NCBI RefSeq assembly: GCF_000737325.1
Contig: NZ_CP011125.1
Span: 9,052,001 to 9,116,000, forward strand
Direction of reading: 5' to 3'
Length of the DNA stretch: 64,000 nucleotides
Source of the DNA: Sandaracinus amylolyticus
GTDB taxonomy: Bacteria > Myxococcota_A > Polyangia > Polyangiales > Sandaracinaceae
This document shows positions 1 through 64,000 of the stretch, piece by piece. The notes beneath the pieces are model-generated. The model saw only the letters and a program-made list of their open reading frames with translations. It was not told where the DNA came from and did no database searches. Within the stretch, counting starts at the first letter, position 1. Each line of letters starts with the position of its first letter. The position numbers and the translations under genes are program-made.

Positions 1-1186
1 AGAACGGCACGTGGAACGAGTCCTGGAGCACCTGCGGGACCACGCAGACGAGCGCGACGTAGATCGCACCGCCGACCGTGATGCGGGTGAGCACGCGGTC
101 GATGTACTCGGCCGTCGCCTTGCCCGGGCGAACCTTCGGGATGAAGGCGTTCTGCTTCTTGAGGTTGTCCGCGACCTCGACCGGCTGGAACGTGACCGCC
201 GTGTAGAAGAACGCGAAGAACACGATCATCACGACGTAGAGCAGGTTGAACAGGAACGACCCCGGCTGGATGTAGTCGTTCACCGTCTCCATGCCCGGGA
301 TGATCCCGACGAGCTGCTGCGGGAACATCAGGAGCGACGACGCGAAGATCGGCGCGATCACACCGCTCGAGTTCACGCGGAGCGGCAAGTGCGAGGTCTG
401 GCCGCCGTAGAGCTTCCGACCGACGAGCCGCTTCGCGTAGTGGATCGGAATGCGGCGCTGGCCACGCTCGAAGAACGTGATCACCGCGATCACGAGCAGC
501 ACGATGGCCGCGACCATCAGCAGCGAGACCGGCTGGATCTGACCGATCTGGACCTGCTCCATCGTCTGCACGCCGGCGCGCGGAAGGTCCGCGACGATGC
601 CCGCGAAGATGATGAGCGAGATGCCGTTGCCGATGCCGCGCTCGGTGATCTGCTCGCCGAGCCACATGATGAACGCGGTGCCGGTCGTCAGCGCGATCAC
701 CGTCAGGAACACGAAGCCCCAGCCCGGATCGCGAACGACGTCGCCGACCGTCGAGAAGCCCGTGCCCGCGCCACCCGCGTTCAGGCCCTGGAAGTAGTTC
801 GCCCAGAAGATGCCCTGGACGACCGAGATCACGACGGTGCCGTACCGCGTGTACTGGTTGATCTTCCGCTGGCCCGCCTCGCCTTCCTTGCGCAGCTCGC
901 CGAGCTGCGGGACGACGATCGTCATCAGCTGGAGCACGATGCTCGCCGTGACGTAGGGCATGATGCCCAGCGAGAAGATCGACGCCTGCTCGAGCGCGCC
1001 GCCCGAGAACAGGTTGAACATCCCGAGGAAGCCGCCCTGCTGGCCGATGTACTCGCGGAGCACGTTCCGGTCGATGCCGGGAATCGTGACGAAGATCCCG
1101 ATGCGATAGACCGCGATCATCCCCAGCGTGAAGAGGATGCGGCGGCGGAGCTCGGGGATCTTGGCGATGTTCGCGAAGGCGCTCAT
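1..1186 (-). CDS. secY: SecY preprotein translocase subunit (3' end outside window)
   Basis: Channel subunit of the SecYEG translocon in the inner membrane. Reading the minus strand from the ATG at 1186 gives about 395 residues without a stop before the window edge; full SecY is about 440, so only the C-terminus is missing. The N-terminus [17 protein letters not shown], the plug-region [19 protein letters not shown], the segment [13 protein letters not shown] and several long hydrophobic stretches are typical of SecY. It is the last visible gene of the ribosomal cluster, 95 bp after rplO, the standard spc-operon order. Confidence 0.95.
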
Positions 1187-1281
1187 GCGAGTGGAATCGG
1201 TGCTCGGAGTGACGCGAGCCCGCGAAGATCGCGGGCTCGGTTCACCGTGGGGCTGCTGTCTCCCTCAACCGCGACCGGAGG

Positions 1282-1833
1282 TCAAGCCTTTGCAGCGGCC
1301 TTCGGCTTCTTGCCCTTCGCGGGCTTGTTCTTGTGCCGCACGACCGGAGCGACCTTCTTCTCGATCGTCTCGATCGAGCCGCCGGCCTTCTCGATCTTCT
1401 CCTTCGCCGAGGCGCTGAACGCGTCCGCCTTGACGACGAGCTTCTTCGAGAGCTCACCCGTGCCGAGAATCTTCACGCCGTCCCAGCGGCCCTTCACCAA
1501 GCCGCGTGCGCGGAGCGCCGCCTCGTCGACCGTCGCGCCAGCCTCGAACGCGTCGAGCGACTTGACGTTCACCGGGGCGAGGTCGCGCGGGAACAGCGAG
1601 TTGAAGCCGACCTTCGGGAGGCGGCGGTTGAGCGGCATCTGGCCGCCCTCGAAGTGCAGCTTGTGGATGTTGCCGGGCTGACGGGCCTTCTGACCCTTCT
1701 GACCGCGGCCCGCGGTCTTGCCCAGGCCCGATCCGGGACCACGGCCGACGCGCAGCTTCTTCGTGACCGCACCCTTCGGGGCGCGCAGGCGCGAGAGGAT
1801 CGGCACCTCTGCGCTGATCTTCTCGTCAGCCAT
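1282..1833 (-). CDS. rplO: 50S ribosomal protein L15 (uL15)
   Basis: Large-subunit protein needed late in 50S assembly. 183 residues, longer than the usual 145-150. The N-terminal glycine-rich GRGPGSGLGKTAGRGQKGQ region and the following GGQMPLNRRLPK segment identify it. The extra length is a Lys/Ala-rich C-terminal tail. Its ATG overlaps the end of rpmD by 8 nt, which implies translational coupling. Confidence 0.97.
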   Translation of the reverse strand: MADEKISAEVPILSRLRAPKGAVTKKLRVGRGPGSGLGKTAGRGQKGQKARQPGNIHKLHFEGGQMPLNRRLPKVGFNSLFPRDLAPVNVKSLDAFEAGATVDEAALRARGLVKGRWDGVKILGTGELSKKLVVKADAFSASAKEKIEKAGGSIETIEKKVAPVVRHKNKPAKGKKPKAAAKA

Positions 1834-2020
1834 CGATCTCCTCCACCGACACGAGGTGGATCACCTTCTTGATCGCACCGCGGAACGCGGGCGTGTTCGC
1901 CACGACGACCTCGGTGTGCGGGCCGCGGAGACCGAGACCCTTGAGCGTGCGGCGCATGGCCTCCGTGCGGCCGATGCCGCTGCGGAGCTGCTTCACCTTG
2001 AGCTTCGGCTTGATCGCCAT
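1826..2020 (-). CDS. rpmD: 50S ribosomal protein L30 (uL30)
   Basis: Small large-subunit protein, 64 residues, the normal length for bacterial L30. KVKQLRSGIGRTEAMRRTLKG and the closing region match the family. It sits between rpsE and rplO as in most spc operons, with a 20-bp gap to rpsE and an 8-nt overlap with rplO. Confidence 0.95.
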   Translation of the reverse strand: MAIKPKLKVKQLRSGIGRTEAMRRTLKGLGLRGPHTEVVVANTPAFRGAIKKVIHLVSVEEIDG

Positions 2021-2040
2021 GATGCGCTCTCCCTCTGAGC

Positions 2041-2547
2041 TCAGACGCGGATCTCGTCCGCGGCCTTGCCGCGACGGCGCGCGACGTCGTCGATCGACTC
2101 GAGCGAACGGAGCGCGTCCATCGTCGCGTGGACGACGTTGTGCGGGTTCGAGGTGCCGACGATCTTGCAGAGCACGTCGTGCACGCCCGCCGCCTCGAGC
2201 ACCGGGCGCATCGCGCCGCCGGCGATCACGCCGGTACCGGGGCTCGCCGGGTTCAGCAGCACGCGGCCCGCGCCAGCGTGACCGAACACGCGGTGCGGGA
2301 TCGAGCCACCGACCAGCGGGATGCGGATCAGGTTCTTCTTCGCGCGGTCGGTGCCCTTGCGGATCGCGTCCGGCACCTCGTTCGCCTTGCCGAGGCCCAC
2401 GCCGACGTGGCCCTTGCCGTCGCCGACGACGACCAGCGCGCTGAAGCTGAAGCGGCGGCCGCCCTTCACGACCTTCGCGACGCGGTTGATGTGGATCACC
2501 CGCTCCTTGAGGTCCTCGAGGCTCTCGGGATCGATGATGGCGCTCAT
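2041..2547 (-). CDS. rpsE: 30S ribosomal protein S5 (uS5)
   Basis: Small-subunit protein involved in decoding accuracy and the mRNA entry tunnel. 168 residues. [19 protein letters not shown] is the conserved N-terminal S5 double-stranded-RNA-binding fold. The C-terminal fold ([17 protein letters not shown]) follows. It lies between rplR and rpmD in canonical order. Confidence 0.97.
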
Positions 2548-2582
2548 GTGACTTCCGTTCTCTCAGTCAGTCCGGACGCGGC

Positions 2583-2939
2583 TCAGAAGTCGAGCCCCGC
2601 CTCGCGCGCCGCGTCGGCGAGAGCCTTCACGCGACCGTGGTAGATGTAGCCGTTGCGGTCGAACACGACCTTCGCGATGCCCTTGTCCTTGCAGACCTTC
2701 GCGATCGCCTGGCCGACGACCTTCGCGACGTCGCTCTTGTTCTTCTCGCCGAGCTCGCCGCGCACATCCTTGCTGAGCGTCGAGACCGCCGCGAGCGTCT
2801 TGCCCTGCGAGTCGTCGATCACCTGCACGTAGATGTGCTTCGCGCTGCGGAACACGGTCAGACGCGGGCGCTCGGTGTCGCCACTGACGTTCTTGCGAAT
2901 GCGCTTCTTGCGCTTCGCGCGCTGCTCGTCCAATGCCAT
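2583..2939 (-). CDS. rplR: 50S ribosomal protein L18 (uL18)
   Basis: 5S rRNA-binding protein of the large subunit. 118 residues, family-typical. A basic N-terminus ([12 protein letters not shown]) is followed by [20 protein letters not shown] and a C-terminus ending in the usual REAGLDF. Canonical position between rplF and rpsE. Confidence 0.97.
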
Positions 2940-3003
2940 CTTCGATTCCTTTCGTGACTCCGCGGGGGGCGGCTTCGTACGCCCCCTCCGTCACGCGTTC
3001 AGA

Positions 3004-3612
3004 TCACTTCTTGCCGCCCTTGCCGCCAGCCTTACCGGCCTTCTCGCGGACCTTCTCGTCGACGTACCGCACGCCCTTGCCCTTGTAGGGCTCCGGCGGG
3101 CGGAACGAGCGGATGCGCGCAGCCGTCTGGCCGAGCAGCTCCTTGTCGTGCGACTCGAGGTGCAGGCGCGGCTTCTTGGTGCCGCCGACGTCGAGCACTT
3201 CGACCTTCGCCTTGATCCCATCGGGAAGGCGGAAGAACACCGGGTGCGAAAGGCCGAGGTTCAGGGTCAGATCCTGGCCCTTCACTTCCGCCTTGTACCC
3301 GGTGCCGATCAGGTCGAGCGAGCGCGTGTAGCCCTTGCTCACGCCCTCGACGATGTTCTTGATCAGCGCGCGCGTGAGGCCCTGGTACTGGGCGAACGCG
3401 GTCGTGTCACCCGACGAGCGCGGCGCGAGGACGAGGGTGTTGCCCTCCTTCTTCACGTCGACCACCGCCGGGAGCTCGCGCTCCATCGAGCCCTTCGGGC
3501 CCTTCGCGACCAGCTTGCCGCCCTTGACGTCGATCTGGACGCCCGCGGGAAGCTCCACCGGGCGCTTGCCGACGCGCGAGACGCGAACGGTCTGCTGCTC
3601 CGCCGTCGCCAT
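3004..3612 (-). CDS. rplF: 50S ribosomal protein L6 (uL6)
   Basis: Large-subunit protein near the factor-binding site. The ATG at 3612 shares one base with the rpsH stop (TGATG arrangement), so I prefer it to two GTG codons just upstream; this gives 202 residues. SRVGKRPVELPAGV opens the protein, and PEPYKGKGVRYVDE near the end is the L6 signature. A Lys/Gly-rich tail extends it beyond the usual 175-180 residues. Confidence 0.96.
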   Translation of the reverse strand: MATAEQQTVRVSRVGKRPVELPAGVQIDVKGGKLVAKGPKGSMERELPAVVDVKKEGNTLVLAPRSSGDTTAFAQYQGLTRALIKNIVEGVSKGYTRSLDLIGTGYKAEVKGQDLTLNLGLSHPVFFRLPDGIKAKVEVLDVGGTKKPRLHLESHDKELLGQTAARIRSFRPPEPYKGKGVRYVDEKVREKAGKAGGKGGKK

Positions 3613-4004
3613 CACCACACCTCGCAGAGGATCTCGCCGCCGACGCGCTTCTCGCGCGCCGAGCGGTCGGTCATCACGCCCTGCGACGTCGACAGGATCG
3701 CGACCCCGGTCCCGTTCTGGACCTTCGGGATCTCGTCGTGTCCGACGTACACACGGCGGCCCGGGCGCGACGCCCGGCGGATGCCCGCGATCGCACTGTG
3801 GCGATCACGGCCGTGGTACTTGAGCTGGATCGAGATCGTGCGCGCGCCCTCGTCCACCGAGAAGCCCAGCACGAACCCTTCGTCACGGAGGATCTCCGCG
3901 ACGTGCACCTTCAGCTTCGACAGCGGCACGTCCGTCCGCTCGTGCCGCGCGAGCGACGCGTTGCGGATGCGAGCGAGCATGTCGGCGATCGGATCGGTCA
4001 TCAT
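3612..4004 (-). CDS. rpsH: 30S ribosomal protein S8 (uS8)
   Basis: 16S rRNA central-domain binder. 130 residues. It starts with TDPIADMLARIRNA, which is diagnostic, and carries GTGVAILSTSQGVMTDR near the C-terminus. Two adjacent ATG codons are possible starts. The stop overlaps the rplF start by one base, so translation is probably coupled. Confidence 0.97.
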   Translation of the reverse strand: MMTDPIADMLARIRNASLARHERTDVPLSKLKVHVAEILRDEGFVLGFSVDEGARTISIQLKYHGRDRHSAIAGIRRASRPGRRVYVGHDEIPKVQNGTGVAILSTSQGVMTDRSAREKRVGGEILCEVW

Positions 4005-4022
4005 GACGACGCTACTCCCTGA

Positions 4023-4208
4023 TCACCACGAGCTCTTCGTCACGCCCGGGATGTCGCCCGCGAGGGCGTACTTCCGCAGGCAAACGCGGCAGAGCTCGAA
4101 CTTCCGATAGACCGCCCGGGGGCGACCGCACACCTTGCACCGGTTGCGGTAACGCACCTGGAACTTGGGCGTCTTCTCCATCTTCGCGAACGCGCGGGCG
4201 CTGGCCAT
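4023..4208 (-). CDS. rpsN: 30S ribosomal protein S14, zinc-binding type (uS14)
   Basis: 61-residue short form of S14. Two CxxC pairs (CKVCGRP and CRVCLRK) form a zinc ribbon, so this is the C+ (type Z) version rather than the roughly 100-residue zinc-free form. It lies between rplE and rpsH as expected. Confidence 0.97.
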
Positions 4209-4226
4209 TCTCGATCTCCTCAGGAC

Positions 4227-4781
4227 TTACTTGCGGAAGGGCATCCCGAGCTCGCGGAGGAGCGCGCGTCCCTGTTCGTCGGTGCGGGCGGTGGTCACGA
4301 AGGTGACGTTCATGCCCTTGATCTTCTCGATCTTGTCGTAGTCGATCTCGGGGAAGATGATCTGCTCGCGCACGCCCAGCGTGTAGTTCCCGCGGCCGTC
4401 GAACGCCTTCGGGCTCACGCCCTTGAAGTCGCGCACGCGCGGAAGACCGAGGTTCACGAGCCGGTCGAGGAACTCCCACATGCGCTGCTTGCGCAGGGTG
4501 ACCATCGCACCGATCGGCGCGTTCTCGCGCAGCTTGAAGCTCGCGATCGACTTCTTCGCGCGGGTCACGACCGGCTTCTGGCCGGTGATCGTGCCGAGCT
4601 CCTCGACCGCCGACTCGATGATCTTCTGGTTCTGGACGGCCTCGCCCAGACCCATGTTGACCACGATCTTCTGCAGCCGGGGAACCTCCATGATGTTCCC
4701 GAGCTGGAGTTCCTTCTGGAGCGCCGGGACGACGTTCTCCCGGTAGTGCTTCTCGAGACGCGCGAGCTGCTGATCCGCCAT
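4227..4781 (-). CDS. rplE: 50S ribosomal protein L5 (uL5)
   Basis: 5S rRNA-binding protein. 184 residues, standard. [19 protein letters not shown] and the C-terminal [20 protein letters not shown] are classic L5 signatures. A 99-bp gap separates it from rplX, longer than other gaps in the cluster, and holds a 9-bp hairpin. Confidence 0.97.
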
Positions 4782-4855
4782 TTCCGATTCACCTCACCCG
4801 ACCTTCGAGCGCTCTCTTCCGCGCGCTCGATGTCGAGTCTCCACTCGATATCTGA

Positions 4856-4876
4856 CTCTGCTGCTGCGCAGCAGAG
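4856..4876 (-). other. Short hairpin between rplX and rplE
   Basis: A perfect 9-bp inverted repeat (CTCTGCTGC, loop TGC, GCAGCAGAG) lies just after the rplX stop codon on the transcribed strand. No T-tract follows, so it is more likely an RNA-stability or spacer hairpin than a terminator. Function is inferred. Confidence 0.45.
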
Positions 4877-4880
4877 AAGC

Positions 4881-5195
4881 TCAGTCGATCGCCGCGCCGC
4901 TCTTCACGGCGACGCGGACCTTCTTGCCATCCTTCTCGGCGAAGCGGACGCGCGTGGGCTTGTCCGTCTTCGCGTCGACGAGCATGACGTTCGAGATGTG
5001 GATCGCGGCTTCCTTCTCGATGATGCCGCCCGACGGGTTCTTCGGCGTGGGCTTGGTGTGCCGCTTCACGCGGTTCACGCCCTCGACGATCACGCGATCC
5101 TCCTCGCGGATCACGCGCAGGACGCGGCCCTTCGTGCCCTTGTCCTTGCCGGCGATGACGACGACCTGGTCGTCCTTCTTGACGCGGATACCCAT
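4881..5195 (-). CDS. rplX: 50S ribosomal protein L24 (uL24)
   Basis: Assembly-initiator protein of the 50S subunit. 104 residues with the KOW motif (IRVKKDDQVVVIAGKDKGTKG) at the N-terminus. The ATG at 5195 overlaps the rplN stop by one base; a GTG sits three bases upstream. Confidence 0.96.
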   Translation of the reverse strand: MGIRVKKDDQVVVIAGKDKGTKGRVLRVIREEDRVIVEGVNRVKRHTKPTPKNPSGGIIEKEAAIHISNVMLVDAKTDKPTRVRFAEKDGKKVRVAVKSGAAID

Positions 5196-5563
5196 CACAC
5201 CACCTCGGGCGCGAGGCTGATGATCTTCATGAACTTCTTGCCGCGGAGCTCGCGCGCCACCGGCCCGAAGATGCGCGTGCCGATCGGCTCGAGCTGCGCA
5301 TTGAGCAGCACCGCGCTGTTGTGGTCGAACTTGATGTAGCTGCCGTCGGCGCGCTGGTACTCGCGGCGGGTACGGACGACGACGGCCTTCGCCACGTCAC
5401 CCTTCTTCACCTTCGCCGTCGGCAGCGCTTCCTTCACCGCGACGACGATCAAGTCGCCGAGGCCGGCCCAACGACGACGCGAGCCGCCGAGGACCTTGAT
5501 GCACTCCACGCGCTTCGCGCCGCTGTTGTCGGCGACGTCGAGCTCGGTCTGCTGCTGGATCAT
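5195..5563 (-). CDS. rplN: 50S ribosomal protein L14 (uL14)
   Basis: Large-subunit interface protein. 122 residues, exactly the family length. It begins [18 protein letters not shown] and contains the L14 signature. It overlaps rplX by one base and follows rpsQ after 3 bp. Confidence 0.98.
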
Positions 5564-5566
5564 GGC

Positions 5567-5887
5567 TCAGACCTCCTCGGGGCGATCGACGAGGCGCACG
5601 GCGACCCAGCGCTTCGTGGCCGAGAGCGGGCGGCTCTCACGGATCTCGATGAGATCGTTCGTGCGGAACTGCTCGGTCTCGTCGTGCGCGTGGTAGCGCT
5701 TCCGGCGCTTGATGTACTTGCCGTAGATCGGGTCGCGAAGGCGGCGGACCACCTCGACCGTCACGGTCTTCTTCGCGCGGCCCGCGCTCGCGGTGTCGCT
5801 GATCACACGGCCGACCAGGTGGCGCTTGTTTCCGCGCTCCTCGTCGTTCTTCGGCGTCGGCCCCTTGGCCTGCGTCGCGTCGCTCAT
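5567..5887 (-). CDS. rpsQ: 30S ribosomal protein S17 (uS17)
   Basis: 16S rRNA-binding protein with an OB fold. The ATG at 5887 gives 106 residues. A polar N-terminal extension of about 18 residues precedes the conserved RHLVGRVISDTASAGRAKKT. The segment YIKRRKRYHAHDE and the C-terminal RPLSATKRW also fit. Longer in-frame starts run into rpmC and are not credible. Confidence 0.95.
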   Translation of the reverse strand: MSDATQAKGPTPKNDEERGNKRHLVGRVISDTASAGRAKKTVTVEVVRRLRDPIYGKYIKRRKRYHAHDETEQFRTNDLIEIRESRPLSATKRWVAVRLVDRPEEV

Positions 5888-5892
5888 CTCGC

Positions 5893-6105
5893 TCACCCGT
5901 TCTCGCCGGCGGCCTTCGTCGCGCGCTCGGTCATCAGCGTCTTCACGCGAGCGATGTCGCGACGGAGACGGCGGATCTTGTCGGTGTCGTCGAGCTGGTT
6001 CGAGTAGTTCGAGAAGCGCGACTGCCACAGTTCGCGCGTCATCGACTTCTCGAGCTCCTTGAGCTCGTCGTCGGTCTTGTCACGGAGCTCGGAAGGCTTC
6101 GTCAC
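5893..6105 (-). CDS. rpmC: 50S ribosomal protein L29 (uL29)
   Basis: Small helical protein at the peptide exit tunnel. The GTG at 6105 forms a GTGA overlap with the rplP stop and gives 70 residues, the usual size. [19 protein letters not shown] is the typical N-terminal helix, and the [14 protein letters not shown] region is conserved. Confidence 0.94.
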
Positions 6106-6518
6106 AGCTGCTGACTCCTCATCACGAAGCGGGTGGCGACCGGGAGCTTGTGCCCGGCCAGACGGAACGCCTCGCGCGCGACCGACTCCTCGACGCCCTC
6201 CATCTCGTAGAGGATGCGGCCGGGCAGGATCTGCGCGCGCCAACCCTCGACTGCGCCCTTGCCGGTACCCATTCGGGTCTCGAGGGGCTTCTTCGTGAAG
6301 GGCTGGTCGGGGAAGATGCGGATGTAGAGCTTGCCAGCGCGCTTCGCGTGGCGCTGGATCGCCATACGAGCGGCCTCGATCTGACGCGAGGTGATGTGAC
6401 CGCTCTCGAGGGCCTGGAGGCCGAAATCACCGAACGAGACCGAGCTGCCGCGCTGGGCGACGCCACGGAGATTGCCGGTGTGCGACTTGCGGAACTTGGT
6501 GCGCTTGGGCTGCAGCAT
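6102..6518 (-). CDS. rplP: 50S ribosomal protein L16 (uL16)
   Basis: Large-subunit protein near the A site and peptidyl-transferase centre. 138 residues. [18 protein letters not shown] is the conserved start, and [20 protein letters not shown] is the L16 signature region. It overlaps rpmC by 4 nt. Confidence 0.98.
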
Positions 6519-6549
6519 GGGAGTGCTCGCTCTTCTGCTCGGTCGGCGA

Positions 6550-7206
6550 TCAGCCGGCGACGGGCTGGCGGCGGCGGCGCTGCGGGAGCACCTCGCCCTT
6601 GAAGATCCAGACCTTCACGCCGATCGTGCCGTAGGTCGTCTTCGCGGTCGCGACGCCGAACTCGATGTCGGCGCGCAGCGTGTGGAGCGGCACGCGGCCC
6701 TCGCGGTAGCGCTCCGAGCGCGCGATCTCGGCGCCGCCGAGGCGGCCGCCGGCGTAGATGCGGATGCCCTTCACGCCGAACTTCATCGCGGTCTGGAGCG
6801 CCTTCTTCATCGCGCGGCGGAACGCGACACGGCGCTCGAGCTGCGTCGCGATGTTCTCGGCGACGAGCTGCGCGTTCGTCTCGGCCTTGCGGACCTCGGT
6901 GATGTCGACGAAGAGCTCGTTGCCGGTGAGCTTCTGGAGCTCGCCACGGAGCTGCTCGACGCCTGCGCCGCGCTTGCCGATGATGATGCCGGGGCGCGAG
7001 GTCGAGATGACGACCTTCACCTTGTTCGCCGCGCGCTCGATCTCGATCGCCGCGATGCCGGCGTGCGCGTAGTTGGTGCGAACGTGCTCACGAAGGGCGA
7101 GGTCCTCGTGGAGCCACTTCGAGTAGTTCTTGTCCTCGTACCACTTGGAGTTCCAGGTTCGGATCACTCCGAGGCGGAACCCGTACGGATGCGTCTTCTG
7201 ACCCAC
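6550..7206 (-). CDS. rpsC: 30S ribosomal protein S3 (uS3)
   Basis: mRNA-entry protein with a KH domain. 218 residues. It opens [20 protein letters not shown]. The KH loop [17 protein letters not shown] is intact. The C-terminal domain includes the conserved [12 protein letters not shown]. Canonical place between rplV and rplP. Confidence 0.98.
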
Positions 7207-7214
7207 GTGAAACC

Positions 7215-7559
7215 TCAGCCTTCGTCCGACACGACGAGCGTGATGTGGCTCATGCCCTTGGTGATGCGGGTCGCGCGGCCCTGGGCGCGCGGACGCCAGC
7301 GGCGCATGAACCGGTCGGGCGCCTTGTCCGCGAAGACCGTCTTCACGACGAGGTTGTCGAGATCGACGTTCTGGTCCTTCTGACGCGCGTTCGAGATCGC
7401 GCTGTCGAGGAGCTTCGCCACGATCGGCGCGGCCGCCTTCTTGGTGAAGCGCAGCATCTCGAGCGCCTCGGCGGCGTTGCGTCCGCGGATCAGGTTCGCG
7501 ATCACGCGCGCCTTGCGGACGGCGATACGCTGGTTCCGAGCCTTCGCGATGGCTTCCAT
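7215..7559 (-). CDS. rplV: 50S ribosomal protein L22 (uL22)
   Basis: Exit-tunnel protein, the site of macrolide-resistance mutations in other bacteria. The ATG at 7559 ([18 protein letters not shown]) gives 114 residues, the family length. The C-terminal hairpin ([20 protein letters not shown]) is present and unchanged in length. A 105-bp gap separates it from rpsS, the longest inside the S10 part. Confidence 0.97.
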
Positions 7560-7664
7560 TGTCTTTCTCTGCCTACGCTCTGCTGCTGCTAGGAAAAATG
7601 CTGGGCTCGGGAAAAAGGGCGCCGGATCTAACACAGCGCCCCTGATCCGTCGAGCCGTTCTTGA

Positions 7665-7955
7665 TCACTTCTTGGCGGGCGGCGCCTTCGCCTTGCGATC
7701 CGCCGCGTGCCCGCCGAAGGTGCGCGTGGGCGCGAACTCGCCGAGCTTGTGACCGACCATGTTCTCGGTGACGAACACCGTGATGAACTTGCGTCCGTTG
7801 TGGACGTTGAAGCTCAGACCGACGAAGTCGGGGGTGATCGTCGAGCGACGCGACCACGTCTTGATGACGCGGCGATCGTTGTTGCGAGCCGACGTCTCGA
7901 CCTTGGCGGCGAGCGGGGCGTCGACGAAGGGGCCCTTCTTGAGCGAGCGTGCCAT
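7665..7955 (-). CDS. rpsS: 30S ribosomal protein S19 (uS19)
   Basis: Head-domain small-subunit protein. 96 residues. [15 protein letters not shown] is the universal N-terminus, and [17 protein letters not shown] is the S19 signature. Between rplB and rplV as expected. Confidence 0.98.
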
Positions 7956-7981
7956 TCGAGTCTCCGATTCCTACCGACCGC

Positions 7982-8809
7982 TCACTTGTCGCGGCGCTTG
8001 ACGATGAACTTGTCGCTCGTCTTGTTCGTGCGGGTCTTCAGGCCCTTCGCGAGCTGGCCCCACGGCGAGCAGGGGTGACGACCACCGGACGTGCGACCCT
8101 CACCACCACCCATCGGGTGATCGACCGGGTTCATCGCGACACCGCGGTTGTGCGGGCGGCGACCGAGCCAGCGCGTGCGACCCGCCTTGCCGTGCGAGAC
8201 GCGCGCGTGCTGGAGGTTCGAGACCTGACCGACGGTCGCGCGGCAGTTCAGGTGCACCATGCGGACCTCGCCGCTGGGCAGACGAACCTGCGCGTACTCG
8301 CCGTCCTTCGCCATCAGCTGCGCCGCGGCGCCGGCCGAGCGGACGAGCTGACCGCCCTTGCCGATCTTGAGCTCGATGTTGTGGACCATCGTGCCCACCG
8401 GGATGAAGCGCAGACGAAGCGCGTTGCCCGGCGTGATGTCGGCGTTCTTGCTCGAGACGACCGTGTCGCCCTGCTTCAGGCCGTCCGGCGCGAGGATGTA
8501 CGCCTTCTCGCCGTCGAGGTAGTGCAGGAGCGCGACGCGCGCCGAGCGATTGGGGTCGTACTGGATCGAGTGCACCTTCGCGGGCACGCCGATCTTGTTG
8601 CGCTTGAAGTCGATGACGCGATAGCGGCGCTTGTGGCCACCGCCGCGGAACCGCGAGGTGATGCGGCCGCTGTTGTTACGGCCGGCCTTCGAGTGCTGCG
8701 ACTCGGTGAGCTTGCGCTCGACCGCCGCGCCCTTGGTGAGGACCGAGAAGTCCGGCACCTCGAAGTGGCGGCGTCCCGCCGACGTCGGCTTGAACTTGCG
8801 GATCGCCAT
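7982..8809 (-). CDS. rplB: 50S ribosomal protein L2 (uL2)
   Basis: Core peptidyl-transferase-region protein. 275 residues. It carries the L2 signature [20 protein letters not shown] with the conserved functional histidine. [20 protein letters not shown] near the N-terminus is also typical. It follows rplW by 3 bp. Confidence 0.99.
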
Positions 8810-8812
8810 GGG

Positions 8813-9103
8813 TCAGGTTCCTTCACCGAGGTCGATCGTCTCGCCCTCGCGGACCTGCACGATCGCCTTCTTCCAGTTCTGCGTCTTCGCGTGGCCGCGT
8901 CCCATGCGGCGCATGCGACCGCGGACGATCATCGTCTGCACGTCGACGACTGCGACGTTGAAGAGCGTCTCGACCGCGTTCTTGATCTCGATCTTGTTCG
9001 CGCCGCGCGCGACCTCGAAGAGGTACTTGTTCTGCGTCTCACGCAGAGCGTTGCCCTTCTCGGTCAGGATCAGCGGGCGCTTGATGACGTGCTCGGGAAG
9101 CAT
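8813..9103 (-). CDS. rplW: 50S ribosomal protein L23 (uL23)
   Basis: Exit-tunnel protein and docking site for trigger factor and SRP. 96 residues. VIKRPLILTEKGNALRE and VETLFNVAVVDVQTM match L23. It lies between rplD and rplB. Confidence 0.96.
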   Translation of the reverse strand: MLPEHVIKRPLILTEKGNALRETQNKYLFEVARGANKIEIKNAVETLFNVAVVDVQTMIVRGRMRRMGRGHAKTQNWKKAIVQVREGETIDLGEGT

Positions 9104-9116
9104 TGCAGTCGGCCTC

Positions 9117-9746
9117 TCACGCGCTCTTGCAGCGGGCCTCGAGGGCCTGCGCCGCGCTCTTGGTCAGCACGACGTGCTCGTGACGGAGCAGGTCGTACAC
9201 GTTGACGCCCTCGGGCGGAAGATACTGGTGCGCGTCGAGATTGCGGGCCGACAGCTGGAGCTTGTCGTTGCCCTTCGCGTCGACGATCAGCGAGCTCTTG
9301 CCGACCTTGAGGGTCGAGAGGACGCCCGCGAGCGCCTTCGTCTTGATCTCGGCGAGGTCGAAGGTGTCGACCACCGTGAGGCGGCCTTCCTTGAGCTTCA
9401 TCGAGAGCGCGCTCGCGAGCGCGCCGATGCGCTGCTTGCGGTTCGGACGGTACGAGTAGTCGCGCGGCACGGGGCCGTGGACCTGACCACCCCCGACGAA
9501 GTTCGGGGCATTGCGGTCGCCGTGACGCGCCGAGCCCGTGCCCTTCTGGCGGTAGATCTTCTTCGTGCTGCCCGAGACCTCGGCGCGGTTCTTCGTCTTG
9601 TGCGTGCCCGAGCGCTTGCTCGCGAGCTGCGCCTTCACGACTTCGTAGAGAAGCGCTTCGTTGACGTCGCGGCCGAACACTTCGTCCGACAGCTCGAGCT
9701 CGCCCACGCTCTCGCGGCGCAGGTTGTAGACCGGAATCTTTGCCAT
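9117..9746 (-). CDS. rplD: 50S ribosomal protein L4 (uL4)
   Basis: Exit-tunnel constriction protein. 209 residues. The tunnel loop region YRQKGTGSARHGDRNAPNF and the following GGGQVHGPVPRDYSY are diagnostic. It starts only 14 bp after rpsJ. In nearly all bacteria rplC separates these two genes; here it does not. Confidence 0.98.
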   Translation of the reverse strand: MAKIPVYNLRRESVGELELSDEVFGRDVNEALLYEVVKAQLASKRSGTHKTKNRAEVSGSTKKIYRQKGTGSARHGDRNAPNFVGGGQVHGPVPRDYSYRPNRKQRIGALASALSMKLKEGRLTVVDTFDLAEIKTKALAGVLSTLKVGKSSLIVDAKGNDKLQLSARNLDAHQYLPPEGVNVYDLLRHEHVVLTKSAAQALEARCKSA

Positions 9747-9760
9747 GACGTTCCCCGCGC

Positions 9761-10072
9761 TCAGCTCTTGATCTCGACCTCGACACCCGCCGAGAGATCG
9801 AGCTTCATGAGGGCCTCGAGCGTCTGCTGGTTCGGCTCGAGGATGTCGAGAAGGCGCTTGTGAGTGCGGATCTCGAACTGTTCACGCGACTTCTTGTCGA
9901 CGTGCGGGCCACGGAGAACCGTGAACTTCGAGATGCGGGTGGGCAGCGGGATCGGTCCCGCGACGCGCGCGCCGGTCCGCTTCGCGGTGTCGACGATCTC
10001 CGACGCGCTCTGGTCGAGCAGGCGGTGGTCGTACGCCTTGAGGCGAATCCGGATCTTCGTGGCAGCAGCCAT
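9761..10072 (-). CDS. rpsJ: 30S ribosomal protein S10 (uS10)
   Basis: Small-subunit protein that also acts as NusE in antitermination. 103 residues. [17 protein letters not shown] and [19 protein letters not shown] are the family signatures. It leads the S10 part of the cluster, 53 bp after tuf. Confidence 0.98.
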
Positions 10073-10125
10073 GATTCTATCCTTCCGAGTCCAGCGTTCG
10101 AGTCAGAGTCAGAGTCTCGACTCGA

Positions 10126-11316
<1,191 letters not shown>

Positions 11317-11368
11317 GACTCGTGTCCTCTAGTCTTCGATATCGGCGGGAGTCTTCAGAGGGCGGCGA

Positions 11369-13489
11369 TCAGCCCTTGCCCTTGACCTTCGCGATGATTC
11401 CGTCCGCGACGTTGTTCGGCACCGCGGCGTAGTGCGAGAAGGTCATCGTGTAGCTCGCGCGACCCTGCGTCTTGCTGCGCAGATCCGTCGAGTAACCGAA
11501 CATGTTCGCGAGCGGCACGTCGGCGGTGACGACCTTCATGTTGCCGCGCTGGTCCATGTTCTTGACCTGGCCGCGGCGCGAGTTGAGGTCGCCGATGACG
11601 TCGCCCATGAAGTCCTCGGGACAGACCACCTCGACTGCCATCATCGGCTCGAGGAGGTTGAGGCCCGAACGCTTCGCGGCTTCCTGGAAGGCCATCGAGC
11701 CGGCGATCTCGAACGCGTTCGCGTTCGAGTCGACGTCGTGATAGCTGCCGTCGACGAGGCGCGCCTTCACGTCGATCACGGGATAGCCCGCGAGCACGCC
11801 GCGCGTCATCGCGTCCTTGATGCCCTTCTCGACCGGCGGGATGAACTCCTTCGGCACCACGCCGCCGACGATCCCGTTCTCGAACACGAAGCCGCTGCCC
11901 GGCTCACCCGGCTCGAGGTCGATGTAGACGTGGCCGTACTGGCCGCGACCACCCGACTGCTTGACGTACTTGCCCTCGATCTTCTTGACGGGCTTCTGGA
12001 TCGACTCGCGGTACGCGACTTCGGGCGCACCGACGTTCGACTCGACCTTGTGCTCGCGCTTGAGCCGGTCGACCATGATCTCGAGGTGCAGCTCGCCCTG
12101 GCCGGCGATGATCGTCTGGCCGGTCTCCGCGTTCGTGTACGCGCGGAACGAGGGGTCCTCCGCGATCAGCTTGCCGAGCGCCTCGCCGAGCTTCGTCTGA
12201 TCGGCCTTCGTCTTCGGCTCGATCGCCTGCGAGATGACCGGCTCCGGGAAGATCATCCGCTCGAGGATGATCGGGTGCTTCTCGTCGCAGAGCGTGTCAC
12301 CCGTGCGGACGTCCTTGAGGCCGACGGCCGCGCAGATGTTGCCCGCCTGGATGTCCTTGATCTCCTCGCGCTTGTTCGCGTGCATGCGGAGGAGACGACC
12401 GATGCGCTCGCGCTTGCCCTTCGTGCTGTTGAGCACCGACGCGCCGCTCTCGAGCGTGCCCGAGTAGACGCGGATGAAGGTCAGCTGACCGACGAACGGG
12501 TCGTTGATGATCTTGAACGCGAGGCCGGCGAAGGGCTCGTTGTCGTCCGCCTTGCGCGAGAGCTTCTTCTCCGCGTCGTCGACGTCCTCGCCCTGCACGG
12601 GCGGGATGTCGAGGGGCGACGGGAGGAAGTCGACGACCGCGTTGAGCAGGAGCTGGACGCCCTTGTTCTTGAAGGCCGACCCGCAGATGACGGGCACGCA
12701 CTTGAACGCGAGGGTGCCAGTCCGGAGCGCGCTCAAGATCTCGTCGACGCTGAAGCTCGTGTCGCCCTCGAGGTAGCGCTCCATGAGCTTGTCATCGAGC
12801 TCGGCGACCGCCTCGAGCAGACGCTCGCGCGTCTTGTTCGCCTGGTCCTGGTACTCCGCCGGGATCTCGACGACGTCGTACTTCGAGCCCTTCGCGTCGT
12901 CGTGGAAGACGAACGCCTTCATGCGGACGATGTCGAGGATGCCGCGGTGGTTCTCCTCGGTGCCGAGGGGCAGCTGCACCGCGATCGCGTTCGCGCCGAG
13001 GCGCTCCTTGATCGACAGGAACGAGCGGTCGAAGTTCGCGCCCGCGCGGTCCATCTTGTTGATGAAGCAGATGCGCGGAACACGCCAACGGTCGGCCTGA
13101 CGCCACACCGTCTCGGACTGCGGCTCGACGCCGGCGACGCCGTCGAACACCGTCACCGCGCCATCGAGCACGCGCAGCGAGCGCTCGACTTCGATCGTGA
13201 AGTCGACGTGGCCGGGGGTGTCGATGATGTTCACGCGGAACTGCTGGCCGTTGAACAGGCCCAGCTCCGGACGCCAAAAGCAGGTCGTCGCCGCGGAGGT
13301 GATCGTGATTCCACGCTCCTGCTCCTGCTCCATGTAGTCCATGGTCGCAGCGCCGTCGTGGACTTCGCCGATCTTGTAGTTGACGCCCGTGTAGAAGAGG
13401 ATGCGCTCGGTCGTCGTGGTCTTGCCGGCATCGATGTGCGCCATGATGCCGATGTTGCGCGTTCTCTCGAGCGGGTACTCGCGGGGCAC
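11369..13489 (-). CDS. fusA: Translation elongation factor G
   Basis: Translocase GTPase. The GTG at 13489 with a GGAG 6 nt upstream begins the classic [19 protein letters not shown] and gives 706 residues; the frame stays open upstream but that part has no EF-G homology. P-loop [23 protein letters not shown] and NKMDRAGAN are present. Domains II-V continue to a short Lys-rich end. Confidence 0.98.
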
Positions 13490-13558
13490 GGTCGTTCTCC
13501 GAGGCGGGGTGTTTCTTCGGGAGTGGGATTCGAATCGGTATCGAGGCCTGGATAGACG

Positions 13559-13613
13559 AAAACCCCCTCTGGCCTTTCGTGCTCTCCCTCGGAGCACCCT
13601 TTTCCAGAGAGGG
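13559..13613 (-). terminator. Hairpin with T-tract between rpsG and fusA
   Basis: On the transcribed strand a 10-bp outer stem (CCCTCTCTGG with CCAGAGGGGG, one T-G pair) encloses a 6-bp inner stem (GCTCTC-side 13579-13584 with 13592-13597). TTTT follows immediately. It lies 70 nt before the fusA start, so it could terminate or attenuate readthrough from rpsL-rpsG into fusA. Confidence 0.55.
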
Positions 13614-13748
13614 TTCCAGTCAGCGCGCTTGCTGTCTCTTCGAGACAGTCTTTGTCAGCGGCTCACTGGCCTATGTGGCGGTCGTCATCGTCTCGAATCG
13701 ACTCCTGCAATCAGGATCGAAGGAAGGGCCGTCCGTATGAACGGAATC

Positions 13749-13774
13749 AGCGCGGGAGTCGAGACTCCCGCGCT
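13749..13774 (-). other. Inverted repeat just after rpsG
   Basis: Two 12-nt arms (AGCGCGGGAGTC and GACTCCCGCGCT) separated by two bases lie 8 nt beyond the rpsG stop. No T-tract follows. With the hairpin at 13559-13613 it makes the rpsG-fusA gap (293 bp) unusually structured for an operon spacer. A third small hairpin (TGTCTC-TTC-GAGACA) lies near 13632. I see no gene in the gap. Confidence 0.5.
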
Positions 13775-13782
13775 GCGTGATC

Positions 13783-14253
13783 TCACCAGCGGTAGTGCGC
13801 GAACGCCTTGTTCGCGTCGGCCATCTTGTGCACGTCCTCGCGCTTCTTGACCGCGTTGCCACGGCCCTCGGACGCTTCCTTCAGCTCGGCCGCGAGGCGC
13901 TCGACCATCGTCTTCTCGCCGCGATCGCGGGCGTAGTCGACGAGCCAGCGCATCGCGAGCGCGACGCGGCGTTCGGGGCGGACCTCGACGGGCACCTGGT
14001 AGGTCGCGCCACCGACGCGGCGGCTCTTGACCTCGACCTTCGGCTTCACCGTGTCGATCGCCTTGCGGAAGACCTCGATCGGGTCCTCCTTGTAGCGATT
14101 GCCGATCACGTCGAGCGCGCCGTACACGATGTGCTCGGCCGTGCTCTTCTTGCCGTCCTTCATGACGACGTTGCAGAACTTCGCGATCATCCGATCGTGG
14201 AACTTCGGATCGGGAAGGATCTTGCGCTTGGGGACTTCGCGACGGCGCGGCAT
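13783..14253 (-). CDS. rpsG: 30S ribosomal protein S7 (uS7)
   Basis: 16S rRNA 3'-domain organiser. 156 residues, standard. It begins [18 protein letters not shown] and ends in AFAHYRW, both typical. It follows rpsL after 17 bp. Confidence 0.98.
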
Positions 14254-14270
14254 GGTGGGCTCCTACCTGC

Positions 14271-14669
14271 TCACTTCTTGGCGCGCTTGACGCCGTACTT
14301 CGAACGACCCTGCGTGCGGATCGCCTTGTTCGTGTTCGACGGGCCCGACGCGCCCGACGCGTCGAGCGCGCCACGGACGACGTGGTAGCGCACGCCGGGG
14401 AGATCCTTCACGCGGCCACCGCGGATGAGCACGACCGAGTGCTCCTGCAGGTTGTGGCCCTCACCCGGGATGTACGTCGTGACCTCGATGCCGTTCGAGA
14501 GGCGCACGCGGGCGACCTTGCGGAGCGCCGAGTTCGGCTTCTTCGGCGTGGTCGTGTACACGCGGGTGCAGACGCCGCGCTTCTGCGGGCACTCCTGGAG
14601 CGCGGGGGACGCCGTCTTGTGGCGCACCTTCTCGCGACCCTTACGAACGAGCTGGTTGATGGTCGGCAT
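14271..14669 (-). CDS. rpsL: 30S ribosomal protein S12 (uS12)
   Basis: Decoding-centre protein. The ATG at 14669 ([15 protein letters not shown]) gives 132 residues against the usual 123-124. [17 protein letters not shown] keeps the wild-type Lys where streptomycin-resistance changes arise, and [12 protein letters not shown] is intact. The extra length is about 8 residues inserted after GALDASG, before QGRSKYG. Confidence 0.97.
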
Positions 14670-14860
14670 CGATACTCGGAAGGTCGGTCGATCGGGGAGA
14701 CTCTTCGCGGCGGTCAGTCCGCGAATCGGCGAACTTGGCTCCGCGTGCAGCGTCCGCTTCCTGGAAGGAGAGCCGACGAGCGCTCGAAGCACCTCTGCTC
14801 GAGAGCTCCTGCGCGCGAAAATCGGGCGCAAAGAGCCATCCCTGGCAGCGGGAGGCCGGA

Positions 14861-14888
14861 ACTTTACCGGCGGCCCTCGGCCTGTCAA
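14861..14888 (-). promoter_or_regulatory. Sigma70-type promoter of the rpsL operon
   Basis: On the minus strand TTGACA (14888-14883) is followed after 16 bp by TAAAGT (14866-14861). This would start transcription near 14854, giving a leader of about 185 nt before rpsL. The leader (14670-14853) holds no gene that I can support. Confidence 0.8.
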
Positions 14889-14935
14889 GGAACATCACGC
14901 GAAAACGGATCACGCGCGATCCCCGACAGGCCGTT

Positions 14936-15901
14936 TCAGAACGAGAATGACAGCGAGAGCCCGCCGATCCCCAGCCCGATGTGGAGGTCGGAGACGGTGG
15001 GACCCGCTTCCTGGATCGGACCGGTGTCCGTGTCCAGATCCTCGCGGAGCTCCTCGGGCGCGCGGCGGCGCTCGGTGACGACACGGGTCGGGACGAAGCG
15101 GATCTGGGCCTCGACGATCCCGGCGATGGCGAACGCCGCGAGCGCGCCGAGGCCCGCCCAGTGGATCCCGAACGCGATCTCGAGGAGGCGATTGCCCTCC
15201 TGCACCGCGTCGATGTCGCCGACCGTCTGGGCACGCGCGACCTGCGAGGAGAGCTCCTGGTGCCAGATGAGCGCGCCGATCGCGACGCCGGCGAACGCGG
15301 TCTCGGAGAGGAGGAACGTCCAGCCGAGCGGGTCGTCGCCGTTCTGGAACTGGCCGATGCCGAACGGGACGAGCGCGAGCCAGCGCGAGTTCGGGAGCTC
15401 GAGACGGATCTCTTCCTCGGCGAACGAGAGGAGACGTCGCGCTCGCTCGCGCTCACGCGCCGCGCGCGCTTCGACGGCGGCACGGGCCTCGGCCTCGCGG
15501 CGCTCGAGCTCGAGGCGCTCGCGGACCGACGCGAAGAGCTCTTGGACCTCGAGCGGAAAGAGCAGCGGGTCGAGCACGTACGTCGGTTGCTCGCGCAGCA
15601 GGCGCTCGAACTGCTCGCGCGCGGCCTCGCGACGCCCGACGAACACGTACGCGGCGCCGAGGTATTTGCGCGCTTCGGCGACGAGCGCGGCGCTCGAGAG
15701 GCGCGGCACGTCGCCGCCGACGAGCTGCTCGAAGTAGAAGACCGCGCGAGAGAAGTCGCGCTGCTCGTACGCCTGGCGCGCGATCTCGAAGTCCTCGATG
15801 TCGCCGGCGCGCGCGCGCGCTGGAGCGAGCACGGCGAGCACCGCGACGAGCAGCACGCCGAGGACGAGCGCGCCTGCGCGTTCCTCGACGCGTGTGCACA
15901 T
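14936..15901 (-). CDS. Secreted/envelope TPR-type protein of unknown function
   Basis: 321 residues. An N-terminal hydrophobic signal (about residues 10-32, ending ARARA) precedes TPR-like helices (FEIARQAYEQRDFSRAVFYF, AREQFERLLREQPTYVLDPLL). An Arg/Glu/Ala-rich helix follows at about 125-155, then two hydrophobic stretches around 170-250. The last residues are SLSFSF, ending in phenylalanine as outer-membrane proteins often do. The start codon overlaps the stop of the upstream kinase gene by one base, so the two are co-translated and probably work together. I do not recognise the family. Confidence 0.75.
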   Translation of the reverse strand: MCTRVEERAGALVLGVLLVAVLAVLAPARARAGDIEDFEIARQAYEQRDFSRAVFYFEQLVGGDVPRLSSAALVAEARKYLGAAYVFVGRREAAREQFERLLREQPTYVLDPLLFPLEVQELFASVRERLELERREAEARAAVEARAARERERARRLLSFAEEEIRLELPNSRWLALVPFGIGQFQNGDDPLGWTFLLSETAFAGVAIGALIWHQELSSQVARAQTVGDIDAVQEGNRLLEIAFGIHWAGLGALAAFAIAGIVEAQIRFVPTRVVTERRRAPEELREDLDTDTGPIQEAGPTVSDLHIGLGIGGLSLSFSF

Positions 15902-17721
15902 CAGCGCGGCGGCTCCTCGGCCTCCAGCGTCACGCGCTCGATGCGATCCGTGCCCGCGGAGAGAGCCACGCGCCCTCTATACTCGCGGTGCCCCTCGGCT
16001 GTCACGGTGTACTCGAGCTCGGCGCGGCGCGACGCGCTCGTGATCGGGACCTCGATGAGCCCGTTGGCCCGGCCGCGCGCCACCCCGTCGCCGACCACGA
16101 CGTCGGCGGCGACGTTCGTGTAGACGACGAGCAGCGCGGGACGGCTCTCGAGCGTGCGACGGAGCAGGTAGCTGCCTTCGCCCGCAGGGATCGTCTCGTC
16201 GAAGCTCGCGGTCTCGCAGCAGCTCTCGATCGACTCGACGAAGAAGTGATGGCGCCCCGGCGTGAGCTCGATGTTCTGGAAGCGCGGGCCGTACGGCTCG
16301 GGCGTGCGGCCATCGACGCCGATGCGGACGCTGACCGGGTTGAACGCGAACACGACGTGGCGCGGCGGCGCGCCGGGGTCGGGATCGGGATCGCTGCGGC
16401 GCGGTGTGGTCGCGATGCGCGTGCGGCCGGCGTCGGGCTCGGCGGCGATGGGAGCGCCGGCGTCGGGCTCGGCGAGCGCGACCACGCTCGTGCTCGTCGT
16501 CGTGGCATCGGGCGGCGCGGAGACGATCGATCCCGCGTCCTGCGGATCGGCCGCGGTGATCGGCACCTCGATCGTGCCGGCGCGCGCGTCTTGATCGCCG
16601 ACCATCATCCAGCCGCCGAGCGATGCGAGCGCGAGCGCGCCGATCGTCGCGCCGGCGATCGCGAGCGTGCGCGTGCGGCGGCGCGCGCGGCCCACGCTCT
16701 CGACGAGCGCGAGCACTTCCGCGTTCCCGTTGTCGAGCGCGAGCACGCGACCGAACTGATCGAGCGCGGCGGGCACGTCGCCCGCGTCGCGCGCCTTCTT
16801 GCCGAGCGCGGTGCACGCGACGATCGTGCGCTGCGTGATCTCGTGCGCGATGCGCGTGGGGTCGCCGAGGTACTCGGCGAGCGTCGCGGCCGGATCGTCG
16901 ATGCCGACGTCGGCGACGAATGCGCGCAGATCGCGCTCGAGATCGGCCGCGGTCGCGTAACGCGCCGCGGGATCGTGGGCGAGCGCGCGCACGATGATCG
17001 CGCGCAGCTTGCCGCCGATCGCCGGCTGGACGCGCAGCGGATCGGCGTAGTCGCCGTCGACGATGCGCTTGAGGACCTGGTGCGGGTTGCGCCCGATGAA
17101 CGGCAGCTTCCCGCACGCGAGGAAGTAGAGGACCGTGCCGAGCGAGAAGACGTCGGTGCGCGCGTCGCAGTCGCGCCCTTCGATCTGCTCGGGCGACATG
17201 TGACCGGGCGAGCCGAGGATCTGGCCGGTCGCGGTCATCGTGTGCGAGTCGACCATGTCGGCGATGCCGAAGTCGGTCAGCTTCACGCACCGCGCTTCGT
17301 GGATCAGGATGTTCTCGGGCTTCACGTCGCGGTGGACGATGCCCTTCTCGTGCGCGGCCGAGAGCGCGCGGCACATCTCGATCGCGAAGCACGCGGCGAT
17401 TTCCGCGGGGATGCTCGGGTGGTCGTCGGCGAACTTGCGGAGCGTCGGGCCCGTGAGGAGCTCGGTCGCGATGAACGACTCCTCGGAGTCTTCACCGGAG
17501 TAGTCGTAGATCTCGAGGACGCAGGGGTGGCGCAGGCGCGCAACACCCTGGGCCTCGCGGCGGAACCGGGCGCGCGCTTCCTTCGAGCCGCGCAGGTGCG
17601 GGTGCATGACCTTCAGCGCGACCAGGCGATCGAGCTTCGAATCGCGGGCGCGGAAGACCGTGGCCATCCCACCGTGGCCGATCTCCTCGAGGATTTCGTA
17701 CTTTTCGAGCGTCCGGAGCAT
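15901..17721 (-). CDS. Membrane-anchored Ser/Thr protein kinase
   Basis: Hanks-type kinase, 606 residues from the ATG at 17721. The glycine loop GHGGMATVF (16-24), catalytic Lys in VALKV (37), HRDVKPEN (130-137) and DFG (150-152) are all present, so it should be active. A short helical region around 310-345 resembles a TPR. One membrane span at about 352-374 separates the cytoplasmic kinase from an outer segment rich in Asp, Pro and Thr. A beta-rich C-terminal domain, probably PEGA-like, follows. Myxobacteria carry many such kinases. It is coupled to the downstream TPR gene. Confidence 0.92.
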   Translation of the reverse strand: MLRTLEKYEILEEIGHGGMATVFRARDSKLDRLVALKVMHPHLRGSKEARARFRREAQGVARLRHPCVLEIYDYSGEDSEESFIATELLTGPTLRKFADDHPSIPAEIAACFAIEMCRALSAAHEKGIVHRDVKPENILIHEARCVKLTDFGIADMVDSHTMTATGQILGSPGHMSPEQIEGRDCDARTDVFSLGTVLYFLACGKLPFIGRNPHQVLKRIVDGDYADPLRVQPAIGGKLRAIIVRALAHDPAARYATAADLERDLRAFVADVGIDDPAATLAEYLGDPTRIAHEITQRTIVACTALGKKARDAGDVPAALDQFGRVLALDNGNAEVLALVESVGRARRRTRTLAIAGATIGALALASLGGWMMVGDQDARAGTIEVPITAADPQDAGSIVSAPPDATTTSTSVVALAEPDAGAPIAAEPDAGRTRIATTPRRSDPDPDPGAPPRHVVFAFNPVSVRIGVDGRTPEPYGPRFQNIELTPGRHHFFVESIESCCETASFDETIPAGEGSYLLRRTLESRPALLVVYTNVAADVVVGDGVARGRANGLIEVPITSASRRAELEYTVTAEGHREYRGRVALSAGTDRIERVTLEAEEPPR

Positions 17722-17858
17722 GGGCGCGCGCCACTCGAGACACGACGAATCTAAGTGGGCCCGCCAGGACAGCGAGAAGTCTGGCGGAGGATACGGTGCC
17801 TCGCTCGGTGGAGACAACTCGGACCGGGGCGGACCCTTGGGTCGTCCGGACGGGCTCG

Positions 17859-19280
17859 TTAGTTCAAGGGGTCGAGCTCGCGGGGCCAACAAAGCGCCAT
17901 CGAGCGGAGCTCTTCGCCCTCGTCGTCGACGCCGCCGATGATCGCGACGATGCCGTCGGCGAAGAGCGCGGCGCCGGCGCGAGCGCGGGCGGTGGGCAGA
18001 CCATCGGCGAGCTCCTCGATCGAGACGGCGTCGCCCACGCGCTTCACGATCTCGACCGTGGCCTGGGCGGTGCCGTCGGCCGCCTCGCCGCCGAGCAGCC
18101 ACACGCCGCCGACGGTCTCGGCGGTCGCGGGGCGGAGTCGCGGGAAGGCCCAGGGCGTGCCGACGCTGACGCGGCACGCGTCGGGGCAGCCGGTGACGAC
18201 GAGCGTATCGTCGCGGACCGTCGTGCCGTCGGCCGCGAGACCGCCGAGCAGAACGCCGACGCGACGCTGCGGCGCGACGAGCACCGCGCCTTCGCGCACC
18301 TCGGTCGGACTGCCCTCGAGCGCGACCCCGTCGCTGCGCAGGCGCGCGACCTCGAAGAGCGGCTCGCCCTCGGCCTGGCCTCCCGCGATGACGAGCACGC
18401 CGCCGACGGTGGTGGCGACGGGGTTGCGGCGCGGCGTCGCGAGCTCGGTGATGTCGATGCTCTCGTCGAGCGGATCGATCCACGAGATCTCGCGCACGGG
18501 ATCGCCGCGGCCGTCGACGCCACCGACGATCGCCACGCCTTCCGCCCCGAGATCGACCACCGCGGACTCGCCGCCCGAGCCATCGTGCGTGGGCAGCATG
18601 CGCGCGCCGGCGCCGCTCCGGAGGTTGGTGTCGAAGCGCGCGACGTAGTCGACGGTCGCGTACACGACGCGCGAGACGCTGAAGCGCGACGCGCGCGTGG
18701 CCTGCATCGGTCGAGGCAGGACGGGGAACGGATTGCGGTCGTCGGGCGGGATCGCGTTCTCGTAGGTCAGGACTGGGTTGGCGATCGGGACGAGGCGATC
18801 GGTCGACGTGCCGCGCGTGGTGCCGCCGACGATCAGCAGGTTTCCGTCGAACGCGACGAGCGCCGGATCGGTGCGGCCCGTCGTGAGCTGGGGCTCGTCG
18901 AGATCTTGGCAGCTGAGCTCCCGGCCCATCACGACGCGCACGAACGGCACGTCGGAGAGCAGGAACGAGGGCACCGCACCGACGAGCTCGCACTCCTGGA
19001 GGTCCATCGTCATCTGGATGCGCGTGACCGCGGTGTACGTCGCGATCTCGAGCGGAACGTCGAAGTTGCCGCTCGCATCGACCGCCGCGGACGCGACGAA
19101 CGTCGCCATTCCGCCGCCCTGATCGACGACGAGCTCCAGCGTCCCCGGGCCGCATCCGAGCGCGGGGTTCGCGGCGATCGGATCGACGACGTGCACCGGG
19201 ATGTTGCTCGCGGGCGAGGGCTCGTCGCATCCCGTGATCCACGCGCCGAGCAGCGCGACACAAGCGAAGAGACGACGCAT
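17859..19280 (-). CDS. Kelch-like repeat lipoprotein
   Basis: 473 residues. MRRLFACVALLGAWITGC is a lipoprotein signal with the lipidated cysteine at 18. The N-terminal part resembles a beta-sandwich. From about 150 on, recurrent segments such as LLIVGGTT, VAIVGGVDG, VLVIAGGQ, GVLLGGLA, VWLLGGEA and VAIIGGVDD follow, the Gly-Gly pattern of kelch/beta-propeller blades. The role is unknown. The gene is transcribed toward the kinase and TPR genes. An excellent promoter ends 8 nt before its ATG, so the mRNA is probably leaderless. Confidence 0.85.
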   Translation of the reverse strand: MRRLFACVALLGAWITGCDEPSPASNIPVHVVDPIAANPALGCGPGTLELVVDQGGGMATFVASAAVDASGNFDVPLEIATYTAVTRIQMTMDLQECELVGAVPSFLLSDVPFVRVVMGRELSCQDLDEPQLTTGRTDPALVAFDGNLLIVGGTTRGTSTDRLVPIANPVLTYENAIPPDDRNPFPVLPRPMQATRASRFSVSRVVYATVDYVARFDTNLRSGAGARMLPTHDGSGGESAVVDLGAEGVAIVGGVDGRGDPVREISWIDPLDESIDITELATPRRNPVATTVGGVLVIAGGQAEGEPLFEVARLRSDGVALEGSPTEVREGAVLVAPQRRVGVLLGGLAADGTTVRDDTLVVTGCPDACRVSVGTPWAFPRLRPATAETVGGVWLLGGEAADGTAQATVEIVKRVGDAVSIEELADGLPTARARAGAALFADGIVAIIGGVDDEGEELRSMALCWPRELDPLN

Positions 19281-19288
19281 CGTGCGCG

Positions 19289-19316
19289 CCTTTACTTCGC
19301 GAGTGCCCCGAGTCAA
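19289..19316 (-). promoter_or_regulatory. Promoter giving a leaderless mRNA for the kelch-like lipoprotein
   Basis: Minus strand TTGACT (19316-19311), 16-bp spacer, TAAAGG (19294-19289), then 8 nt to the ATG at 19280. The predicted start site coincides with the start codon. The -35 overlaps the AAGGAG ribosome-binding site of the divergent pabB. Confidence 0.75.
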
Positions 19317-19326
19317 GGAGCCCGCC

Positions 19327-20712
19327 GTGCGCGCGCGGGAGATCGACGGACGAATCGACGCAGCAGCGCTCGCGGCGGGATGGCGCGGACGCGGGCTCGC
19401 GTGGCTCGACGGCGACGGGAGCTCCGCGCAGGGCCGCTGGTCGTTCGTCGGGTGCGAGCCGGTCGAAGTGCGCTCGGTGCGATGGGGCGACGCTGCGCCC
19501 TACGACGTGCTGCGCGGGCTCTCGGTGCGCGGCTCCGGCGATTGCGAGATCGATCCGGCGGACGTGCCCGCGTGGATCGGGCTCGTCGCGTACGACGCGT
19601 GCTGGAGCTCGGGCTCGGGGCTGCGCCACGCGCCTCGGCTGGCGCGCTCGGGCGATGCGCCGGTCGCGTCGTTCGCGCGCTACGACGCGCTGATCGCGAT
19701 CGACGCGCAGCGCGGGCGTGCGTGGATCGTCGGCGACGACGAAGCCGCGATCGATCGGCTCGCATCGCGCATCGACGAGCGCGCGTCGGCGCCACGCGCG
19801 CGCGTCTCGCGTCCGATCGGCGAGCCGGCGGAGGTGCATCGCGCCGCGATCGAGCGCGCGCTCGAGCACATCGCGGCGGGCGAGATCTACCAGGTGAACC
19901 TCGCGCGGCGCTGGAGCGCGACGATCGAGGGCGACGCGATCGCGCTCTTCCTCGCGATGCGCGCCGCGAGCCCGGTGCCCTTCGGGGCGTACCTCGAGCT
20001 CGGCGCGGATCGCGCGATCCTCGCGCGCACGATGGAGCGCTTCCTCCGCTGGGACGCGCGCACCCGCGCGATCGAGACGCGCCCGATCAAAGGCACGATC
20101 GCGCGCGCCGGCGATGATCGCGCCGAGGCCGCAACGTTGCGCAGCGACGCGAAGGAGCGCGCCGAGCACGCGATGATCGTCGATCTCATGCGCAACGACC
20201 TCGGGCGCATCGCGGAGGTCGGCACGGTGCACGTCGAGCGCGTGATGGACGTCGAGCCCTACGTCGGGCTCTCGCACCTGGTGTCGACGGTGCGGGCGAC
20301 GACGCGCGAGGACGTCGACCTCCGCGCGATCCTGGAGGCCACGTTCCCGCCGGGCAGCATCAGCGGCACGCCCAAGCTGCGCGCGATCGAGATCATCGAG
20401 GCGCTCGAGCGGTTCCCGCGTGGTGCGTACTGCGGCGCGATCGGTCACGTGGATCGCGCGGGCGGGCTCTCGCTGGCGGTCGCGATCCGCACAGCGACGG
20501 TCGCGCGTGGTGAGCTCGAGTACTTCGCGGGCGGCGGGCTCGTCGAGGCGAGCGTCCCGGAACGCGAGGTCGCGGAGACCGAGCTCAAGGCGCGCGTGCT
20601 CCTGGACGCAGTTCGTGCATTGGAGGAGGAGGCCGTCGGGGCTCGTGCTACAACGACCGACGATCCGTTCCGGCGTCGTCTAAGGGCAGGACAGCGGACT
20701 TTGGATCCGTGA
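19327..20712 (+). CDS. pabB: Aminodeoxychorismate synthase component I
   Basis: Chorismate-binding enzyme that aminates chorismate for p-aminobenzoate and folate synthesis. The GTG at 19327 has AAGGAG 6 nt upstream and gives 461 residues. PIKGT is the ADC-synthase form of the catalytic motif. DLMRNDLGRI, GLSHLVSTV, PPGSISGTPKLRAIEII and the end-region EREVAETELKARVLLDAV complete the family signature. The last 14 codons and the stop lie inside a tRNA-Gln gene. No pabA is adjacent; the folate gene folE is 26 kb away in the same window. Confidence 0.92.
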   Translation: MRAREIDGRIDAAALAAGWRGRGLAWLDGDGSSAQGRWSFVGCEPVEVRSVRWGDAAPYDVLRGLSVRGSGDCEIDPADVPAWIGLVAYDACWSSGSGLRHAPRLARSGDAPVASFARYDALIAIDAQRGRAWIVGDDEAAIDRLASRIDERASAPRARVSRPIGEPAEVHRAAIERALEHIAAGEIYQVNLARRWSATIEGDAIALFLAMRAASPVPFGAYLELGADRAILARTMERFLRWDARTRAIETRPIKGTIARAGDDRAEAATLRSDAKERAEHAMIVDLMRNDLGRIAEVGTVHVERVMDVEPYVGLSHLVSTVRATTREDVDLRAILEATFPPGSISGTPKLRAIEIIEALERFPRGAYCGAIGHVDRAGGLSLAVAIRTATVARGELEYFAGGGLVEASVPEREVAETELKARVLLDAVRALEEEAVGARATTTDDPFRRRLRAGQRTLDP

Positions 20713-20739
20713 ATGCTGGTTCGAATCCAGCCGCCGGAA
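20669..20739 (+). tRNA. tRNA-Gln (anticodon TTG)
   Basis: A full cloverleaf can be drawn. The acceptor pairs TCCGGCG with CGCCGGA (7/7). The D-stem is GTC/GAC. The anticodon stem GCGGA/TCCGT encloses the loop CTTTGGA with anticodon TTG. The T-arm is GCTGG-TTCGAAT-CCAGC. No CCA is encoded. The first 44 nt overlap the 3' end of pabB on the same strand. Confidence 0.93.
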
Positions 20740-20756
20740 TCGCTCGCCCCCATCGC

Positions 20757-21611
20757 ATGATCCCCGCTCGCCGCGTGGTCGATCCCCGCCGCATGATGCT
20801 CGCGCTCACCATCGGCGCGACGGCGGGCGTGATCGTGGGCGCGCTCGGCGGGTCGATCGCGGACGGGCTCGTCGGGCGCGCCGCGGAGAGCGCGACGAGC
20901 GCGAGCCGTCTGCTCGCGGGAATCGCGGCGTTCGCGGCGGGCGGCGCGTATCTGCTGGGCGCCGCGGGCCATCGGCGCGCCGCGATCCTGCTCGCGTCGG
21001 GCGCGTCGATCGGGGTCGCGACGTGGCTCGTGGTGGTCGCGTCGCGCGCGCCGGTGCGCGCGGCGCTCACGTTGCTGGAGTCGGATCGCGCAGGGCTCGA
21101 GGTCGTCGAGGTCGAGGGACGCTCGTGGGTCGCGCATCGCACGCTCGGGTTCCGGTTGCCTCAGCCGAGCGTCGCGCTCGCGCCCGCCGAGGACATCGTG
21201 CGCGAGACGAGCGACCGCGCCGGGCCGGGCTGGCGTGACGTGCACCAGCTCTGGGCGTTCGAGTCGAGCGATCGCGCGGTCACGGTGACGCTCGATCTCA
21301 CGCGCGCCGACGACGTGTCGCTCGACGCGCTCGATGCGCGCGCTCGCGCGGCGGCGGGCCCGCTGCGGGCGCAGGGGATCGAGGTCGAGGCCCAGGACGC
21401 GCGCAGCGAAGGAGCGCGGTGTGGCTCGGCGCGGTTCGGCGCGGCGCTCGAGCATGGTGGACGCGTCGAAGCACGCGTGCTCGCGTTCGAGGCGCCGACG
21501 TCGCACCGCGCGTTCCATCTGGTGGCGACGATCGTCGGGCCCGCGGGCGCCGACGCGCGCGAGTACCTCGACGAGATCGTCGTCCCGTGCGGGCGGTCCG
21601 CATCCGAGTAG
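20757..21611 (+). CDS. Membrane protein of unknown function
   Basis: 284 residues from the ATG at 20757. Three hydrophobic segments fill about residues 12-105 (LALTIGATAGVIVGALGGSI, LLAGIAAFAAGGAYLLGAA, AAILLASGASIGVATWLVVV). A soluble C-terminal domain of about 180 residues follows, with a Cys pair (one near 221, one near the end). The start lies 18 nt after the tRNA, so it may share a transcript with pabB and the tRNA. I do not recognise the family. Confidence 0.7.
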   Translation: MIPARRVVDPRRMMLALTIGATAGVIVGALGGSIADGLVGRAAESATSASRLLAGIAAFAAGGAYLLGAAGHRRAAILLASGASIGVATWLVVVASRAPVRAALTLLESDRAGLEVVEVEGRSWVAHRTLGFRLPQPSVALAPAEDIVRETSDRAGPGWRDVHQLWAFESSDRAVTVTLDLTRADDVSLDALDARARAAAGPLRAQGIEVEAQDARSEGARCGSARFGAALEHGGRVEARVLAFEAPTSHRAFHLVATIVGPAGADAREYLDEIVVPCGRSASE

Positions 21612-21669
21612 ATTGTACGGTTCCTGTGCGGGCAGAAGTTCTGCTCGCGTGAGGACTGGAATTCACTCG

Positions 21670-22026
21670 ATGTGGCTCGCGATCGCGCTCGGGATCGCGT
21701 GGGGTGGATGCGCGACGCAGCGACCCGAGAGGGGAACGCTCGACGCGTTGCAGGTGACGGCGAGAGAGATCCGCGCCGGGCGCGCGGTCGCGTCGCTGCC
21801 CGCGCTGGACGCGTTGATCGGCGCGTCACGAAGCGCGCTGGTGTCGGCGCTCGGGGCGCCGCGCGACTGCCGCTTCCCGCTCGAGCAGCCGTGCCGCGCG
21901 ATCGGCGAGACGGTGTGGACGCTCGGCGGCGCGCAGCACGAGGACGCGCACGCGCCGGTGCTGGTCGTTCGTCTCGACGACGCTCGGCGAGTGATCGACG
22001 CCGAGTGGCGGCGCGACGGGCACTGA
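21670..22026 (+). CDS. Small putative lipoprotein
   Basis: 118 residues. The N-terminus MWLAIALGIAWGGC looks like a short lipoprotein signal, although the residue at -3 is Trp rather than Leu. The remainder contains ALIGASRSALVSALGAPRDC and two further cysteines, resembling small SmpA/OmlA-like outer-membrane lipoproteins in layout only. It converges on tlyA with three bases between the two stops. Confidence 0.6.
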   Translation: MWLAIALGIAWGGCATQRPERGTLDALQVTAREIRAGRAVASLPALDALIGASRSALVSALGAPRDCRFPLEQPCRAIGETVWTLGGAQHEDAHAPVLVVRLDDARRVIDAEWRRDGH

Positions 22027-22029
22027 TCG

Positions 22030-22773
22030 TCACGCCGCCGGGCGGCGCAAGTGGAGGAAGGCCTCGACGTTCCCGTCGGGCCCCGCGAGCTGCGAGTCGC
22101 AGCGACCGATCACCTCGAGCCCGAGCGCGCGCGCTTCGGCCTCGACCTTCTCGATCGCCGCGATGCGCGCAGCGGCGTCGCGCACGACGCCCTTGTGGAG
22201 GTCGCGCCGATCGACCTCGAACTGCGGCTTCACCATCGCGAGGATCGAGCCGCCGTCGCGTAGCACCTCGCGCGCGGCGGGGAGCAGCTTGCCGAGCCCG
22301 ATGAACGACGCGTCGATCACGACGAGATCGATCGCGTCCCCGAGCTCGCCCGCGCGCAGATGGCGCGCGTTCGTGCGCTCGCGGACGATCACCCGCGGAT
22401 CGTTGCGGAGCTTCGGGTGGAGCTGGCCCCACCCCACGTCGATCGCGTGCACGCGCGCGGCCCCACGCGTGAGCAGGCAGTCGGTGAAGCCGCCGGTCGA
22501 CGCGCCGAAGTCCGCGCACACCAGGCCGCGCGGCTCGACGTGGAGCGCGTCGAGCGCGCCCTCGAGCTTCACGCCGCCGCGCGACACGTAGGGATGATCG
22601 GCGCCGCGGACCTCGAGCGGCGCGTCGACCGCGAGCGCATCGCCCGCCTTCTCGACCCGCCGTTCGCCCGAGTAGACGATGCCCGCGAGCACGAGCGCGC
22701 GAGCCCGCTCCCGACTGGGCGCGAGCCCGCGCTCGACGAGCATCACGTCGACGCGCTGCTTCCGGATCGACAC
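22030..22773 (-). CDS. tlyA: TlyA-family rRNA 2'-O-methyltransferase
   Basis: 247 residues. An S4 RNA-binding domain (KQRVDVMLVERGLAPSRERA) occupies about 1-60. An FtsJ-like methyltransferase follows, with ADFGASTGGFTDCLL as the SAM loop, then DLVVIDASFIGL and MVKPQFE. TlyA enzymes methylate 16S and 23S rRNA and are linked to capreomycin sensitivity. It lies 64 bp downstream of ssb on the same strand. Confidence 0.93.
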   Translation of the reverse strand: MSIRKQRVDVMLVERGLAPSRERARALVLAGIVYSGERRVEKAGDALAVDAPLEVRGADHPYVSRGGVKLEGALDALHVEPRGLVCADFGASTGGFTDCLLTRGAARVHAIDVGWGQLHPKLRNDPRVIVRERTNARHLRAGELGDAIDLVVIDASFIGLGKLLPAAREVLRDGGSILAMVKPQFEVDRRDLHKGVVRDAAARIAAIEKVEAEARALGLEVIGRCDSQLAGPDGNVEAFLHLRRPAA

Positions 22774-22837
22774 GCTCGCTCAGTCGTGGCCGCGCGCCGC
22801 GAGAGCGCGCGGACACCTCGCATCAGAACGCTCGGCA

Positions 22838-23425
22838 TCAGAACGGGATGTCGTCGCCGCCGAAGTCGTCGGGCGGAAGATCGTCGGGCGGTGCGTCGTG
22901 CCCGCCGCCGCCTCCGCCACCACCGCCGCCGCCGCGGCCACCACCGCCGCCGCCGTAGCCACCGCCGCCGCGACCGCCGCCGCCGTAGCCGCCACCACCA
23001 CCGCCGCCGTAGCCGCCACCACCGCCACCACCGCCGCTGTAGCCGCCGCCACCGCCGCCGTAGCCGCCCTCGCCGCCCTCACCGCGCTGCCCGCCGCCGA
23101 GCAGGAGGATCTGCGTCGCGACGATCTCGGTCGTGCTGCGCTTGCCGCCGTCCTTGTCCTCCCAGTTGCGCGTCTGGAGGCGCCCCTCGACGTAGATCGT
23201 CCGGCCCTTGTGCAGGATCTTGTTGAGGGCCTCGGCGCGGTTCCCCCACACGATGACCGTGTGCCACTCGGTCCGCTCCTGGCGCTCGCCGGCCTTGTTG
23301 CCGTAGCGCTCGGTGGTCGCGAGCCGCAGACGCAGGACGGCCTGCCCCCCTTGCGTGTACTTCAGCTCGGGATCCAGCCCGAGATTGCCGATCAACAGAA
23401 CCTTGTTCAGGCCTTCCGATGCCAT
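22838..23425 (-). CDS. ssb: Single-stranded DNA-binding protein
   Basis: 195 residues. The OB fold covers about 1-110 (LNKVLLIGNLGLDPELKYT, RTEWHTVIVWGNRAEAL, YVEGRLQTRNW). A linker of some 60 residues made almost only of Gly, Tyr, Ser and Arg follows. The acidic tip ends in DDIPF, the peptide that recruits repair and replication partners. The DNA for the linker is a dense GGC/GGT repeat that is open in other frames too. Confidence 0.96.
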   Translation of the reverse strand: MASEGLNKVLLIGNLGLDPELKYTQGGQAVLRLRLATTERYGNKAGERQERTEWHTVIVWGNRAEALNKILHKGRTIYVEGRLQTRNWEDKDGGKRSTTEIVATQILLLGGGQRGEGGEGGYGGGGGGYSGGGGGGGGYGGGGGGGYGGGGRGGGGYGGGGGGRGGGGGGGGGGGHDAPPDDLPPDDFGGDDIPF

Positions 23426-23499
23426 CTTCCGCTCACTCTCTCATTCAGGCCGGCACCCTCGCCGACCGGGCCTCTCTGTGGGGTACGACGCTCGCGCTG

Positions 23500-24762
23500 C
23501 TACGACGCGCGCTGCTCCTGGTGCAGCAGCACCGCGAGCTCACGGACGATCGCGTCGTGACGCGACTGACGATACTGCGGGCCGATCTCGCCGCGCTCGA
23601 GCTCGCGCTCGAGCTGCGCCGCTTCCTCGAGCAGCTCCTGCTTGCGCCGCTCGCGGCTCTCCTTCGCGACGCGCTCCGGTGAGCCTCCGCGCGCCGCGCC
23701 GTACGCGCCGCCGAGCGCGATGAGCACCGCGGCCGCGACCGCGATCCATCGCAGCGGGCCCGGCCCCGGGATGTTCGTGAAGCGCAGCGTGAACGACTCG
23801 AAGGGCGCATCGCCCGGCCGACGCTGCACCTCGGTGCCGAACAGCGGGCGCCCCGAGTCCTCGAACGACTGCACCTCCGGCAGGCCGTCGGCCTCGAGCT
23901 CCATGCCCGGCGGGGCGTCGGTGATGACGCGATAGATGTACGTGCGGAACGGCACCGGGAACTCGACCGCCATGTCGCGCCCGGTGATCGGAAGGTCGTA
24001 CGCCCACGTGAGCGTCACGCGCCCGGGCGGGAGCGAGCCCTGGATGCGCATGCCGTAGTCCGCGACCTGCTCGACGCGCTGGTCGGTCATGACCGGCTGC
24101 GTCTGGAACGCCATGAAGCCCTCGGGCAGGCGCACGCGCAGGCCGCCCTCGGGGAAGACGTAGGTCTGCGGCGTCTGGCTCATGTTCGCGAGCTGCGCCT
24201 GCTGGATGACGTGCAGGCGCTCGTCGCGGACCTCGACGAACGTCTGGCCGATCAGCTGCAGCACGGTGCGATCGTCGTGCGTGACCGGCAGGCGGACGAC
24301 GCGCACGTCGTAGCCGCGATCGGTCGGGAGCTGGAACGGGGTGCTGCTGTACGTCGCACCCTCGAAGGGCACGTTCACGCGATAGGCCTGCGAGGTGCCC
24401 GTCGGCAGATCGTCCCAGCGATGCGTGCCGTCGGCCGCGGTGAGCGCGGAGACGCGGTTGCGATCACCGCCCTGCTGCATGGTGCCGAGGAGCACGGTCG
24501 CGCCCTCGATGGGCCGGCCGTCGACGTCGCTCACGATCACACGCACCGTGCCCGGCGGGACGGCGGCGGACGGAGTCGCGGTCGCGACCGGCGGCGCGTC
24601 GAACGGGGTGCGCGAGCCGGCGCCACCACCGTGGCCCGCGGCGACGGGCGGATGACCGGGCATCGTCTCGCCCGAGCCGCCTGCACCGTGCGCGGGCTCT
24701 TCCTGGGCGAGCACCGGGCTCGTGATCGCGAGGACCAGCAGCGCGAGCAGCGTGCGCTTCAT
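23500..24762 (-). CDS. Exported membrane-anchored protein linked to cytochrome c maturation genes
   Basis: 420 residues. A cleavable signal (ends SPVLAQ) is followed by a His/Gly/Pro-rich stretch. Residues 70-150 look like a carboxypeptidase-regulatory-type beta-sandwich (VRVIVSDVDGRPIEGATVLLG). A beta-rich region continues to a membrane span at about 341-363 (LRWIAVAAAVLIALGGAYGA). The C-terminal 55 residues are a charged coiled coil facing the cytoplasm. Its ATG overlaps the stop of the CcmI-like gene by 4 nt, so it belongs to that operon. The function is unknown; a role near cytochrome c assembly is inferred from position only. Confidence 0.75.
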   Translation of the reverse strand: MKRTLLALLVLAITSPVLAQEEPAHGAGGSGETMPGHPPVAAGHGGGAGSRTPFDAPPVATATPSAAVPPGTVRVIVSDVDGRPIEGATVLLGTMQQGGDRNRVSALTAADGTHRWDDLPTGTSQAYRVNVPFEGATYSSTPFQLPTDRGYDVRVVRLPVTHDDRTVLQLIGQTFVEVRDERLHVIQQAQLANMSQTPQTYVFPEGGLRVRLPEGFMAFQTQPVMTDQRVEQVADYGMRIQGSLPPGRVTLTWAYDLPITGRDMAVEFPVPFRTYIYRVITDAPPGMELEADGLPEVQSFEDSGRPLFGTEVQRRPGDAPFESFTLRFTNIPGPGPLRWIAVAAAVLIALGGAYGAARGGSPERVAKESRERRKQELLEEAAQLERELERGEIGPQYRQSRHDAIVRELAVLLHQEQRAS

Positions 24763-25439
24763 TCGCCGCGCTCCGTGCTCTCGGGCTTCGGCTCGTCGGT
24801 CGTCTCGGCGGCGCTCACGAGCGCGGGCTTCTCCTCGTCCTTCTTCGTGCGCGCGTACTTCTCGAGCATCTCCTGGAGGAGCGTGACGACCTTCGCGCGC
24901 TGCTCGTCGGTGAGATCCTCGGGGAGCTCGCCCACGCCGACGACGCGTCCCGCGCGGATCGACTCGATGAGCTCGTCGAACGACGTGCTGCTCGTCTCGA
25001 CCTCGCGCGGCGGCTCGGCTGCGCTCGCCTCGATGGTGCGGGCGACCTTCTTCGCCTTCGTGGTCGGGCGCGCCGCGGCTTCAGGGCTCGCGACGTGCTG
25101 CGCGATCAGCTTCTCGGCCTGCTCGTAGAGCGGCTTCACGTCGCGATCGAGCTGCACCAGCACCTGCTTGGCGCGTGCACGGTACGCGGCATCGAGCCGC
25201 TGGTAGTCGGCGTCGCTCGTCTTGCCGACGGCGTGCTCGTACTCGAGGTCCTTGATCGCGCGAAGCAGCGCGTTCTTCTCTTCGACCAGCGCCGCGTGAT
25301 CCGGGAGATCGCGCGCGGTGTCGATCACGAGCGCGCGACCGCCGCCGAACGCGACCCGCAGGCTGCTCCAGATCGCGGCGAGCGCGGCGATCAGCGCGGC
25401 CGACGAGAGCGCGAAGAAGAGCGCGGGGAACGAGATCAT
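24759..25439 (-). CDS. CcmI-like cytochrome c biogenesis protein
   Basis: 226 residues from the ATG at 25439, which has GAGGAG 8 nt upstream; a GTG at 25445 overlaps the upstream stop. One N-terminal membrane span (FPALFFALSSAALIAALAAI) is followed by EKNALLRAIKDLEYEHAVGK and SDADYQRLDAAYRARA, a pattern seen at the N-terminus of CcmI/CycH. The TPR half of CcmI is absent. The rest is low-complexity Lys/Glu/Ala with a helical segment (LTDEQRAKVVTLLQEMLEKY). It lies between the CcmF-CcmH fusion and the exported partner. Confidence 0.7.
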   Translation of the reverse strand: MISFPALFFALSSAALIAALAAIWSSLRVAFGGGRALVIDTARDLPDHAALVEEKNALLRAIKDLEYEHAVGKTSDADYQRLDAAYRARAKQVLVQLDRDVKPLYEQAEKLIAQHVASPEAAARPTTKAKKVARTIEASAAEPPREVETSSTSFDELIESIRAGRVVGVGELPEDLTDEQRAKVVTLLQEMLEKYARTKKDEEKPALVSAAETTDEPKPESTERGE

Positions 25440-25441
25440 CG

Positions 25442-28240
25442 TCACGGCTCCTCGAAGCGGCGCAGCTCGTCCTCGAGCTTCGCGTCGTACTCCGCTCCGG
25501 TCGCGCCCGCGGGCGCCTCCGTCGCTGCGACACCGCCGCGGCCGCGCCAGCGACGACCGATCACGAAGAGCCCACCGAGCGCCGCGAGGATGATCGCGAC
25601 CGGCACCGCCCAGAGCGCGCGATCGAGCCCACTGTCGCTCGGCACCGCGATCGCACGCGCGCCGAAGCGCTCGCGATAGTCCGCCTGGATCTGCACGATC
25701 GTCGCGCCTGCCGCGAGCTGCTGCCGCAGCTCGCTGCGCATGTTCTCGGCCCAGCTGCAGCCGCACGTCGAGAGCGGGAGACGCTGGCAGCCGCCGCACT
25801 CGCAGAGCACGCGCTCGAAGAGCTGACGTTCCGTGGGATCGTGGATCTCGACCGTCCCTCCGTGCGCGTGCAGCGTGCTCGAGCTGTCGGCCTGTGCGTG
25901 CGCGTGGCCGGGCACCAGCAGCGCCGCACCGCCGAGCGTCGCCGCGAGCAGCATCGCCGCGGTCGCGGCGGCGGCGCGCGGAGCACGCGAGCGCTCCTCG
26001 CTCTCGCCGAGGATCTCCTTGACCGACGGGAAGGCCGCGACGAAGACCCCGAGCAGCAGGATCGCGCCGCCGAACCAGATCCACCACACGAAGGGCCGCA
26101 CGATCACGCGCAGCGTCGCGCGCGACGTCTCGGGGTCGATGGTGCTGAGGATCACGTACATGTCCTCGAGCGGCGTGGTGCGGATCGCCACCTCGCTCGT
26201 CGGCATCTCGGGGTGCGAGCGATAGACGAACTTGCCCGGCGCGAGCGTCGCGAGCTCGCGACCGCTCGAGTCGAGCGCGGTCACGTCGCCGAACACCATG
26301 CGCTTGTTGAGGTCGACCTCTTCGCGCCAGCCGTCGTAGCGGAACGTGTACCCGCGCACTTCCATCGTGCCGCCCGGGCGCAGCGCGGCCTCGCGCTCGA
26401 CGTCGTACGCCGCGCCGGTGAACCCGACGTACGCGAGCACGATCCCGAGGTGCACGAGGTAGCCGCCGTATCGCCGCCGCGCGCGCGCGACGAGCTGCAC
26501 GAGCGCGACCGGCGCGCTCTCCTTCGCGTTGCGCATGCGCATCGCGGTGCCGCGCGCGAACTCCTGCACGATCGCGACGAGCACCCACGTCGCGAGCGTC
26601 GTCGCGACGAGCGGCGAGACCGCGCCGATCTGCGCGAGCGCGTCGCCCGTCGCCGTCTCGTAGATCGAGGAGCTGTCGACGAGCGGCGGGAAGCCGAGCG
26701 CGCTGCCCGCGACGATGTGCACGAGCATCACGAGCAGCGAGAACGCGGTGGGCCACATGAAGGCCTGCACCAGGTTCTTGCCGGTCGCCTTGCGCCACGC
26801 GATCAGCGGACCGACGCCCATCAGGAAGAGCAGCATCAGCCCGAGCGGGACCATCCAGCGGTTGTAGTAGGCGGGCCCGACCGTGACGGTCTGATCGCGC
26901 AGCTGCTCGCTGATCAGCGGGAACGTCGTCGCGATCAGCACGAACAACAGCATCCCGGTGAGGATCCAGTTGTTCAGCACGAACGCGAACTCGCGCGAGA
27001 GGAGCGACTCGATCGCGCCACCGACGCGTCCGCGCAGCGTCGGCCTCGCGAGCGCGATGCGCGCCTTCTCGATCGCCCAGCAGTACGCGAGCACCGTCGG
27101 CGCGATCGCGACCACGAACGCGGCGAGCGCCCAGTACTGCGAGAAGATCCCGATCAGCACCGCGAGGACCGCGCCCACCGCGGTGCCCACGAGGAAGTCG
27201 TCGCGCGTCAGATACCGCGAGCGCAGCTCCGGCAGTCGCCACCCGATCAGCGTGACGATGAAGAGCCCGAGCGCGGCCATGTACCAGACGAAGTAGATGC
27301 CGATCTCGCTGCGCGCGAAGCTGTGCACGCTCGCGATGAGACCCGAGCGCGTGAGGAACGTGCCGAAGATCGTGAAGAAGAACGTCCCCATCAGCAGCGA
27401 GACGTTCCAGACCTTCAGCATCCCGCGGCGCTCCTGGATCATCACGGAGTGCAGGTACGCGGTGCCGAGCAGCCACGGCATGAACGACGCGTTCTCGACG
27501 GGATCCCAGGCCCAATAGCCGCCCCAGCCGAGCTCCTCGTAGCTCCAGAACATGCCGAGCAGGTTGCCGAGCGAGAGGAACGCGAACGCGAGGAGCACCC
27601 AGCGGCGCGCCATCAGGATCCACTCGTCGCCGACGCGCCCGGTCATGAGCGCGGCGACGACGATGCCGAACGGAACGGCCCACCCGGTGAGGCCCATGTA
27701 GAGGGCCGGCGGGTGGATGGCCATCCAGTAGTTCTGGAGCAGCGGGTTGAGCCCCTCGCCGTCCGCCGGGGCCGGCCCGTACGTCGTCGCGAACGGGTTC
27801 GCCGCGAAGAGCATGAGGATCGCGAAGAACGCGAAGATGCTCGCGAGCGTCGCGTAGACCCACGGCTGCAGCTCGAGGTAGCGCCGCTTCACCCACGCCG
27901 TGAACGCGAGCGAGTACCCGCCGAGCAGGAACGACCACCAGAGCAGCGAGCCGTCCTGGCCGCCCCACAGCGCCGTCCACAGATAGCCCGCAGACATCGA
28001 GCGATCGCTGTATCGCGCGACGTAGCGGATCCGGAAGTCGTGCGCCTGGAAGGCGTACGCGAGCAGGAACACCGCGGCGGCGACGAACGCGATGGTCGCG
28101 AACATGCCGAAGCGCGAGGCCTGCACGAGCTGCGGGCGCCCTCGCGCGGCCGCGAGCGAGATCGCGAACGTGTAGGAAGACGCGATCAGGATCGCGCACA
28201 CCAGCACGTTGCCGAGCAACGGAACGTCGACGGGCGGCAT
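25442..28240 (-). CDS. ccmF: CcmF-CcmH fusion, cytochrome c heme lyase
   Basis: 932 residues from the ATG at 28240; a TTG at 28279 is the other option. The first 690 residues are CcmF: many membrane spans, the tryptophan-rich heme-handling segment WGGYWAWDPVEN (about 239-250) and periplasmic histidines. CcmF attaches heme to apocytochrome c in the periplasm. The C-terminal 140 residues are CcmH-like with a signal-like span, a Cys-rich motif CECGGC...CGC (about 813-828) and a second membrane span. Normal CcmH carries a single LRCLVCQ-type CxxC. Only ccmF/H/I functions are in this window; ccmA-E are not. Confidence 0.9.
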   Translation of the reverse strand: MPPVDVPLLGNVLVCAILIASSYTFAISLAAARGRPQLVQASRFGMFATIAFVAAAVFLLAYAFQAHDFRIRYVARYSDRSMSAGYLWTALWGGQDGSLLWWSFLLGGYSLAFTAWVKRRYLELQPWVYATLASIFAFFAILMLFAANPFATTYGPAPADGEGLNPLLQNYWMAIHPPALYMGLTGWAVPFGIVVAALMTGRVGDEWILMARRWVLLAFAFLSLGNLLGMFWSYEELGWGGYWAWDPVENASFMPWLLGTAYLHSVMIQERRGMLKVWNVSLLMGTFFFTIFGTFLTRSGLIASVHSFARSEIGIYFVWYMAALGLFIVTLIGWRLPELRSRYLTRDDFLVGTAVGAVLAVLIGIFSQYWALAAFVVAIAPTVLAYCWAIEKARIALARPTLRGRVGGAIESLLSREFAFVLNNWILTGMLLFVLIATTFPLISEQLRDQTVTVGPAYYNRWMVPLGLMLLFLMGVGPLIAWRKATGKNLVQAFMWPTAFSLLVMLVHIVAGSALGFPPLVDSSSIYETATGDALAQIGAVSPLVATTLATWVLVAIVQEFARGTAMRMRNAKESAPVALVQLVARARRRYGGYLVHLGIVLAYVGFTGAAYDVEREAALRPGGTMEVRGYTFRYDGWREEVDLNKRMVFGDVTALDSSGRELATLAPGKFVYRSHPEMPTSEVAIRTTPLEDMYVILSTIDPETSRATLRVIVRPFVWWIWFGGAILLLGVFVAAFPSVKEILGESEERSRAPRAAAATAAMLLAATLGGAALLVPGHAHAQADSSSTLHAHGGTVEIHDPTERQLFERVLCECGGCQRLPLSTCGCSWAENMRSELRQQLAAGATIVQIQADYRERFGARAIAVPSDSGLDRALWAVPVAIILAALGGLFVIGRRWRGRGGVAATEAPAGATGAEYDAKLEDELRRFEEP

Positions 28241-28293
28241 GGGTCCGGCGAGCCTAGAGCCCCAGGCACCCTGGGGCAATCAGAGCCGCCGAA

Positions 28294-28857
28294 TCACTCG
28301 GTGGGGCCAGGCGCGCCGTTCTCGATCCACGCGCGCACGATCGCCGCGTCGGCGGTCGGCATCGTCACGCCCTGCGGCATCAGCTGACCGAAGTCGCCGG
28401 GCGACGTGCCCCGACACGACGTGCCGGGATCGAACGTCCAGCCGTCCTCGGGCGTGAAGTCGATGTCCGGCCCGTCGTGCGGCCCCGCCATCTTCACGTA
28501 GAGCCAGCTGTTCTCGGGATCGTTCGGCTCCACGAGGTCCATCGCGTCGTACTGGCAGGCAGGCTGGTTCACGAGGATCTCGTCGTACGACTGGCCCGCG
28601 CGCTCGGCGGCCTCGAAGTTCAGCCCGCCCGCGCCGTCCCCCGCACCGCCGTGACACGAGGCGAACGAGCACGCGCGATCGAAGATCGGCGCGACGCTCT
28701 CGTAGGTCCCCGAGGGCAGCATCGGCGCGTCCATCTGGACCCTCGCGTCGACCGGCGGCGAGCCGCCGTCGGTGCCGGGCGTGGCGTCGTCGTCACCGCC
28801 GCATCCGGCGAGCATCAGGAGCACGATCAGGATCGAAGAGCGTCGAGCGAAGCGCAT
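28294..28857 (-). CDS. Cytochrome c-like lipoprotein with CX4CH motif
   Basis: 187 residues from the ATG at 28857. RRSSILIVLLMLAGC is a clear lipoprotein signal. An Asp/Gly/Pro linker leads to a domain with CSFASCHGG, a CX4CH spacing rather than CxxCH. Further on, GQLMPQG and AAIVRAWIENGAPG match the Met-ligand loop and final helix of mono-heme cytochrome c domains. It sits 53 bp upstream of the heme lyase gene on the same strand, which supports heme binding. CX4CH heme sites are known in some cytochromes c3. That it binds heme is inference. Confidence 0.75.
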   Translation of the reverse strand: MRFARRSSILIVLLMLAGCGGDDDATPGTDGGSPPVDARVQMDAPMLPSGTYESVAPIFDRACSFASCHGGAGDGAGGLNFEAAERAGQSYDEILVNQPACQYDAMDLVEPNDPENSWLYVKMAGPHDGPDIDFTPEDGWTFDPGTSCRGTSPGDFGQLMPQGVTMPTADAAIVRAWIENGAPGPTE

Positions 28858-28865
28858 GGCCGCGG

Positions 28866-28871
28866 AGCATA
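28866..28871 (-). promoter_or_regulatory. TATGCT -10-like box 8 nt before the cytochrome lipoprotein ATG
   Basis: Minus strand TATGCT runs 28871-28866, then 8 nt to the ATG at 28857. The same box and spacing occur at other starts in the window. No good -35 is visible because the dnaK terminator occupies that place. A leaderless start is inferred. Confidence 0.45.
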
Positions 28872-28874
28872 AAC

Positions 28875-28910
28875 GAAGAGGCCCGATGCGCGCGCGCATC
28901 GGGCCTCTTC
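28875..28910 (-). terminator. Intrinsic terminator after dnaK
   Basis: A perfect 18-bp inverted repeat (arm GAAGAGGCCCGATGCGCG) lies 18 nt beyond the dnaK stop. On the minus strand it is followed by a short T-rich stretch (GTTTATG). The palindrome should also fold in a transcript from the other strand. Confidence 0.8.
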
Positions 28911-28928
28911 CGTGACCTCGATCGGCGA

Positions 28929-30842
<1,914 letters not shown>

Positions 30843-30932
30843 GTTCGTTCTGCTCCGGCCTTTTCGGATGTAGATAGGGCCTCGCGGCGCGATTCCTCGA
30901 ACAGGAAGGCCCGTGAGCCCGACGACCGCGCG

Positions 30933-30960
30933 AAGCTAACCACATGACCCAACCGGTCAA
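30933..30960 (-). promoter_or_regulatory. Sigma70-type promoter of dnaK
   Basis: Minus strand TTGACC (30960-30955), 16-bp spacer, TAGCTT (30938-30933). The start site would fall near 30926, leaving an 80-nt leader. A GGAG lies 11 nt before the ATG. The motif does not look like a sigma32 heat-shock promoter, but I cannot exclude an alternative factor. Confidence 0.6.
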
Positions 30961-30981
30961 GACGGCCGGAATCGCGCTTGC

Positions 30982-31089
30982 TCTCAGCCCAGCTGGAGTG
31001 CTCGCTGGCGGAGGGGCCGCACGAAAGCGTGCGGGGCACGCGGACGGGAGGGCTCTGCGCCGGCGAGCCGATCTGGACACTCTCTCAGG
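30982..31089 (-). repeat. Dispersed 3'-end repeat element, copy A
   Basis: About 105 bp containing the hairpin CCGCACGAAAGCGTGCGG, the conserved blocks GCACGCGGACGGGAGGG, GGCGAGCCGAT and ACACTCTCTCAG. It ends exactly at the stop codon of the K+ channel gene, so it is that gene's 3' untranslated region. Copy B (36301-36404) is about 80-85% identical by eye and has the same relation to its gene. Copy C (63719-63800) is diverged. The hairpin may act as a terminator. Confidence 0.8.
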
Positions 31090-32155
31090 CCCGAGCGCGC
31101 CCGATCGCGCCGCTCGCGATCCCGTCGCGGAGGCTCTTCATCTCCGCGGTCTCGGCGAGCACGATGAGGGTCGAGCCCGCATCGAGGCGGTGCTCGGGCG
31201 CTGGGTTGTACTCGTAGCGGCCGTCCTCGCTGCGCACCGCGATCACGAGGACCTTCGACTTGCGGCGGATCTCGGTCTGGCGGAGCTCGCACCCGACGAT
31301 CGCCGAGCCCTCCGGGATCGAGACCTCCTCGATGCGGAGGTTCTTCTTGGGATCGCGGAGCATCAAGTCGAGGAATTCCACGACCTTCGGGCGGATCGCC
31401 TCGGACGCGAGGCGCATGCCCCCGATCTGGGTCGGCGAGACCACCGCCTTCGCCCCCGCGCGCATCAGCTTCGCGCGCGCGCTCACCTCGACCGCCTTCG
31501 CGACGATGCGGAGCTTCGGGTTGAGCGCGGCCGCCGTGACCGTGACGAAGAGGTTGTCCTTGTCCTCGTGGAGCGCCGCGACGAGGCCGGCGGCGCGCTC
31601 GATGCCCGCCGCGTTCAGCGTCTCGTCGTCGCTCGCGTCGCCCACGATGTAGAGGAAGCGGTCGGTGCCGAAGCGCTCGGCGAGCTCGAGCAGGCGCACC
31701 TCGTTCGTGTCGATCACGCAGAACGTCTGGTGGGACGAGAGGAACTCCTCGATCACGTGGATGCCCGTCGTGCCCGCGCCGCAGACGATGTAGTGGTCCT
31801 TCAGCTGGTTGAGCTTCGACTGCATGCGGTTCCTCCGCAGTGCGCCCTGGAGATCGCCTTCGACGATCAGCGCGGTGAGCGCCGAGATGAAGTAGAGGAG
31901 CGTGCCCGAGCCGAGCACGATGAGCCCGATGGTCCAGACGCGCGCGTACGCGACGTTGCCGAAGCCGTCGAGCGTCTCGCCGTACCCGACCGTCGAGAGC
32001 GTGATGATCGTGAAGTAGACGCAGTCGCCCCAGCCCCAGCGCTCGTGGCCGATCGCGTGGTAACCGCTGGCGCCGACGATCACGACGACGACGAGCCAGG
32101 CGCTCGCGTAGAGCAGACGGCCTCGGAGCACCGCGCTCTGGTCGGACCCGTTCAA
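31085..32155 (-). CDS. Potassium channel with TrkA (RCK) domain
   Basis: 356 residues. Two membrane spans (about 14-33 and 72-95) flank the selectivity filter TVGYGE (55-60). The cytoplasmic part has a TrkA-N/RCK Rossmann fold (HYIVCGAGTTGIHVIEEF at 121) that binds NAD or ATP. A TrkA-C domain follows (VSIPEGSAIVGCELR, ending near LIVLAE). The start is uncertain: TTG at 32155 or GTG at 32131; neither has a clear RBS. It is divergent from the flippase gene with only 8 bp between possible starts. Confidence 0.9.
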   Translation of the reverse strand: MNGSDQSAVLRGRLLYASAWLVVVVIVGASGYHAIGHERWGWGDCVYFTIITLSTVGYGETLDGFGNVAYARVWTIGLIVLGSGTLLYFISALTALIVEGDLQGALRRNRMQSKLNQLKDHYIVCGAGTTGIHVIEEFLSSHQTFCVIDTNEVRLLELAERFGTDRFLYIVGDASDDETLNAAGIERAAGLVAALHEDKDNLFVTVTAAALNPKLRIVAKAVEVSARAKLMRAGAKAVVSPTQIGGMRLASEAIRPKVVEFLDLMLRDPKKNLRIEEVSIPEGSAIVGCELRQTEIRRKSKVLVIAVRSEDGRYEYNPAPEHRLDAGSTLIVLAETAEMKSLRDGIASGAIGRARA

Positions 32156-32163
32156 GCGAGCGG

Positions 32164-33744
32164 ATGATGCCGCTTGACCCCGATCGCGGGAAGGGGGATG
32201 CAGGCTCGCACGTGGCCGAGAACGAGCACGAGCGCACCGAGCTAGCCGCGAGCGCCGGGCGCGGCGTGCTGTGGACCATGACCGCCAAGGCGGTGTTCAT
32301 CGTGAGCGGCTTCGGCGTGCAGCTCGCGCTGCCGCGGGTGCTCGGCGATCCCGAGCAGTGGGGGCGCTACTCGACCGTCGCGACCATCACCGCGATCGTC
32401 ACGAACACGCTCGTCGCGGCGACGGTGCAGACGGTCAGCAAGCGCACCAGCGACGACGAATCGCGCGCCGATCGCACGCAGCGCGAAGGGCTGCTCGTCG
32501 GGCTCGCGATGGCGGTCGTGCTGGGCGGTGGGTTCGCCGCGGCCGCGCCCTGGCTCGCGTCGGAGTGGCAGCACGACGCGACGCTCGCGCCGCTCCTGAT
32601 GACGTCGTCGATCGTGATCGCGAGCTACGCGATGTACTCGGCGCTGATCGGCGCGATCAACGGGCGGCGTCGCTTCTCGGCGCAGGCGAGCTTCGACATG
32701 GGGTTCGCGATCCTGCGCGCCGCGTGCATCGTGGGCGGCGCCGCGCTCGGCGCGGCCGCGGGCGCGATCGGTGGGTTCGCGAGCGCTGCCGTGATCATCC
32801 TGATCGTCTCGCTGCTCGTGATCGGCGTGGGACGCGGCCCGGCGCGGCCCGACGTGCGGGCGTGGCTCGCGTTCTTCGTGCCGATCGCGATCTACCAGGC
32901 CGCCCTCAACGGCGTGCTCCAGCTCGATCAGCCGCTGCTCCGCGCGAACCTCGCGGCCGCCGCGATCGCGCGCGGCGTGACCAGCGAAGAGGCGAACACG
33001 ATCGCGTCGAGCTGGGCCGGCTTCTATCGCAACGCGCAGACGTTCGCGTTCGTGCCCTACCAGCTCATCCTCGCGGTGACGTTCGTCGTGTTCCCCACGG
33101 TCGCGCGCGCGACGAGCTCCGGCGACGCCGAGGCCACGCGCCGTGCGATCCGCGGCGCGATGCGCTTCTCGCTCGTCGTGCTCCTCGCGATGGCGACGCC
33201 GATCGCCGGCGCGTCCGACGGCGTGATGCGCGTCGCGTACTCCGAGGCGTACCTCGCGGGCGCGCCCGCGCTCGCGCTGCTCTCGCCCGGGCTCGTGCCC
33301 TTCTCGCTCTTCGCGATCGGCGCCGCGATCCTCGCGGGCGCCGGTCACGCGCGCACCACCGCGGGCATCGCGATCGGCGCGCTCGTGCTCGTCGTCGTGC
33401 TCAACACGATCGCGGTGCGCGGCGCGCCCGACGCGGAGAGCGCGATCATCGCCGCCGCCCTCGCGACCAGCGCGGCCTCGGCGCTCGCGCTCGTCGGCGT
33501 GGGCGTGACGATCCAGCGGCGCTTCGGCGCGTTCCTCGCCCCGCTCACCGCGCTCCGCGCGCTGATCGCCGGCGCGTGCGGCTACGGCGTCGCGTACCTC
33601 GTGCCGCACCAGAGCGCGCTCGGTGCGCTCGCCGCGTGCGTGCTCGGCGCGCTCGCGTACGTCGTCGCGCTCGTGCTCGTGCGCGAGATCGGCGGCGAGG
33701 ATCTCGCGCTCGTGAAGCGCGTCGTCGCGCGCCGTCGCGCGTGA
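32164..33744 (+). CDS. Polysaccharide flippase-like membrane protein (MATE/MVF superfamily)
   Basis: 526 residues with about 12-14 hydrophobic segments. The N-terminal region GRGVLWTMTAKAVFIVSGFGVQLALPRVLG and the stretch AQTFAFVPYQLILAVTFVVFPTVARA fit Wzx/MurJ-type lipid-linked oligosaccharide exporters. No glycosyltransferases are nearby, so the substrate is unknown. It converges on moaC with no spacer: the stops abut as TGATCA. Confidence 0.85.
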   Translation: MMPLDPDRGKGDAGSHVAENEHERTELAASAGRGVLWTMTAKAVFIVSGFGVQLALPRVLGDPEQWGRYSTVATITAIVTNTLVAATVQTVSKRTSDDESRADRTQREGLLVGLAMAVVLGGGFAAAAPWLASEWQHDATLAPLLMTSSIVIASYAMYSALIGAINGRRRFSAQASFDMGFAILRAACIVGGAALGAAAGAIGGFASAAVIILIVSLLVIGVGRGPARPDVRAWLAFFVPIAIYQAALNGVLQLDQPLLRANLAAAAIARGVTSEEANTIASSWAGFYRNAQTFAFVPYQLILAVTFVVFPTVARATSSGDAEATRRAIRGAMRFSLVVLLAMATPIAGASDGVMRVAYSEAYLAGAPALALLSPGLVPFSLFAIGAAILAGAGHARTTAGIAIGALVLVVVLNTIAVRGAPDAESAIIAAALATSAASALALVGVGVTIQRRFGAFLAPLTALRALIAGACGYGVAYLVPHQSALGALAACVLGALAYVVALVLVREIGGEDLALVKRVVARRRA

Positions 33745-34224
33745 TCAGCGGACCCAGTCGCCGCTCTTGCCGCCGTGCTTCTCCTCGAGCGCGATCTGCT
33801 CGATCGTCATGCCGCGATCGATCGCCTTGAGCATGTCGTAGAGCGTCAGCGCCGCGATGCTCACCGCGGTCAGCGCCTCCATCTCGACGCCGGTGCGATC
33901 CTTCGCGCGCGCCGTCGCGCGCACGTGCACCACGCGCTCGTCGTGCGCGTCGAGCTCGAAGTGCACCTCGACGCTCGTCAGCGCGATCGCGTGGCACAGC
34001 GGGATCAGCTCGGGCGTGCGCTTGGCCGCCTGGATCCCTGCGATGCGCGCGGTGGCGAGCACGTCGCCCTTCGGAACGTCCCCCGAGACCAGGCGCGCGC
34101 GCGTCTCGGGCTGCATCCGCAGAAGCGCGGACGCGACCGCCGTTCGGGCGGTCGCGTCCTTGGCGCCGACGTCGACCATGCGTGCGCGCCCCTGCTCGTC
34201 GAGATGAGTGAGCTCGTCGCTCAT
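33745..34224 (-). CDS. moaC: Cyclic pyranopterin monophosphate synthase
   Basis: Second step of molybdenum cofactor synthesis: converts the MoaA product to cPMP. 159 residues from the ATG at 34224, with AAGGA 8 nt upstream. [32 protein letters not shown] with the key His, and [26 protein letters not shown] are all conserved. No other moa/moe gene is in the window. The group II intron ends just upstream, so any 5' leader includes intron or exon-2 sequence. Confidence 0.96.
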
Positions 34225-34280
34225 TGGTAGATCCTTACCTGCTACCGGCCTGCGCCGGCGGTTGGTCAAGACCCCCGTTC

Positions 34281-34313
34281 AAACCGTGCGTGCGGATTTC
34301 CCGCACACGGCTT
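34281..34313 (-). other. Group II intron domain V
   Basis: A 33-nt hairpin starting AAGCCGTGTGCGG, with a GAAA tetraloop and ending in GCACGGTTT. The catalytic AGC triad is at its 5' base and a 2-nt bulge splits the stem. It begins 25 nt after the maturase stop codon. Confidence 0.88.
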
Positions 34314-34338
34314 ACGGGCAGTCTCTCGAGTCGCTGCA

Positions 34339-35790
34339 TTACGCGACCTCCTGGAAGAAGGCTCGCTCGGGGTACTGCACGGTCCCTCGCAGGCGATGAA
34401 GTCCGAGGCTCCAGAAGTACTCGCGCGTCCACCTGCTCGACTCCCCCGGCTTCAGATGCCGGCCCTTGCGCTCCACGCGCAGGTCCCGCAGCCGACGCCA
34501 GACGTAGCTGTCGAGTTGGTTGAATTTCTTGGCGGCATTTCCGGTGCGGAAGTAGTTGCCCCAGCCCCGCAGCACGGGGTTGAGATCGGCGATCACCTCG
34601 CGGAGATCCGCGTGGCAGCGCCTCCTCGGGGTCAGCTCCTTCACGCGCTGTCTCACCCGCTTCATCGCGCGCGCGGACGGCCAGCGATGCAGGAAATAGA
34701 GGCGTCTGCCTTTCCTCTCCCACAGCGCTCCGCTCATGCGTTTGTGCAGGTGATGACCGAGAAAATCGAAGCCCTGCTTGCCATCGTAGAGCTCGACTCG
34801 CCTCGTCTTGTCCGGATGCAGCTCGAGACCGAGGCGCCCGAGGATGACTCGAATGCGCCTCTCTGCCTCTTCGCACTCGCGCTTCGTCGTGCACATCACG
34901 ACGAAGTCGTCCGCGTAGCGCACCAGCGTCCCGAGCGGGGCGCTCTTACGCATCCACGTCACGTCGAGCACGTGCAGGTAGATGTTCGAGAGCAGCGGAG
35001 AGATGACTCCGCCCTGCGGCGTTCCCGCGATGTTGCGAGTCACGACGCCCCCGTCCATCACGCCCGCTTCGAGCCACTGCCGCACCAGCTTGAGCATCCG
35101 CCGATCCGAGATGCGTCGAGCGACGAGCTTCATCAGCTTGTCGTGATCGATGCTCCCGAAGTAGTCGCGGATGTCGGCGTCGAGCACGTGGTGATGCCCC
35201 TTCGCGCCGAGCTTCCTCAGCGTCTCCAGCGCACCCAGCGCGCCCCGCTTCGGCCGGAAGCCCCACGAGCACGGAAGAAAGTCCGCCTCGAAGATCGGCT
35301 CCAGCACCAGCTTCGCCGCCATCTGGACCACTCGATCCCGGACCGTCGGAATCCCCAGCGGCCGCTTCCTTCCATCTGCCTTCGGGATGTACCGGCGCAG
35401 CACCACCTCGGGCCGGTACGTCTTGCTCCGCAGTGCGTCGCCGAGCTCTTCGAGGAAGCGCTCGACTCCGTACTGCTTCACCTCGGCGATCGTCTGGCCA
35501 TCGACGCCCGCCGCGCCCTTGTTCGCCTCGACTCGCTTCCACGCTTCCCGAAGGACGTCACTCCTCCAGATGTGGTCATGAAGAGCGTGAAAACGTCTTC
35601 CAGGTGCTCGCTTGGCCGCGACCCACAGTCGCCTCTGCAGTTGTCGCACTTCTTCGCGCGGCCTACGGCCGCCGGGGTCGTTAGGTCCGGTCCTGCCGGC
35701 CATTCCCTCGCGCTTACCTGCTTCCTCGACGTGACTGCCCCAGGGACCCTTCCCTCCCGTCGCGTTGTTCTGCACGACGTTCGTCGACAT
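34339..35790 (-). CDS. ltrA: Group II intron reverse transcriptase/maturase
   Basis: 483 residues from the ATG at 35790. RT block 0-1 region (EAWKRVEANKGAAGVDG, RPLGIPTVRDRVVQ), FRPKRGALGALE, AGTPQGGVISPLLSNIYL and the catalytic YADD (292-295) are intact. Domain X/thumb (LNPVLRGWGNYFRTGNAAKKF) follows at about 400. There is no HNH/En zinc domain, so it belongs to an endonuclease-less class. The frame remains open up to 36282, but that part is intron domain I RNA and not protein. Confidence 0.95.
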   Translation of the reverse strand: MSTNVVQNNATGGKGPWGSHVEEAGKREGMAGRTGPNDPGGRRPREEVRQLQRRLWVAAKRAPGRRFHALHDHIWRSDVLREAWKRVEANKGAAGVDGQTIAEVKQYGVERFLEELGDALRSKTYRPEVVLRRYIPKADGRKRPLGIPTVRDRVVQMAAKLVLEPIFEADFLPCSWGFRPKRGALGALETLRKLGAKGHHHVLDADIRDYFGSIDHDKLMKLVARRISDRRMLKLVRQWLEAGVMDGGVVTRNIAGTPQGGVISPLLSNIYLHVLDVTWMRKSAPLGTLVRYADDFVVMCTTKRECEEAERRIRVILGRLGLELHPDKTRRVELYDGKQGFDFLGHHLHKRMSGALWERKGRRLYFLHRWPSARAMKRVRQRVKELTPRRRCHADLREVIADLNPVLRGWGNYFRTGNAAKKFNQLDSYVWRRLRDLRVERKGRHLKPGESSRWTREYFWSLGLHRLRGTVQYPERAFFQEVA

Positions 35791-36300
35791 CGCCGTGGCG
35801 ATGCCGTGCGGTACTACGATCCCCTCGGACTCCCGCTGCGCGGCGGCCGATTTCGCCTTCGGCTTATACGGCGCGCTTCGCCCCGACGAGGGCTGCGCAG
35901 ACGGGCCTCTCGTGTTCCGCGCTTCTCCGTGATCGCGTGCTGCGCCCCATACCCCGCCGAGACTCGATGCGCGCTCCGGAACAGACGCTTCGAGCGTGGC
36001 CTTCGCCGTGAAATGAGCGGCTCGGCTCTCGGATTGTTCATCTGACGAGGCTGCAGGCTTCACTTCATGTTGCGGCCCGCGATCTTGCTCCCCGCTGCAC
36101 AGCTCTCGCTGCCTGACGGGCTTTCGACGCCCCGCTCGGGACGACGGGATCTCTCCCGACGCCTGGGGCCTGCTACTCGGCGCTCCGGCGCCTACCGAGG
36201 CGGGACTCTCACCCGCAGGAGAAGCGCAGCGCGCAGACGTCGGCCCTACGGCTCGACCTTCGTCTGCGTCACGACGCACCATCTCGCGAGCGTAGCGTGC

Positions 36301-36404
36301 CTCAGCTGGAGTGCTCGCCTGCGCAGGGCCCGCACGGAAGCGTGCGGAGCACGCGGACGGGAGGGCCCGGAGCGGGCGAGCCGATGTCGCACTCTCTCAG
36401 CTGG
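36301..36404 (-). repeat. Dispersed 3'-end repeat element, copy B
   Basis: Same order of blocks as copy A: CTCAGCTGGAGTGCTCG, hairpin CCGCACGGAAGCGTGCGG, AGCACGCGGACGGGAGGG, GGGCGAGCCGAT and CACTCTCTCAG ending at the stop of the LuxR-type gene. The only change in the hairpin is in the loop (GAAG for AAAG), so the stem is conserved. The group II intron begins 21 bp beyond the element. Confidence 0.8.
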
Positions 36405-36999
36405 GGCGCGACGCGGAGATCGCGTTGCGCGTCCCGGTCACGCGCGCGAGGAGCTCGACACGGCTGTGCACGCCGAGCTTCGCGAAGATGCGCTTCAGGT
36501 ACGTGTTGACCGTCGCGACCGTGAGGCCCGTGCTCTGCGCGATCTCGCGCGTCGAGTGACCCGAGACGAGCCGCCCGACGACATCGCGCTCGCGCGGCGT
36601 CAGCGGCGTGCTCGCGAGGAGCGCCTGGATGTCGATCTCGCGCGACCCGTTGGACGCGCCGCTCATCATCTTGCGCGAGTACGCGATGCCGCGGGCCAGG
36701 AGGCGCCCACCCCATCGCGCGATGCGCTGCACGTCCTCGTTCCGACCTCCGTCGGCGAACCACAGCTGCAGCGTTCCGATCTCACTCTTTCCGTGTCGCA
36801 GCGGGACTGCGAGCGCTTCGCCTCGATGCTCGGCGCCATTGCTCCCGTTGCCCTCTGCCTCGGCGCCCTCGAGCACCATGCGGTGCGCGGACGCGCCGGC
36901 GAGCTGCGCGACGATCGCCGCAGCTCGGGCAGGGTATGTCGCAGAAGGCTCGATCTCGAACAGCTCCTCTGCGAGCTCCAGATGACGAATCGTGACCAC
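36397..36999 (-). CDS. LuxR-type transcriptional regulator
   Basis: 200 residues from a GTG at 36999, chosen because GGGGGGAGG lies 5 nt upstream. The N-terminal 120 residues resemble a small GAF-like sensor without recognisable ligand residues. The C-terminus is a LuxR helix-turn-helix (TPLTPRERDVVGRLVSGHST, REIAQSTGLTVATVNTYLKR, IFAKLGVHSRVELL). It may be co-transcribed with the large coiled-coil/HEAT gene upstream. Targets are unknown. Confidence 0.88.
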   Translation of the reverse strand: MVTIRHLELAEELFEIEPSATYPARAAAIVAQLAGASAHRMVLEGAEAEGNGSNGAEHRGEALAVPLRHGKSEIGTLQLWFADGGRNEDVQRIARWGGRLLARGIAYSRKMMSGASNGSREIDIQALLASTPLTPRERDVVGRLVSGHSTREIAQSTGLTVATVNTYLKRIFAKLGVHSRVELLARVTGTRNAISASRPS

Positions 37000-37139
37000 G
37001 TACGCCTCCCCCCGGGCACTGGTGCCCACTACGCTCCTTCGGTCCCCCCCGGGACCGTGATGGAGCGTCGCGGAGCCCTCGGCCCGCGACGACCTATCTC
37101 AGCCCCGAGAGGGGTGAGCGTCAAGGGTTGGCGGTCGAT

Positions 37140-37178
37140 TGATCTGGATTTTTTTGCGCTTCGATTGCGCCCAGATCA
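37140..37178 (-). terminator. Inverted repeat spanning the stop of the coiled-coil/HEAT gene
   Basis: Arms TGATCTGG and CCAGATCA (8 bp) enclose an inner GCGC/GCGC stem. The stop codon is in the first arm. The transcribed strand has an A-run rather than a T-run, so termination is uncertain. The remaining gap to the LuxR-type gene (37000-37139) shows nothing else. Confidence 0.35.
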
Positions 37179-40028
37179 GATGTCTTCACCCGGCAGCGTG
37201 GCGAGATCGCTCTCCGGCGCGGTCCCCTCGAGCTCCTCGACGAAGCGTCTCGAGAAGGCGAGCACACCGTCGTCACCCTCGAGGGGCCGCTTGCCGCCGA
37301 CCGCCTCCTCCTGCCAGCGCGCGCGATCGCGCGACTGCAGCGAACGCACTGCGATTCCGGCCACGCGCGGGTCGGCGTCCTTGGTGAGCGCCTCGACCTG
37401 CTTCACGCATCCGTGGTTCGCGAGGTGTGCCAGCGTGAGGACGTAGCGCTCCTCGGGCGCCTTCGGATCGTGGAGCTTCTGGCTGAGGGTACGGAAGCTG
37501 GCGTTCCCGAAGCTGCCGTACACGCGTGCGACCTCGCGCCACACGTCCGTGGTCTCCGACGTCAGCAGGTGGAGCAGCGGGACCACCGCCCGCCGCAGCT
37601 TGAGATGACCGAGCGCGAGCGCGAAGGCCTGACGCGCGAACGTCTTCCGCGAGGTGAGCCCGTCGATGAGGGCGTCACCCGCCTCGTCGCCCAGCTTCGT
37701 CATGCGGGGCACCACCCGGACGACCTCGGCGCGCGGCATCTTGCGCACCGCCTTGCAGATCGCCTCCGCGAGCTCGGGGTCGCCGCGCTCGGCCAGCGCG
37801 ATCGCCGCGACGCGACGGTGCCGCGGGTGCTCGAGCAGCATCACGAGCTCCGGCGTGCCCATCGCCGCGATGCGCGCCGGGTCGAGCGCGCCGCCGGGCA
37901 TGCTGCCCGTCTGCTCGCCGCGCACGTCGCGGATCGCGCGCCACGCCATGTCGTGCGCCTCGGGATCGAGAGCGACCTCGGCGTCCGCCGCCGCCGCGAG
38001 CAGGCGCTCCCAGTTCCCCGCGACGGCTTCGTCGTCGAGCCCGCCGCGATCCGGCAGCGCCAGCGTCCTGCGGAACGCCGCGATCTGCTTGCTCACCAGC
38101 GCCCCCGCGTCGTCGGCGAGGCCCGCGCCGAGCGCGCGATCGCCGAGGCTCGCGGGCAGCGCGAGGCCGTGCTCCACCGCGCGCTCCAGCACGCGCACGA
38201 ACGTCGCGTCGATGGTGTCGCGCGGCACCGAGAGCACGAGCAGCGCGTGGTCCATCTTCTCCGGCGACGCCCAGTCCGCGAGCTCCTCGAGCGCGCGCGC
38301 CGTCTGCGCCGCGGTGTCGAGGCGGCCCTTCTCGTCCTCGGCCGCGAACGGGCTCGCGCCGGCGATCGGCGGCGGCGCCGCGAGCGCGCGCTCGATTGCC
38401 GTGCCCGCGTCGAGCGCCGCGTCGGCGCGCAGCCGCGACACCCGATCGAGCGTGCGCGCCACGTTGAGCTCGCGCGGCCCCGCCACACGCCCCACGCGCA
38501 GGAACTGGTTGCCCTCGCCGAACAGCACGAGCCGCGCCTCGAAGCGCCGGCGCAGCGACTCGAGCATCCGCCGCCCCTCCGCGGCGCGCGGATCGATCGC
38601 GGTGCGCCGCACGAACGGGCGCGCGCCCGTGGGATCGACCAGCGCGAGCACCACCACCGGGCACCCCTCGACCACCACCAGCTGCACCAGCAGGTCGGCC
38701 TCGCCCTCGAGCGCGTCGCTGCGGTCGCCGAGCGCGACGTGCAGCTCGAGACCGTCCGCGAGCAGCGCGACCATCTCCGACCGATCGCCGAGCCCGGGCG
38801 CCGCCGCGACGCCGGTCGACACGCCCGTGACCTCGTCCGCCGCGTCGAGCTCCGCGGTGTCGTCGGCGAGCGGCGCGTCGCTCTGGGGCGCCGCCTGGAT
38901 GTCGTCGTCGTCGACCTCTTCTTCGACGTCGTCGTCGTCGACCAGCTCCTCGACCTCGCTCAGCGAGATGCGCTCCTCGCCCGTGCTCACCATGCCGATG
39001 CTCGGCTCGGTCCCGGGGTGCGTGCGGATCGGCTCGAGCTCGTCGAGCTCCTCGACGTCGTCCTCGACCGACGAGACGTCGCCCTCGGCGATCGGCTCGA
39101 CCACCGGCGCGCGCATCGCGGGCACCATCGACGACGCCGCGAGCCCGAGCCCCAGCGACGGCGGCGGCGGGTGCGACGAGCGGGTGCGCGGACGCTCGGT
39201 CGGCGCCGAGATCGTCACCGGCATCGGCTCGGGCGGCGGGCCCTGGACGATCAGCGCGCGCTCGCGCTCCACGATCGACTCGAGGCGCTGATCGAGCTCC
39301 TGCTCGCGCATCGCGAGATCGCGCCGCGCGCCCTCGAGCTCCTCGGCGCGTCGCGCCAGCTCCGCCTCGCGCCGCGCCAGCTCGGCCTCGCGCCGCGCGT
39401 GCTCCTCGCCGCGCATCGTCAGCTCGTCCTCGCGCCGCGTGACGTCCTCGGCGCGCTCGCGCATCCGCTGCTCGCGGTGCAAGAGCGTGCTCTCGCGCTC
39501 CGCGAGCGCGTCCTCGCGCGCGATGAGATCCTGCTGCGCCGCGCCGATCTCCTTGCGCTTGCCGACGAGCTCTTCTTCTTCGGCCGCGCGCTGCGACGCC
39601 GCGCTCGGTCGCGCGAGGTACTCGCTCAGCGCCGCGATCCCGACCACCACCGTCGCGTCCGCGACGTACGCCGGCACCGCCGCGCTCGCGTCCTCGGCGA
39701 CCGCGGCGAGGAACCGCGCGCGCTCGCGCAGCTGCTCGTGACGCAGCGCCTCGGGCACCACGATCGCGAGCTTCCGCGCCGCGGGATCGTGGAGCACGAA
39801 GGGCACCGCGAGCTCGACGCCGTCGAACCGATGCAGCGCGCCCGCGAGCGCGCGCTCGCGCAGCTGCGGATCGGTCGCGACGTTCACCGCGCGGTGCACC
39901 GTCAACGTGCGCAGCGCGCCGCCAGGCAGCGGCAGGTGCACGCTCTCGACGCGCGTCGCGCCCGCACGGCCCTGGTACGGCGCCTCGCTCGTCGGCTCCG
40001 CCATCGCCTTCGCATCCCACGCGGCCAT
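37176..40028 (-). CDS. Large coiled-coil and HEAT-repeat protein of unknown function
   Basis: 950 residues, no signal peptide. Residues 1-150 form a globular domain (LPLPGGALRTLTVHRAVNVAT). About 155-270 is a long charged coiled coil with heptad-like REEE/RREAELARR repeats. About 275-400 is disordered, Pro-rich then strongly acidic (VDDDDVEEEVDDDD). About 425-560 is a second globular domain. The C-terminal 250 residues contain HEAT-like helix pairs (PELVMLLEHPRHRRVAAIAL, ARQAFALALGHLKLRRAVV, VYGSFGNASFRTLSQKL). The layout suggests a cytoplasmic scaffold. I do not recognise the family. Confidence 0.8.
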   Translation of the reverse strand: MAAWDAKAMAEPTSEAPYQGRAGATRVESVHLPLPGGALRTLTVHRAVNVATDPQLRERALAGALHRFDGVELAVPFVLHDPAARKLAIVVPEALRHEQLRERARFLAAVAEDASAAVPAYVADATVVVGIAALSEYLARPSAASQRAAEEEELVGKRKEIGAAQQDLIAREDALAERESTLLHREQRMRERAEDVTRREDELTMRGEEHARREAELARREAELARRAEELEGARRDLAMREQELDQRLESIVERERALIVQGPPPEPMPVTISAPTERPRTRSSHPPPPSLGLGLAASSMVPAMRAPVVEPIAEGDVSSVEDDVEELDELEPIRTHPGTEPSIGMVSTGEERISLSEVEELVDDDDVEEEVDDDDIQAAPQSDAPLADDTAELDAADEVTGVSTGVAAAPGLGDRSEMVALLADGLELHVALGDRSDALEGEADLLVQLVVVEGCPVVVLALVDPTGARPFVRRTAIDPRAAEGRRMLESLRRRFEARLVLFGEGNQFLRVGRVAGPRELNVARTLDRVSRLRADAALDAGTAIERALAAPPPIAGASPFAAEDEKGRLDTAAQTARALEELADWASPEKMDHALLVLSVPRDTIDATFVRVLERAVEHGLALPASLGDRALGAGLADDAGALVSKQIAAFRRTLALPDRGGLDDEAVAGNWERLLAAAADAEVALDPEAHDMAWRAIRDVRGEQTGSMPGGALDPARIAAMGTPELVMLLEHPRHRRVAAIALAERGDPELAEAICKAVRKMPRAEVVRVVPRMTKLGDEAGDALIDGLTSRKTFARQAFALALGHLKLRRAVVPLLHLLTSETTDVWREVARVYGSFGNASFRTLSQKLHDPKAPEERYVLTLAHLANHGCVKQVEALTKDADPRVAGIAVRSLQSRDRARWQEEAVGGKRPLEGDDGVLAFSRRFVEELEGTAPESDLATLPGEDI

Positions 40029-40095
40029 CGGGTCCCCTCTCGCTTCCGAAGGAATCGGCGGCGTCGATCGGTATCACACCTCGTCTCGCGGGGGC

Positions 40096-40101
40096 TATGC
40101 T
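40096..40101 (+). promoter_or_regulatory. TATGCT -10-like box 8 nt before the ATG at 40110
   Basis: TATGCT followed by 8 nt and ATG. There is no Shine-Dalgarno sequence between the box and the start. The -35 region is weak. A leaderless mRNA is inferred from the same arrangement at other loci here. Confidence 0.5.
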
Positions 40102-40109
40102 GCGCCGCC

Positions 40110-40712
40110 ATGCAGGACGACACGCCCGAGACGATCCGCACGCTCGCCGAGGGCTGCGTGCGCTTCGTGAAGCAGGCGCTCGGTATCGAGCTCGACGGCA
40201 CGCCCGAGACCCTGCCGATCCTCGACCACTACCTCGAGCTCGCGCGCGAGGACGACGCGCGGGGACGCGACGAGGTGCTCGGGCTCGTCGCGACCTCGGC
40301 CGGCGCGTACTTCGGCGAGGTGATCCGGAGCCAGCAGCCCGCCGCGCGCTGGCACGTCGGCGACATCGCGGACGCGTCGACGTGGCGGCTCGAGCTCGAC
40401 CACGTGTTCCTGGCGTTCAACCCGGTCGGGATGGCGCGCGAGGCGATCACCCAGGAGACCGAGGAGGGCTGGAACGCCCACCTCGAGGTGCTCCAGCAGG
40501 ATCGCTCGGTGCTCGAGCAGTCGCTGGAGCGCGTCGGCGCGGTCGAGGACGAGGACTACTGGCGCCTCGCGGTGCGCTGGGAGGTCGTCGATCAGGCCGT
40601 CGCGGTGCTGGAGAGCGCGGCCCAGGCGCGGAACGAGCTGGGGCGCCGCTGGACGCCCGAGATCTACGCGCGGGCGCTCGACGAGCGCCCGCCGACGCAC
40701 GACGCGAGCTGA
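40110..40712 (+). CDS. Soluble protein of unknown function
   Basis: 200 residues, mostly helical and acidic, without signal peptide. Recognisable pieces are TIRTLAEGCVRFVKQALG, LPILDHYLELARE, GAYFGEVIRSQQPAARW and LDHVFLAFNPVGMAREAI. It resembles small uncharacterised myxobacterial proteins that share the YFGEVIR-type segment, but I cannot name a family. It is divergent from the coiled-coil/HEAT gene. Confidence 0.7.
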   Translation: MQDDTPETIRTLAEGCVRFVKQALGIELDGTPETLPILDHYLELAREDDARGRDEVLGLVATSAGAYFGEVIRSQQPAARWHVGDIADASTWRLELDHVFLAFNPVGMAREAITQETEEGWNAHLEVLQQDRSVLEQSLERVGAVEDEDYWRLAVRWEVVDQAVAVLESAAQARNELGRRWTPEIYARALDERPPTHDAS

Positions 40713-40756
40713 GGCGGGCGCCCCCGGCGCGCTCCGGATCGCGTCCCGGGCGGCCC

Positions 40757-40990
40757 GAACGCGATCCGGAGGGCGCCGGACGACGGCCCAGCGCGCCAGG
40801 ACGCGATCCGGAGAACGCCGGACGACGTCCCGCGCGCCCGGAGCACGATCCGGAGATCGCCGGATGACGTCCCGCGGCCCCGGAGCGCGATCCGGAGCGC
40901 GCCGGATGACGTCTCGGGCCCCCAGAACGCGATCCGGAGCCCACCGGAGACCGCCGGGCGCGCCACGACGCGATCCGGAGCGCGCGAGCG
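40757..40990. repeat. 42-bp tandem repeat array
   Basis: Six copies of a unit containing CGATCCGGAG recur at 40762, 40804, 40846, 40888, 40930 and 40971, with spacing 42 bp (41 for the last). Between the cores the text GCGCCGGACGACGTCCCG varies moderately. It fills the gap between convergent genes ending at 40712 and 40995. Because 42 is a multiple of three, frames through it stay open and show a 14-residue period, but none has a start site or composition like a gene. Confidence 0.85.
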
Positions 40991-40994
40991 CGCC

Positions 40995-42149
40995 CTAGAG
41001 CTCGTCGTCGCGAACGCGGCGCGCGCCGAGCACGGTGCGCCCCGGCACGACGACCACCCGGGGGCGCAGCACGACCGCGCCCAGCGGCCGGAGCGCCGCG
41101 ATGCGATACGCGCCGGGCCGCAGCCCCACGAAGAGGCCGCTCGCGCCGGCGTCGACCCACCCCAGCGCGACGCCCTCGGCGGCCACGACGACCCGCGCGT
41201 CGCTCTCGTTCACGAAGTCGAGCCCCTCGGCGGGCGCGGTGGGATCGCGCTCCGGCAGATCGCGCGGCGGGCGATCCATCGGGGGCACCCGGGAGAGCGC
41301 GGCCGGCTCGAGGAATGCGCGGCTGCGGGTGATCGGCACCGGCGGCGGGGGATCGGACTCGTCGGCGCGCAGCGCGCGGCGCGGCAGCTCGACCGGCACG
41401 TCGGCGGTTCGCTCGGCGCGCCAGAACCCGACGCGGAACGCCATCGGCGCGCGTCCGTCGCAGCGCCGCATCACGTTCTCGCGCAGGTCGCCCGACCACT
41501 CGGCGAGCAGCGCGCAGATGAGCCCGCCGGGGATCTCGCGCTCGGTGTGCGCGGGGTCGCGACGCACCGAGAGCGGCGGGCCGGTGCGCCGCGGGCCGCC
41601 CTCGAACCACTCGGCGAGCGCGCCGGGCGGGAGCGAGCGGCCGCCCTCGCGATCGAACACGTAGGACCCGGGGCTGTCGCCGCGGACCCGCACCTCGGAG
41701 CCCGCCTCGACCGGCCAGCCGGGCCCGACGAAGCGCGCGCGGAGGCGCTCGGCCGAGACGTCGACGAAGAGCTCGGCGGCGGGGATCGCGAGGTCCGAGC
41801 GATCGGCGCCCAGCGTCTCGGGGACCACGAGCGTGACCCGGTAGACGTAGCGCCGCGCGTCGACGGGCTCGTCGCTCGCGTACTCGCTGTCGGGCGCGGG
41901 CGCGCGCTGGATGACGCGCGGCGGGGGCTCGAGCGCGGCTTGCGCGGCCTCGGCGGCGGCGGGGTCGGCGATCGGCGGCGGCGCGGGCTCGTCGGCGAGC
42001 GCTTCGGGCGGGAGCTCCTCGACGTGCGCGCCGCTCGGCGGGCGCGGGCTCGGAGCGCTCGCGCGCCGCGGCGGCGGGCTCGCGCTGTCGCACCCGATCG
42101 CGAGCGCCAGCAGCGCGATCAGGGCAGCGTGCCGGACGCGCGCGTCCAT
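40995..42149 (-). CDS. Lipoprotein of unknown function (last gene of PEGA operon)
   Basis: 384 residues. RHAALIALLALAIGC is a lipoprotein signal with Cys near 20. A Pro/Ala/Glu-rich linker (to about 95) leads to a region of beta structure (RRYVYRVTLVVPETLG, RARFVGPGWPVEAGSEV). The last 90 residues, with VAAEGVALGWVDAGASG and RPGAYRIAALRPLGAV, look like a PEGA-type or carboxypeptidase-regulatory beta domain. The start overlaps the upstream PEGA gene by 31 nt. Confidence 0.75.
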   Translation of the reverse strand: MDARVRHAALIALLALAIGCDSASPPPRRASAPSPRPPSGAHVEELPPEALADEPAPPPIADPAAAEAAQAALEPPPRVIQRAPAPDSEYASDEPVDARRYVYRVTLVVPETLGADRSDLAIPAAELFVDVSAERLRARFVGPGWPVEAGSEVRVRGDSPGSYVFDREGGRSLPPGALAEWFEGGPRRTGPPLSVRRDPAHTEREIPGGLICALLAEWSGDLRENVMRRCDGRAPMAFRVGFWRAERTADVPVELPRRALRADESDPPPPVPITRSRAFLEPAALSRVPPMDRPPRDLPERDPTAPAEGLDFVNESDARVVVAAEGVALGWVDAGASGLFVGLRPGAYRIAALRPLGAVVLRPRVVVVPGRTVLGARRVRDDEL

Positions 42150-43390
42150 CCGTCGGGAATGCCCGGGCTGCTCGTCGCCACGCCGGCGCCGATGCCGACG
42201 CCGCCCGCGACCAGCACCACGCCCACCGCCGTCCAGAACCACCACTGCTCCCAGAGCTCGGGCTGGCGCTCGTGGCCGCCCGGCCCGTCGTCCTCGGGCG
42301 CCGCGATCGCGCCGCCGAGATCGACGCCGCGGTAGAGGTCGATCGCCATCTGGCGCGCGGTGACCATGCCCGCTTCGTCGTGGGTGATCGTGCCCTCGCG
42401 CGTCGCGAGCAGGAAGCGCGTGCGGATGTCGTAGAGCCAGACCTGCACGTGCATCTCGTGATCGCCGATCGGCCGCACCACGCCGACGATCACCTGCGCC
42501 GCGCCGAGCGTGTTGCCGAGGCTGCGGAGGTTCGCGCCCGCGCGCTCCTCGCCGAGCTCGCCGCGCAGCACGCGCTGGAACTCCTGGGACGCGACGAGCT
42601 GCGCGCGCTCGTTCGTCGCGAGCTCGTAGCGCACCCGCGAGTCGTTGCCGTCGAGGGTCGCGCGGCGGATGACGCGCTCGTACCCGAGGTGCTTGATCGT
42701 GACGTAGTGATCGCCGCGGAGGAGCCCGTCGACGCGCACCGGGGACGGGCCGTAGCTGCGCCCGTCGACGTAGATCTCGGCGCCTGCGGGCTCGGTCTCG
42801 ACGATCAGCGTGCCGCGCGGTCCGGCGAGGGTGCGGGTGCGGGCGCGCTCGAACGCGTCCTGCGCGCTCGCGGGGTAGCGCGAGGCGTCGAACTCCTGGC
42901 CCTCGCGGAACACGAGCACGCGCGCGAAGCCCTCCTCGCACTCGCGGGCGCGGCGCATCTGGCAGCGCGCGACGGCGGCGAGCATGTGCGCGTCGACGAG
43001 CTGCTCGCGGCGCACCGCCTCGAGGCGCTGCTCGAAGAGCTCGACGATGCGATCGGCGCGCTCGGCGGCGTCGCGGGCGTCGCCGTTGGCGACCTGATCG
43101 GCGAGCGGCTCGAGCTCTTCGATCGCGAACTGCACGTCCTCGTCGAACGGCGTCGGCGAGAGGACGTCGACCGGGTGCACGAAGCGCACGCCGCCGACCT
43201 CGGTGAGGCCGCGGCGCAGGCCGATCGACACGGTCGCGCCCTGCCCGGCCGTCGCGCCGCCCTCGAGCAGCATCACGGCGGTCGCGGTGACGCTCTCGGC
43301 GGAGCCGCCTTCTTCGTCCTGTGCGCGCGCCCGACCGCCGAGCCCCAGCGCGACGACGAGCGCGATCCCGATCGCGAGGCGACCCGTCAT
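42119..43390 (-). CDS. Exported PEGA-domain protein, membrane-anchored
   Basis: 423 residues. A signal peptide ends ARAQDE. Residues 70-190 are helical with two Cys (CQMRRARECEEGF). A PEGA domain follows (PRGTLIVETEPAGAEIYVDG, GPSPVRVDGLLRGDHYVTI). The C-terminus has EQWWFW and a membrane span (TAVGVVLVAGGVGIGAGVA). The same EQWWFW-plus-span end occurs in the adjacent upstream gene, so the two are paralogues. It begins 1 bp after that gene. Confidence 0.82.
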   Translation of the reverse strand: MTGRLAIGIALVVALGLGGRARAQDEEGGSAESVTATAVMLLEGGATAGQGATVSIGLRRGLTEVGGVRFVHPVDVLSPTPFDEDVQFAIEELEPLADQVANGDARDAAERADRIVELFEQRLEAVRREQLVDAHMLAAVARCQMRRARECEEGFARVLVFREGQEFDASRYPASAQDAFERARTRTLAGPRGTLIVETEPAGAEIYVDGRSYGPSPVRVDGLLRGDHYVTIKHLGYERVIRRATLDGNDSRVRYELATNERAQLVASQEFQRVLRGELGEERAGANLRSLGNTLGAAQVIVGVVRPIGDHEMHVQVWLYDIRTRFLLATREGTITHDEAGMVTARQMAIDLYRGVDLGGAIAAPEDDGPGGHERQPELWEQWWFWTAVGVVLVAGGVGIGAGVATSSPGIPDGWTRASGTLP

Positions 43391-43391
43391 C

Positions 43392-44873
43392 TCAGAACTC
43401 GAGGACGACGTAGCCCTGGGGATCGTTGCCGAGCCCGGGGCCCTGATCCGAAGCGGCGACGCCGATCGCGACGCTCGCGCCGATGACGACGGCGGCGCCG
43501 CCGACGATCGCCCAGAACCACCACTGCTCGAATACCGACGGCTCGGAGGGCGGCGGGGTCGTGACCGGCGGCGGCTCGTCGCCGCGCGCCGGGATGCGCT
43601 CCGCGTCCGACTGCTGGCGCGCGGTCAGCGCGGCCTGGAGCGCACCGGAGACGAGCTGATCGACGCCGCGCTCGAGATCGCCGACGCCGGTCGGGACCGT
43701 GCCCGCGCCGCGCACCAGCCGCCGCCCGCTCGCGACGTCGAACACCAGCAGCTCGAGCGCCGCGCGATCGTCGGAGTCGCCCGGCGAGACGCGGATGACG
43801 CCGATGCGCTCGACGTCGAGGCGCTGCGCGATCTCGCGGATCGCTCCGTCCGCCTGGAGCGACGCGACGTCGTCCTGGGGCACGCGCTCGAGCACGTCCG
43901 AGAGCCCGGCCGTGCGGTCGTCGTCGACGAGGTACGCGCTGGTCGCCTCGGTGCCGCGCGGGCGCACCGTGATCGCCTGCACGTACGGCGTCGCGCCCGC
44001 GCGGGTGACCCGCACGACGTGCTCGCCGCCGAGAAGCCCACCGACGTCGATCGGCGTCACGCCGCGCGCGAGGAAGTCGACGTACGCGATCGCGCCCGGC
44101 GGGTCGCTCTCGATGCGGATCGTCGACGCCGGGCTCGCGCCGTCGCGCGGCCGCGCCGCTTCGAAGCGCGCGATGACGTCGGGGTTGAACACGTTCGGAT
44201 CGGGCCGGACGTGCGGCATCTGCACGTGCAGGCGCCCGAACACGCGCGCGGCGTCGCGCGCACGCCCTTCGAACGCGAGCGACGCGCCGAGGAAGAGCAG
44301 CGCCTCGCCGAGGTCGTGCGGATCTTCGAGCGCCGCCGCCGCCGCGTCGAAGTCCGCGACCGCGCCGGTCAGCAGCTCGATCGCCTGCGCGAGCTCGAGG
44401 TTCAGGTACGCCTGGCGCCCGGCCTCGAGGCGCTCGCGCGCGCGGTCGATCACCTCGAGCGCCGAGTCGTCGTAGCCGAGGAAGAGGCGGTCGGCGTGGC
44501 GCCAGTCGACGCCGTCGATCCCTCGAAGCGTCGCGCGCGCAGCGGCCCCGGCGCGCTGCGCGACGGCGTCGAGGCCCTCGCTCATCGCGACGGAGATCAC
44601 GTACACGCGGCGCTCCTGCGACGGCGCGCTCTCGGTGCGCGCGACCGGCTGCGCCGGGGGCGCTTCGGGCTCGGCGGCGGGCTCCTCGGCCTGCTCCGGC
44701 GGCATCTCGACGCGCCTCGGGAGCGTCGGGCCTCCCTCGTCCTCGTCCTGCGCGTACGCGGGAAGCGCGCACGCGAGCACGAGCAGCGCGACCACCGCAC
44801 CGAATGGATCTCGTGGTACCCGACCGAGAGCCACGATCGATCGACGAGCCCGCAGCACGCCCTCAACGACCAC
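43392..44873 (-). CDS. Exported PEGA-domain protein with TPR-like region, membrane-anchored
   Basis: 493 residues from a GTG at 44873 that overlaps the previous gene; a later GTG (VPRDPFGAVV) is also possible. A signal-like segment ends PAYAQDE. Residues 135-235 are TPR-like (RERLEAGRQAYLNLELAQAI). A PEGA domain follows (ASTIRIESDPPGAIAYVDF, IDVGGLLGGEHVVRVTRAG). The end repeats the EQWWFW plus span (AIVGGAAVVIGASVAIGVAA) of its neighbour. Periplasmic with a C-terminal inner-membrane anchor is likely. Confidence 0.82.
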   Translation of the reverse strand: MVVEGVLRARRSIVALGRVPRDPFGAVVALLVLACALPAYAQDEDEGGPTLPRRVEMPPEQAEEPAAEPEAPPAQPVARTESAPSQERRVYVISVAMSEGLDAVAQRAGAAARATLRGIDGVDWRHADRLFLGYDDSALEVIDRARERLEAGRQAYLNLELAQAIELLTGAVADFDAAAAALEDPHDLGEALLFLGASLAFEGRARDAARVFGRLHVQMPHVRPDPNVFNPDVIARFEAARPRDGASPASTIRIESDPPGAIAYVDFLARGVTPIDVGGLLGGEHVVRVTRAGATPYVQAITVRPRGTEATSAYLVDDDRTAGLSDVLERVPQDDVASLQADGAIREIAQRLDVERIGVIRVSPGDSDDRAALELLVFDVASGRRLVRGAGTVPTGVGDLERGVDQLVSGALQAALTARQQSDAERIPARGDEPPPVTTPPPSEPSVFEQWWFWAIVGGAAVVIGASVAIGVAASDQGPGLGNDPQGYVVLEF

Positions 44874-45234
44874 GCGCGAGATCCCTCTGCATCGCAGCGA
44901 GCGTCGGATCCTCTTCCAACGCGGCGCGCAGCATCGCTTCGAGCTCGGCGCGGCGCGCGGGCGGGAGCGACGCGGCCATCCCGCCCAGCGCGCGCTCGAC
45001 GAGGCGATCGATCGCCTGGCTCGCGTCGATGCGGCCGCTGCGCACCTCCTCCGCGAGCGCCTTCAGCGCGTCGGTGCGCGCGCCCGAGGCCGCGCTCGGC
45101 CCACCCGTGGCGCCCGCCTTCTCCAGCTCCGCGCGGAACGCGTCGGACGCGCCCTCGGCGCCCGTCGCTGCGCCCACGTCGGACGGGGCACCGGACGTGG
45201 GGCCCGTGCCGGGAGGCTTGATCGCGCTGCTCAT
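44863..45234 (-). CDS. Small helical protein of unknown function
   Basis: 123 residues from the ATG at 45234, with GGAGG 6 nt upstream. The first 40 residues are Gly/Ala/Ser/Pro-rich. The remainder is two or three amphipathic helices (ALKALAEEVRSGRIDASQAI, LPPARRAELEAMLRAALEED). It heads the four-gene PEGA operon and overlaps the next gene by 11 nt. No known family; a regulatory or export-partner role is only a guess. Confidence 0.7.
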   Translation of the reverse strand: MSSAIKPPGTGPTSGAPSDVGAATGAEGASDAFRAELEKAGATGGPSAASGARTDALKALAEEVRSGRIDASQAIDRLVERALGGMAASLPPARRAELEAMLRAALEEDPTLAAMQRDLARGR

Positions 45235-45251
45235 CGCCGACCTCCGCGCAG

Positions 45252-45279
45252 AGTAATCAAACGTCGTGCGCGCTCGCAA
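45252..45279 (-). promoter_or_regulatory. Possible promoter of the PEGA operon
   Basis: Minus strand TTGCGA (45279-45274), 16-bp spacer, ATTACT (45257-45252), about 18 nt before the ATG at 45234. The match to consensus is moderate. Confidence 0.35.
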
Positions 45280-45420
45280 GCGCGCTGGGCGCCGCGCTCG
45301 GGCAGGGCCTCAGGTTCCCGACGTGCCGTCATCGTGTCCTCCTCCGGGGCGCGTCCGGAGGGCGGCCCACGAGGCGTGTCATCGGCGCGGCCCCGACCGC
45401 GTTGCGCGCATCGCGTCGCC

Positions 45421-45450
45421 TTGACACCGAGGAGGCGAGATCCCTATACC
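45421..45450 (+). promoter_or_regulatory. Sigma70-type promoter of merR-folE
   Basis: TTGACA (45421-45426), 18-bp spacer, TATACC (45445-45450). MerR-family targets often have 18-20-bp spacers, so the regulator might act on its own promoter. The rest of the divergent gap (45280-45420) shows no gene. Confidence 0.65.
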
Positions 45451-45507
45451 GAGCCGGGGTTTTCGACGCATCGGACCCGCATTCCGCAGCGGCCCGGGAG
45501 CAGGCTC

Positions 45508-46323
45508 TTGCCCGAGCGCACTCACAAGTTGACCGAGCAGACTGATACGGACTCCAGCTCGGTGGCGCCTCCCGACCCGCTCGCCGCCCCGTTCGGCGTG
45601 GCTCCGCGCGTCGTTGCCGCTCCCACCGAGGCGCTGCGCTCCTCCGACAAGAGCGGCTCCTCCGACAAGAGCGGCTCCTCGGAGAAGGGCGGCTCCTCGG
45701 AGAAGGGCGGCTGTGGGTCGTGCAGCGGCGGCGGGACGTGCGGCTCGAAGGCCCAACCCGCAGTCGTCGTCGATGCGAAGCCCATGATCGATGCGAAGCC
45801 CGTCCTCGACGGACACCCGGTGCTGAGCGCCAAGCCCGATCCCTGTGGCTCGTCTCCGCTCTCGAGCGGTGACATGGCGCGCGGCTGCGAGACGACGATC
45901 CGCACCGTGCGCTTCTACGAGGAGGCGGGGCTCATCGAGCCGGTCGCGCGCAGCGAGGGCGGCCACCGGATGTACAGCCCGGAGCAGCTCCTCAAGCTCC
46001 AGCTGATCATGGATCTGCGCGAGGCCGGGCTCTCGCTGCAGGACATCAAGGCGCTCTTCGAGCTCAAGCACCGCTTCGACAACGCCGAGGCCGCGAGCAA
46101 GGAGATGGCGGACGTCCTCGAGGCGCAGATCGAGTGCATGCAGCGCAAGATCGCGGTGCTGCGACGGCTGCGCGAAGAGCTCGCGTGCATGGTCGCGACG
46201 ATCCGTGAGTGCGAGCAGTGCGAGGTGCCGGACTTCAAGAAGCAGTGCGGCGGATGCGACGTCATGGCGCGTCCCGATCTGCCGCGCGCGATGCGTCTGC
46301 TCTGGGGCTCCGGCCGCGAATGA
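45508..46323 (+). CDS. MerR-family regulator with long Cys/Ser/Gly-rich N-terminus
   Basis: 271 residues from a TTG at 45508 with GGGAG 7 nt upstream. The winged helix-turn-helix usually starts at residue 1-5 of a MerR protein; here it starts near 117 (LSSGDMARGCETTIRTVRFY, EEAGLIEPVARSEGGHRMYS). Residues 45-68 are four copies of a GSSDKS/GSSEKG hexad, then CGSCSGGGTCG. A dimerisation coiled coil follows the DNA-binding domain. The C-terminus has CEQCEVPDFKKQCGGC. Metal or redox sensing by these cysteines is inferred. It overlaps folE by 4 nt. Confidence 0.88.
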   Translation: MPERTHKLTEQTDTDSSSVAPPDPLAAPFGVAPRVVAAPTEALRSSDKSGSSDKSGSSEKGGSSEKGGCGSCSGGGTCGSKAQPAVVVDAKPMIDAKPVLDGHPVLSAKPDPCGSSPLSSGDMARGCETTIRTVRFYEEAGLIEPVARSEGGHRMYSPEQLLKLQLIMDLREAGLSLQDIKALFELKHRFDNAEAASKEMADVLEAQIECMQRKIAVLRRLREELACMVATIRECEQCEVPDFKKQCGGCDVMARPDLPRAMRLLWGSGRE

Positions 46324-46928
46324 CGCGGAGACCGGCGGATCTCGATCGCGCGACGCGCGCGGTCGAAGACTTCCTCGACGCGCTCGGCGTTCCGGTCTCG
46401 AGCGACCCCGAGCTGAGCGAGACCGGGCGTCGCGTCGCGGAGGCGTTCGCGAGCGATCTGCTCGAGGGCTACGCGCTCGATCCCGCCGTGATCCTCGGGG
46501 AGGCGACGAGCTCGAGCGCGAGCGGGCTCGTGGTGGTCACCGGCATCGCGACGACCGCGATGTGCCCGCACCACCTGCTGCCCGCGAGCGGCGTGGTGCA
46601 CGTCGGATATCTGCCGGGCGAGAAGGTCGTCGGGCTCGGCGCGATCGCGCGGCTCGTCGACTGCTTCGCGCGGCGGCTGATCCTCCAGGAGGATCTCGGT
46701 CAGCGCGTCGTCGATGCGCTGGTGGCGCACCTCGGTGCGCGCGGCGCGGGCGCGGTCGTCGATCTCGTGCCGACGTGCATGACCGCGCGCGGGGGGCGGC
46801 GTCACGGATCGCGCGCCGTGACCACGGCCTACGCGGGCGTCATGGCCGCGGACGCGTCGGCGCGACAGGAGCTGCTCGCGGCGATCGCCGTCGCGGGCGG
46901 AGCGGACGGTGGCGCAGGAGGACGTTGA
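46320..46928 (+). CDS. folE: GTP cyclohydrolase I
   Basis: Converts GTP to dihydroneopterin triphosphate, the first step of folate/tetrahydrobiopterin synthesis. 202 residues. MCPHHLLPASG holds zinc Cys and His ligands, and LVPTCMTARGGRRHGS holds the second Cys. AIARLVDCFARRLILQEDL is also conserved. The ATG overlaps the merR stop (ATGA), so this enzyme is translationally tied to the regulator. The C-terminus overlaps the next gene by 20 nt. Confidence 0.95.
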   Translation: MTRRPADLDRATRAVEDFLDALGVPVSSDPELSETGRRVAEAFASDLLEGYALDPAVILGEATSSSASGLVVVTGIATTAMCPHHLLPASGVVHVGYLPGEKVVGLGAIARLVDCFARRLILQEDLGQRVVDALVAHLGARGAGAVVDLVPTCMTARGGRRHGSRAVTTAYAGVMAADASARQELLAAIAVAGGADGGAGGR

Positions 46929-47589
46929 TCTCGCGCCGTTCGAGCCGGAAGAGCTCGAGGCGCTGCCGATCTTCCCGCTGCCGCGCGTGGTGCTGCTGCC
47001 GGGCGGCGTGCTGCCGCTCCACGTCTTCGAGCCGCGCTACCGCGCGATGGTGAGCGACTGCCTCTCGCACGGTCCGCGCGCGATCGCGATGGCGATGCTC
47101 GCGCCGGGCTGGGAGCGCGACTACGAAGGGCGCCCGCCGACCCGCACGATCGCGGGCGCGGGGCGCATCGTCGCGCACCGGCGCAACCCCGACGGCACCT
47201 ACGACCTCGTGCTGCACGGCGTCACACGCGTCCGCCTCGACGAGCGGAGCGATCTCGATCGCCCCTATCGCGTGGCGAGCGCGACCGCGATCGACGACGA
47301 GGACGATCGCGACGAGGACGCGCTTCGCCGCGCGCTCGAGCCGGTCCTCGCGATCGCGTCGTCGCTCTCCGCGCTCGAGAAGCGCGGGCTCGTGCCGCCG
47401 CCGCAGCTCGTCGGCACGCCCAGCAGCGTCGCCGATCGCATCGCGGATCGCTGGATCCACGAGGCGAACGCGCGCCAGGAGATCCTCGAGACCACGAGCG
47501 TGCCGCGGCGCATCGCGCTGGTGGGCGATGCGCTCGTCACGCTGCTCGCGCGGCTCGCGACGCCCAGCGGATCGGGCGCCGCGAACTGA
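46909..47589 (+). CDS. LON-domain protein (N-terminal Lon substrate-binding domain only)
   Basis: 226 residues from a GTG at 46909 inside the end of folE. LPIFPLPRVVLLPGGVLPLHVFEPRYRAM is the start of a Lon N-terminal (PUA-like) domain, given here in part: LPIFPLPRVVLLPGG. No AAA or protease domain follows. Such stand-alone proteins are common; their role is unclear. It ends abutting the convergent ribA stop as TGATCA. Confidence 0.88.
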   Translation: MAQEDVDLAPFEPEELEALPIFPLPRVVLLPGGVLPLHVFEPRYRAMVSDCLSHGPRAIAMAMLAPGWERDYEGRPPTRTIAGAGRIVAHRRNPDGTYDLVLHGVTRVRLDERSDLDRPYRVASATAIDDEDDRDEDALRRALEPVLAIASSLSALEKRGLVPPPQLVGTPSSVADRIADRWIHEANARQEILETTSVPRRIALVGDALVTLLARLATPSGSGAAN

Positions 47590-48330
47590 TCACCGCAGCG
47601 GGCGGACCTTGGTGTCGCCGTCGGGCGCGATCGGCTCGCCGTCGGCGGTCTCGGTCATCATCGGCTCGATCGGGCCCACGTGATCGCCGGCGACGAGCGC
47701 CGCGATGTCGAGGTGGTGGCCCATGCGCCGCGTCTTCGCGATCAGGTACCCGCGGTTGTGCTCGTTCGGCTCGACGAACGCGCTCACGCGGCGCGCCACC
47801 GGCACGCCCTCCGCGCGCAGCGCCTGCACCTTGAGCGGGTTGTTCGTGAGCAGCACGACCGAGCGGATGCCGAGGTCGGCGCACATGAACGCGGCCACGT
47901 CGTATCGGCGCGAGTCGTCGGGCAGGCCGAGCATGCGGTTGGCGTCGACCGTGTCGACCCCGCGCTCCTGAAGCGCGTACGCGCGGATCTTGTCGCCCAG
48001 GCCGATGCCGCGACCCTCCTGGCGCAGGTAGAACACCGCGCCGCGCCCTTCCTCCGCGATGCGGCGCAGGCCGAGGTCGAGCTGCTCGCGGCAGTCGCAC
48101 TTCATCGAGTGCAGCACCTCGCCGGTCATGCACTCGCTGTGGACGCGCACGAGCACGTCGTCACCGCGGACGTCGCCTTTCACCACCGCGACGTGATCGT
48201 GGAACCCGTTGCGGGCGCCGAGGTCTTCTCGGTAGACCACCACTCGGAACGTCCCGTACTCGGTCGGCACGTTGGCCTCCGAGTAACGAACGACGGAGGC
48301 GGCCTTCGAGGAGCGCGGGAACGCGTTCAT
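47590..48330 (-). CDS. ribA: GTP cyclohydrolase II
   Basis: First committed step of riboflavin synthesis from GTP. 246 residues from the ATG at 48330, with AAGGAG 9 nt upstream. VRVHSECMTGEVLHSMKCDC supplies the three zinc cysteines (shown to 20 residues), RQEGRGIGL is the catalytic loop, and NPLKVQALRAEGVPV is conserved. No RibB domain is fused. It is convergent with the folE operon. Confidence 0.95.
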   Translation of the reverse strand: MNAFPRSSKAASVVRYSEANVPTEYGTFRVVVYREDLGARNGFHDHVAVVKGDVRGDDVLVRVHSECMTGEVLHSMKCDCREQLDLGLRRIAEEGRGAVFYLRQEGRGIGLGDKIRAYALQERGVDTVDANRMLGLPDDSRRYDVAAFMCADLGIRSVVLLTNNPLKVQALRAEGVPVARRVSAFVEPNEHNRGYLIAKTRRMGHHLDIAALVAGDHVGPIEPMMTETADGEPIAPDGDTKVRPLR

Positions 48331-48493
48331 GTGATTGTGTCTCCTTGGCGTCCATCTCGTCCGCGCTCGTCGAACCATTCGTCGGACGACAGCCGAGACG
48401 CACAAGAACGTTGTCACTCTGACTTCAGAGAACCCCGACTCTAGGTCAGGGCCCTCTTGCGTCAAGCATGCCTCACCGGCACCTTCGGCGCCC

Positions 48494-48970
48494 GTGACGC
48501 CGGTCTCGTTCTTGCGGCTCGGATGGCACTTCGCGGCGCGGCTCGTCGCGCGTGCGTTTCTGCCGGCGCGAGGCCTGCTGCGCTTCAAGGAGAGCTACGG
48601 GCGCGAGGGGCTCTTCGAGCTCGCGCGCGACGAGCAAGAGGTCGTCGCCTCGCTCTCGCGCTGCATCGCGTGCGGCATCTGCGACGCGCACTTCGGCGAC
48701 TTCACGAACGTCGCGCGGAGCACGATGCGCGCGCCGAGCGACGTCGTGCTCGCCCACACCCGCTCGCTGCCCGACTGGGATGCGCTGGTGCGCCCGCTCG
48801 CGCAGCTCGAACGTGGCGATCTCGCGCGGATCGAGCGACTCTGTCCCGCGCAGATCCCTCTCGCGCGCGTCGTGGAGGTCGCGAGGAGGAGAGCCGAGGC
48901 ACTGCGAGCCGAGCGCGCGAGCGCGCCGCCCGCGCTGACCTCGCCGGATCGGAAGCACGACCCGGGCTGA
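48494..48970 (+). CDS. Small protein with CxxCxxC motif, partner of the AGPS-like enzyme
   Basis: 158 residues from a GTG at 48494. The N-terminus is amphipathic (FLRLGWHFAARLVARAFLPA). SLSRCIACGICDAHFGD follows, resembling the first three cysteines of a ferredoxin-type 4Fe-4S site; no fourth Cys-Pro is nearby, though one Cys lies near residue 120. It lies 29 bp upstream of the flavoenzyme, so an electron-transfer or assembly role with that enzyme is inferred. I do not recognise the family. Confidence 0.65.
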   Translation: MTPVSFLRLGWHFAARLVARAFLPARGLLRFKESYGREGLFELARDEQEVVASLSRCIACGICDAHFGDFTNVARSTMRAPSDVVLAHTRSLPDWDALVRPLAQLERGDLARIERLCPAQIPLARVVEVARRRAEALRAERASAPPALTSPDRKHDPG

Positions 48971-48999
48971 TCGCCCGGCCGAGAGGATCGAGAGGTTCG

Positions 49000-50682
49000 A
49001 TGCGCTACGCACGAGAGCGACTTCGCTGGAACGGATGGGGATCGCGCGAGGTGACCTTCGAGACGAAGGGGCGCGATCGCGAGGTCTGGGACTTCGTGCG
49101 GCAAGCGGTGGGCGCCGACGCGCTTCCATCGACGCCGCCGACACCGCTCGACCAGATCGATCTGCCCGCGATCCGTCTCTCGCCCGCGATCGTCGAGGGG
49201 CTCGGCGGTGTGCTCTCGCCCGACCGCGTGCGCACCGACGCGTACGAGCGCGCGTTCCACGCGCTCGGCCGCAGCTACCACGATCTCCTGCGGCTGCGGC
49301 GCGGGGATCTGCGCCATGCGCCGGACGCCGTCGTGTACCCGGAGAGCGCCGCCGAGGTGCTCATGCTGCTCTCGTTCTGCGAGAAGCACGACGTCGCGGT
49401 CGTGCCCTTCGGCGGCGGCTCGAGCGTCGTCGGCGGCGTCGAGGCGCGCGGCGCCGACGGCCAGGCCGGAGTCGTCACCCTCGACACGACGCGCATGGAT
49501 CAGGTGCTCGAGGTCGACCCCGTCTCGCACACCGCGACCGCGCAGAGCGGCATCTACGGCCCGGTGCTCGAGGAGGAGCTCGCGGCGCGCGGCTTCACCG
49601 TCGGGCACTTCCCGCAGTCGTTCGAGTACTCGACGCTCGGCGGATGGATCGCGGCGCGCGGCGCCGGTCAGCTGAGCAACCGCTACGGCACCGCGGACAA
49701 GCTGCTCGTCGCGGCGAAGGTCGCGACGCCGCGCGGCGAGTGGCGCACCCTCGCGTTCCCCGCGTCGGCGGCGGGCCCGAACCTCAACCACCTCGTCGCG
49801 GGCTCCGAGGGCACGCTCGGCGTGATCACCGAAGCGACCGTGAAGATCCATCCGGTCGCCGAGTCGCGGCGCATCGCCGCGTTCGTCTTCCGCGACTTCG
49901 AGACCGGCGCGGCCGCGGTGCGCGCGCTGGTGCAGGGCGAGGTCGGCGCCGCGATGATCCGCCTCAGCGACGCCGACGAGACGCGCTTCTTCGGCGAGTT
50001 CCGCAACGTCATCGAGCCCCACGGCGGCGCCTCGAAGATCGCGGAGAAGGCGCTCTCCTACGCGGGCTTCGCCGACAAGTGCGTGATGATGGTCGCGTTC
50101 GAGGGCGGCCAGCGCCAGGTGCGCGAGGGGTTCCGCCGCGCGTTCGGCATCGCGACCCGCGCGGGCGGGCTCTTCGTCGGCGAGAGCCCGGGCAAGGCGT
50201 GGTGGAAGCGCCGCTTCGAGATGCCCTACCTGCGCGACCCGATGATGGACCACGGCGTCGGCGTGGACACGCTCGAGACCAGCACCGAGTGGGCGAACGT
50301 GCCGCGCCTCTATCGCGCGGTGCGCGAGGCGCTCGCGGGCGCGATGAAGAGCGTGGGGAGCGGCGGCGTGGTGATGACCCACGTCTCGCACTCGTACCTC
50401 GACGGCGCGAGCCTCTACTTCACGTTCGTGTTCGCGCGCGACGTCTCGCGCGGCCTCGAGAGCGAGCTCGCGCAGTGGAAGACGATCAAGGAGGCCGCCT
50501 CGCGCGCGATCAGCGAGCACGGCGGCACGATCAGCCATCACCACGGCGTCGGCATCGACCACGCGCACTGGCTGCCCGCCGAGAAGGGCACGCTCGGCAT
50601 CGACGTGCTCTCCGCCGCGAAGGCGAAGCTCGACCCGAAGGGCGTGATGAACCCCGGCAAGCTCGTCCGAGCCGGGGGGTGA
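49000..50682 (+). CDS. FAD-dependent alkylglycerone-phosphate synthase-like enzyme
   Basis: 560 residues from the ATG at 49000. RYARERLRWNGWGSREVTFE is the typical N-terminus of this VAO-type family. The FAD-binding domain has VVPFGGGSSVVGGVE, STLGGWIAARGAGQLSNRYG and AGSEGTLGVITEATVKI. The cap/C-terminal domain ends in the conserved GTISHHHGVGIDHAHWLP. Alkyl-DHAP synthase replaces an acyl with an alkyl chain in ether-lipid synthesis; myxobacteria make ether lipids. A related oxidase function cannot be excluded. Confidence 0.85.
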   Translation: MRYARERLRWNGWGSREVTFETKGRDREVWDFVRQAVGADALPSTPPTPLDQIDLPAIRLSPAIVEGLGGVLSPDRVRTDAYERAFHALGRSYHDLLRLRRGDLRHAPDAVVYPESAAEVLMLLSFCEKHDVAVVPFGGGSSVVGGVEARGADGQAGVVTLDTTRMDQVLEVDPVSHTATAQSGIYGPVLEEELAARGFTVGHFPQSFEYSTLGGWIAARGAGQLSNRYGTADKLLVAAKVATPRGEWRTLAFPASAAGPNLNHLVAGSEGTLGVITEATVKIHPVAESRRIAAFVFRDFETGAAAVRALVQGEVGAAMIRLSDADETRFFGEFRNVIEPHGGASKIAEKALSYAGFADKCVMMVAFEGGQRQVREGFRRAFGIATRAGGLFVGESPGKAWWKRRFEMPYLRDPMMDHGVGVDTLETSTEWANVPRLYRAVREALAGAMKSVGSGGVVMTHVSHSYLDGASLYFTFVFARDVSRGLESELAQWKTIKEAASRAISEHGGTISHHHGVGIDHAHWLPAEKGTLGIDVLSAAKAKLDPKGVMNPGKLVRAGG

Positions 50683-50737
50683 TCGCGATGCAGCAGAGCG
50701 CGAACGCTACGTCGTTTCGAGAACCGGCCTCCGGGCG

Positions 50738-50743
50738 TATGCT
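50738..50743 (+). promoter_or_regulatory. TATGCT -10-like box 7 nt before an ATG
   Basis: TATGCT at 50738-50743, then 7 nt and the ATG at 50751. TTTCGA lies 17 bp upstream as a weak -35. The arrangement matches other starts in this window. Confidence 0.45.
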
Positions 50744-50750
50744 GGCGACG

Positions 50751-51173
50751 ATGGTCGGCATCGTGCGCAAAGGACCGGGCTGGCCGGATCGTCTTCCACC
50801 GCCACCGCGGGCGCGTCAGGGCGATCCCGCATGCGCCAAGTGCGGAGAGCCCGTCGCGCCGGACGAGCGCGACGCCGGCGAGCCGGTGCGTCATCTGGTC
50901 TGCGACACGCAGGTGCGGGGGGCGCTGCTGCGGCGCATCGAGGCGAGCCGCGCCGTCCATCGCGCGGCGGCCGCGCTCGCCGCGGTGCCCGCGGTGCAGG
51001 CGAAGCTGACGGCGGACATCGCCGCGCTCCCCGACGCGTGCGACGTGGGCGACGCGCTCGCGTTCCTCGCGCGGGCGCGCGTCGTGGTCGAGTGCAGCTC
51101 GGAGCTCTCGCCGCAGCAGCGGCGCGTCGCGATCTCGTTCGTCGACGCGACGATCCGGAAGCTCGGCGGATGA
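50751..51173 (+). CDS. Small protein of unknown function with CxxC
   Basis: 140 residues from the ATG at 50751. An ATG at 50688 with GGGGG upstream would add 21 residues; I prefer the later start because of the -10-like box 7 nt before it. ACAKCGEPVAPDE holds a CxxC pair and a later VCDTQ adds a Cys. The rest is helical (RRIEASRAVHRAAAALAAVP). Its stop overlaps the next gene (ATGA). Confidence 0.65.
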   Translation: MVGIVRKGPGWPDRLPPPPRARQGDPACAKCGEPVAPDERDAGEPVRHLVCDTQVRGALLRRIEASRAVHRAAAALAAVPAVQAKLTADIAALPDACDVGDALAFLARARVVVECSSELSPQQRRVAISFVDATIRKLGG

Positions 51174-51838
51174 GCGCGACGAAGCTGGGAGCGCTGGCGG
51201 CGATCGTGATCGCGATCGCCGCGACCGAGGTGCGCGCGCAGGACGTCGCGCCGACCACCGAGGACGCGAGCGCCGACGCGACGACGCCGGTCGCCGAGCC
51301 GGTCGTGACGGCGCCGCCGGCGGTCGAAGCGCCGCCTCCGCAGCGTGCGATCGCGCGCGGTCGCGGGGTCACGTGGGGGCTCGCGCTGGTGGTGCCGGTC
51401 CTCGTGACCGACGTGATCGAGGCCAACGGGCACGTCATCGACTACATCGCGCCGGGCGGCGGCGTCGACGGACGGGTGGGCTTCGAGCTCTCGGGCGGGA
51501 TCTCGCTCGGGGTGACCGGCGGCGTGAGCGCGCATGCGTCGCAGAATTCGCGCTCGCTCGCGATGTACCGGGGCGGCGTCGAGGCGCGGTGGACGGTCGA
51601 CCTCGGCGACATGGTCGCGCCCTCGTTCGGGATCGCCGCCGGGGTGCTGCTCGTGGAGCTCGATGCCGGGCTGCAGGTCACCGCCTACGGACGGGTACTG
51701 GCCGGGGTGCAGCTGATGTTCGCGCCGTGGGTCGCGATGGAGCTCGGGGTGTCGGTCGAAGGCGCGCTCGGGCTGGACGCGTTCCGCGATCCCATCCTGT
51801 GGGTCTCGCCCCAGGTCGGGATTTCGTTCTACGAGTGA
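51170..51838 (+). CDS. Putative outer-membrane beta-barrel protein
   Basis: 222 residues. A signal peptide ends EVRAQD. A Pro/Ala/Thr-rich stretch to about 60 leads to alternating hydrophobic/Gly beta strands (VGFELSGGISLGVTGGVSAH, PSFGIAAGVLLVELDAGLQV, ILWVSPQVGISFYE). The C-terminal aromatic end fits a small barrel. Function unknown. Confidence 0.72.
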   Translation: MSATKLGALAAIVIAIAATEVRAQDVAPTTEDASADATTPVAEPVVTAPPAVEAPPPQRAIARGRGVTWGLALVVPVLVTDVIEANGHVIDYIAPGGGVDGRVGFELSGGISLGVTGGVSAHASQNSRSLAMYRGGVEARWTVDLGDMVAPSFGIAAGVLLVELDAGLQVTAYGRVLAGVQLMFAPWVAMELGVSVEGALGLDAFRDPILWVSPQVGISFYE

Positions 51839-51866
51839 TACATCCGCGGGCCCACAGGGCGATCCG

Positions 51867-52124
51867 CACTCTGCAGGGTCGGGGTAGAGCCGGCGCTACC
51901 CTCGATCCTCACTCTGCAGGGTCGGGGTAGAGCCGGCGCTACCCTCGATCCTCACTCTGCAGGGTCGGGGTAGAGCGGGCGCTACCCCCGATCCTCACTC
52001 TGCAGGGTCGGGGTAGAGCGGGCGCTACCCCCGATCCCCACTGTGCGGAATCGGGGTAGAGCGGGCTCTACCCCCGATCCCCACTGTGCAGAGTCGGGGT
52101 CGCGCCGGCTCCACCGCCACCCGC
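51867..52124. repeat. 43-bp tandem hairpin array
   Basis: Six copies starting at 51867, 51910, 51953, 51996, 52039 and 52082, each exactly 43 bp apart. Each unit has CACTCTGCAGGGTCGGGG followed by an inverted repeat. In copy 5 it is a perfect 10-bp stem (GGGGTAGAGC, GG, GCTCTACCCC). In copies 1-4 one pair is mismatched. Copy 6 is degenerate. It fills the gap between convergent genes ending at 51838 and 52132. No spacers are present, so it is not CRISPR. Confidence 0.9.
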
Positions 52125-52131
52125 GCCGCGC

Positions 52132-53277
52132 TCACCCGAGCGCGAGCACGCGCACGCCGATCTCGCCTTCGATCTCGACGAGCTCGCCGAGCGCGATGGT
52201 TCGCTCCCCGGCGCGCAGCACCACGCGCTCGCCGAGCGCGCGCCCCGTCGCGAGCACCTCGCCGGGGCGCAGCGCCGCGAGCTCGGCGAGCGGCATCTCG
52301 AAGCGCGCGAGCTCGACCACGAGCTCCACCGGCGCATCGCCCACCGCCTCGAGCATCCGCGCGGTCGCGCCGCTCTCCTCCTGCGCCATCTCGACCTCCT
52401 CTTCCCTGCGCCGCACCACGGGCGGGCGCGGCTCGATCGCGCGCACCACGATCCGCGTCGCGTCGCCTCCCGCGCCCTCGAGCGCGCACCGCCAGCGCGT
52501 CGCGCCGCGACGCACGCGCGCGATCACCTCACCCGCGAGCCCGCTCGCGCTCGGCGTCGCGCTCGCGTCGTCGAGGATCACGACGTCGCCCTCCGCGAGG
52601 CCCACCACGTCGCGCGCGCCGAGGCTCGCGCGACCGCCCCCGATCACGATCGTCGCGGCGAGCCCGCCGAGCGCCGCGGCGTGCGGCGCGTGCGTCGTCT
52701 CCGCGCTGCGCGCGAGGAGCGCCTCGGGGATCCACACCCGCACGATCCCGGCGTGCGCGCCGAGCGACGCCCGCAGCGGCCAGCACGCGCCGCCGCGATC
52801 ACCGAGGGCGAGCAGCACCGCCTCGGGCGTCGTCACCACGGTCGCGATCCGCAGCGCGCCGCCGGCCGCCGGGCCGAGCGCGCGGGCGATCGCGTAGGCG
52901 AGCACGCCGCGCTCGGCCTCGGTGAGCGCGCCGGGATGGAGCGGCGCGTCGTCGCCCGCGCCGAGCACGCGCTCGACGACCACCGCCGCGAGGCGTGGCT
53001 CGACGTCGATCGCGATGCGCGCGCCGAGCGGCGCGGCAGGCTCGGCGATCACCGCGCACAGCGGATCGACGAGGTGCGCGGCGAGCGTCCCCGGCGCCCA
53101 CGGCTCGATCGGGAGCGGGTCGAACGCCGGCGTCGCGCCGAGCCACTCGCTCGCCGAGCGCGCCGCGTCGCCGAGCTGCGCGAGGGGCAGACGTCGCGCG
53201 CAGCGGCGCAGCAAGCGGGCCTCGGCGCGCGTCACGCGGGGCAGTCGATCGAAGGGAAAGGGCGTCGCCTCGGGCAC
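52132..53277 (-). CDS. SctQ/FliM-FliN-like C-ring protein
   Basis: 381 residues from a GTG at 53277. The last 75 residues are a SpoA domain ([52 protein letters not shown]), the C-terminal fold of FliN and type III secretion SctQ. An earlier domain has similar beta-rich spacing (about 200-290). The N-terminus resembles SctQ ([20 protein letters not shown]). No other secretion or flagellar gene is nearby, so it is an orphan here. A TAGACT box 8 nt before the GTG suggests a leaderless mRNA. Confidence 0.75.
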
Positions 53278-53285
53278 GCGGCGCG

Positions 53286-53291
53286 AGTCTA
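53286..53291 (-). promoter_or_regulatory. TAGACT -10-like box 8 nt before the SctQ-like GTG
   Basis: Minus strand TAGACT (53291-53286), 8 nt, GTG at 53277. No Shine-Dalgarno sequence intervenes. The -35 is weak. Confidence 0.45.
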
Positions 53292-53336
53292 CACGCGCGT
53301 CGATTCGGTTCGTCCTCGCCTTTCGCTCACGAGTGG

Positions 53337-53342
53337 TATGCT
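53337..53342 (+). promoter_or_regulatory. TATGCT -10-like box 7 nt before the kinase GTG
   Basis: TATGCT at 53337-53342, then 7 nt and GTG at 53350. An ATG lies inside the box itself, which makes the GTG the more plausible start. Confidence 0.5.
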
Positions 53343-53349
53343 CGCGCCC

Positions 53350-54663
53350 GTGGCGGACCCGAACCTCGGGCGCGAGATCGCGAACCAGTTCCGAATCCTC
53401 GAGAAGATCGGGTCGGGCGGCATGGGCGCGGTCTACAAGGCGGAGCAGCCCGACATGCGGCGCTTCGTCGCGATCAAGATCCTCCACCCGCGATATCTGT
53501 CGCGCCCGGATCTGGTCTCGCGCTTCCGCCGCGAAGCGCGCGCGATGAGCCACCTCGCGCACCCGAACACCGCGAAGGTCTTCCTCTACGGCCAGCTCGA
53601 GGACGGCGCGTGTTACTTCGCGATGGAGTACCTCGAGGGCCGCAACCTCGCGCAGACGGTGCGCGCGGAAGGCCCGATGGACGCGGCGCGCGCGATCCAC
53701 ATCATGGTGCAGGTCTGCGGCGCGCTCGAGGAAGCGCACAGCAAGGGCATCGTCCACCGCGACCTGAAGCCCGAGAACATCTTCCTCACGAACCTCGGCG
53801 GCATCGCGGACTTCCCGAAGGTGCTCGACTTCGGGCTCGCGAAGGTGACCGAGCGCGAGATGCGCCCCGGCTCGCTCATCCTGACCCAGGAGGGCATGGT
53901 CTTCGGGACGCCGGAGTTCATGTCGCCCGAGCAGGCGCGCGGCGAGAAGCTCGACGGCCGCTCCGACATCTACTCGCTCGGCGTGATCCTGTACGAGCTC
54001 CTGACCGGCAAGCTGCCGTTCGATGCGGCGCAGCCGATGGAGTTCATCCAGAAGCACATCAAGGAGCCGCCGCTGCCGCTCCAGCGTCGCGCGCCGAACC
54101 GCGAGTTCCCGGCGGGGCTGTGGGAGGCGATCGCGAAGGCGCTGGCGAAGGACCCGGCGCAGCGCTTCCAGACCGCGAACGAGCTGGCGAACGCGCTGAA
54201 GGACGTGCTGGCGCGGCCGCGCTCGGCGCCTGCTCCGTCGCCCGAGCCGGTGTACGGCGGCTACGGGAGCGCAGGCGGCGGCGGGATGACCGGCGGAGGC
54301 CCGGCGGGGTACCAGGCGACGCAGATGGGGTTCAACCCGTCGCCCTACCCGGCGCCGCAGCCGGCGCAGGTGCCGGCGCCGTCGGCGCCGCCGCCCGCGC
54401 AGTCGCAGTCCGCGTACCCGCAGCAGGCGTACCCGCAGCAGGCGCATCCGCAGTCCGCGTACCCGCAGCAGGCGCACCCGGGGCACCCCGCGCACCAGGC
54501 GTCGTACGCGCAGCACTCGCCGCCGCACCAGGCCGCGACGGTGCACGCGCCGACGGGCGGGCATCCGCCGGCGTCGCGCGCGCCGTGGATCGTGCTGGGC
54601 CTCGGGACGCTGCTCGCGCTCCTGGGCACGGTCGCGCTCGTCCTGGCGATCTGGCTGCGCTGA
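53350..54663 (+). CDS. Membrane-anchored Ser/Thr protein kinase
   Basis: 437 residues from the GTG at 53350 (an ATG at 53338 adds four). Glycine loop GSGGMGAVY (21-29), catalytic Lys in VAIKI (43), HRDLKPEN (136-143), DFG (160-162) and [10 protein letters not shown] are intact. After the kinase domain (to about 270) comes a Pro/Gln/Ala/Tyr-rich stretch with repeated [10 protein letters not shown]-like units (about 330-370). A single membrane span ([20 protein letters not shown]) closes the protein with almost no outer part. It is divergent from the SctQ-like gene. Confidence 0.93.
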
Positions 54664-54671
54664 GTTGCCCC

Positions 54672-54688
54672 GGGGGGCTCCGCCCCCC
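54672..54688 (+). terminator. GC hairpin after the kinase gene
   Basis: GGGGGGCTCCGCCCCCC: a 7-bp stem with loop TCC, 8 nt after the kinase stop. No T-tract follows, so it may be a weak or Rho-assisted terminator. Confidence 0.5.
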
Positions 54689-54695
54689 TGTCGAC

Positions 54696-54820
54696 CCCCG
54701 GCCGCTTCGCGCCGTCGGGCGCGCGCAGTCCGCCCGCTCGTGGAGCCCCGGCCGCTTCGCGCCGTCGGGCGCGCGCGGACTCCGCGCCACCCCGGCCGCT
54801 TCGCGCCGTCGGGCGCGTGT
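54696..54820. repeat. Three clustered GC-rich repeats
   Basis: CCCCGGCCGCTTCGCGCCGT, continuing CGGGCGCG, occurs at 54696, 54746 and 54790 (spacings 50 and 44 bp). Short variable text separates the copies. The remainder of this 450-bp gap (54821-55034) is GC-rich, with diverged fragments of similar type, and contains no gene I can support. Confidence 0.75.
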
Positions 54821-55034
54821 AGTCCGGCCCCGGTCGACCCCGGTCCGCGGCCCGGCGCTCCGTGCGTCGGCGCTCGGCGCTCGCTCCGCGCGTCGGCCGC
54901 CTCGGCGCGTGCGGGCGCGCCTCGCGTCGAGGTCGTGTCGAGCGGTTTGCTCGCGATCGCCGGGCGTCGCGCGCTCCGCGCTGGGGACCGAGAAACGTGG
55001 CCTTGTCGCGGTGTTGCGGTGCCCCCACTTTCGG

Positions 55035-55064
55035 TTGACGAATCGCGGGGCTGGCTGCTAACTA
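55035..55064 (+). promoter_or_regulatory. Sigma70-type promoter of ctaB-sco
   Basis: TTGACG (55035-55040), 18-bp spacer, TAACTA (55059-55064). The start site would be near 55071, about 46 nt before the ctaB ATG. Confidence 0.6.
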
Positions 55065-55116
55065 CGCGCGCCCTCGCGCCGGATTTCTCGGCCTCGACGG
55101 GCTCCACCGACGAACG

Positions 55117-56034
55117 ATGCAAGCCACGCACGATGCTGCTGGTGCGGATGCGACGGGCCGCGGCTCGCTGCTCCGCGATCTCGTCGCGCTGACGAAGCCG
55201 CGCATCACGCTGATGGTGCTGATCACGACCGCGGGCGGGCTCTGGCTCGCGCCCGGCGAGATGACGCTCCTCGCGATCGCGGCGACGCTGATCGGGACCG
55301 CGGCCGTCGTGTCGAGCGCGAACGCGCTCAACTGCTGGATGGAGCGCGACAGCGACAAGCACATGGCGCGCACCAAGCGCCGCCCGCTGCCAGCAGGGCG
55401 CATGGAGCCGCACGTCGCGCTGCGCTTCGGGCTCGCGCTCGGTGCGTTCTCGGTGCCGCTGCTGGCGCTCGCGGTGAACCCGTTGACCGGGCTGCTCGCG
55501 GCGATCGCGCTGGTCTCGTACGTGTGGATCTACACGCCGATGAAGCAGGTGAGCCCTGCGGCGCTGCTCGTCGGGTCGGTGCCCGGCGCGATGCCGCCGC
55601 TGATGGGCTGGACCGCGGCGACCGGGTCGCTCGAGGCGCCCGGCATCGTGCTCTTCGGGATCCTCTTCCTCTGGCAGCTGCCGCACTTCCTCGCGATCGC
55701 GATGTTCCGCCAGGGCGAGTACACGCGCGCCGGGATCAAGGTGATGCCGGCGGTGCGCGGGGTCGCGCGGACGAAGCTGCACGCGGCGATGTACGCGGGC
55801 GCGCTGGTGCCGGTGAGCCTGATGCTCGTGCCGCTGGGCATCGCGGGCGCGATCTACCTGACGGTGGTCGGGCTCGCGGGCGTGGTGTTCGCGGTGATGT
55901 GCATCCGCGGGCTGCGCATCGCGGAGCAGGATCGCGAGGCGTCGCATCGGTGGGCGCGCGCGGTGTTCTTCGCGTCGCTGGTGTATCTGCCGCTGCTCTT
56001 CGCCGCGCTCGCGATCGACGTCGCGGCGCGCTGA
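55117..56034 (+). CDS. ctaB: Protoheme IX farnesyltransferase (heme O synthase)
   Basis: UbiA-family membrane prenyltransferase that makes heme O for cytochrome oxidases. 305 residues. NALNCWMERDSDKHMARTKR holds the Asp-rich prenyl-PP site, and KPRITLMVL opens the first helix. YTPMKQVSP, LPHFLAIAMFRQGEYTRAGI and about eight further spans match CtaB/CyoE. It is followed by sco after 7 bp; both serve cytochrome oxidase assembly, but the oxidase genes themselves are outside the window. Confidence 0.95.
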   Translation: MQATHDAAGADATGRGSLLRDLVALTKPRITLMVLITTAGGLWLAPGEMTLLAIAATLIGTAAVVSSANALNCWMERDSDKHMARTKRRPLPAGRMEPHVALRFGLALGAFSVPLLALAVNPLTGLLAAIALVSYVWIYTPMKQVSPAALLVGSVPGAMPPLMGWTAATGSLEAPGIVLFGILFLWQLPHFLAIAMFRQGEYTRAGIKVMPAVRGVARTKLHAAMYAGALVPVSLMLVPLGIAGAIYLTVVGLAGVVFAVMCIRGLRIAEQDREASHRWARAVFFASLVYLPLLFAALAIDVAAR

Positions 56035-56041
56035 GGCGGAG

Positions 56042-56641
56042 ATGACGCGAAGGACGCGGCTGATCGCCGGCGGCGTCGGGTGGGCGCTCGTCGCGGCGAT
56101 GGCGCTCGCGCTGTGGGCACGGTCGGAGCGCGCGAGCGAGCCCGAGGTGCTGATGCCGATCGCGCCCTTCGAGCTCGTCGATCAGGACGGGCGCGCGTTC
56201 GGGAGCGCGCAGCTGCGCGGGCAGGTGTGGATCGCGGGGTTCGCGTTCACGAGCTGCACGTCGATCTGTCCGATGCTGACGAGCCAGATGGCGAACCTGC
56301 AGCGTCGCCTCGCGGAGCGGGGCGACGACGTGCAGCTCGTGACGATCACGGTCGACCCCGAGACCGACACGCCGGCGCGGATGCGCGCGTACGCCGAGCA
56401 ATACCGCGCGGATCTGCGGAGCTGGTCGTTCCTGACGGGCGAGCCGCAGCGGGTGCGCGAGACGATCGAGCAGGGCTTCCGCAGACCGATCGGCGCGCGC
56501 CGCGACGTCGAGGGCGGCTACGACATCCTGCACAGCGGCGATCTGATGCTCGTCGATCGCGACGGGATGCTGCGGGGGATCTACCCGACGGATCAGGACG
56601 GGCTCGATGCGTTGATGCGCGACGTCGGCGCGCTGCGGTAG
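56042..56641 (+). CDS. SCO1/SenC copper chaperone
   Basis: Membrane-anchored thioredoxin-fold protein that delivers copper to the CuA site of cytochrome c oxidase. 199 residues. One N-terminal span (IAGGVGWALVAAMALALW) precedes FTSCTSICPM with the CxxxC copper pair (72 and 76). The distal His is in ILHSGDLMLVDRDG (about 164). VTITVDPETDTPARM is also typical. It is in an operon with ctaB. Confidence 0.94.
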   Translation: MTRRTRLIAGGVGWALVAAMALALWARSERASEPEVLMPIAPFELVDQDGRAFGSAQLRGQVWIAGFAFTSCTSICPMLTSQMANLQRRLAERGDDVQLVTITVDPETDTPARMRAYAEQYRADLRSWSFLTGEPQRVRETIEQGFRRPIGARRDVEGGYDILHSGDLMLVDRDGMLRGIYPTDQDGLDALMRDVGALR

Positions 56642-56657
56642 ACGCCGCGCGCCCGAC

Positions 56658-57515
56658 TCAGGACGTGCAGTAGCCGCTCGGCGCGCGCTGGATCTCGCGC
56701 AGCTTCGTCCGCGCTTCCGCCGCGAGCGGGCTGCGCGGATGGGCGCGGATCAGCGTGTCGAGCGCGGTGCGCGCCTCGCCGCACGCGTGCAGGCGATAGA
56801 ACGCATCGCCCATCGCGAGCAGCGCCGCGGGGACCGCGTCGCCCTGCTGGAAGTCGCTGATGACCCGACGCAGCTCGCCGAGCGCGGTCGCCGGGCGATC
56901 TTCGGTCAGGTACGAGCGACCGATCGCGAGCTGCGCGTCGTCGGCCCTCGCGTCGTCGCGGTAGCGCGTGACGTACGCGCGATAGAGCGCCCGCGCGGTC
57001 GAGAAGTCGCGCGACTCCACCGCGCGCAGCGCAGCCTGCCAGTGCTGCTCGCGATCCGCGGGGATCTCGGTCTCCTCGAGCGGCATGTCGATGCCCGCGC
57101 GTCGCGCGAGCTTCTTCATGCGGTTCTCGTAGTCGGTCTGCTGCTCGCGGAACTCCTCGTGGAGCCGCGAGAGCTCGTGCTGCAGCTCGGCGATCGCGCC
57201 CTCTTGGCGGGCGATCTGCTCCTGCAGCGCCTCGACCTGCGCGCCGGTGTCGGCGCTCGAGCGCGTCACGACTTGGGTCGCGCGCTCGAGCACCTGCTCG
57301 AGCTCGGCGACCTTCGTCTTCGCGTGCTCGACCTGCGCGCCCACGTCGGTCTCGAGCGACGCCGAGCGCGTCTCGAGCGACTGCACGCGCGCGGCGAGGC
57401 GATCGAAGCGCTCGGTCGTCGCCCAGCACGCGCTCAGAAGCGCGCTGCCCGCGGCGAGGCCCACCCCGATCAGGGTCGGCCTCAGCGCGGGCAGTCTTCT
57501 CGCTCGCTGGTGCAT
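56658..57515 (-). CDS. CpoB/YbgF-like Tol-Pal associated lipoprotein
   Basis: 285 residues from the ATG at 57515. The signal ends LAAGSALLSAC, so unlike most CpoB proteins this one should be lipidated. Residues about 30-140 are a trimerising coiled coil (RVQSLETRSASLETDV, QEQIARQEGAIAELQHELSR). Three TPR units follow (FSTARALYRAYVTRYRDD, LGELRRVISDFQQGDAVPA, ARTALDTLIRAHPRSPLAAE). It is 22 bp downstream of pal, which supports a Tol-Pal role. tolQ, tolR, tolA and tolB are absent here. Confidence 0.88.
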   Translation of the reverse strand: MHQRARRLPALRPTLIGVGLAAGSALLSACWATTERFDRLAARVQSLETRSASLETDVGAQVEHAKTKVAELEQVLERATQVVTRSSADTGAQVEALQEQIARQEGAIAELQHELSRLHEEFREQQTDYENRMKKLARRAGIDMPLEETEIPADREQHWQAALRAVESRDFSTARALYRAYVTRYRDDARADDAQLAIGRSYLTEDRPATALGELRRVISDFQQGDAVPAALLAMGDAFYRLHACGEARTALDTLIRAHPRSPLAAEARTKLREIQRAPSGYCTS

Positions 57516-57537
57516 CGTGCGAGAGCGCGTTCGGAAA

Positions 57538-58197
57538 TCAGCGCTCGCCGAGCTCGGCGCGGCGGTCGCGGCCCCAGCTACCCTCGTCGTAGCCGGTCGC
57601 CTGCTCCTCGCCGACCGAGCGCGTCTGCATGCGACGGCGCTCGACGCCGAGGCGCTGCAGGTGGTCACGCGTGGAGCGCGCGCGGCGATCGCCGAGCGCC
57701 ATGTTGTACTCCTCGGTGCCGCGCGGATCCGTCATGCCGGTGATCATGACGTTCTGGATGTTGCGCTCGGTCATGCAGCTGACGTTCGTCTGCAGCGAGT
57801 TGCGCGCCGTCTCGTCGAGCGTGCTGTCGTCGAACGCGAAGTAGACGGGCGTGAGCTGGCAGGGGCCGGGCTCCGGCTCCGGCTGCGCCTCGCTGACGAC
57901 CGGGCGCGGCTGGCAGCGGTTGTTCACGCACTCCTGGTCCGCCGGGCACTGCGCGTCGGTGTCGCACCAGCCGGGGATCGGCGCGCAAGCACCTTCGTCG
58001 CACTGCTGGCCACGCGGGCAGTGGCTGTCGTCACGGCAGTCCTGGCAGCGACCGTTCACGCAGAACTCGCCTTCGTGGCACTGCTCGTCGTTGTCGCAGT
58101 TCGGATAGCTTGGGCCACAGCCCACCACGGCGGCGCCACCGATCAACGCGAACAAGGCGCCCGTCGCGACGGTGAGCCCCCGATGCAGCATCTTCAT
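57538..58197 (-). CDS. pal: Pal-like OmpA-family peptidoglycan-associated lipoprotein
   Basis: 219 residues from the ATG at 58197, with GGAGG 8 nt upstream. ALFALIGGAAVVGC is the lipoprotein signal. A Cys-rich region follows with about 14 cysteines in repeated C-x5-C-x6-C-type units (CDNDEQCHEGEFCVNGRC and two more), unusual for Pal. The C-terminal OmpA domain (FAFDDSTLDETARNSLQTN, TGMTDPRGTEEYNMALGDRR) binds peptidoglycan. It precedes the cpoB-like gene. Confidence 0.9.
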   Translation of the reverse strand: MKMLHRGLTVATGALFALIGGAAVVGCGPSYPNCDNDEQCHEGEFCVNGRCQDCRDDSHCPRGQQCDEGACAPIPGWCDTDAQCPADQECVNNRCQPRPVVSEAQPEPEPGPCQLTPVYFAFDDSTLDETARNSLQTNVSCMTERNIQNVMITGMTDPRGTEEYNMALGDRRARSTRDHLQRLGVERRRMQTRSVGEEQATGYDEGSWGRDRRAELGER

Positions 58198-58339
58198 CTC
58201 CGATCCTCCGTATGGCGCCCGCGCTGGGCAGGCGCGCTCTCCCGGGAAATTCCGCTCTCGGGCTCGGACGTCTGGGGTCGCCCCCGGATCGCCCGTCCTC
58301 ACGACGGCGGGCGGATCTAGCCTGGTCGAACGCGGCCGG

Positions 58340-58368
58340 GTGTTAGGCCAACTCCTGACGCCTGTCAA
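58340..58368 (-). promoter_or_regulatory. Sigma70-type promoter of pal-cpoB
   Basis: Minus strand TTGACA (58368-58363), 17-bp spacer, TAACAC (58345-58340). The start site would be near 58333, leaving a leader of about 135 nt. Confidence 0.7.
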
Positions 58369-58460
58369 CGTTCGCACCTCGCACATCGCGGATCGACGAT
58401 GCTGCGAGAGCGTCGAGGAATTCGCGCACGCTTCGTGCACTGCTGCGCGAATCCGGTCTG

Positions 58461-58484
58461 GCTCGGGGGCCCGGGCCCCCGAGC
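58461..58484. other. Perfect 24-bp palindrome
   Basis: Two 12-nt arms without a loop, GCTCGGGGGCCC and its exact complement, lie between the pal promoter and the vWA gene. No T-tract flanks it. It could be a protein-binding site or a cruciform. The rest of the 58198-58632 gap holds the pal promoter and a TATGCT box at 58521 that may serve the vWA gene; I see no gene in it. Confidence 0.6.
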
Positions 58485-58632
58485 GGACCGCTTGTCTTGC
58501 GATGCTCGCGGTACGCCACCTATGCTCGTTTCTTCCCTGTGAACGGGGGCGTCGATGTCGTTCGTCGGCGCACTGATGTGTTTCTCAATCTGGTTGATCG
58601 CTCTCCGCTCGCTCGCCGCACGGAGTGGTCGA

Positions 58633-60585
58633 ATGGCTTGGAGTCGTCAGCTCGCGATCGTCTCGCTCGCCGCCAGCCTGGTCGGGACGGCGGGGTGCAC
58701 GCGGCGCACGAGCCCGCGCGGCGACGACGGCGGCGACGCGTGGTCGCCCTGCGGCAGCGGCGACGATCGCGACGGCGACGGGATCGGTGATCTCGACGAG
58801 GGAGATGCCGCCCCCGACGAGGACGGCGTCGAGAGCCGGCTGGACCGCGACGCCGACGGCGACGGCATCGACGACGCGATCGAGGCGGGCGACACGCGCT
58901 GCGACACCGCGCCGGTCGACGGCGATCGCGACGGTGCGCCCGACTTCCTCGACCTCGACAGCGACGACGACACGATCGCCGACGCGCACGAGGGCGCGAA
59001 CGACGCCGATCTCGACGGCATCGCGAACTTCCGCGACCTCGACGCCGACGACGACGGGGTGCCCGACGCCGACGAGGCGGGCGACGACGATCTCGCGACG
59101 CCTCCTGCGATCTGCGCGGCGGAGAGCCCGACCGACGGCGCCGCGGACTACGCCGATCTCGATCGCGACGACGACGGTCTCGCCGACGGCGAGGAGCTCG
59201 CGCTCGGCACCGACGCGTGCGACGTCGACAGCGACGACGACGGACAGGGCGATCTCGTCGAGGGCGCGTACGAGCGCGTGAACTGCCCCGAGGGCGTCGA
59301 CTGCGGCTGCGCGACGAGGGCGTCGTGCACGATCCCGCCGCAGCACTTCTACGTGGTGCTCGCGCAGGGCGAGTCGGCGACGCGCGATCTCGAGTTCGGC
59401 ACGTCGATCCGGCGCGCGGACGTGTTCTTCCTCGTCGACACGACCGCGTCGATGGGCCCGACGCTCGCGCAGGTGCGCGACACGATCGCGACCGCCGAGA
59501 CCGGGCTCGTCGATCGCATCACGCGGACGATCCCCGACGCGTGGTTCGGCGCGGGCGAGCACCGCGACTTCCCGTTCGCCGGGCACGGCGGCACCGGCGA
59601 CGAGCCCCTGCGGATCGCGAGCGGCATGCGCGACGCGCGCGGCGCGCAGGCGCTGCGCGATGCGTTCGTCGCGATGGAGGCGGCGGGCGGCGGCGATCCG
59701 CCCGAGGCGCAGACCGAGGCGCTGCTGCGCATCGTGACCGGCGAGGCCGAGACCTGGACCTACCGGCGCAGCGACGGCGTCGAGACCTCGTACGCGCTCC
59801 CGCACTACGCCGGCGACTGCCTCGAGACGACGTGGGGCGCGCCCTGCTTCCGCGACGCGTCGCTGCCGGTGATCGTGATCTTCACCGACACGTGCTCGCG
59901 CAACGGGCCGACGGGGGAGTCGAGCGCGTGCGGCACCTACGACGGGGTCGCGCCGCCGCTGGCGCGATGGGACGACGCGATCGCCGCGATGAACGCGCGC
60001 AGCGCGAAGGTGATCGGCGTGAACACGTCGTCGATCACGTGCGAGACCACGCCGGACGCGTCGGGCTATGCGCCCTGCTTCTTCTTGCGCCGCACGGCGG
60101 AAGCGACCGGCTCGGTCGACGTCGACGGGCGGCCGCTCGTCCACGACCTGCCGGGATCCGCCGATCTGGCCACGTTCGCGACGACCGTCGCGTCGGCGGT
60201 CGAGCGGCTGGCGACGCGAGTCCCCCTCGACGTCGACACGGTGGTGCGTGACGACCCCAGCGACGAGGTGGGCGTCGACGCGCGCGCGTTCATCGGCGCG
60301 CGCGTCCCGGCCTGTCGGGCGGGCCTCAGCACGTGCTGGGCCGCGCCCGAGGGCGTCGCGCACGAAGATGCGGTCGGCGGGCTCGACGACGCGCGCTTCC
60401 TCGACGTGGTGCCGGGCACGCGGATCACGTTTCGCATCACGTTCCGGAACGAGACGCGCCCGGGCGGCGCGCGCTCGGAGGTGCACGTCGCGTTCGTCGA
60501 CGTGCGCGGCGAGGGCACCGCGATCCTCGACACCCGTCAGGTCTACGTGGTGGTGCCCGCGAACGACGACTTCAGGCCGGGATGA
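58633..60585 (+). CDS. TSP3-repeat/vWA-domain lipoprotein 1
   Basis: 650 residues from the ATG at 58633. LAIVSLAASLVGTAGC is a lipoprotein signal. About 40-225 are thrombospondin type-3-like Asp-rich calcium repeats (DRDGDGIGDLDEGD, DADLDGIANFRDLDADDDG). A Cys-rich junction precedes a vWA domain whose MIDAS is DTTASMG (about 269). The ATG at 58555 would add 26 residues before the signal and is less likely. It is 65 bp upstream of a paralogue. A calcium-dependent surface adhesion or binding role is inferred. Confidence 0.85.
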   Translation: MAWSRQLAIVSLAASLVGTAGCTRRTSPRGDDGGDAWSPCGSGDDRDGDGIGDLDEGDAAPDEDGVESRLDRDADGDGIDDAIEAGDTRCDTAPVDGDRDGAPDFLDLDSDDDTIADAHEGANDADLDGIANFRDLDADDDGVPDADEAGDDDLATPPAICAAESPTDGAADYADLDRDDDGLADGEELALGTDACDVDSDDDGQGDLVEGAYERVNCPEGVDCGCATRASCTIPPQHFYVVLAQGESATRDLEFGTSIRRADVFFLVDTTASMGPTLAQVRDTIATAETGLVDRITRTIPDAWFGAGEHRDFPFAGHGGTGDEPLRIASGMRDARGAQALRDAFVAMEAAGGGDPPEAQTEALLRIVTGEAETWTYRRSDGVETSYALPHYAGDCLETTWGAPCFRDASLPVIVIFTDTCSRNGPTGESSACGTYDGVAPPLARWDDAIAAMNARSAKVIGVNTSSITCETTPDASGYAPCFFLRRTAEATGSVDVDGRPLVHDLPGSADLATFATTVASAVERLATRVPLDVDTVVRDDPSDEVGVDARAFIGARVPACRAGLSTCWAAPEGVAHEDAVGGLDDARFLDVVPGTRITFRITFRNETRPGGARSEVHVAFVDVRGEGTAILDTRQVYVVVPANDDFRPG

Positions 60586-60650
60586 CCGGCGCGCCAGGTG
60601 GAGGCGATGATGCAGTCGGTGCTTGGAAGGGCGAGCGAAAGGAGCGAGCG

Positions 60651-62378
60651 ATGAAGAGAACGCTGATCATCGGGGCCGCGCTCGCGCTCGCGGGAGCGGT
60701 CGGGCTCGGGTGCACTCCAGGCCGATCCGGGCCCGACAACGGCGGACGGACCCGCGGCGACGGCGGTGGCCTCGGGCTGCCGGACGGGTTCGTCAGCGGA
60801 TGCGACGACGAGACCGACACCGACGGCGACGGAATCGCCGACGCGCGCGAGGGCTCGACGAGCGACACCGACGGCGACGGCACGTCGAACCATCTCGACG
60901 ACGACTCGGACGGCGACGGGATCCTCGACTCCGAGGAGACGACGAGCGGCAACGTCTGCGCGCCCACCGACTCCGATCTCGACGGCATCCCGAACGCGTT
61001 CGACACCGACAGCGACAACGACGGTCTGACCGATCGCGAGGAGCGCATGGCGGGCAGCGACGCCACGCGCCCCGACTCCGACGGCGACGGCATCGACGAC
61101 CTCACCGAGACCGCGGCCGGCTCGAGCCCGACCGACGGATCGAGCGTGCCGCCCGAGGGAACGCTCTACGTGACGGTGCCCTATCACCCGCCGACGGGCC
61201 CCGCGGGCGAGCATCCGCGGCGCGAGTTCGAGTTCCAGACGCGCCTGCGCTCGGCCGACATCGTGTTCCTCGTCGACACGACGGGCTCGATGAGCGGCAC
61301 CGTGAGCAGCGTCCAGAGCGAGCTGCAGAGCCGCATCATCCCGGGCATCGTCACGGCGCTCGGCGCGGACGGCGATGCGCGCTACGCGCTCGCGTCGCAC
61401 GGCGACTTCGGGCCGGGCACCGGCCCCGACGACGACGGTGCGCTGACCATCTGGCACAACCTCTCGCGCGACGCGGCGTCGGTGCAGGGCGCGACGTCGC
61501 GCCTCGCGACCGACTTCGGCGGCGACGAGCCCGAGTCGCAGGTGCCCGCGATGTACGCGCTGCTCAACGGCGAGGCGGGCGCGTCGTACCAGAGCGAGAG
61601 CCCCTACGCGACGAGCGGCCCGGCGCACCCCGACGCGCCGAAGACGCCGACGCGCGTCGTGAACACGCTCGTCGACTGCCCCGGCGTCGGCCCCGACGAT
61701 CCGCGGCCGTACGGCTGGGGCTGCTTCATCGAGGGACGCGTGCCGATCATCGTGCTGATGTCCGACGCGACGATGCACAACGGCTCGGGATCGCGGCAGG
61801 ACTACTCGGTCAGCCCGGCGCCTCCGACCTACGATCAGCTCGTCGCCGAGATGCAGCGCCGGGGCGCGATCTTCGTCGGCGTGTCGGTCGGCGGTCAGCG
61901 CGGCACGGCCGAGTACCGGGCGCTCGCGATGGCGACCAACTCGCTCCGCGGCGACGGCAGCCCGCTGGTGTTCGAGGGCGAGCAGAGCGAGACGTCGAAC
62001 CTCGTCGTGCAGGGCCTGACCGAGATCATCGGTGAGAGCCGGCAGGACATCACGACCGACACCGTGCCGGACGCGGCGGAGACGCGCCTGCCGGCGGGCT
62101 TCGACACGACCGACTTCATCAAGGCGATCCGTCCGGTCCGCGGCATCCCGGAGATGCCCGCGGGCTACGACCGCCGCGACGAGACGACCTTCTACAACGT
62201 CGCGCCCGACACGCGTGTCGTGTTCGAGGCCGACTTCTACAACGACTTCCAGCCCGGCGGCGCGACCGCGCAGGTGTTCCGCGCGACCATCCGGACGCTC
62301 GGCCGCGCGCGCAGCGTCGTCGACAGCCGCGAGGTCTTCATGGTCGTTCCGGCCGAGGGTGGTGGCGGCCCGATCTGA
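60651..62378 (+). CDS. TSP3-repeat/vWA-domain lipoprotein 2
   Basis: 575 residues from the ATG at 60651, with AAAGGAG 6 nt upstream. TLIIGAALALAGAVGLGC is the lipoprotein signal. Five or six TSP3-like repeats (DTDGDGIADAREGS, DSDNDGLTDREERM, DSDGDGIDDLTETA) fill about 50-165. The vWA domain has MIDAS DTTGSMSG (about 209) and VPIIVLMSDATMHNG. The C-terminal 100 residues match those of the upstream paralogue (FYNVAPDTRVVFEADFYNDF). An intrinsic terminator follows. Confidence 0.87.
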   Translation: MKRTLIIGAALALAGAVGLGCTPGRSGPDNGGRTRGDGGGLGLPDGFVSGCDDETDTDGDGIADAREGSTSDTDGDGTSNHLDDDSDGDGILDSEETTSGNVCAPTDSDLDGIPNAFDTDSDNDGLTDREERMAGSDATRPDSDGDGIDDLTETAAGSSPTDGSSVPPEGTLYVTVPYHPPTGPAGEHPRREFEFQTRLRSADIVFLVDTTGSMSGTVSSVQSELQSRIIPGIVTALGADGDARYALASHGDFGPGTGPDDDGALTIWHNLSRDAASVQGATSRLATDFGGDEPESQVPAMYALLNGEAGASYQSESPYATSGPAHPDAPKTPTRVVNTLVDCPGVGPDDPRPYGWGCFIEGRVPIIVLMSDATMHNGSGSRQDYSVSPAPPTYDQLVAEMQRRGAIFVGVSVGGQRGTAEYRALAMATNSLRGDGSPLVFEGEQSETSNLVVQGLTEIIGESRQDITTDTVPDAAETRLPAGFDTTDFIKAIRPVRGIPEMPAGYDRRDETTFYNVAPDTRVVFEADFYNDFQPGGATAQVFRATIRTLGRARSVVDSREVFMVVPAEGGGGPI

Positions 62379-62414
62379 CGGCACGTCCCCCTGAGTGACT
62401 GTTTCGAGAACGAG

Positions 62415-62443
62415 GCCGGGATGGGCGACCATCCCGGCTTTTT
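62415..62443 (+). terminator. Intrinsic terminator after the vWA pair
   Basis: A 10-bp stem (GCCGGGATGG with CCATCCCGGC), GCGA tetraloop and TTTTT, 36 nt after the second vWA gene. This is the most typical terminator in the window. Confidence 0.92.
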
Positions 62444-62501
62444 CTCTTGTTCCACCGCGGGTTTTGACGCAGCGCGCCTAGCGACGCACCGCGTCATGTG
62501 A

Positions 62502-62507
62502 TATGGC
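62502..62507 (+). promoter_or_regulatory. TATGGC -10-like box 8 nt before the aminotransferase ATG
   Basis: TATGGC, 8 nt, ATG at 62516. No ribosome-binding site lies between. This is a weaker form of the TATGCT boxes seen elsewhere. Confidence 0.4.
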
Positions 62508-62515
62508 GCGCCCGC

Positions 62516-63718
62516 ATGCCGTCCCTCGCCTCGCGCCTCTCGGTCATCAAGCCCTCGGCGACGATCGCCATCTCGGACCGCGCTGCGGCCCTCCGCGCCC
62601 AGGGGATCGACGTGATCTCGTTCGGCGTGGGCGAGCCGGACTTCCCGACGCCGGCGCACATCCGCGAGGCGGCGAAGGCGGCGATCGACAAGGGCGCGAC
62701 GAAGTACACGCGGGTCCGCGGCATCGCCCCGCTGATCACGGCGATCCAGGACGACTGCGAGAAGCGCCGCGGCGTGCGCCCGGGCGCGGACGAGATCGTC
62801 TGCTCGGTCGGCGCGAAGCACACCCTCTACAACCTCGCGGTCGCGCTCTTCGAGCCGGGCGACGAGGTGATCATCCCTGCTCCGTATTGGGTGAGCTACC
62901 CGGAGCAGGTGCTGCTCGTCGGCGCGACGCCGAAGATCGTCGAGACGCGCGAGGAGGACGGGTTCCTGCTGCGCCCCGACGCGCTCGAGAAGGCGATCGG
63001 GCCCAAGACGAAGGGCCTCGTGCTCTGCTCGCCGTCGAACCCGACGGGCGGCGCGTACTCGGAGGAGAAGCTCCGCGCGATCGCGGCGGTGCTCGCGAAG
63101 CACCCGAACGTCTGGGTGATCGTCGACGAGATCTACGCGCAGCTGGTGTACGGCGGGTTCCAGCAGCGCTCGCTGCTCTCGATCGCGCCCGAGCTGCGCG
63201 ATCGGCTCGTCATCGTCGACGGCGCGAGCAAGACGTACGCGATGACCGGCTGGCGCATGGGCTGGATGATCGCGCCCAAGGCGCTCTGCGACGCGTGCGA
63301 GATGGTGCAGAGCCAGTCGACGACGAACCCGACGTCGTTCGTGCAGCACGCGACGATCGCCGCGCTCCAGGGCGACAAGGCCGAGCTCGACGCGATGGTG
63401 CGCGAGTTCGAGGCGCGTCGCGATCTGATGGTCAGCGGGCTCAACGGGGTGCCCGGGATCACGTGCCGCGTGCCCGAGGGCGCGTTCTACGCGTTCCCGA
63501 GCGTGAAGGGCCTCCTCGGGAAGAAGACCGCGGACGGGACGGTGCTCGCCGACGACGTCGCGGTCGCGTCGTGGATGCTCGAGGAAGCGAAGAGCGCGGT
63601 GGTGCCGGGCTCGGCGTTCGGCGCGCCGGGGTACGTGCGGCTCAGCTACGCGACGTCGCGCGAGCTGATCTCGAGCGGGGTCGCGCGCATCGCGGCGGCG
63701 GTGAAGACGCTGCGCTGA
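62516..63718 (+). CDS. PLP-dependent aspartate aminotransferase (class I)
   Basis: 400 residues. It transfers the amino group between aspartate and 2-oxoglutarate, or a related pair such as prephenate. SFGVGEPDFPTPAHI is the substrate-loop start, LCSPSNPTGGAYS binds PLP, VDEIYAQLVY follows, and the Schiff-base Lys is in DGASKTYAMTGWRMGW. AYWVSYPEQ-like PAPYWVSYPEQ matches the Ib subgroup. Exact substrate preference cannot be read from the sequence. Confidence 0.93.
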   Translation: MPSLASRLSVIKPSATIAISDRAAALRAQGIDVISFGVGEPDFPTPAHIREAAKAAIDKGATKYTRVRGIAPLITAIQDDCEKRRGVRPGADEIVCSVGAKHTLYNLAVALFEPGDEVIIPAPYWVSYPEQVLLVGATPKIVETREEDGFLLRPDALEKAIGPKTKGLVLCSPSNPTGGAYSEEKLRAIAAVLAKHPNVWVIVDEIYAQLVYGGFQQRSLLSIAPELRDRLVIVDGASKTYAMTGWRMGWMIAPKALCDACEMVQSQSTTNPTSFVQHATIAALQGDKAELDAMVREFEARRDLMVSGLNGVPGITCRVPEGAFYAFPSVKGLLGKKTADGTVLADDVAVASWMLEEAKSAVVPGSAFGAPGYVRLSYATSRELISSGVARIAAAVKTLR

Positions 63719-63800
63719 GAGTGCTCGTCCCGCAGATCCCGGACGGGAGCGCGCGAAGCGCGCGGACGGTAGGGACCGGCGGGCGAGCCGATTTTGACAG
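63719..63800. repeat. Dispersed 3'-end repeat element, copy C (diverged)
   Basis: Begins GAGTGCTCG directly after the aminotransferase stop. It contains the hairpin GCGCGCGAAGCGCGC, then GGACGGTAGGG, GGCGAGCCGAT and TTTTGACAG, in the same order as copies A and B. The stem sequence differs from A and B but pairing is kept. It lies between convergent genes. Confidence 0.65.
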
Positions 63801-63811
63801 TCGGTGAGCGC

Positions 63812-64000
63812 TCAGGCGCGCTTGCGGGCGTCACGCATCTCGCGGACCGCTTGGAGCGCCTCTTCGTACGTCTCGAACAGGTTCGAGCGCATGCCGCTCT
63901 TCTGGTGCTTGAGCGCCTCGGTCCGGATGTACGAGCGCAGCACCGGGTCGTTCGCCGCGTAGCGCACCGCGCCCGCGAGCCGCGCGTTCCACTTCGCGGC
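63812..64000 (-). CDS. Unidentified protein, C-terminal 62 residues only
   Basis: The minus-strand frame ending at 63812 is open to the window edge. Visible pieces are VRYAANDPVLRSYIRTEALK and LFETYEEALQAVREMRDARK, ending RA. The LFETYEEAL pattern resembles the last helix of SpoIIAA/STAS-like proteins, but that is only a similarity in pattern. The 5' part is outside the window. Confidence 0.55.
   Translation of the reverse strand, partial: AAKWNARLAGAVRYAANDPVLRSYIRTEALKHQKSGMRSNLFETYEEALQAVREMRDARKRA

Follow-up and report, generated by a model that had tools for sequence, protein, structure and literature searches.

Two explanations are usual for tandem repeats: sequence-specific slippage, or a role that the repeated sequence itself performs. 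Bacterial extragenic minisatellites, or VNTR loci, such as those of the MIRU type, are head-to-tail noncoding units of tens of base pairs that are homogenised and differ in copy number between relatives. The LTRR of heterocystous cyanobacteria (37 bp) form noncoding tandem arrays at dispersed loci and belong to one sequence family. REP/BIME arrays are composed of repetitive extragenic palindromes tagged by GTAG or CGTC (PMC3733652). The arrays of Sandaracinus discussed here touch on each of these systems. Like minisatellites, they are head-to-tail, noncoding, homogenised, and copy-variable between relatives; they differ in that 17 unrelated families have one unit length (41-43 bp), frequent dyad symmetry, and a convergent bias. 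They are similar to LTRR in unit size, noncoding nature, and dispersal, but the class has no common sequence family. As in REP/BIME arrays, the repeats are extragenic palindromes, located downstream of genes and in convergent gaps (PMC3733652); unlike them, they have no RAYT match, no solo copies, and no sequence common to most arrays, and their head-to-tail periodicity is exact. Intrinsic bidirectional terminators also place inverted repeats between convergent genes and fold on both strands, whereas the array at the focus of this study has no T-tracts, contains six repeats, and is not conserved in congeners. In the literature, we found no paper that describes arrays of this kind, whether from Sandaracinus or from another myxobacterium.

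The genome of Sandaracinus amylolyticus analysed here is a single contig of 10,327,335 bp with 72% GC, and the window is the whole stretch of 64,000 nucleotides taken from it. As an earlier note on this DNA had claimed, a 43-bp tandem array lies between convergent stops: TRF places it at 51860-52109, with 5.8 copies, 93% matches, and 0% indels. The array fills the gap between the stops at 51838 and 52132, 21 and 22 bp away, and lies outside the called genes in sequence classed as noncoding from its codon usage (Table 1). The protein of the upstream gene is without a Pfam match; a FliN scan of the genome contigs gave no match. Two trivial origins were considered. A repeated peptide of an overlooked gene was rejected, since the frame is lost at 41- and 43-bp periods and codon usage marks the gap as noncoding. 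An artefact of short-read assembly is disfavoured by the genome paper of S. amylolyticus DSM 53668, which describes a 10.33 Mb PacBio HGAP long-read assembly (PMC5010890); if that assembly is of the genome analysed, short reads do not account for the array length.

Table 1. Features of the window, in window coordinates.
Feature	Position	Strand	Details
Convergent gene upstream of the array	51170..51838	+	~222 aa; stop 51836-51838
Six array units	starts 51860, 51903, 51946, 51989, 52032, 52075	.	TRF, units in register
P1 of unit 1 (CGATCCGCACTCTGCAGGGTCG)	51860..51881	.	recurs in units 2-4; imperfect in units 5-6
P2 of unit 1 (GGGGTAGAGCCGGCGCTACCCT)	51881..51902	.	recurs at 51924, 51967, 52010, 52053
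Unit 5 hairpin, perfect stem GGGGTAGAGC/GCTCTACCCC	52053..52074	.	
Other convergent gene, FliMN_C (C-ring, FliN-type) domain protein	52132..53277	-	Pfam PF01052, E 5.9e-19; stop 52132-52134
Second array, CCGGA palindromes	40724..40985	.	42-bp units, 6.3 copies, 262 bp

Most units carry two palindromes. In register, a unit consists of P1 (CGATCCxCACTxTGCxGGxTCG) abutting P2 (GGGGTAGAGCxGGCxCTACCCC). The consensus of the related-array family has the same build, a 21-bp hairpin sequence next to a perfect 22-bp palindrome. The earlier note had recognised the P2 stem-loop and missed the second palindrome (CGATCC...GGGTCG; family consensus CGATCCGCACTCTGCGGATCG), which is present in most of the units. 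It had also described six units at exact spacing. The spacing holds for the stem-loop GGGGTAGAGC...GCTCTACCCC at the five P2 sites of Table 1, separated by exactly 43 bp where shuffles expect 0; the sixth unit is degenerate. The stem is indeed perfect in unit 5. Units 1-4 were said to vary mainly in the loop and one pair; they differ in the loop (C or G) and at one unpaired position (A.G), and units 1-2 also have an outer G-T.

The region folds strongly on both strands, and the question is whether selection on pairing is responsible. RNA folding of the whole gap is far stronger than that of shuffles (z -7.7 and -7.5 on the two strands), although tandem palindromes alone suffice to produce such values. 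For P2 of units 1-5, folding energies on the two strands range from -8.7 to -17.2 kcal/mol; P1 folds well in units 1-4 and weakly on the + strand in units 5-6. Pair-restoring changes, a central claim of the earlier note, are not borne out when 25 distinct units, drawn from all five related arrays in the S. amylolyticus genome, are compared with column shuffles as the null. Pairing is found in 70.7% of cells against 73.2% in shuffles, with 495 of 500 shuffles at least as high; in the window array, the 3' arm of P1 lies one base out of register with that of the other arrays, so that helix 1 pairs less there while helix 2 is unaffected. For the stem named in that note, the values are 64.4% and 69.4% (499 of 500 shuffles at least as high), and covariation across the same 25 units falls below the shuffled mean. 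Sliding the partner register drops pairing to 35-45%; the palindrome is therefore real, yet substitutions do not preserve its pairing. Quasipalindrome template switching is a known mutation mechanism, from which a single pair-restoring change could also stem (PMC7202029).

These results bear on both functions that the earlier note had put forward. A discrete structured noncoding RNA would be in keeping with the strong folding relative to shuffles, but it is highly improbable given that no Rfam family matches at the array, that covariation is lacking, and that the array is absent or reduced in congeners. In a bidirectional terminator or insulator, hairpins at the 3' ends of both transcripts would halt or trim convergent read-through. 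The anatomy suits such a terminator, or a 3'-end RNA element: the array occupies the gap between convergent stops, its P2 hairpins are stable on both strands, and the wider class of such arrays, described below, favours convergent gaps and is almost missing from divergent ones. However, no T-tract stands behind any hairpin of the array, P2 being followed by CGATCC and no T-run; the terminator scan of 51839-52131 is negative, and pairing is not preserved. Together with the copy numbers in congeners, this makes a terminator an unlikely account of the array.

The genome search for the unit suggested in the earlier note, and a comparison of copy number among congeners, place the array in an evolutionary setting. 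The six units here correspond to two in a member of the same genus (G002) and to none in a more distant congener (G001). At the orthologous site of G002, two diverged units occupy 90 bp between flanks that are ~90% identical. Both are about as similar to one window unit as to any other of the six (28-32 of 43 positions); expansion from an ancestral pair of units was accordingly set aside, since gain here and loss there both fit. In G001, the convergent pair is the same, but its stops are ~16 bp apart and no array lies between them; the FliN-domain protein of G001 is 54% identical. As this outgroup lacks the array, a gain within the genus would be the simplest history. A series of zero, two diverged, and six units at one gene pair does not support an insulator required by both genes, and a conserved insulating terminator at the site seems unlikely. 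The head-to-tail, near-identical noncoding units and the copy-number difference between congeners are those of an extragenic minisatellite or VNTR locus.

Elsewhere in the genome, four arrays megabases apart have related 43-bp units, with 75-78% identity in the better orientation. A recognisable unit in five arrays at distant loci means that local amplification alone is insufficient. One candidate for dispersal is a REP/BIME-type mobile palindrome spread by a RAYT transposase, which could leave GTAG-containing palindromes at gene 3' ends in five loci, a placement resembling that of GTAG REPs (PMC3733652). Y1_Tnp (PF01797) has 0 matches in this genome; five of 14 control genomes are positive. 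Some REP-bearing genomes have lost the RAYT gene, and its absence alone is not decisive. Other features also speak against mobile palindromes: the 22-bp P2 palindrome, allowing up to 3 mismatches, occurs in 13 places genome-wide, all inside related arrays and never as a solo copy; the spacing is head-to-tail; and GTAG lies within the P2 stem, not as an unpaired tag at the stem end. This origin, already disfavoured, is very unlikely.

The array belongs to a larger class of noncoding arrays that have unit length in common and sequence not. Our survey spanned 1.52 Mb, ~15% of the genome, picked blind to arrays, the given window being the one exception; genes were called by a codon-usage model, and TRF arrays were counted at 2.4 copies or more. 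Noncoding arrays number 8 at a period of 41, 6 at 42, and 6 at 43 (one 43-bp row of the full array list has fewer copies than the cut-off). Neighbouring periods are almost empty: 36, 45, 49, and 50 have a single array each, and 37-40 and 44 have none; the 20 arrays at 41-43 compare with ~0.2 per period bin elsewhere (Poisson p ~1e-19). Among coding arrays, periods follow multiples of three, and only one array has 42. When the 20 units are compared in pairs, with shuffles as the reference, 17 sequence-unrelated families remain. A TRF-independent count of shared 9-mers finds lags of 41-43 in 12 of 44 repeat-bearing gaps and in 0 of 1259 genes. A 21-bp period (two turns) was also seen, but it is mixed with coding-like 18/21/24 repeats, and we make no claim for it.

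Arrays of this kind extend to relatives. Both G002 (400 kb) and G007, from another genus of the family (386 kb), carry noncoding arrays with 40-43-bp periods. Beyond the family, no 41-43-bp array occurs in 547 kb of Myxococcota-like loci, mostly from MAGs, where about seven would be expected at the rate of this genome, although short-read MAGs may break at repeats. Many arrays of the class are 235-290 bp long, often with ~6 units in ~250 bp. Their location is biased: 13 of 25 arrays with periods near one or two times 42 bp are convergent and 1 of 25 is divergent, against 41 and 119, respectively, of 312 background gaps of at least 150 bp (Fisher p 9e-7); these counts are approximate given automatic gene calls, and the 40724-40985 array looks convergent in the raw sequence where the caller disagrees. 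Unit dyad symmetry exceeds mononucleotide shuffles (mean z 1.74), reaching p<0.05 in 12 of 31 arrays as opposed to 0 of 9 at other periods of 30-79; it is above shuffles for the class and not universal. We rejected the proposal that every ~42-bp unit folds better than its shuffles: the mean z of the class is -1.07, and that of other noncoding arrays is also -1.07. With unit folding only mildly above chance and equal to that elsewhere among noncoding arrays, a general hairpin-driven mechanism is weakly supported.

Comparison with G002 at further loci reveals turnover. The second array of the window, of the same type as the first and absent from the earlier note, has three related arrays elsewhere in the genome. 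At its orthologous site, G002 carries 41 bp x 5.9 in 264 bp of largely different sequence: global identity is 183 of 288 columns (64%, versus 58% when shuffled), while the flanks are 91-94% identical. A 41-bp array at genome position 9161374 is matched in G002 by a degenerate 40-bp repeat with a different sequence. At genome 9393372-9393644, between convergent genes, a 42-bp array has no counterpart in G002, where ~0.9 kb of other ORF-like sequence is found. In addition, G002:C1 has arrays of 83-91-bp units, the GGAGTGCTCG... family, at 9004326-9004593 and 9022351-9022594 (within L160-L162); the corresponding sites of the S. amylolyticus genome are empty and almost clean (11 and 3 bp), and the arrays may have been inserted as whole blocks. 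Similar arrays lie at positions 9222365, 7402103, and 4974695 of that genome.

Another reading is a phased array that would bind protein or absorb supercoils. As in E. coli BIMEs, units of four turns could align the dyads along one side of the helix, within reach of gyrase or a nucleoid protein, where convergent genes give positive supercoiling. The 41-43 period common to 17 unrelated families, the dyad symmetry of the units, the convergent location, and a site that kept period and length while its sequence changed are all compatible with such a role. No motif is common across families, which makes sequence-specific binding unlikely, and arrays come and go between species; we consider a phased array distinctly improbable. 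A broader proposal, doubtful but worth stating, is that some process or constraint fixes the extragenic array unit of Sandaracinus at four DNA turns (41-43 bp), often with about six units, whatever the sequence, and builds or retains the arrays at junctions of convergent transcription units. The arrays would then be candidate sequence-independent buffers of topology or collision.

Our preferred reading, held with slightly better than even confidence, is that the array is an extragenic minisatellite of two abutting palindromes (~21 + 22 bp) and one locus of a length-constrained class. The gap between the convergent genes would tolerate changes in its copy number, and slippage or unequal recombination would homogenise the units. 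We infer that slippage or recombination drives the amplification, with hairpins perhaps assisting; the hairpins themselves would accompany the palindromic unit without being maintained by selection on pairing. Across the class (41-43-bp unit, often ~6 copies, ~250 bp), unit length would be constrained while sequence turns over fast. The common length may derive from how the arrays are amplified or from helix geometry (42 bp being four turns), and not from a function at each site; its possible determinants are the length of four helical turns, a fixed-size amplification intermediate, or the geometry of a hairpin pair. Against the minisatellite reading, the retention of period and length despite changed sequence at the second window array and its G002 counterpart could signify a selected function, and the recognisable unit common to five distant arrays calls for more than local amplification.

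The 17 unrelated 41-43-bp families in ~15% of the genome, and a site that keeps period and length but not sequence, point to a length rule that neither slippage nor sequence function, the two usual accounts, covers. With such a rule, one could test what sets repeat length in bacteria: DNA topology, RNA polymerase collisions, or a repair mechanism.

The window holds other features on its - strand. Two Rfam group II intron matches (D1D4-4 and Intron_gpII) surround the ORF 34339-35481 within 34256-36218. At 1282-13489, a run of small genes is followed by genes of 396 and 706 aa; by size and order, this is a candidate ribosomal protein cluster with EF-Tu and EF-G.
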